From an uncultured beta proteobacterium (lineage in GTDB: Bacteria; Pseudomonadota; Gammaproteobacteria; Burkholderiales; Rhodocyclaceae), in assembly GCA_903916205.1 (NCBI GenBank), contig CAIWVX010000246.1, forward strand, positions 1 through 20,905: DNA of 20,905 nucleotides, in the 5' to 3' direction. Under the pieces are notes generated by a model. It made no database searches and was not told the DNA's origin. It saw only the letters and a list, made by a program, of their open reading frames with translations. A program made the translations under genes and the position numbers. Shown one piece after another: positions 1 to 20,905 of the stretch. The first letter of the stretch is position 1. Every line of letters begins with the position of its first letter.

Positions 1-129
1 AACTATCGTAAAGCTATTATGTATGATGATTCTATTCCAAATTTAGATAGTTTTGTTACTCTTAAAAAAGAATATCCTGATACTAAGTTTTATGCTTGGA
101 ATGTTAGTTTAGATGGCAAAGCAGGCTGA
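1..129 (+). CDS. 3' fragment of an AT-rich gene, possible HAD-like phosphatase
   Basis: The frame is open from base 1 to a TGA at 127-129, giving the last 42 residues of a protein whose start lies outside the window. The residues MYDDSIPNLDSF resemble HAD-superfamily motif IV, an Asp-Asp pair followed by Asn, and the EYPDTKFYAWNV stretch fits the next beta strand. This is a weak pattern match. Codons almost all end in A or T (tat, gat, tct, aat, tta), and G+C over bases 1-120 is about 27% by hand count, far below the rest of the window. The last few codons (ggc aaa gca ggc) look like local DNA, so the gene may be cut and fused to host sequence near base 115. A phage, plasmid or symbiont origin is possible. 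Confidence 0.45.
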   Translation, partial: NYRKAIMYDDSIPNLDSFVTLKKEYPDTKFYAWNVSLDGKAG

Positions 130-515
130 AGCCATCAACTCGTTAGTTTTTAATAAGAACAACGACTTACCACAACGGCAAAAAACGCTAGACTGATGAT
201 ATTAGGGTAACTCGTTGATTGTTATTCAGAAACTTTCACCACTTCTTTGCGGACTCTCGAAAATTTACGGTTTTCATTAAACTTCAGATCATTTTTTCCT
301 GCGCACTTAATCATCCGTCGTCACACCAGAATTTTTAAGCGCCATTCTGGATCACGCCTCAATAATTATTTGCTGCATTTCTAGGTAACGGCTTTAATCG
401 CTGTAAATTAAGAGCGCGAGCCCATAAATTCATGGACTCGCGCAACTTAAACCGTCAACTTTGCTTTGGATTCACTACCTTATGCTCCCTCATTTTGATG
501 AGTTGAGGGATTCAT
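130..515. other. Intergenic stretch without a supported gene
   Basis: No credible reading frame was found. The octamer AACTCGTT occurs twice, near 138 and 212. A 7-bp hairpin lies at 326-350 (CCAGAAT / ATTCTGG, 11-nt loop) with no U-run on either strand. A longer hairpin at 408-450 is listed separately. A 7-bp stem (TCCCTCA / TGAGGGA, 486-510) sits just past the chitinase stop codon. The stretch separates two convergent genes, so hairpins acting as terminators would be expected here. Confidence 0.5.
408..450. terminator. Long imperfect hairpin between convergent genes
   Basis: TTAAG / CTTAA forms the base (408-412 with 446-450). GCGCGAG / CTCGCGC follows (414-420 with 437-443), then CCA / TGG (422-424 with 433-435) closes the stem, with one C.A mismatch and an 8-nt AT-rich loop at 425-432. 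It lies about 65 nt past the chitinase stop on the minus strand and downstream of the truncated plus-strand gene. There is no strong U-run on either side, so a bidirectional terminator is the likely but unproven role. Confidence 0.45.
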
Positions 516-2678
516 TTATTGCCATTTAGTGCGCAAATCCAACGACAGACCATACATTTGACTGATCTTCTTTGAAATGCTGCTTGGAGAGGCTACGAAG
601 GAAGAGCCACATGCCGTATTTGCCGTCTTAAGCACCTGCCACAACATGGCTCCATCTCGAGGATTTTTCATCGAAGTCAGCGACTTTCCAGCCAGCCGCT
701 CAACCGAATACGGCTGATTGACAACAACGCCAAATTGGTTCTTCAAAATGACCGAACCGTCGCATTGTGCATCGCTATTATTGACAACTAGGTTAGCGCC
801 AGCCCATCCTTCATTTGGGGTTTCAAGCCCGATGTTTACAATGGTTTTGGCAGGGAACAGATCACGGTACAACTGCCATGCGGTAGTGGCGTCATAATTT
901 TCATAGCGCGCATCGTAGGACATAACGCTCACCATATCGATCATGTTTGCCATTTCGGGCTTGGAGAAAATAAGCCGCTCACGCCCCGCACTGCCTGACC
1001 AATAAGAGGTCATGCCGCCACAGGCTGCCGTTCCGGTCTGTGCGGTGCAATCTGCGCCGGTTGACCACCCTGCAAGCGTCAGAACACGTCCGTTACCCGC
1101 CAGATCAACGGCTCTACGCATGGCTTTGGTTGCGTTGGTGTAACGCAGCACATTCGCCGCATCGGCCCCTTCGATCTCGTAATCAACATCAAGTCCATCG
1201 AGATCAAGATCAACCATCGCTTTTGCTAGCGCCGTCGTAATTGGCCCGGCAGACCCAGCCGCGCCTTCAGCCGCCAAGGGATCCCAAGTATTGTACGTTG
1301 CGCCGCCCACCGCCAGAATAACCCGGATGTTTCGAGCTTTCAGCACTTTGATCGCGGCCGCAACATCGGCGGGTGCGCCATTAAAGCTAATGCCCGAACC
1401 AAGCCAATCGACGCCATTCCACTTGAAATTGGGATCAGCAAACGCCACCATAACGTGGGTGTAAGTGCCTGGCAGACGAGCAAAATTACTCGTCTTCAGG
1501 ACTTCGTCCATGCTAAGCGGCGTGCCATCCCATTTCTTTGCACTAAACCAATTGTCGGACCACGTTGGATAATAACCAACATAAGCACGACCACCGGCTT
1601 TAGCCACAACAGATCCAGCCACTGTTGTCGGTTCGGCACCGACAACTACCGCTGCTGGGGGAGTTGGTTGAGTTGGCTGAGTTGGTTGAGTTGGTTGAGT
1701 TGGCTGAGTTGGCTGAGTTGGTTGAGTTGGTTGAGTTGGTTGAGTTGGTTGAGTTGGCTGAGTTGGTTGAGTTGGTGCTGCCGCACTCACCGTAACAACG
1801 TAGGGATTACTGGTAGCACAAAGCGCCTTCTGCGCTGCGGTCATCACATCAACTGAAGCAGGAACCGCTCCGGTACAGGCCGTCACTGTAATGTTCTTGA
1901 CGCCGGCTGAACCATAAGCGTATGAGGCACCGATACCCGACTGTGTATTTTGCGTATCCTGCGCGCCAAACGTCGTACTAATAGGGAACGCTTTGTCGTT
2001 CACCGCGATAAACCAGTAAGACGCTTTTTGGTTCGGTTGCTGCCACCAAATATTCCACTTAACCTGATCAGTAGCACCAACCTTGGCCGTTGGCGTCATC
2101 CATGCGACCTGCGGTACGGCGGGGATTGCTGCAGGGGTCGGCTGTTGTGCTGGTTGTTGCACTGGCTGTTGCACCGGCTGTTGCACTGGCTGTTGCACTG
2201 GCTGTTGCACCGGTTGTTGCACTGGTGTCGATCCGGCACTCACCGTAACGACGAAAGGATTACTGGTCGTACAAAGGGCTTTCTGCGCCGGAGTCATCGC
2301 TGCGAGTGACGCAGGTGCTGTTCCTGAGCATGTCGTCACGGTAAAGTTCTTGACGCCTGCTGAACCGTATTGAAATGGATCGCTGGCACCCGATTGCGTA
2401 TTTGGCGTATCTTGCGCGCCAAACGTCGTTTTAATCGGATATGGCGTGTCGTTCACCATGACAAACCAGTAAGTCGCTTTTTGGGCCGGTTGCTGCCACC
2501 AAATGTTCCAGCTCACTTGAGCCGAATCGCCCACCTTGGCATTTTGCGTAAACCAGGTGATCTGCGGTGCAGCAGGGGCCTGCTGCGCGTAAGCTGAATG
2601 AATACAAGCCATGCTGAAAAGTGAGGCCGCTATCGCAGGCCGTATGAGCTTGGCGCTTAGTAATTTCTTTTTATTCAC
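516..2678 (-). CDS. Secreted GH18 chitinase with two N-terminal ChiA-N-like domains
   Basis: This is an endo- or exo-acting chitinase, 720 aa, hydrolysing beta-1,4-GlcNAc links outside the cell. A Sec signal peptide (MNKKK, hydrophobic core, SAYA/QQ) would be cut after residue 31. Residues 36-148 and 186-299 are two similar domains (SWNIWWQQP / KWNIWWQQP, FGAQDT, YGSAGVKN) resembling the Ig-like N-terminal domain of Serratia ChiA. They are followed by a (V/A)QQP linker (153-180) and a TQP linker (303-338). The GH18 barrel runs from about 364 to 715: strand 3 VGG (457-459), the catalytic motif DGLDVDYE (494-501, acid/base Glu501), and MSYD (586-589). The start is GTG at 2678: AAGGA lies about 10 nt upstream, and the nearby ATG at 2689 meets a stop after two codons. 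It is a single gene on its strand with no other chitin gene nearby. The family is clear; the N-domain name is less certain. Confidence 0.93.
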   Translation of the reverse strand: MNKKKLLSAKLIRPAIAASLFSMACIHSAYAQQAPAAPQITWFTQNAKVGDSAQVSWNIWWQQPAQKATYWFVMVNDTPYPIKTTFGAQDTPNTQSGASDPFQYGSAGVKNFTVTTCSGTAPASLAAMTPAQKALCTTSNPFVVTVSAGSTPVQQPVQQPVQQPVQQPVQQPVQQPAQQPTPAAIPAVPQVAWMTPTAKVGATDQVKWNIWWQQPNQKASYWFIAVNDKAFPISTTFGAQDTQNTQSGIGASYAYGSAGVKNITVTACTGAVPASVDVMTAAQKALCATSNPYVVTVSAAAPTQPTQPTQPTQPTQPTQPTQPTQPTQPTQPTQPTQPTPPAAVVVGAEPTTVAGSVVAKAGGRAYVGYYPTWSDNWFSAKKWDGTPLSMDEVLKTSNFARLPGTYTHVMVAFADPNFKWNGVDWLGSGISFNGAPADVAAAIKVLKARNIRVILAVGGATYNTWDPLAAEGAAGSAGPITTALAKAMVDLDLDGLDVDYEIEGADAANVLRYTNATKAMRRAVDLAGNGRVLTLAGWSTGADCTAQTGTAACGGMTSYWSGSAGRERLIFSKPEMANMIDMVSVMSYDARYENYDATTAWQLYRDLFPAKTIVNIGLETPNEGWAGANLVVNNSDAQCDGSVILKNQFGVVVNQPYSVERLAGKSLTSMKNPRDGAMLWQVLKTANTACGSSFVASPSSISKKISQMYGLSLDLRTKWQ
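1662..1772 (-). repeat. 9-nt tandem repeat encoding (TQP)12 linker
   Basis: Twelve near-identical 9-nt units (plus strand GTTGGTTGA or GTTGGCTGA) encode Thr-Gln-Pro repeats at chitinase residues 303-338, followed by TPP. Units differ only at a synonymous third position. It links the second N-terminal domain to the catalytic barrel. The unit is a multiple of three, so slippage changes linker length without breaking the frame. Confidence 0.95.
2139..2222 (-). repeat. 12-nt tandem repeat encoding (V/A)QQP linker
   Basis: Seven 12-nt units (plus strand approximately GGCTGTTGCACT) encode Val-Gln-Gln-Pro, the last with Ala, at chitinase residues 153-180. It joins the two duplicated N-terminal domains. 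It differs in unit length and sequence from the TQP linker, so the two linkers arose separately. Confidence 0.93.
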
Positions 2679-2723
2679 GATTAATCCATCCTTTAAGAAA
2701 TTGTAGCGTGTAGTTTTATAACG

Positions 2724-2746
2724 ATTTAAAAGGGGCTATGCGCCCC
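2724..2746 (-). terminator. Hairpin plus U-run in the chitinase leader (attenuator candidate)
   Basis: On the minus strand, GGGGC - GCATA - GCCCC is followed directly by TTTTAAAT. The five G-C pairs and four U's end about 45 nt before the chitinase GTG. It could be an intrinsic terminator in the leader, an attenuator, or a chance stem. No upstream minus-strand gene needs a terminator here. Confidence 0.35.
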
Positions 2747-3099
2747 CGCCATGTACAGCGACTTGTTAATCAGACGGCTACAACAAAAACACTTAAAAAT
2801 ATTTTTTATGCAGTAGTGACTGACTGTTTTCTGACTGCCTTCAGAAGAAGAAAGAAAAAATTCAAACCACATATCGAGAGTATCGCTGAGCCTTGTGATG
2901 ATCGTCAAGCAAAATATCACACTAATTTAGTCTGATTATCCTGAAATCGGTATCTATTACCCGGCCTCTTCTCCACAAAACACGCCATCGATCATCCGCA
3001 CATCAACATACAAGTGGCATTGAGCAAACGTCCGAAGCAATTCGCTTTATTTCTAGCGTCGGATTGGTCTTTGTGTCTGTGATAACATCAAAAAAACCG

Positions 3100-3115
3100 C
3101 CGCAGATGCGCAGAG
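3100..3115 (+). repeat. Copy 1 of a CCGCAGA..CGCAGAG repeat
   Basis: CCGCAGATGCGCAGAG at 3100-3115 matches, at 14 of 16 positions, the reverse complement of 5113-5128 (CCGCAGAGACGCAGAG). The two copies lie in inverted orientation on either side of arsC-acr3. Similar GCAGAGACGCAGAG strings are widespread in environmental bacterial genomes, from general recollection. Confidence 0.5.
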
Positions 3116-3158
3116 AACCCCGATTTTTTAATTATTTTCTGTAACTACTCAGATCGCG

Positions 3159-3202
3159 TTCCGTCATTACCGCCTGCGTGAAAAAGCGTCGAAATGACGG
3201 GG
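3159..3202 (+). repeat. REP-like hairpin upstream of arsC
   Basis: CCGTCATT (3161-3168) pairs with AATGACGG (3193-3200), extendable by two G-U pairs, and GTTTT follows. The CGTCATT...AATGACG shape resembles short REP-like palindromes common in proteobacterial intergenic regions. With the T-run it could also act as a terminator for transcription entering from upstream. Confidence 0.4.
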
Positions 3203-3231
3203 TTTTCGCTGAGAACCTGAGTCGTTAAAAT
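3203..3231 (+). promoter_or_regulatory. Possible ars promoter
   Basis: TTTTCG (3203-3208), 17 nt, then TAAAAT (3226-3231). The -10 box is good and the -35 box is poor. Transcription would start only a few bases before the arsC ribosome site at 3243-3247. The box overlaps the T-run after the preceding hairpin. Low confidence. Confidence 0.28.
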
Positions 3232-3253
3232 TTATTTGCCGAAAGGAAATGTC

Positions 3254-3757
3254 GTGACTGACGAACAATTGATCAAGGTGTTGATTCTATGCACCGGGAA
3301 TTCTGCCCGTTCGATTCTTGCCGAGGCGCTGTTCAATCATCATGGGAAAGGCCGTATTCGGGCCTTATCCGCAGGCAGCAAACCCACGGGCAAGGTCAAT
3401 CCGCTGGCGCTGGAGACGCTTAAAAAGCACGGTATCGCGCTGCCGTTTGACGTCCGCAGCAAATCATGGGACGAGTTTGCCGCAGCGGAAGCGCCCAAGC
3501 TCGATTATATTTTTACGGTTTGTGCCAGTGCCGCCGGTGAAACTTGCCCGATCTGGCCGGGGCATCCAAGCACCGCGCACTGGGGAATCGACGATCCGGC
3601 GCATGTTGAACCGCTAGAAGCGCGAAAGGCCGCCTTTGAAATCGCCTTCAATGCGCTTGAAAAACGTATTAAGGCCTTTCTGGCGCTTGACCTGAAATCG
3701 TTATCGCGTGCCGAGGTGATTACGTCCGCACGCCTGATTCACGAGGTCAGCCAATGA
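3254..3757 (+). CDS. arsC: Arsenate reductase, LMW-phosphatase fold
   Basis: This cytoplasmic enzyme reduces arsenate to arsenite using thiol cycling. The CX5R phosphatase-type loop CTGNSAR has its nucleophile at Cys13. The two further cysteines of the redox relay lie at Cys90 and Cys98 in VCASAAGETCPIWPG, followed by HPSTAHWGIDDP, which is characteristic of this ArsC subfamily. I chose the GTG at 3254 because AAGGA (3243-3247) sits 6 nt upstream. An in-frame TTG at 3236 has no ribosome site and would add six residues. The protein is 167 aa, a normal length. The stop overlaps the acr3 start as ATGA, so the two genes are translationally coupled and the arsenite made here goes to the neighbouring exporter. 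Confidence 0.93.
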   Translation: MTDEQLIKVLILCTGNSARSILAEALFNHHGKGRIRALSAGSKPTGKVNPLALETLKKHGIALPFDVRSKSWDEFAAAEAPKLDYIFTVCASAAGETCPIWPGHPSTAHWGIDDPAHVEPLEARKAAFEIAFNALEKRIKAFLALDLKSLSRAEVITSARLIHEVSQ

Positions 3758-4809
3758 ATACTGAGACAAAAATTGCGGCCCCCGCGCCGATGAGTGTCTT
3801 CGAGCGTTACCTCACGCTCTGGGTGTTTCTTTGTATCGTCGCCGGTATTGTTCTTGGGCAGCTTTTGCCAGGCGTATTCCAGACGATTGGTAAAATGGAG
3901 GTCGCGCAGGTCAATCTGCCGGTCGGCTTGCTGATCTGGGTCATGATCATTCCGATGCTGGTCAAGATTGATTTTTCTGCTCTGCATGAGGTACGCCAGC
4001 ACCTGCGGGGCATCGGCGTTACCCTGTTCATCAACTGGCTAGTCAAACCGTTCTCGATGGCTTTTCTCGGTTGGTTGTTTATTCGTCAACTCTTTGCCCC
4101 CTATCTTCCGGCAGACCAAATTGACAGCTACATCGCCGGGCTGATTTTGTTGGCGGCAGCACCGTGCACGGCGATGGTCTTTGTCTGGAGTCGGCTGTGT
4201 AACGGCGATCCACTGTTTACGCTCTCGCAAGTCGCACTCAACGATACCATCATGATTTTCGCTTTCGCGCCACTGGTCGCTTTTATACTCGGTATATCCG
4301 CGATCACCGTGCCTTGGGATACCCTGTTTACCTCGGTCGTGCTGTACATCGTCATCCCGGTGATTTTGTCTCAGTTGTTGCGCCGAATGCTGCTCAAAGG
4401 CGGGCAGGAAACATTTGATTCGGTCATGGAGAAAATCGCTCCTTGGTCAATTTCAGCGCTGCTGGCCACACTTGTCTTGCTTTTCGCTTTTCAGGGCCGA
4501 GCTATTATTGAACAGCCGCTAGTCATCGCGCTGATTGCCGTACCCATAGTGATCCAAGTCTTTTTCAACTCGGGACTGGCCTACTGGCTGAACAAAAAAG
4601 TCGGAGAAAAACATTCGGTCGCCTGTCCGTCAGCGTTGATTGGCGCATCAAACTTTTTTGAGTTGGCCGTCGCCGCAGCGATTAGCCTGTTTGGCTTTGA
4701 GTCAGGCGCGGCGTTGGCGACCGTTGTCGGTGTCTTGATCGAGGTACCGGTCATGCTGCTGGTTGTGCGCATGGTCAATGCCAGCAAAGACTGGTACGAG
4801 TGCGATTAG
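3754..4809 (+). CDS. acr3: ACR3-family arsenite efflux permease
   Basis: This inner-membrane exporter of arsenite is 351 aa with about ten predicted membrane helices. Family marks visible: the N-terminal RYLTLWVFLCIVAGIVLG, the conserved Cys138 in AAAPCTAMVFVWS, SQVALNDTIMIF, and GASNFFELAVAAA with Glu303. In characterised ACR3 proteins the equivalent Cys and Glu are needed for transport. It belongs to the ACR3 fold, not the E. coli ArsB fold. Its ATG overlaps the arsC stop by 4 nt. It is the last gene of the operon; a hairpin at 5041-5094 is the first terminator-like structure after it. Some annotators call this gene arsB. Confidence 0.95.
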   Translation: MNTETKIAAPAPMSVFERYLTLWVFLCIVAGIVLGQLLPGVFQTIGKMEVAQVNLPVGLLIWVMIIPMLVKIDFSALHEVRQHLRGIGVTLFINWLVKPFSMAFLGWLFIRQLFAPYLPADQIDSYIAGLILLAAAPCTAMVFVWSRLCNGDPLFTLSQVALNDTIMIFAFAPLVAFILGISAITVPWDTLFTSVVLYIVIPVILSQLLRRMLLKGGQETFDSVMEKIAPWSISALLATLVLLFAFQGRAIIEQPLVIALIAVPIVIQVFFNSGLAYWLNKKVGEKHSVACPSALIGASNFFELAVAAAISLFGFESGAALATVVGVLIEVPVMLLVVRMVNASKDWYECD

Positions 4810-5040
4810 CGTACAGAGAAAGGCATAAAACCCACGAAATCTAACAGTGGTGCAGTTTGTCTTTGCTGCAAATCAGATAACTATCGTCCATGTGTTGTGT
4901 ATCAATAGCCTCTATGCGACGGACAAATTACCATCAGCAAGTTTTTCACCGTTGTTCTGCTGTTGTTCAAAAAATGATTGACACCGATTTCTGTCGCTTA
5001 CACTCCATCGGAATAACAAAGTTTAATCATGGAAAAATTC

Positions 5041-5098
5041 GAGGTGACGGTTGAATTGACGGCTAGGGATGAATACCGCCGACCTAATCACCTCTTTT
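5041..5098. terminator. Bidirectional terminator candidate with branched hairpin
   Basis: GAGGTGA (5041-5047) pairs with TCACCTC (5088-5094), followed by TTTT on the plus strand. On the minus strand the same stem is followed by GAATTTTTCC, so it has a U-run both ways. Inner CGG/CCG pairs could extend it into a branched structure. The convergent position between acr3 and dsbD supports a shared terminator. The long 40-nt interior is unusual for one, so a small structured RNA is an alternative. Confidence 0.45.
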
Positions 5099-5112
5099 AA
5101 AAAGGGCGACCT

Positions 5113-5128
5113 CTCTGCGTCTCTGCGG
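5113..5128 (-). repeat. Copy 2 of the CCGCAGA..CGCAGAG repeat
   Basis: Minus-strand CCGCAGAGACGCAGAG, an inverted near-copy (14/16) of 3100-3115. It lies just past the dsbD stop. Confidence 0.5.
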
Positions 5129-5166
5129 TAGATTTTGACGTTTGTTGCAATGGCCCAAGCTTAGAA

Positions 5167-6924
5167 TCAAAGGCCACTGTACGAGAGGGTGCGTAGAAAA
5201 TCGGAGGTGCTCTGAAAGCCGACGACGCGAACGCCTTCCGTTTCTTTTCCACGTTGGTCAAAGAAGATAATTCCCGGTGGGCCGAAAAGTTTGAAACGTG
5301 CCAGCAGCGCCTTGTCGTCATCGGAATTCGCGGTGACATCGGCCTGTAGTAGTGTCCAGCCGGAGAGTGCCTGCTTGACGCGTGGGTCAGAAAACGTGAA
5401 GCGCTCCATTTCTTTGCATGACACGCACCAGTCTGCGTAGAAGTCGAGCATGACGGGCTTGCCTGAGATTTTGATTCGCGCCTCTAGTTCGTCCAGTGAG
5501 CGGATGCGCTCAAAGGGCAAGGCTTTGCTCGCCTTTGGTTTGGTCTCGCCCAGCAGTCCAGAGAGGGGTTGCAGCGGATCGGTTCCTCCTGAGAACGCCC
5601 CTAGCAGCATGGCTCCGCCACCCATTAGCATGACGACACCGATGGCTTTCCAGAAACGTAGGCTATTTTTGGCGTGCGCGGGGAGCGGGTCAATGGCGCG
5701 TAGGAGCACTGCGGGAACGATGAGCAAAATGGCCCACACCAGCATTTGCACGGGGATTGGAATGAAGGGCAATACGATCCAGTGGGCGGTGGCCAGTAGA
5801 ATGAAACCAAAGGTTTTTTTGACGGCTTCCATCCACGGCCCAGATTTGGGTAGTAGTGTTCCGGCCGAGAATCCGATGACCAGCAATGGCAGTCCCATGC
5901 CTAAGGCTAGGCAGAATAAGGCCATGCCGCCGAGTAGTGCGTTGCCGGTTTGTCCGATATAAAGCAAGGCACCAGCGAGTGGTGCGGCTACACATGGCCC
6001 GACGATTAAGGACGAGAGCGCGCCCATTAAAGCGACGCCCGGTAGCGAGCCGCCTTTGAGGTGCGAGACGCCCTCTGAGACTTTGCTTTGCAGGAAGGTA
6101 GGCAGTTGCAACTCGTAAAAACCAAACATTGAGAACGATAGCATGACAAAAATCAGGGCAAAACTGCCGAGTACCCAAGGGTTTTGCAACGAAGACGAGA
6201 GCAAGGTTCCCGTAAATCCGGCCGCCACACCGATTATCGCGTAGACCGTTGACATTCCAAGGACATAGGCCAGTGATAAGACGAAACCTCGCGAATGAGA
6301 GACGCCGTGGCCTTCGCGTCCGGCACCGACGATGATTCCTGAGAGAATCGGCAGCATCGGAAAAATGCAAGGGGTCAGCGCCAGTAGCAGGCCGAAACCG
6401 AAGAAGCTGATGAGCACCTGCCAAAGAGCGGCATTTTTCAGTAAATGGGCGATCCGTGCGGACTCGTCACCAGACGCTTCGGGCGATGTTGTTGCCGGCT
6501 GCGCGGGATCGGGTAGTTCTAAAGTGAGCGATTGTTTTTGCGGCGGATAACAAACGCCGACATCGGCACATCCCTGTGAGATGAGCGTAAGCGTCAGTGC
6601 CAGAGGGCCGGAGTGGTTGCGTTCGACCGGCAGTTGAATGACCGCTTCGCGGTAATAGACTTCGACTTGCCCCAAGTTCTCGTCCATTTTTTCCTTGCCC
6701 TTTGGCAAGAGGGGCGTTTCGAGCTGGATAAGAGCGGGTTCGACGCTAAAACGGAATTTGTCACGGTACAAATAATAGCCTTTGGCGATTTCGAAACGGA
6801 CTTCAATCGTTTGTCCATCAAGGGCTCGGGCGCTGGGTTTGAAAGCTTGCGCCGGGGGCAGCAAGTCTGCGGCGTAGACGCCAGAGCAAAGGAGCAGCAT
6901 GAAAATGCAGAGTCGATGAATCAC
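5167..6924 (-). CDS. dsbD: Thiol:disulfide interchange protein DsbD
   Basis: It moves electrons from cytoplasmic thioredoxin across the inner membrane to periplasmic DsbC, DsbG and CcmG-type partners. All three redox modules are present. The N-terminal periplasmic domain has Cys119 and Cys125 (QGCADVGVCYPP). The central membrane part has Cys186 (TPCIFPMLPI) and Cys311 (GPCVAAPLAGALLY). The C-terminal thioredoxin domain has CVSC at 500-503 (DFYADWCVSCKEME). I start it at GTG 6924: it overlaps the cutA stop as GTGA, has AGGA 7 nt upstream, and leaves a clean signal peptide ending near GVYA. An upstream in-frame start at 6963 would put a charged stretch before the signal. The length of 585 aa is typical. 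The cutA-dsbD order matches that in E. coli. Confidence 0.95.
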   Translation of the reverse strand: MIHRLCIFMLLLCSGVYAADLLPPAQAFKPSARALDGQTIEVRFEIAKGYYLYRDKFRFSVEPALIQLETPLLPKGKEKMDENLGQVEVYYREAVIQLPVERNHSGPLALTLTLISQGCADVGVCYPPQKQSLTLELPDPAQPATTSPEASGDESARIAHLLKNAALWQVLISFFGFGLLLALTPCIFPMLPILSGIIVGAGREGHGVSHSRGFVLSLAYVLGMSTVYAIIGVAAGFTGTLLSSSLQNPWVLGSFALIFVMLSFSMFGFYELQLPTFLQSKVSEGVSHLKGGSLPGVALMGALSSLIVGPCVAAPLAGALLYIGQTGNALLGGMALFCLALGMGLPLLVIGFSAGTLLPKSGPWMEAVKKTFGFILLATAHWIVLPFIPIPVQMLVWAILLIVPAVLLRAIDPLPAHAKNSLRFWKAIGVVMLMGGGAMLLGAFSGGTDPLQPLSGLLGETKPKASKALPFERIRSLDELEARIKISGKPVMLDFYADWCVSCKEMERFTFSDPRVKQALSGWTLLQADVTANSDDDKALLARFKLFGPPGIIFFDQRGKETEGVRVVGFQSTSDFLRTLSYSGL

Positions 6925-7253
6925 GGGGCTGTCCTGTCGTTCTGTGTTTCCGCCACGATCCAAGCTAAATAGTCGGGTAATCCCTGACTGATCGGCAGGG
7001 CAATGATCTCTGGCGTTTGATAGGGGTGTCGGGCGTGGATCGCGGCCTCCAGAGCCGGGTAGCAGGCTTGGGTGGTTTTAATTAGCAGCGGAATTTCACT
7101 GGCCGTTTCGACGACATTGTGCCAGCGATAGATTGAGCAACAAGGCGGCAGAATGTTGACGCAAGCGGCGAGACGTTCTTCGACCAGTGCCTTGGCTAAA
7201 TTTTTAGCGTCACTCTGATCGGGAAGACTGGTCAGGACAAGCAGGATTTCCAT
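6921..7253 (-). CDS. cutA: CutA1 divalent cation tolerance protein
   Basis: A small trimeric, PII-like cytoplasmic protein, 110 aa, associated with copper and other divalent metal tolerance; its exact role is debated. Family marks: the start LLVLTSLPDQSDAKNLAKALVEE, LAACVNILP, and HPYQTPEIIALP near the end followed by YLAWI. Three Cys lie close together (AACVNILPPCC). The ATG at 7253 has no strong ribosome site upstream. The gene overlaps dsbD by 4 nt, so the two are co-translated. The 112-nt gap to the upstream TerC-like gene is large enough for its own promoter. Confidence 0.95.
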   Translation of the reverse strand: MEILLVLTSLPDQSDAKNLAKALVEERLAACVNILPPCCSIYRWHNVVETASEIPLLIKTTQACYPALEAAIHARHPYQTPEIIALPISQGLPDYLAWIVAETQNDRTAP

Positions 7254-7320
7254 TTTGAGATTTTACTTCTTCGCGCAAGGTGGCAGACGAAGGACGGGCG
7301 CTCAGAAAAACGCGCCTCTG

Positions 7321-7363
7321 GCTAAGACGCTTTAACGCATGTTACGTAACCAGCCATCTTAGC
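7321..7363 (-). terminator. Weak hairpin after the TerC-like gene
   Basis: GCTAAGA (7321-7327) pairs with TCTTAGC (7357-7363). The loop holds the perfect 10-bp palindrome GTTACGTAAC (7341-7350). No U-run follows directly on the minus strand. It could be a terminator or an operator for cutA. Low confidence. Confidence 0.25.
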
Positions 7364-7365
7364 GT

Positions 7366-8073
7366 TTACTGCTCACCTTCTTGGGCGTGTTTCGAAGCCA
7401 ATCTTTTTGCAGCTAGAATTCGTCCGAGCAGAATAATAAGAGCCGCACAGGTGAGGGGTACAATTTCATGGAGGGCATGGAAATTGCGATCAACCCAATC
7501 GACGATGATCGGATCAGTGACCCCCATTTCACCACCAACATAGCCTAGGAGGGCGGCACCAATGGTAATGATGATGGGGAAGCGCTCCATAAGCTTAAGC
7601 AACATGCTGGCACCAAAAACGACCAGCGGGATAGAGATCGCCAAGCCGATAATCAGTAGCGGAAAACTTCCTCTGGCGGCGGCGGCAACGGCGATCACGT
7701 TGTCGAGGCTCATGACTAAGTCAGCTATAAGGATGGTCTTGATGGCGGTGGCGAGATTGTCACTTGAGTTTATGTTTCCATCGCCTTCGTCTGAATTGAT
7801 CAACTGAACACCAATCCACAGCAGCAGAACCGCACCAATCAGTTTGAGGTAGGGCATGGCGAGTAGCGCAACGGCGGTAAGCGTCAGCACGATTCGCATG
7901 ATAATTGCCGCGCCAGAGCCGAACAGGATGGCTTTTCTTTGTTGCGACAAGGGTAATGACCGGGAAGCAAGGGCTATGACAACAGCGTTGTCGCCGGATA
8001 GCACAATGTTGATTCCGATGATTTGCGCCAAGGGCATCCAGAACTGCTGTGGCGAAGAAAGTAGTTCCAGCAT
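7366..8073 (-). CDS. TerC/YjbE-family integral membrane protein
   Basis: The protein is 235 aa with about seven membrane helices. TerC-family marks are the acidic membrane motifs SGDNAVVIALA (Asp28) and IADLVMSLDNVIAVAAA (Asp118, Asp124). These resemble the metal-coordinating residues proposed for the family. Members of the family have been linked to manganese export and to tellurite resistance; the substrate cannot be read from sequence. The ATG at 8073 gives the usual N-terminus. No yybP-ykoY manganese riboswitch was recognised in the 143 nt upstream. A TATACT box on the minus strand (8104-8109) has no convincing -35 partner. Confidence 0.85.
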   Translation of the reverse strand: MLELLSSPQQFWMPLAQIIGINIVLSGDNAVVIALASRSLPLSQQRKAILFGSGAAIIMRIVLTLTAVALLAMPYLKLIGAVLLLWIGVQLINSDEGDGNINSSDNLATAIKTILIADLVMSLDNVIAVAAAARGSFPLLIIGLAISIPLVVFGASMLLKLMERFPIIITIGAALLGYVGGEMGVTDPIIVDWVDRNFHALHEIVPLTCAALIILLGRILAAKRLASKHAQEGEQ

Positions 8074-8216
8074 CTCCGTCGATCCAGTTTATTAGGTTGC
8101 GAAAGTATACTACACAGTAATGGCTTTTCTTACGTCTTGAATACGACTTATAGATTTTTAATTCTATGGAAAATCGCTGGCCTCGATGAGACCGTGTGGC
8201 GAATTAGCCTAATGAT

Positions 8217-9086
8217 TCAGGTGGCTGCAAAAAAATAATCAAGGTGCCATGCCAGTTTGTCCGGTTGGTCGTGATGAAGGTTGTGGCCGCAGTCATCAAG
8301 CCAAAGGTCGTTGGCCCCTCTAAAACAGGCCATACGCTCCCGATACGCCTCAGGGTTGTCAGCTAAGCGTTTAATGATTGACGAGTTGCGCCCGGAAATC
8401 AGAAGTGTGGACGCCGTTATTTTGCGCCAACAGGATTTTGCTTCTTCCATTGGGTAGAGCAATGGAGAGATCCAGCGATGCTTAGGATCGGCGGAAAAAA
8501 CAAATCCGCCCTCCGTCTTACGTACAGAATGTTCTGCGAGAAAGTTAGCTCGTTCCAAGGTCAGCCGGGGGTTGTTGATGATTAGCCGGGCCGCAAAGTC
8601 TTGGCGATGGTGGTAGAGACGAAAGCTTGAATTGTTATCGCGAATCTGTTGAAGCCATTTTTCGCAACGCACTGGATTTTCTTCCCGGGGGAAAGTCCAC
8701 AAAACAAACCCCTCCATATTGGCGATGCGACAAACTCGCTCAGGCCGAATCCCGGCGTAAAGTCCCGCGACGATACCGCCCAAGCTGTGTCCGGCAATTT
8801 GCGCCGGAGCCTGTGGCGAGTAGTGTTCGAGCAGGGCGTCAAGGTCGGCGATGTAATCGGGGAAAAAATAAGGCCCATCATTCCATTGCGATTGGCCGAA
8901 GCCTCGCCAGTCGGGCGCAATAATGCGCCAATGGCCCTTCATGGCATCGACGACAAACTGAAACGAGGCACCGACATCGCCCCAGCCATGCAGAAAAAAA
9001 ATCGTTGGTGACGTGTCATCACCCCAAATTCGGACGTGATAACGTCTTTCGCGTAAGGCAACAAACTCAGATCGAAAGGGTTTCAC
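8217..9086 (-). CDS. Alpha/beta hydrolase
   Basis: A 289-aa alpha/beta-hydrolase-fold enzyme, probably cytoplasmic; no signal peptide is seen. The oxyanion strip HGWGD (33-37), the nucleophile elbow GHSLGG (Ser101) and the C-terminal GHNLHH (His268) are present. The usual acid after strand 7 would fall in LLISGRNSSI, where Asn234 replaces the expected Asp; Asp264 or Asp265 may serve instead. The substrate is unknown. The gene starts with GTG only 3 nt after the MFS stop, without a strong ribosome site, so it is probably coupled to the transporter and may act on the same compound. Confidence 0.85.
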   Translation of the reverse strand: MKPFRSEFVALRERRYHVRIWGDDTSPTIFFLHGWGDVGASFQFVVDAMKGHWRIIAPDWRGFGQSQWNDGPYFFPDYIADLDALLEHYSPQAPAQIAGHSLGGIVAGLYAGIRPERVCRIANMEGFVLWTFPREENPVRCEKWLQQIRDNNSSFRLYHHRQDFAARLIINNPRLTLERANFLAEHSVRKTEGGFVFSADPKHRWISPLLYPMEEAKSCWRKITASTLLISGRNSSIIKRLADNPEAYRERMACFRGANDLWLDDCGHNLHHDQPDKLAWHLDYFFAAT

Positions 9087-9089
9087 GGG

Positions 9090-10310
9090 TTAACTCGCTT
9101 TCAGTGCGTGCTTAAGAATCGGTGCTTCACGGATCGGTAGATTGACGAGTGCCGCCAAGCCCGATAGCACGATGTCGGCGTACCACATCCACGCATAGTC
9201 GCCAAATCGCGTAATTGAAAGCCCTCCCAGCCAGGCACCGAGAAAGCCGCCGATTTGGTGCGAGAGCAGGGTCAGGCCAAAGAGCGTTCCCAGGTAGCGG
9301 ACACCGAACAGTTTGGCGACAATCGCCGCTGTTGGCGGTACGGTGGCTAGCCAAGTAAAACCGAGACCCGCCGCAAAAATATAAAAAGTCAGATCGGTTC
9401 TTGGTGAAACGAGATACAGCAGGATCATCACGGCACGCGTGGCGTACATCCAGAACAGCACGTATTTAGAGCGATAGCGAGCAACGCAAGAACCCGCGTA
9501 AAGACTTCCTAAGATATTGGCGGCACCAATAATAGCCAGCGACCAACTGGCCACCGCAGGGGGGAGACCGCATAAATTGACTTCGCCCGGCAAGTGCGTG
9601 ACGAGGAAGGCAATGTGGAAACCGCAGGTAAAAAAGCCCGCGTGCAGCAATAAATAGCTCGGGTCGGCCAGCGCATTTTGCACACTGCGCCCTAGCCCCG
9701 GTTCGTTTTCGGCGACTGTTTTGTTAACGTGCTTGATCGGTCGCGCCACAATCCGCACCAAAGGCAATGCGGCAAGGGTCATGGCGGCAAGCGTCCACAT
9801 CGCCCCCATCCAACCCGTGACTTGAATCAGTTTTTGCAGGATGGGGGCAAAGATGAACTGCCCGAACGAACCGCCCGCATTGATGATTCCCGAAGCCGCA
9901 CCGCGTGCTTCAAGAGGAAGTCGGTTGGTTGCCGCGCCGATCAGCACCGAAAAACTCCCCGCCCCCGAGCCGATGGCCGAGAGCAGACCGAGAGAAAAAA
10001 TAAGCCCCCAGGTGCTGTCCATAAACGGAGTAAGCGCACTGCCGAGCGCCAGCAATACCAATCCGCCAAGCAAAACTCGCCCCGGCCCGTAGCGATCAGC
10101 TACCGCCCCCGCAATCGGTTGTACCGCCCCCCACATAAACTGCCCGACGGCCATCGCCAAACTGATCGAGGCAATACCCAAGCCGGTGCTGGTATTGAGC
10201 GGCGCAAGAAAAAGCCCGAGTGACTGGCGGGCTCCCATCGTTACCATCAGAATTCCCGCAGCGGACAGCGTAACAGCCCAAAGGCCGGGTGAATTGAGTG
10301 TGCGAAACAT
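9090..10310 (-). CDS. MFS transporter, monocarboxylate-type
   Basis: The protein is 406 aa with twelve predicted helices in two halves joined by a cytoplasmic loop (about 190-215, RPIKHVNKTVAENEP). The motif A-like loop ADRYGPGRVLLGG sits between helices 2 and 3. The N-terminus GARQSLGLFLAPLNTSTGLG resembles the oxalate/formate antiporter and monocarboxylate branch. The substrate is not known. It is the first gene of a two-gene unit with the hydrolase. The ATG at 10310 has AAGG 9 nt upstream, inside a 17-nt dyad. Confidence 0.85.
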   Translation of the reverse strand: MFRTLNSPGLWAVTLSAAGILMVTMGARQSLGLFLAPLNTSTGLGIASISLAMAVGQFMWGAVQPIAGAVADRYGPGRVLLGGLVLLALGSALTPFMDSTWGLIFSLGLLSAIGSGAGSFSVLIGAATNRLPLEARGAASGIINAGGSFGQFIFAPILQKLIQVTGWMGAMWTLAAMTLAALPLVRIVARPIKHVNKTVAENEPGLGRSVQNALADPSYLLLHAGFFTCGFHIAFLVTHLPGEVNLCGLPPAVASWSLAIIGAANILGSLYAGSCVARYRSKYVLFWMYATRAVMILLYLVSPRTDLTFYIFAAGLGFTWLATVPPTAAIVAKLFGVRYLGTLFGLTLLSHQIGGFLGAWLGGLSITRFGDYAWMWYADIVLSGLAALVNLPIREAPILKHALKAS

Positions 10311-10311
10311 G

Positions 10312-10328
10312 AAAACAAGCCTTGTTTT
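10312..10328 (-). promoter_or_regulatory. 17-nt dyad overlapping the MFS ribosome site
   Basis: AAAACAAG - C - CTTGTTTT is a perfect inverted repeat with 8-bp arms around one base. On the minus strand it contains the AAGG that serves as ribosome site for the MFS gene and ends one base before its ATG. It could be an operator for a dimeric regulator. As RNA, a 6-bp stem with a 5-nt loop would mask the ribosome site. Confidence 0.45.
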
Positions 10329-10346
10329 AGGGGCGGGGAGTTTGCT

Positions 10347-10374
10347 TTGAACATCCGGTGTTGTTGGAGTTCAA
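10347..10374 (-). terminator. Weak hairpin after the methylase gene
   Basis: TTGAAC (10347-10352) pairs with GTTCAA (10369-10374), with two more inner C-G pairs. It lies directly past the methylase stop at 10382 on the minus strand. No U-run follows. A possible terminator for the ATPase-methylase operon. Confidence 0.25.
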
Positions 10375-10381
10375 TGGACTG

Positions 10382-11257
10382 TCAGGCAACAGTCTTTGTG
10401 TGCGGAATGATCTCGTCGGGAATAACAAGTTTCTGGCTGAAAAACATTACTTCACTTCCCACATAGCGACGTTGCGCCGTGTAATTCAAGCCATAACTCA
10501 GCGACTTGCTTAGCTGATACATGGCACAAATCTCTTCGGTATTGTCATAAGATACCACCCAGGACCACTTGAATTTTTTATTCTGAATTGTTTTTGCAAT
10601 GGCAACGTGGTCATCATGCTGGTAGTAGTTTCGATACAGGCCCTTGCCTTTGACGTAATAAGGCGGGTCAAGATAGATCAAAGATTGCTTCGGCAAGAAC
10701 TCCGAGCACCGATTTAAGAGATGTAATGAGTCCTCGCAATACACAGAAATATCGTCCGCACGCTTGGCTATCTCCAAGATACGCGCAGCCACAACATCTT
10801 TCTTGAATCGTGCATCCAATTTGTAATCGCCATTCTGATTCTTGCCGCCGATAACACCCGCCTTGAGAATCCCGGAGCGATTCGTCCGGTTCATAAACAA
10901 GGTTGCAAAGCCCTTTTCAACCAAACTGGCTTTGCGCTCATTTCGGAGAACCGACCGCCACTTGAACCACTCTGCGATGGTGATGGGCGTGGATTCAAGC
11001 AACTTCAGGATTGCTCGGGAATGCTGGGTTACGGCAATCCAGAAAGCGTAAATCGCAGGATCAGCGTCGTTGATGTGGATATGACTGGCATGACCATGGA
11101 AAAGCAAATCCAGCGCAACACCAGCCCCTCCCGCATACGGTTCTAAATAATGGCCGCCTGTAACCCCGTCCCCCTCCATCACCTTTGCAATGAATGGAGC
11201 GAATGGTGCCTTTCCACCAGGGTAGCGCAAGGGGCTATACAGTCTGTTTGAGAACAT
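10382..11257 (-). CDS. D12-class N6-adenine DNA methyltransferase (Dam-like)
   Basis: It transfers a methyl group from SAM to adenine N6 in DNA. D12/alpha-class motifs are in the expected order: LRYPGGK (motif X, 10-16), EPYAGGAGVAL (motif I, SAM binding, 39-49), and DPPYY (motif IV catalytic, 197-201). FMNRTNRSGILKAGVIGGKNQ is a family hallmark. I use ATG at 11257, which overlaps the ATPase stop as TGATG and has AAGG 7 nt upstream. A GTG one codon earlier (11260) is possible. The length of 291 aa is normal. The target site cannot be read from sequence. It is coupled to an OLD-like ATPase rather than a restriction enzyme, which suggests self-marking or signalling within a defence unit. Confidence 0.9.
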   Translation of the reverse strand: MFSNRLYSPLRYPGGKAPFAPFIAKVMEGDGVTGGHYLEPYAGGAGVALDLLFHGHASHIHINDADPAIYAFWIAVTQHSRAILKLLESTPITIAEWFKWRSVLRNERKASLVEKGFATLFMNRTNRSGILKAGVIGGKNQNGDYKLDARFKKDVVAARILEIAKRADDISVYCEDSLHLLNRCSEFLPKQSLIYLDPPYYVKGKGLYRNYYQHDDHVAIAKTIQNKKFKWSWVVSYDNTEEICAMYQLSKSLSYGLNYTAQRRYVGSEVMFFSQKLVIPDEIIPHTKTVA

Positions 11258-12942
11258 CACGAAACCTTCTTCAATTTTATTTCCAGCGCAGCCAGTTTGG
11301 CCACATCAACGGCATAGCCATTTTTCATCACGCCTTGGATAGTGCTCTTGAATTTCTCCAAGAAATCATTGCTGGCTACCGGATTGTTTTCGACCCAATG
11401 TTTCCAAGGATTGTATGGCTTCGCGCCAGAGGAAACTAATTTTTGAAAGTCCTCGCCCTTGTAAAAGCGCTTGAAAACCTCCCGTGGTTTATTGTCTCCC
11501 TGATATGTAGCGATCCGCTCCCTCACATTAGCAGCGTCTCCGTTGATTTCGAACTCGTTTATCACTTCACGGGCTGCATTGGTGAATACATTCCGTGTGA
11601 ACTGCATATCGTTCTTCCAAAACTCGTGGTCGGCGGGAAGGTTGTACAGGTACTCAAAGACCAACTGGTCGGGCGGCAAAATTCCGGGCAACAGAACAAC
11701 TGTTTTGAAGTTCTTTCCCTTGATCGGTTCCGCCTGATCCGCATCCAGACAGACAATGCTTTTTTGGGCAAATTCAGGAATCTTCTTCTGAATCAACTGC
11801 AAGTAGTTGGAGCAGCCAAGAGTTATCCCTTGCATGGGATTCGTGAACTTCTTTATTGGCTGTCTGCTCATTAAGGCAGCGAAGAAATCTGCCGCCTCTT
11901 TATCCTCGAAATAGACATTGATGCTCGGTAAAGTTGTCCCAGAAGCAGCGACAATGGTTTTCGTGTTGATGTCCGCACTGATTTGTGCCCAAGACCAATC
12001 CTGCATCACCTGAACATTACCGTAGGTGTTACTCAAGTAAACCGTCTTGCATCTTCTTCTGAACTGCTGGCTCTGCTCGAACGCATATTCGATCAAGACA
12101 GGCGAGTGTGATGTCATGACAATCTGGAGGTTGAGATTCTTGCATTCGCGGTCAAGCATCTTCAACAGATTCACCTGCGCAGTAGGAAACAAACCCGCAT
12201 CGGCCTCATCTATCAACAGTAACCCACCTTTATAATCGGGATACTCTTCTTTTAATTTTCTGAAAGACATCAGCGCCAAAATGATCTGGCCCGCATTATC
12301 CTCACCAGCAGAAACAGACTCGTGATTGTAGTTTTCGCCGTGCGCCACGGCTGAACTGAGCGTTCCATTCGTGCCCGTCGCATGAGAAGCGCTACGATTG
12401 AGTAGCTCATTGGTGAGCTTGATGAATTCCTGTTTGTGCTTTTTTAAGTAATCAAAGTCACTGACTTCGTAGTCTCTAGCAGCGATCGGGAAAAGACGCT
12501 TTAAACTCAGGAAGATGACAGGGTGTGTAAAATTTCTGCTCGAATTGCCAGTTGCCGTGCTGTTGTTTCTGACAACAGGCCTAGGCGAATTTCCTCGTTT
12601 CATCAGCTCTAACTTTGCCGTCGCCGCATTATCGGTATACCCATCATGCAGTTCGATGTTGACCGTCATGGAACCGGGAACATCAAATTTTTCCGAGATT
12701 CTGAAATGCTCACTGTACTGGGACTTGAATGAACCATCAGCAATTTGCCGAAATGAAAGCGCCTCATCTTTGGCGTAGTTTCTTTCAAAGCTGAAAATTT
12801 GCGCGGCAATACCGAGAATGGACGACTTGGAGGTACCGTTTTTACCGCATACGACGGTGATGTGGTCGCCAAATTCGACTTCCACATTATTTAGCGCACG
12901 GAATTTTTCAATTACCAGCTTCTTTAGTTGTGTTTTGGGCAT
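11257..12942 (-). CDS. OLD-like ABC-type ATPase with TOPRIM-like C-terminal half
   Basis: The protein is 561 aa. The N-terminal half is an SMC/ABC-type ATPase: Walker A GKNGTSKSS (33-41), signature-like SAGEDNAGQ (211-219), Walker B LLLIDEADAG (241-250), and H-loop TSHS (277-280). The C-terminal half has two TOPRIM-like marks, an acidic FEDKEAADFF (Glu346) and CLDADQ (Asp400, Asp402), which fits a metal-dependent nuclease of the OLD family. Residues about 410-561 are unassigned. In Walker A, Ser38 replaces the usual Gly before Lys. The ATG at 12942 overlaps an upstream stop as TAATG and has only a weak ribosome site, so coupling is likely. The stop overlaps the methylase start. The domain reading is firm for the ATPase and moderate for TOPRIM. 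A phage-defence role is inference. Confidence 0.82.
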   Translation of the reverse strand: MPKTQLKKLVIEKFRALNNVEVEFGDHITVVCGKNGTSKSSILGIAAQIFSFERNYAKDEALSFRQIADGSFKSQYSEHFRISEKFDVPGSMTVNIELHDGYTDNAATAKLELMKRGNSPRPVVRNNSTATGNSSRNFTHPVIFLSLKRLFPIAARDYEVSDFDYLKKHKQEFIKLTNELLNRSASHATGTNGTLSSAVAHGENYNHESVSAGEDNAGQIILALMSFRKLKEEYPDYKGGLLLIDEADAGLFPTAQVNLLKMLDRECKNLNLQIVMTSHSPVLIEYAFEQSQQFRRRCKTVYLSNTYGNVQVMQDWSWAQISADINTKTIVAASGTTLPSINVYFEDKEAADFFAALMSRQPIKKFTNPMQGITLGCSNYLQLIQKKIPEFAQKSIVCLDADQAEPIKGKNFKTVVLLPGILPPDQLVFEYLYNLPADHEFWKNDMQFTRNVFTNAAREVINEFEINGDAANVRERIATYQGDNKPREVFKRFYKGEDFQKLVSSGAKPYNPWKHWVENNPVASNDFLEKFKSTIQGVMKNGYAVDVAKLAALEIKLKKVS

Positions 12943-13160
12943 TACAACAATTCTCGATTTCTAATCTCTGCGGATTCAATTCCCCATGGCTTGCTACGGG
13001 GTGCTTTATTTTCTTCGAATTTGAGTGGAATTCGGATTGCTGGTGAGTTGCTCGATATTGTCCGGAGAATTATTCGCATCTCTGCAATTGTCCTGCATTG
13101 GTTAATAAAATCCAAGACAATCTCAATGCATAACTCCTGCGAATAAGTACTTATTCGCAT
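12942..13160 (-). CDS. Possible small leader protein of the ATPase-methylase operon
   Basis: A 72-aa frame whose TAA overlaps the ATPase ATG by one base (TAATG). I do not recognise it. The first half (QELCIEIVLDFINQ, then IAEMRIILRTI) looks helical; the second half is charged and soluble (KFEENKAPRSKPWGIESAEIRNREL). ATG 13160 is the best start, though its ribosome site is poor. The frame stays open up to 13373, so the true start is uncertain. The 20-bp palindrome begins at the G of this ATG, which would be odd for an operator unless the real start is a later codon such as the ATG at 13076. The weak ribosome site of the ATPase gene is the main argument that something is translated here. Confidence 0.4.
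   Translation of the reverse strand: MRISTYSQELCIEIVLDFINQCRTIAEMRIILRTISSNSPAIRIPLKFEENKAPRSKPWGIESAEIRNRELL
13139..13158. promoter_or_regulatory. Perfect 20-bp palindrome, operator candidate
   Basis: GCGAATAAGTACTTATTCGC reads the same on both strands. It lies 197 nt upstream of the ATPase ATG. The half-site recurs on the minus strand within AGATGCGAATAA, both at the palindrome edge and at about 13070-13081. This spacing of one full and one half site resembles controller-type operators of restriction-modification loci. No regulator gene was identified nearby. Confidence 0.55.
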
Positions 13161-13232
13161 CTTCGCTTGTGCTGTAAGGCTAAGCGCACCCAAAACCGAA
13201 AATGACCACCCGTAGTCACAGGAGGATTCGTC

Positions 13233-13391
13233 ATGGAAACCGTGCAAATTCGTGAAGCTAAAGTCAGCTTTTCCGCGCTCGTAGCTGCGGCTTAAAAAGG
13301 GAGGCCCACTTTGGTAAGCCGTCACGTTCAGCCGTGTGCGATGATCGTTTCGGTGGCCGATGGTGCAGAGCAACCAACCGCCAAACTCTGA
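13233..13391 (+). pseudogene. Phd/YefM-type antitoxin broken by a nonsense codon
   Basis: A strong AGGAGG lies 6 nt before ATG 13233. The frame reads METVQIREAKVSFSALVAAA, then TAA at 13293-13295, then KGRPTLVSRHVQPCAMIVSVADG to TGA at 13389. This is the Phd/YefM pattern: EAK near the start, then a basic Gly-Lys/Arg-Pro turn, then the SRH-x-x-P strand. The stop sits where family members usually have Glu, so a single GAA-to-TAA change explains it. The preserved ribosome site and frame suggest recent loss. A GTG or TTG restart could yield a fragment only. No intact toxin follows. Confidence 0.7.
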
Positions 13392-13678
13392 CCGGACTGG
13401 GAAAATGGTGGGGGCAAGCCGTTAATTCTGGTGCGGGCATCGCCCAATGATTCTTGCGCGTTTAGACTGGTGCAAGGCGCTGCGTGCCGCCATCGCCGAC
13501 AATCCGTTCTCATAGGGGTCTTTCAACACTTGCTGAAGGTTCTATTGCCTTGGAGCCTGTTACGGTGCGGTGTAGTGAAGACCTTTGAGGTTTACTCAAC
13601 CCATCGGCTTGATTTAACTTAAGAATTGATGTAAAAATGCTTTTATATAAAAACACCTTTGTTTGAGGATTGAAAGCG
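13392..13678. other. Decayed stretch between antitoxin remnant and vapB
   Basis: No intact gene. A short frame at 13447-13515 (ATG to TAG) reads MILARLDWCKALRAAIADNPFS and looks protein-like. The Phd frame also reads on past its second stop (DWENGGGKPLILVRASPND). These may be scraps of the lost toxin partner, shifted by indels, but I cannot assign a family. The 3' end holds the vapBC promoter region. Confidence 0.3.
13609..13652 (+). promoter_or_regulatory. vapBC promoter/operator region
   Basis: The perfect 12-bp palindrome TTTTATATAAAA (13641-13652) lies 26 nt upstream of the vapB ATG and includes -10-like TATAAA. Candidate -35 boxes are TTGATT (13609) and TTGATG (13625), neither at an ideal distance. 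VapBC pairs normally repress their own promoter through such palindromes. Confidence 0.4.
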
Positions 13679-13975
13679 ATGAGAACCACACTCGACTTAC
13701 CCGACGAAACCTTTCGTCAACTCAAAGCGCAGGCCGCGTTACGCGGTTTCAAGCTCAAAGAATTGGTGGCTCAGTTCATCGAGCGTGGGCTAGCGGCTAG
13801 CGCGGCGCAGCCAGATCAAGCCGCTCCGCGCAGCCCCTTGCCGGTGGCTATTGTGCGCGACCCGAACATACCAATGAGGCCTGCACTCACCAATGCCGAA
13901 CTTTATGCCCTCTTAGATGAAGAAGACACGGTTGAGTACCACAGCGTTTTGAATCAATCGACTCCGCCTCAATGA
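13679..13975 (+). CDS. vapB: VapB-type ribbon-helix-helix antitoxin
   Basis: The protein is 98 aa. The N-terminal 40 residues (MRTTLDLPDETFRQLKAQAA, then ELVAQFIERGL) form a ribbon-helix-helix DNA-binding fold. The acidic tail (NAELYALLDEEDTVEYHS) is the likely toxin-binding part. I start at ATG 13679, 9 nt after GAGGA; an in-frame TTG at 13670 touches the ribosome site. The stop overlaps vapC as ATGA. It neutralises VapC and probably represses the operon. Confidence 0.85.
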   Translation: MRTTLDLPDETFRQLKAQAALRGFKLKELVAQFIERGLAASAAQPDQAAPRSPLPVAIVRDPNIPMRPALTNAELYALLDEEDTVEYHSVLNQSTPPQ

Positions 13976-14409
13976 TTGATCTTCTTGACATCAACGTCTG
14001 GCTGGCCTTGGTGGACGAGAATCACGTTCACCACAGCACCGCTCGCCAGTATTGGAATGAGCAGCTCGATCAGCAAGCGGCCTTTTGCCGTGTCACTATG
14101 CTTGGCTTATTGCGCTTGAGTACCCAGCCGAATGTACTCAGTCGCACGCTCTCCAATGAGGAGGCTTGGCGTATTTACCGTCAATATCTGGCCGCCCCCG
14201 AGGTGTGCTTTCTCGCTGAACCCGTGCAAATCGAGGCGCAATTTGCCGCACTGACTCTGTCAGAGGCTATGCCCCAGCGCCTCTGGACGGATGCTTACCT
14301 TGCTGCTTTTGCCATGACTAGCGGGTGTCGATTGGTTTCTTTTGACAGCGATTTCAAGCGCTTTGCCGACCTGAACTTTCTCCACCTTGCGCCCTTGCCG
14401 TCGCTTTGA
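13972..14409 (+). CDS. vapC: VapC-type PIN-domain toxin
   Basis: A 145-aa PIN-domain ribonuclease. Acidic residues at the usual places: Asp6 (LLDINVWLAL), Asp107 (LWTDAYLAAFA), Asp125 and Asp127 (VSFDSDFKRF). The second canonical acid, normally in the helix around 41-48, is absent: that stretch reads VTMLGLLR. Variants of this kind occur in the group with RVTxLGLLRL, from general recollection. The 4-nt overlap with vapB is typical. The target RNA is unknown. Confidence 0.85.
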   Translation: MIDLLDINVWLALVDENHVHHSTARQYWNEQLDQQAAFCRVTMLGLLRLSTQPNVLSRTLSNEEAWRIYRQYLAAPEVCFLAEPVQIEAQFAALTLSEAMPQRLWTDAYLAAFAMTSGCRLVSFDSDFKRFADLNFLHLAPLPSL

Positions 14410-14657
14410 GTCTACCCACGCGCAACGATCTCCCGTACTCGAAAGCGTGGATTAAACAAGCGCCTGAGCAAGCCGCGAATCAGCGTATCGACCGGACAAC
14501 GGTCACCAGAAATCCGTTCGATGCGAAGTACAGTAAGGTAGAAGAGGCCGACTGGGAAACCTGCGTCTCGGTGTTGAACGGGATGAGTGTGAAGGCGTTG
14601 CTGTCGCGGGGGGGAGCCGCTTTACGTCAGAACCCCTCGTTGAATCCTCTAATTTGA
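14406..14657 (+). CDS. Doubtful short hypothetical ORF
   Basis: An 83-aa frame from a TTG that overlaps the vapC stop (TTGA). I recognise no domain. The middle (YSKVEEADWETCVSVLNGMSV) looks soluble and helical. Its end runs into the 3' end of hslR on the other strand. It may be a decayed gene or read-through. Apart from this frame, 14410-14626 holds nothing I can identify. Confidence 0.22.
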   Translation: MSLPTRNDLPYSKAWIKQAPEQAANQRIDRTTVTRNPFDAKYSKVEEADWETCVSVLNGMSVKALLSRGGAALRQNPSLNPLI

Positions 14658-15031
14658 CGTCGGTCTTTCTTGGTTGGGCGTCCGCGTAGATCGCTTCCTG
14701 GCGTGGGGGCGAGTCGATGAGCTTCTTTGATGGCCGCCCGGTGGGCGCTGCTTTCGGGCGTTTCTTCGTAGAGTTTCTGGGCTTCTGGGGCTGGTCGACG
14801 TTGTGCGTTCAGTTGGCGCACGAGAATCGTCCAGTTGACGTGACTGATTGAGAGGTTAAGCGTGTCGCCGGGGCGGACTTCGCGTGCCGGTTTGACGGTG
14901 TTGCCATTTAATTTGACGTGCCCGGCGTGGATGGCTTCGGTGGCCAGTGAACGTGTTTTGTAGAAGCGTGCCGCCCATAACCATTTGTCGATGCGCAAAG
15001 AGCTTAGCGGGGGTTTTTCAGAGGTTTTCAT
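14627..15031 (-). CDS. hslR: Ribosome-associated heat shock protein Hsp15 (S4 domain)
   Basis: The protein is 134 aa, close to E. coli Hsp15. The S4 RNA-binding domain is near the N-terminus: LRIDKWLWAARFYKTRSLA (12-30), HVKLNGNTVKPAREVRPGD (38-56). The middle has the family motif RRPAPEAQKLYEET, and the end is basic (RPTKKDRRQIRGF). Hsp15 binds free 50S subunits that carry a nascent chain and helps recycle them. I prefer ATG 15031; a TTG at 15052 overlapping the RND stop (TTGA) would add seven residues. It is the last gene of the lptM-lysA-RND run. Confidence 0.92.
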   Translation of the reverse strand: MKTSEKPPLSSLRIDKWLWAARFYKTRSLATEAIHAGHVKLNGNTVKPAREVRPGDTLNLSISHVNWTILVRQLNAQRRPAPEAQKLYEETPESSAHRAAIKEAHRLAPTPGSDLRGRPTKKDRRQIRGFNEGF

Positions 15032-15048
15032 AAGGGCATGGCAAGGGG

Positions 15049-18000
15049 TCAAAGAGATTTTGTTTCTATGCGCCGATGAGCCGCTTCTTCTTTTCGGGAA
15101 AAACGGTCGAGATAGAGGTAGATCACCGGCGTTAGATAAAGCGTGAGAAATTGTGAAAGCAATAGTCCGCCAACAACGGCCAGCCCAAGCGGTCGGCGGA
15201 CTTCGGCACCGGCGCCGAGTCCCAAGGCTATCGGCAAGGTGCCGACCAGTGCGGCCATGCTGGTCATCATGATCGGGCGAAAGCGGATCAGGCAGGCTTG
15301 GTAGATGGCGTCATAGGCCGGAAGGTTTTCCCGGCGTTGTTTGTCCAAGGCAAAGTCGATCATCATGATGGCATTTTTCTTGACGATGCCGATGAGCATG
15401 ATGATGCCGACAAACGCGTAGAGGCTGAGGTCGACGCGAAATATAAATAGCGTGAGCAACGCCCCCAGTGCGGCGGAAGGCAGGCCGGAAAGAATGGTCA
15501 ACGGGTGGATGAAGCTTTCGTAAAGGATGCCAAGCACGAGGTACACCACCAAAATGGCGATCAAAAGCAGAATGCCTAGCCCTTGCAGTGAAGCTTGAAA
15601 CGCCTGTGCCGTGCCTTGTAAACGGGTATTCAACGACGCCGGTAGGTGCATTTCACGTTCGAGTGCTTTGATGTGATTGACCGCATCGCCGAGCGAAACT
15701 CCCGGCAAAAGATTGAATGACAGGGTTACCGAGGGGAGTTGTCCTTGGTGGTTGATGGTCAATGCCTGAGTCGATTGGCTGACGCGACTTACGGTATCAA
15801 GCGGGATCAGTTTGCCGTTAGTCGCGCGAATGTAAATGCGCGAAAGCATCGACGGGTCAAGCTGGAACTCCGGGGATACTTCAAGAATGACTTGGTATTG
15901 GTTGGCGGTGCCGTAAATAGTAGAAATTTGGCGGGCGCTGAACGCGCTTTGCAGTGCGTCTTCGACTTGGCCGAAACTTAAACCCAAGGTGGCTATTTTA
16001 TCCCGGTTGATTTCAAGCGAAAGCACCGGGCTCCGATTGCTGAGGTTGCTGGCAACGTCGATAAAGCCGGGCAACTGGCGAATTTTGTCGAGCAGGGTCT
16101 CCGTCCATTGATAGAGTTCTGCGAGATCGGTGCTTTGCAGCGTGTATTGGTACTGGGCTGAAGTGACCTGTCCGCCAATGCGGATAACCGGAGGGTTTTG
16201 CATGTAAACCTTGATTCCAGGAAGGTTTGCCAGTTTGGGGCGCAATTGCTGGATGATTTCGTCCGGCGAGAGTTTTCGCTCGTCGCGTGGCTTGAGCATC
16301 ATTGAGATTTGACCGGTATTGACGGTCGGACGCGAATTGGTGGCTCCAACGCTGGACATAAACGTGCGGATATTGGGGTCTTCAGCGATGATAGCGGCCA
16401 CCGCCCGCTGGTGTTCAACCATCGACGCGAAGGAGATGTCCTGCGCGCCTTCGGTCGTGGCAATGATCTGTCCGCTGTCGCCGCTCGGGATGAAATCCTT
16501 CGGCACCAGGCTGAAAAATAGGCCGGAAAGCAGGAGTGTCGCGATGAATCCCATAAGCACTTTCTGGGGATGCTTCATGGCCTGGTTCAGCGTTTTTTCG
16601 TAGTGGGCGAGAAGCGCCGTAAAAAACCGCTCAAAGGCTTGGAAAATACGGCCATGCCCTTTGGTATTGGAATGCTTCAGATAGCGGCTGCAAAGCATGG
16701 GCGTCAGGGTCAGTGACACTATGCCGGAAACAAGAATGGCGGCGCAGATGGTGACGGCGAATTCATGGAGTAGCCGTCCGACAATGCCGCTCATAAAAAG
16801 GACGGGGATAAACACGGCGATCAGTGAAATCGTCATCGAGATAATGGTGAAGCCGATCTCGCGTGAGCCTTTGAGCGCCGCTTCAAGCGGTGTTTCACCG
16901 CGTTCGATGTGTCGGACAATGTTCTCCAGCATGACAATAGCGTCATCGACCACGAAGCCCACCGAAAGGGTTAAGGCCAGCAGCGAGAGGTTGTCGAGGC
17001 TGTAATTGAGGGCATACATCACGGCAAACGTACCGATGACCGAAATGGGCAAAGCCAGCGCGGGGATGGCGGTGGCCGATAAGTTACGTAAAAAAAGCAG
17101 GATGACCAAAATGACCAAGAAACCCGCCAGCACCAGCGTGAACTGCACGTCCTCGATGGCCTCGCTGATGCTGATGCTCCGATCGTAAAGCGTGGACATC
17201 GAAATGGCTTCGGGCAACTTGGACTGAAAACTCGGCAGGATGCGTTTAATGGCATTGACGGTGTCGATGGTGTTGGCACCGGGTTGGCGGAAAATCGCCA
17301 AAACGATAGCGCGTTTGTCAACGTTCCATGCCGCTAGGCGGTTATTTTCAACGCTGTCAATCGGCGTGGCGACTTCCTCCAGCCGGATCGGCGCACCGTT
17401 ACGCCAAGCGACAATCAGCGGACGGTAGGCCGCTGCCGTGCTTAACTGGCCGTTGTCTTTGATGGCAAAAGCTTGTCGGGTGCCATCAATCAGACCGACC
17501 GGTTGGTTAACATTGGCTTGAGCTACCGCTTGTTGGAGTTCGTCGATGCCCATACCCCGCGCCGCCAGTTGATCGGGGTTAGTGCGAATTCGCACGGCAA
17601 ATTTTTGCGATCCGAAAACTTGTACTAGGGCGACGCCACTGATGGTTGAAATGCGCTGGGCAAGCTGCGTTTCAGCGTATTCATTGACCAGTGGCAAGGG
17701 CAAAACGGGAGAGGACAGCGCAATGTAAAAAATAGCCGCGTCGGCTGGATTGACTTTGCGAAACGACGGCGGTATCAGCATACTGGTTGGCAATTTGCGC
17801 TGGGCGGCGGCAATCGAAGATTGAACATCCTGGGCCGCTGCATCGATATTTTTATCAAGCGAAAATTGCAGGGTGATCAGGGTGGTGCCTTGGGCGCTGG
17901 TCGAGGTCATTGAATCAAGACCGGCAATGGTCGAGAATTGGCCTTCGAGTGGCGTGGCAACCGCCGCTGCCATAGTTTCCGGTGAGGCTCCAGGCAGGTT

Positions 18001-18147
18001 GGCCGTCACCAGAATAGTCGGGAAATCAACGCTGGGAAGTTCGGAAACCGGCAGAGCGCGGTAGGCGATGAGGCCAAAAATAACGAACGCCGCCATCACC
18101 AGCGTGGTCATCACCGGGCGACGAATACAGAGTTCGGGCAAGTTCAT
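15049..18147 (-). CDS. RND efflux pump, HAE1/MdtB-MdtC type inner-membrane subunit
   Basis: A 1032-aa proton-driven exporter with the AcrB fold. Marks: the N-terminus LCIRRPVMTTLVMAAFVIFG, the LPGASPETMAAAVATPLEG pore region, the periplasmic loop 1 with NPADAAIFYIALSS, and the proton-relay Asp401-Asp402 in VGFVVDDAIVMLENIVRH. The TM10-11 motif GIVKKNAIMMIDFAL carries the lysine. NVDKRAIVLAIFRQPGANTI is nearer the MdtB/MdtC/MuxB branch than AcrB. MdtB/C-type pumps often work as two paralogues, but only one is present here. The start lies 9 nt after the adaptor stop. No outer-membrane channel gene is in the window, so a TolC-type protein must come from elsewhere. Confidence 0.94.
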   Translation of the reverse strand: MNLPELCIRRPVMTTLVMAAFVIFGLIAYRALPVSELPSVDFPTILVTANLPGASPETMAAAVATPLEGQFSTIAGLDSMTSTSAQGTTLITLQFSLDKNIDAAAQDVQSSIAAAQRKLPTSMLIPPSFRKVNPADAAIFYIALSSPVLPLPLVNEYAETQLAQRISTISGVALVQVFGSQKFAVRIRTNPDQLAARGMGIDELQQAVAQANVNQPVGLIDGTRQAFAIKDNGQLSTAAAYRPLIVAWRNGAPIRLEEVATPIDSVENNRLAAWNVDKRAIVLAIFRQPGANTIDTVNAIKRILPSFQSKLPEAISMSTLYDRSISISEAIEDVQFTLVLAGFLVILVILLFLRNLSATAIPALALPISVIGTFAVMYALNYSLDNLSLLALTLSVGFVVDDAIVMLENIVRHIERGETPLEAALKGSREIGFTIISMTISLIAVFIPVLFMSGIVGRLLHEFAVTICAAILVSGIVSLTLTPMLCSRYLKHSNTKGHGRIFQAFERFFTALLAHYEKTLNQAMKHPQKVLMGFIATLLLSGLFFSLVPKDFIPSGDSGQIIATTEGAQDISFASMVEHQRAVAAIIAEDPNIRTFMSSVGATNSRPTVNTGQISMMLKPRDERKLSPDEIIQQLRPKLANLPGIKVYMQNPPVIRIGGQVTSAQYQYTLQSTDLAELYQWTETLLDKIRQLPGFIDVASNLSNRSPVLSLEINRDKIATLGLSFGQVEDALQSAFSARQISTIYGTANQYQVILEVSPEFQLDPSMLSRIYIRATNGKLIPLDTVSRVSQSTQALTINHQGQLPSVTLSFNLLPGVSLGDAVNHIKALEREMHLPASLNTRLQGTAQAFQASLQGLGILLLIAILVVYLVLGILYESFIHPLTILSGLPSAALGALLTLFIFRVDLSLYAFVGIIMLIGIVKKNAIMMIDFALDKQRRENLPAYDAIYQACLIRFRPIMMTSMAALVGTLPIALGLGAGAEVRRPLGLAVVGGLLLSQFLTLYLTPVIYLYLDRFSRKEEAAHRRIETKSL

Positions 18148-18156
18148 GGCGTGGCC

Positions 18157-19263
18157 CTATTGGGTGATTGAGGGCGTTGTCGTTTCACGAGCCTTGATTT
18201 TTACGCCTGATGCTAAGCGCAACTGTCCATCGGTAACGACAATCTCATTGATCTGCAAGCCACTTTTGATCGCCGTCATTCCGGCGTGCGATGCCGCTTT
18301 TTCAATTTTTCGCCATTCAACACGTTGGTCTTCCTTGACAACGAAAACAAAGTGCCCCTCTGACCCCTGCTGAATTGCTTCATTGGGCACGGTTACGGCT
18401 TGGGTCAGGGTGTTAAGCGTCAGGGCGACGTTAAGAAATTGCCCGGAGCTTAGTTTTTCATCCTTGTTGGGTAACGTCGCCTTCATGAGGATGGTGCCGG
18501 TTGTTGGGTCTACGGCGTTGTCTAAGAAGCTGACGTCAGCGTCAAAGCGTTGTGTGGCGTCACCGGGAAGGTTGAGGTTCACTTTCATCGGGCCGGATTG
18601 CATGGATTCACGCAATCGCGGCAGGTGTTTTTCCGGTATCGAGAAACTAACCAGCAAAGGCTGAATGCGGTTGACGACGGCCAGAGTGGTGTCGTTGGCC
18701 TTGATCGAAGAGCCAGGAAAAACCAGCCGCGCTCCGACTATGCCGCTAAACGGCGCACGAATCGTGGCGTAAGAAAGTTGCAAACGGGCGACTTCTTCGG
18801 CGGCTTTGCTGGCACGTAAGTTGGCCGAGGCCGCCGCTTCGCTGGTACGGATGTCATTGACTTTTTCATCAGAGACGAATTTCCGTTCTCTGAGCGTGGC
18901 GTAGCGGGTGGTATCAAGGTGAGCTTTAGCCATGAGGGCTTCATCACGCGCCTTGCTGGCGGCGGCTTGTTGTAATCGGGTGGCAAAATCGGTCGGATCA
19001 AGCTGAATCAGCACCTCGCCGCGATTGACGTGCTGCCCTTCGGTAAAAAGCACCGCCGCAACTTGTCCATCGACGCGTGCTTTAAGGACGACGCTTTCAT
19101 AGGCTTCAGCACGCCCAACCACCTGCAATGTGACGGGAATATCGCTCTCGGTGGCCTTGGCGGTGGTGACGGGGACGGAGGGCGGTTCGGTTTTTTTGTT
19201 GCTGTTGCCGTCGGAGCACGCCGCAAGGCAGATCAGCAGCAGAACCGCACCACGGCGTTTCAC
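18157..19263 (-). CDS. RND periplasmic adaptor (membrane fusion protein), lipoprotein
   Basis: The AcrA/MexA-type adaptor for the pump that follows. It has a lipoprotein signal: KRRGAVLLLICLAAC, lipid Cys at residue 16 counted from the GTG. Beta-barrel and lipoyl halves: VDGQVAAVLFTEGQHVNRGEVLI and IRAPFSGIVGARLVFPGS. A coiled-coil hairpin lies between them, about residues 95-155. I use GTG 19263, which overlaps the lysA stop as GTGA and gives a compact signal peptide. An in-frame ATG at 19275 adds four residues inside lysA. Neither has a good ribosome site. It holds the pump to its outer-membrane channel. Confidence 0.92.
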   Translation of the reverse strand: MKRRGAVLLLICLAACSDGNSNKKTEPPSVPVTTAKATESDIPVTLQVVGRAEAYESVVLKARVDGQVAAVLFTEGQHVNRGEVLIQLDPTDFATRLQQAAASKARDEALMAKAHLDTTRYATLRERKFVSDEKVNDIRTSEAAASANLRASKAAEEVARLQLSYATIRAPFSGIVGARLVFPGSSIKANDTTLAVVNRIQPLLVSFSIPEKHLPRLRESMQSGPMKVNLNLPGDATQRFDADVSFLDNAVDPTTGTILMKATLPNKDEKLSSGQFLNVALTLNTLTQAVTVPNEAIQQGSEGHFVFVVKEDQRVEWRKIEKAASHAGMTAIKSGLQINEIVVTDGQLRLASGVKIKARETTTPSITQ

Positions 19264-20504
19264 GGCAGCAGGCATTCAAGGGCTAATAGATCTTCAACCG
19301 TTTCACGCCGTCGAACCAGAAAAACTTGCGACTGATCCACCATGACTTCTGCCGCACGGGGGCGGGTGTTGTAATTTGAGCTCATGGCCATGCCGTAGGC
19401 GCCTACTGACATGATCGCCAGCAGGTCGCCGGGCTCAATGGATAAGGGTCGATCATGGCCGAGAAAGTCACCCGATTCACAAATTGGGCCAACGACTTCC
19501 CAGTTTATCGATTTTCCGCTACGCGGCACGACCGGAACGATGTTGTGCCAAGCGTCGTAAAGAGACGGGCGGGCAAGATCATTCATGGCGGCGTCAATGA
19601 CGGCAAAGTTTTTGACTTCACCCGGTTTGAGATACTCCACTTGGGTCAGTAATACGCCCGCATTACCCACCAAGCGACGGCCCGGTTCAAGCAGAATCTT
19701 GAGTGAGCGATCTTTGAGTTTTTTCAGCAGGGGCTGAAGGTAAGATTTAACCGTGGGGGCTTGTTCGTCTTTGTATTGGATCCCTAAGCCGCCACCTAGG
19801 TCGATATGATGCAGGTGAATCCCTTTGGCCGCGAGTTGGTCGATCAAGAGCAAAATCTTGTCGAGTGCCTCGGCGAAAGGCGCAGGGTCAAGCAGTTGCG
19901 AGCCAATGTGGCAGTCAATTCCGACTATTTCCAAGTTGGGCAAGCTGGCTGCGTGTTGATAGAGTTTCAGTGCGTCTTCATAAGCCACGCCAAACTTGTT
20001 TTCCTTGAGTCCGGTCGAAATATAGGGATGGGTTTTTGCATCAACATTGGGGTTAACGCGTAGACTGATCGGTGCCTTTTTTCCGAGATGCGCGGCTACT
20101 TCGTTGAGGCGATCCAGTTCCGGCGCTGATTCGACATTGAAGCAAAGGATTCCGACGCTTAGTGCAAACTCCATTTCGCTCTTTGATTTGCCGACGCCGG
20201 AGAAAACGATTTTTTTCGGCGTCGCTCCAGCGGCGAGAGCGCGTTTTAGTTCGCCGGTGGACACAATGTCAAATCCCGCGCCGCGTTGAGCAAAAACGTT
20301 AAGTACGGCGAGATTAGAATTGGCTTTGACGGCGTAACATACGAGGGAATCAACGCCGATTAACTCTTGATGGAATTCATCAAGCGCGGCTTCAAGTGCG
20401 GCACGCGAGTACACGTAACAAGGCGTTCCGAAACGCTCGGCGATATCGGAGAAGGTAACAGCTTCGGCGCAAAGCTGACCGTTTTTAAGGGCGAAAGGTG
20501 TCAT
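19260..20504 (-). CDS. lysA: Diaminopimelate decarboxylase
   Basis: The last step of lysine synthesis: meso-diaminopimelate to L-lysine and CO2, PLP-dependent, cytoplasmic. PLP Lys60 (CYAVKANSN), His200 (IDCHIGSQ), the phosphate-binding GGG at 237-239 (DLGGGLGIQY), EPGR (273-276), and the catalytic Cys342 in CESGDFLGHDR from the partner subunit. The length of 414 aa is normal. The ATG overlaps the lptM stop as TGATG. In many proteobacteria dapF follows lysA; here an RND adaptor overlaps its 3' end instead. Confidence 0.97.
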   Translation of the reverse strand: MTPFALKNGQLCAEAVTFSDIAERFGTPCYVYSRAALEAALDEFHQELIGVDSLVCYAVKANSNLAVLNVFAQRGAGFDIVSTGELKRALAAGATPKKIVFSGVGKSKSEMEFALSVGILCFNVESAPELDRLNEVAAHLGKKAPISLRVNPNVDAKTHPYISTGLKENKFGVAYEDALKLYQHAASLPNLEIVGIDCHIGSQLLDPAPFAEALDKILLLIDQLAAKGIHLHHIDLGGGLGIQYKDEQAPTVKSYLQPLLKKLKDRSLKILLEPGRRLVGNAGVLLTQVEYLKPGEVKNFAVIDAAMNDLARPSLYDAWHNIVPVVPRSGKSINWEVVGPICESGDFLGHDRPLSIEPGDLLAIMSVGAYGMAMSSNYNTRPRAAEVMVDQSQVFLVRRRETVEDLLALECLLP

Positions 20505-20692
20505 CAGTCGTGCTCTTTTGTCGTGTTAGGATGGGCTGGAAGTGTTGAAGATGGCGGATTTGAAATAATTTGTACGGGCGGTGCGGGTGGTTTTGCGGGT
20601 GGCGACGGAAGATAAAGCGGACCGCGAGTACCGCAGGCACCGAGCGGGGTCAATGTGATAAACAAAACAGAAAATGTGAGTAGCCAGCGCAT
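20504..20692 (-). CDS. lptM: LptM (YifL)-type small lipoprotein
   Basis: A 62-aa outer-membrane lipoprotein. Signal peptide MRWLLTFSVLFITLTPLGAC with lipid Cys20, then the hallmark GTRGPLYLP, then a Pro-rich tail. In E. coli LptM helps LptD mature and sits next to the lysine-branch gene dapF. I use ATG 20692; an upstream GTG (20722) would add ten residues and lengthen the signal past normal. It overlaps lysA by one base and diverges from cyaY across 33 nt. Confidence 0.88.
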   Translation of the reverse strand: MRWLLTFSVLFITLTPLGACGTRGPLYLPSPPAKPPAPPVQIISNPPSSTLPAHPNTTKEHD

Positions 20693-20725
20693 TGGATTAA
20701 CCCAAAATGAGGATGGTAGCACAGG

Positions 20726-20905
20726 ATGAATGAGAGTGAATTCACCGCCCTGACTGATGCCGTTTTGGCGCAGATTGAGCAGGGCTTAGAAGACAGCGGG
20801 GCCGATCTTGATTTTTTCTTGGCCAGTGCTGGGGTGCTTGAAATTGAGTTTGCCGACGGGAGCAAAATGGTCATTAATCGTCAGAGCGCCGCCAAGGAAA
20901 TGTGG
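20726..20905 (+). CDS. cyaY: Frataxin homologue CyaY (5' part)
   Basis: The first 60 codons of an iron-binding protein that tunes iron-sulfur cluster assembly by IscS. The acidic first helix (FTALTDAVLAQIEQGLEDS) and the strand GVLEIEFADGSKMVINRQ are typical of bacterial frataxin. The start ATG 20726 has GAGG 13 nt upstream, rather far. The gene runs off the window end at KEMW. It diverges from lptM, so promoters for the two must overlap each other's 5' ends. Confidence 0.93.
   Translation, partial: MNESEFTALTDAVLAQIEQGLEDSGADLDFFLASAGVLEIEFADGSKMVINRQSAAKEMW

What the first reader, a model, noticed from the sequence alone, without database searches (positions are those of the whole stretch)
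10382..13160. Candidate three-part defence system: small ORF, OLD-like ATPase/TOPRIM, D12 adenine methylase
An ATPase with Walker A/B, signature and H-loop plus a TOPRIM-like half is joined by 1-nt overlaps to an adenine methylase and probably to a small upstream protein. Known OLD contexts are solo OLD, Gabija (with a UvrD-like helicase), retron-linked and PARIS (separate TOPRIM). None of those partners is adjacent. The region also carries two toxin-antitoxin loci and sits between housekeeping genes. A plausible reading is that methylation marks self DNA, or restrains the nuclease, while the ATPase/TOPRIM protein attacks or senses unmarked DNA.
Basis: partly seen in the sequence, partly recalled or inferred. 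Interest (0 to 1): 0.82.

Follow-up and report, generated by a model that had tools for sequence, protein, structure and literature searches.

The report
OLD nuclease paired with DNA methyltransferase
Two neighbouring genes, one for a nuclease-like protein of the OLD type and one for a DNA-marking enzyme already known from another anti-phage system, travel together through many bacteria and prophages, and probably form a defence kit that tells marked self DNA from unmarked invader DNA.

Summary
The core of the finding holds: an OLD-like ABC-ATPase/TOPRIM protein (561 aa) overlaps a D12 adenine methyltransferase (291 aa). Two corrections: the upstream small ORF is not conserved, so there are two parts; and the methyltransferase belongs to a named family, component B of the phage-tested system PD-λ-5 (E 8e-113). 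The usual PD-λ-5 partner A, a ParB/Srx-type protein, is absent here. The pairing is near-obligate: 41 of 41 genome loci and 54 of 54 viral-contig loci whose sequence continues past the ATPase gene hold the methyltransferase within about 2.1 kb. In E. coli, 85 of 5,426 complete genomes carry both; in the two loci I read they are cargo at a prophage end. The same methyltransferase family occurs with the ParB-type protein, with this ATPase, with far-diverged ATPases, or with ParB-type protein plus ATPase. Catalytic-type residues of both proteins are conserved. I found no name for the pair in PADLOC v2, NCBIfam or my paper searches. Best reading: a restriction-modification-like module with an OLD nuclease as restriction arm. 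TOPRIM fold support is weak; defence and mechanism are untested. New variant of a known kind.

The parts
11257..12942 (-). OLD-like ABC-ATPase/TOPRIM protein, 561 aa
   Evidence: Pfam AAA_15 2.7e-17 and AAA_21 5.3e-12; AF2 model pLDDT 91.5; Foldseek top matches GajA 8u7i/8sm3 and Thermus OLD 6p74, E 3.9e-13 to 1.7e-12, TM 0.27-0.35
12823..12846 (-). Walker A, residues 33-40 (GKNGTSKS)
   Evidence: G33, K39, S40 in 60 of 60 sequences
11971..12942 (-). N-terminal ABC-ATPase part, residues 1-324
11260..11970 (-). C-terminal TOPRIM-like plus helical part, residues 325-561
11905..11907 (-). TOPRIM-type glutamate E346
   Evidence: 60 of 60
11737..11745 (-). TOPRIM-type DxD, D400-x-D402
   Evidence: 60 of 60
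10382..11260 (-). D12-class adenine methyltransferase of the PD-λ-5_B family (GTG 11260 or ATG 11257)
   Evidence: PDLC04018 7.7e-113; Pfam MethyltransfD12 4e-16; EPxAGG and DPPY conserved
10311..14626 (.). 4.3-kb stretch between an MFS gene and an S4-domain gene that are neighbours in some relatives
   Evidence: of 18 relatives' loci examined (of 29 found) 8 show both flanking genes: gap about 17-156 nt in 5, about 0.7-1.4 kb in 3
13082..13097 (-). short element TGCAGGACAATTGCAG upstream of the ATPase gene, possible promoter or operator
   Evidence: near-identical element upstream of the ATPase gene in L027/L041 (one contig) and L082, but in only 2 of 36 distinct loci examined; one copy in the genome
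   Evidence: no family hit, not conserved

Best explanation
The two genes are one mobile defence module that works like a restriction-modification system. The D12 methyltransferase puts N6-methyladenine on a fixed DNA motif of the host. The OLD-type protein, an ATPase-gated TOPRIM nuclease, attacks DNA that lacks the mark (phage or other incoming DNA), or is released when the mark is missing. Shown here: the conserved pairing, the conserved catalytic-type residues, the family of the methyltransferase, the mobile context and the exchange of partners. Inferred: that the methyltransferase is active, that the C-terminal half is a working TOPRIM nuclease, that methylation is what restrains it, and that the result is phage defence.
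For: Pairing: 41 of 41 genome loci and 54 of 54 viral-contig loci with sequence beyond the ATPase gene also hold the methyltransferase (3 and 6 more end within it or at most 77 nt after it); 37 and 50 have it directly downstream on the same strand. E. coli: ATPase in 85 and methyltransferase in 85 of 5,426 genomes, one copy each, both in one place in 85; 79 of the 85 ATPase genes are at least 99% identical to the query, so these are not independent. All 6 phage records with the ATPase also hold the methyltransferase next to it, two of them being one phage, ValB1MD-2. The methyltransferase family is that of PD-λ-5, a phage-tested system whose authors used a host lacking the mrr region (PMC9519451 passages), which suggests, by recalled knowledge of Mrr, real adenine methylation. 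In Mycolicibacter (L051) an ATPase 73% identical to the window's sits beside a PD-λ-5 operon whose methyltransferase is only 34% identical to the window's, which fits a need for the mark rather than for one dedicated protein partner. EPxAGG, NRxxRSGI, GxIGG and DPPY of the methyltransferase are kept at 90% or more both with ATPase partners (63 sequences) and with A partners (24), which fits one shared target. Possible active-site residues: E346, D400, D402 60/60; D425 58 D + 2 E; K491 58/60, similar to metal ligands and lysine in Bp OLD (PMC6755086 passages).
Confidence: 0.55

Rival explanations
1. Methylation-guarded abortive infection: the methyltransferase (or the mark) acts as antitoxin or sensor, and loss of methylation or a phage anti-restriction act frees the ATPase/TOPRIM, which then cuts tRNA, RNA or host DNA and stops the cell.
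Confidence: 0.27
2. The ATPase is an optional add-on of PD-λ-5 rather than a system of its own: the ParB/Srx protein A is the usual effector and the ATPase a backup.
For: Loci with A, methyltransferase and ATPase exist: L051, L083, L074/L100, L076, L133, and Vibrio phage ValB1MD-2 with A split in two ORFs (A confirmed by PADLOC in L051, L074, L076, L083, L133 and ValB1MD-2). PADLOC's PDC-M38A is a ParB-like domain fused to an OLD-like ATPase.
Against: In 37 of 41 genome loci and 52 of 54 viral loci with room no A gene is seen in the stretch held, so the ATPase plus methyltransferase usually stands alone.
Confidence: 0.1
3. Not defence: the methyltransferase is an epigenetic regulator of phage and island genes, and the ATPase an SMC/RecF-like DNA maintenance factor of the element.
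For: Many copies lie in viral contigs and prophages; the ATPase head resembles SMC and Rad50.
Against: The TOPRIM-type residues are invariant; the position as end-of-prophage cargo beside the integrase is, as I recall, usual for accessory genes; the methyltransferase family is that of a tested defence system.
Confidence: 0.05

Closest known systems
PD-λ-5 (Vassallo et al. 2022, PMC9519451)
   Same: Same methyltransferase family (PD-Lambda-5_B, 7.7e-113), partner gene directly upstream, prophage habitat
   Different: Partner is an OLD-like ATPase/TOPRIM, not the ParB/Srx-type PD-Lambda-5_A; no PD-Lambda-5_A found in the window
Gabija GajA / class 2 OLD nucleases
   Same: N-terminal ABC-ATPase plus C-terminal TOPRIM-like part; best full-length fold matches; E, DxD and a downstream lysine conserved
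   Different: No UvrD-like GajB next to it; a methyltransferase instead; sequence identity in the fold matches about 9-13%
PARIS (AriA/AriB; proposed class 4 OLD, PMC10568477 passage)
   Same: OLD-type ATPase with a TOPRIM; PARIS chain 8ux9_A among the best C-terminal matches
   Different: ATPase and TOPRIM-like part in one protein here; methyltransferase partner
Retron-linked OLD (class 3; Eco8) and retron Eco2 TOPRIM
   Same: ATPase/TOPRIM effector; Eco8 in the full-length list, Eco2 in the C-terminal list
   Different: No reverse transcriptase among scanned ORFs and no Rfam RNA in the window
PADLOC candidate PDC-M38
   Same: PDC-M38A joins a ParB-like and an OLD-like ATPase domain in one chain, followed by a gene whose start (CEGPHD) looks TOPRIM-like by eye
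   Different: Profile similarity to the window's ATPase is remote (3.4e-13); no methyltransferase of this family in the 1.5-kb flanks of the 6 loci examined
Type II restriction-modification with D12 methyltransferase (DpnII, EcoRV type; recalled)
   Same: D12 adenine methyltransferase with a nuclease-like gene, RM-like logic; PADLOC type II methyltransferase model PDLC03358 1.7e-98
   Different: The partner is an ATPase of the OLD type, not a restriction endonuclease fold

Membership tests
PD-λ-5 | PD-Lambda-5_B methyltransferase | tested here: met
   PDLC04018 7.7e-113 over residues 6-284
PD-λ-5 | PD-Lambda-5_A protein next to it | tested here: not met
   No A hit in the window by an HMM that finds A in other loci; no PD-Lambda-5_A among the 25 shown of 133 PADLOC families for the ATPase
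PD-λ-5 | phage defence | not testable with these tools
   no experiment
OLD family nuclease | N-terminal ABC-type ATPase | tested here: met
OLD family nuclease | C-terminal TOPRIM domain in the same chain | tested here: inconclusive
   E346 and D400-x-D402 60/60; full-length fold ranks GajA and OLD first; C-terminal part alone ranks OLD first but weakly
OLD family nuclease | two-metal active site with second acidic set and lysine | tested here: inconclusive
   D425 (58 D, 2 E) and K491 (58/60) are conserved and may match E508 and K562; no match at the E404 spacing
Gabija | adjacent GajB UvrD-like helicase | tested here: not met
   no helicase among 18 Pfam-scanned ORFs
PARIS | separate AriA ATPase and AriB TOPRIM genes | tested here: not met
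   single 561-aa protein; no second TOPRIM gene among the Pfam-scanned ORFs
Retron I-B | reverse transcriptase and ncRNA | tested here: not met
   none among 18 scanned ORFs, none in the Rfam scan
Type II restriction-modification | methylation blocks cleavage at a shared DNA site | not testable with these tools
   needs methylome and cleavage assays

The most novel reading that the evidence does not exclude
One conserved adenine methyltransferase family with a fixed target is the hub of an interchangeable set of effectors: a ParB/Srx protein (PD-λ-5), this OLD ATPase/TOPRIM, far-diverged second OLD-type ATPases, or ParB protein plus ATPase. The OLD form is a separate class of restriction-modification in which an SMC-like, ATP-gated TOPRIM nuclease is the restriction arm; it would be a further class of OLD proteins, defined by a methyltransferase partner.
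Probability: 0.45. Interest if true: 0.75.

Novelty: new variant of a known kind. Interest (0 to 1): 0.62.

Why it matters
How OLD-type defence tells self from non-self is open at least for Gabija (abstract start of preprint PMC12407980, seen in the listing). A class of OLD proteins permanently tied to one methyltransferase family would give a simple, testable answer for that class. It would also show that PD-λ-5 is one branch of a modular family. Close homologues lie in E. coli prophages, so laboratory tests are easy.

Tried and rejected
Three-part system with the small ORF: rejected, see observation check. Simple Gabija, PARIS or retron: no partner genes. Exact known system: PADLOC v2 has a close family only for the methyltransferase; NCBIfam gives no hit above its cut-off for either protein. 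DefenseFinder models and REBASE were not available, so a name there is not excluded. Papers: PD-lambda-5 appears in 11 papers of the held library, none of which also holds ParB; searches for OLD plus methyltransferase contexts gave no paper that I recognised, from listings and passages, as describing the pair. Seen as passages only: PMC12629846, PMC12839542, PMC10568477, PMC10853773, PMC6755086, PMC12405507; PMC9519451 passages and section 7. A lead that the A. baumannii methylome paper (PMC10287943; outline, passages, sections 17-18) might give the target motif led nowhere: its restriction-modification system is a BglII/BstYI type. Dot et al. 2023 (OLD classes, recalled) is not held. The methyltransferase target sequence could not be deduced. 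A conserved element upstream of the ATPase was followed: three loci only, unexplained. In VIA lists of 50 rows other families may be missing; absence there was not used.

Dropped rows and limits: 9 ATPase loci whose contigs end within the ATPase gene or at most 77 nt after it were left out of the pairing count (3 genome, 6 viral). Of the 61 non-redundant ATPases picked, 59 went into the alignment with the window; L052 (long N-terminal start) and L110 (late start) were left out. The methyltransferase tree used 95 of 130 sequences after a 93% cut; loci that duplicate larger ones were left out first. The viral set holds near-copies, so 54 is not 54 independent events. The A-gene HMM was seeded with five of the loci it then flags as carrying all three genes, so those were checked independently with PADLOC. 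In E. coli, 135 genomes match part of the pair in the distant search and 85 most of it; the other 50 were not examined. ATPases of L162 and L165 are cut by the 1.5-kb flank.

Full report
What is there. Two ORFs on the minus strand, 561 aa (11257-12942) and 291/292 aa (10382-11260), overlap by one base at TGATG. Pfam gives AAA_15/AAA_21 for the first and MethyltransfD12 for the second. PADLOC gives GajA 1.8e-17, ATPase-Toprim_I-B and AriAB as best for the first, and PD-Lambda-5_B 7.7e-113 for the second; NCBIfam has no hit above its cut-off for either.

Pairing. A scan of genome contigs with a five-sequence ATPase alignment gave 44 loci in Beta- and Gammaproteobacteria, Mycobacteriaceae, Bacteroidota, Geobacter and Listeria; a scan of viral contigs gave 60. 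Nine end within the ATPase gene or at most 77 nt after it. Of the rest, 41 of 41 and 54 of 54 hold the methyltransferase; in 37 and 50 it is downstream on the same strand, starting within 100 nt of the ATPase stop in 85 of these 87 and at 102 and 210 nt in the other two. Two viral loci are convergent (L113, L132). In the other six (L051, L083, L074 and its viral twin L100, L076, L133) a PD-Lambda-5_A-type gene is also present (PADLOC E 3e-130, 4e-132, 8e-97, 9e-164 and 5e-25 for L051, L083, L074, L076 and L133). All 6 phage records with the ATPase also hold the methyltransferase next to it (two are one phage), including ValB1MD-2, where a split PD-Lambda-5_A gene, the methyltransferase and a convergent ATPase lie together. 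As a contrast, weak ATPase homologues in three relatives (L003-L006) show no methyltransferase in their 1.5-kb flanks. In complete E. coli genomes the ATPase and the methyltransferase each occur in 85 of 5,426, one copy each, together in 85; 79 of the ATPases are at least 99% identical to the query. In the two E. coli loci read (JJ1886, Ec-RL2-1X) the order is integrase, ATPase, methyltransferase, then glaH, in the second with further integrase and IS remnants before glaH; in Streptococcus phage Javan645 it is ATPase, methyltransferase, integrase. A homologue search returned 1,230 proteins at E up to 1e-10 among the 7,998 scored.

Seen from the methyltransferase. In the window's family 16 of 199 genomes hold PDLC04018 at 1e-30 or better, window included. 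Their neighbours: adjacent ATPase 4 (window included), ATPase about 3.6 kb away with a HerA-like gene and another between 1 (L029), PD-Lambda-5_A 5, short or broken ParB-like gene 4, neither 2. In a class-wide sample 19 of 369 hold it at 1e-50: window, ATPase 2, PD-Lambda-5_A 11, weak, short or cut A 3, neither 2. So in this sample A is the commoner partner. PD-Lambda-5_A carries LDxxNPR and EGNRR-type motifs; relatives are named ParB N-terminal or carry PF02195, so it looks like a ParB/Srx-type protein. I found no paper holding both terms.

Exchange of partners. On a methyltransferase tree of 95 sequences the partner label needs 14 changes; shuffled labels need 29.2 on average, none of 200 as few (quick tree, long branches present). 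Pairwise identities of ATPase and methyltransferase correlate (Spearman 0.46; 0 of 500 permutations reach it, 68 loci), so they mostly travel together. The exceptions are telling. L051 has an ATPase 73% and a methyltransferase 34% identical to the window's. L028, L162, L165 have 60-63% identical methyltransferases but 22-27% identical ATPases (those of L162 and L165 partial), and L147/L148 share 65% methyltransferase but 28% ATPase with L038. The methyltransferase is the more conserved member in 1,672 of 1,953 pairs of 63 loci; the C-terminal half of the ATPase diverges most (means 54.1% methyltransferase, 44.8% ATPase protein, 50.5% its N-terminal and 36.5% its C-terminal part). Between two E. 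coli loci DNA identity is 75-90% along the ATPase gene and jumps to 96-99% near its end and through the methyltransferase, which I read as recombination near the gene border. EPxAGG, NRxxRSGI, GxIGG and DPPY of the methyltransferase are kept at 90% or more with both main partner types.

Site. I examined 18 of the 29 loci that hold the S4-domain gene in relatives. Eight show both flanking genes: the S4-domain and MFS genes are about 17-156 nt apart in five and about 0.7-1.4 kb in three; in the window they are 4.3 kb apart. Of 59 genomes searched first, 5 (own included) gave an ATPase match at E 0.001; only the window and G028 are real relatives with the methyltransferase, the other three are weak. 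So the stretch is accessory DNA at a variable site.

Mechanism. PD-λ-5 affects plating or plaque size of all but one phage of a ten-phage panel and was built in a host lacking the mrr region; its authors call it a compacted prophage RM+Abi system (PMC9519451 passages and section 7). By analogy the methyltransferase here marks DNA and the OLD-type protein acts on unmarked DNA. Against a pure restriction model stand the equal resemblance to RNA-cleaving TOPRIMs and one locus with an intact ATPase and broken methyltransferase. Both readings need the bench.

Verdict. A real, widespread, mobile two-gene module; a variant of known kinds (OLD nucleases, PD-λ-5, restriction-modification) that I could not find named.

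Noticed in passing
L206-L209 (PDC-M38A genes): PADLOC candidate PDC-M38A is a ParB-like domain fused to an OLD-like ATPase, followed by a gene starting with a TOPRIM-like CEGPHD/CEGxxD motif: a natural fusion linking the two partner types.
   Followed up: partly
window 13082-13097 (-): Element TGCAGGACAATTGCAG, with near-identical copies upstream of the ATPase in L027/L041 and L082; in L082 a TTGCAG repeat with 11-base spacing; single copy in the window's genome.
   Followed up: partly
window 13679-14409: VapC-type PIN toxin (TIGR00028 8.4e-38) with an upstream ParD/RHH-like ORF in the same accessory stretch.
   Followed up: no
L029: An ATPase 70% identical to the divergent one of L028 lies about 3.6 kb from the methyltransferase, with a HerA-like gene and a 460-aa gene between.
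   Followed up: no
L030, L031, L032: A further methyltransferase partner set: a 371-377-aa ParB-like gene directly downstream plus a 309-312-aa gene (no Pfam hit in L030, the one tested), kept in three genera.
   Followed up: no
L203 versus L204: Sharp identity step (75-90% to 96-99%) near the ATPase/methyltransferase border between two E. coli prophage loci.
   Followed up: yes
NZ_CP077849.1, NZ_CP064203.1: Records of 3.7-4.0 Mb filed as A. baumannii plasmids in PLSDB; by size they look like chromosomes.
   Followed up: no
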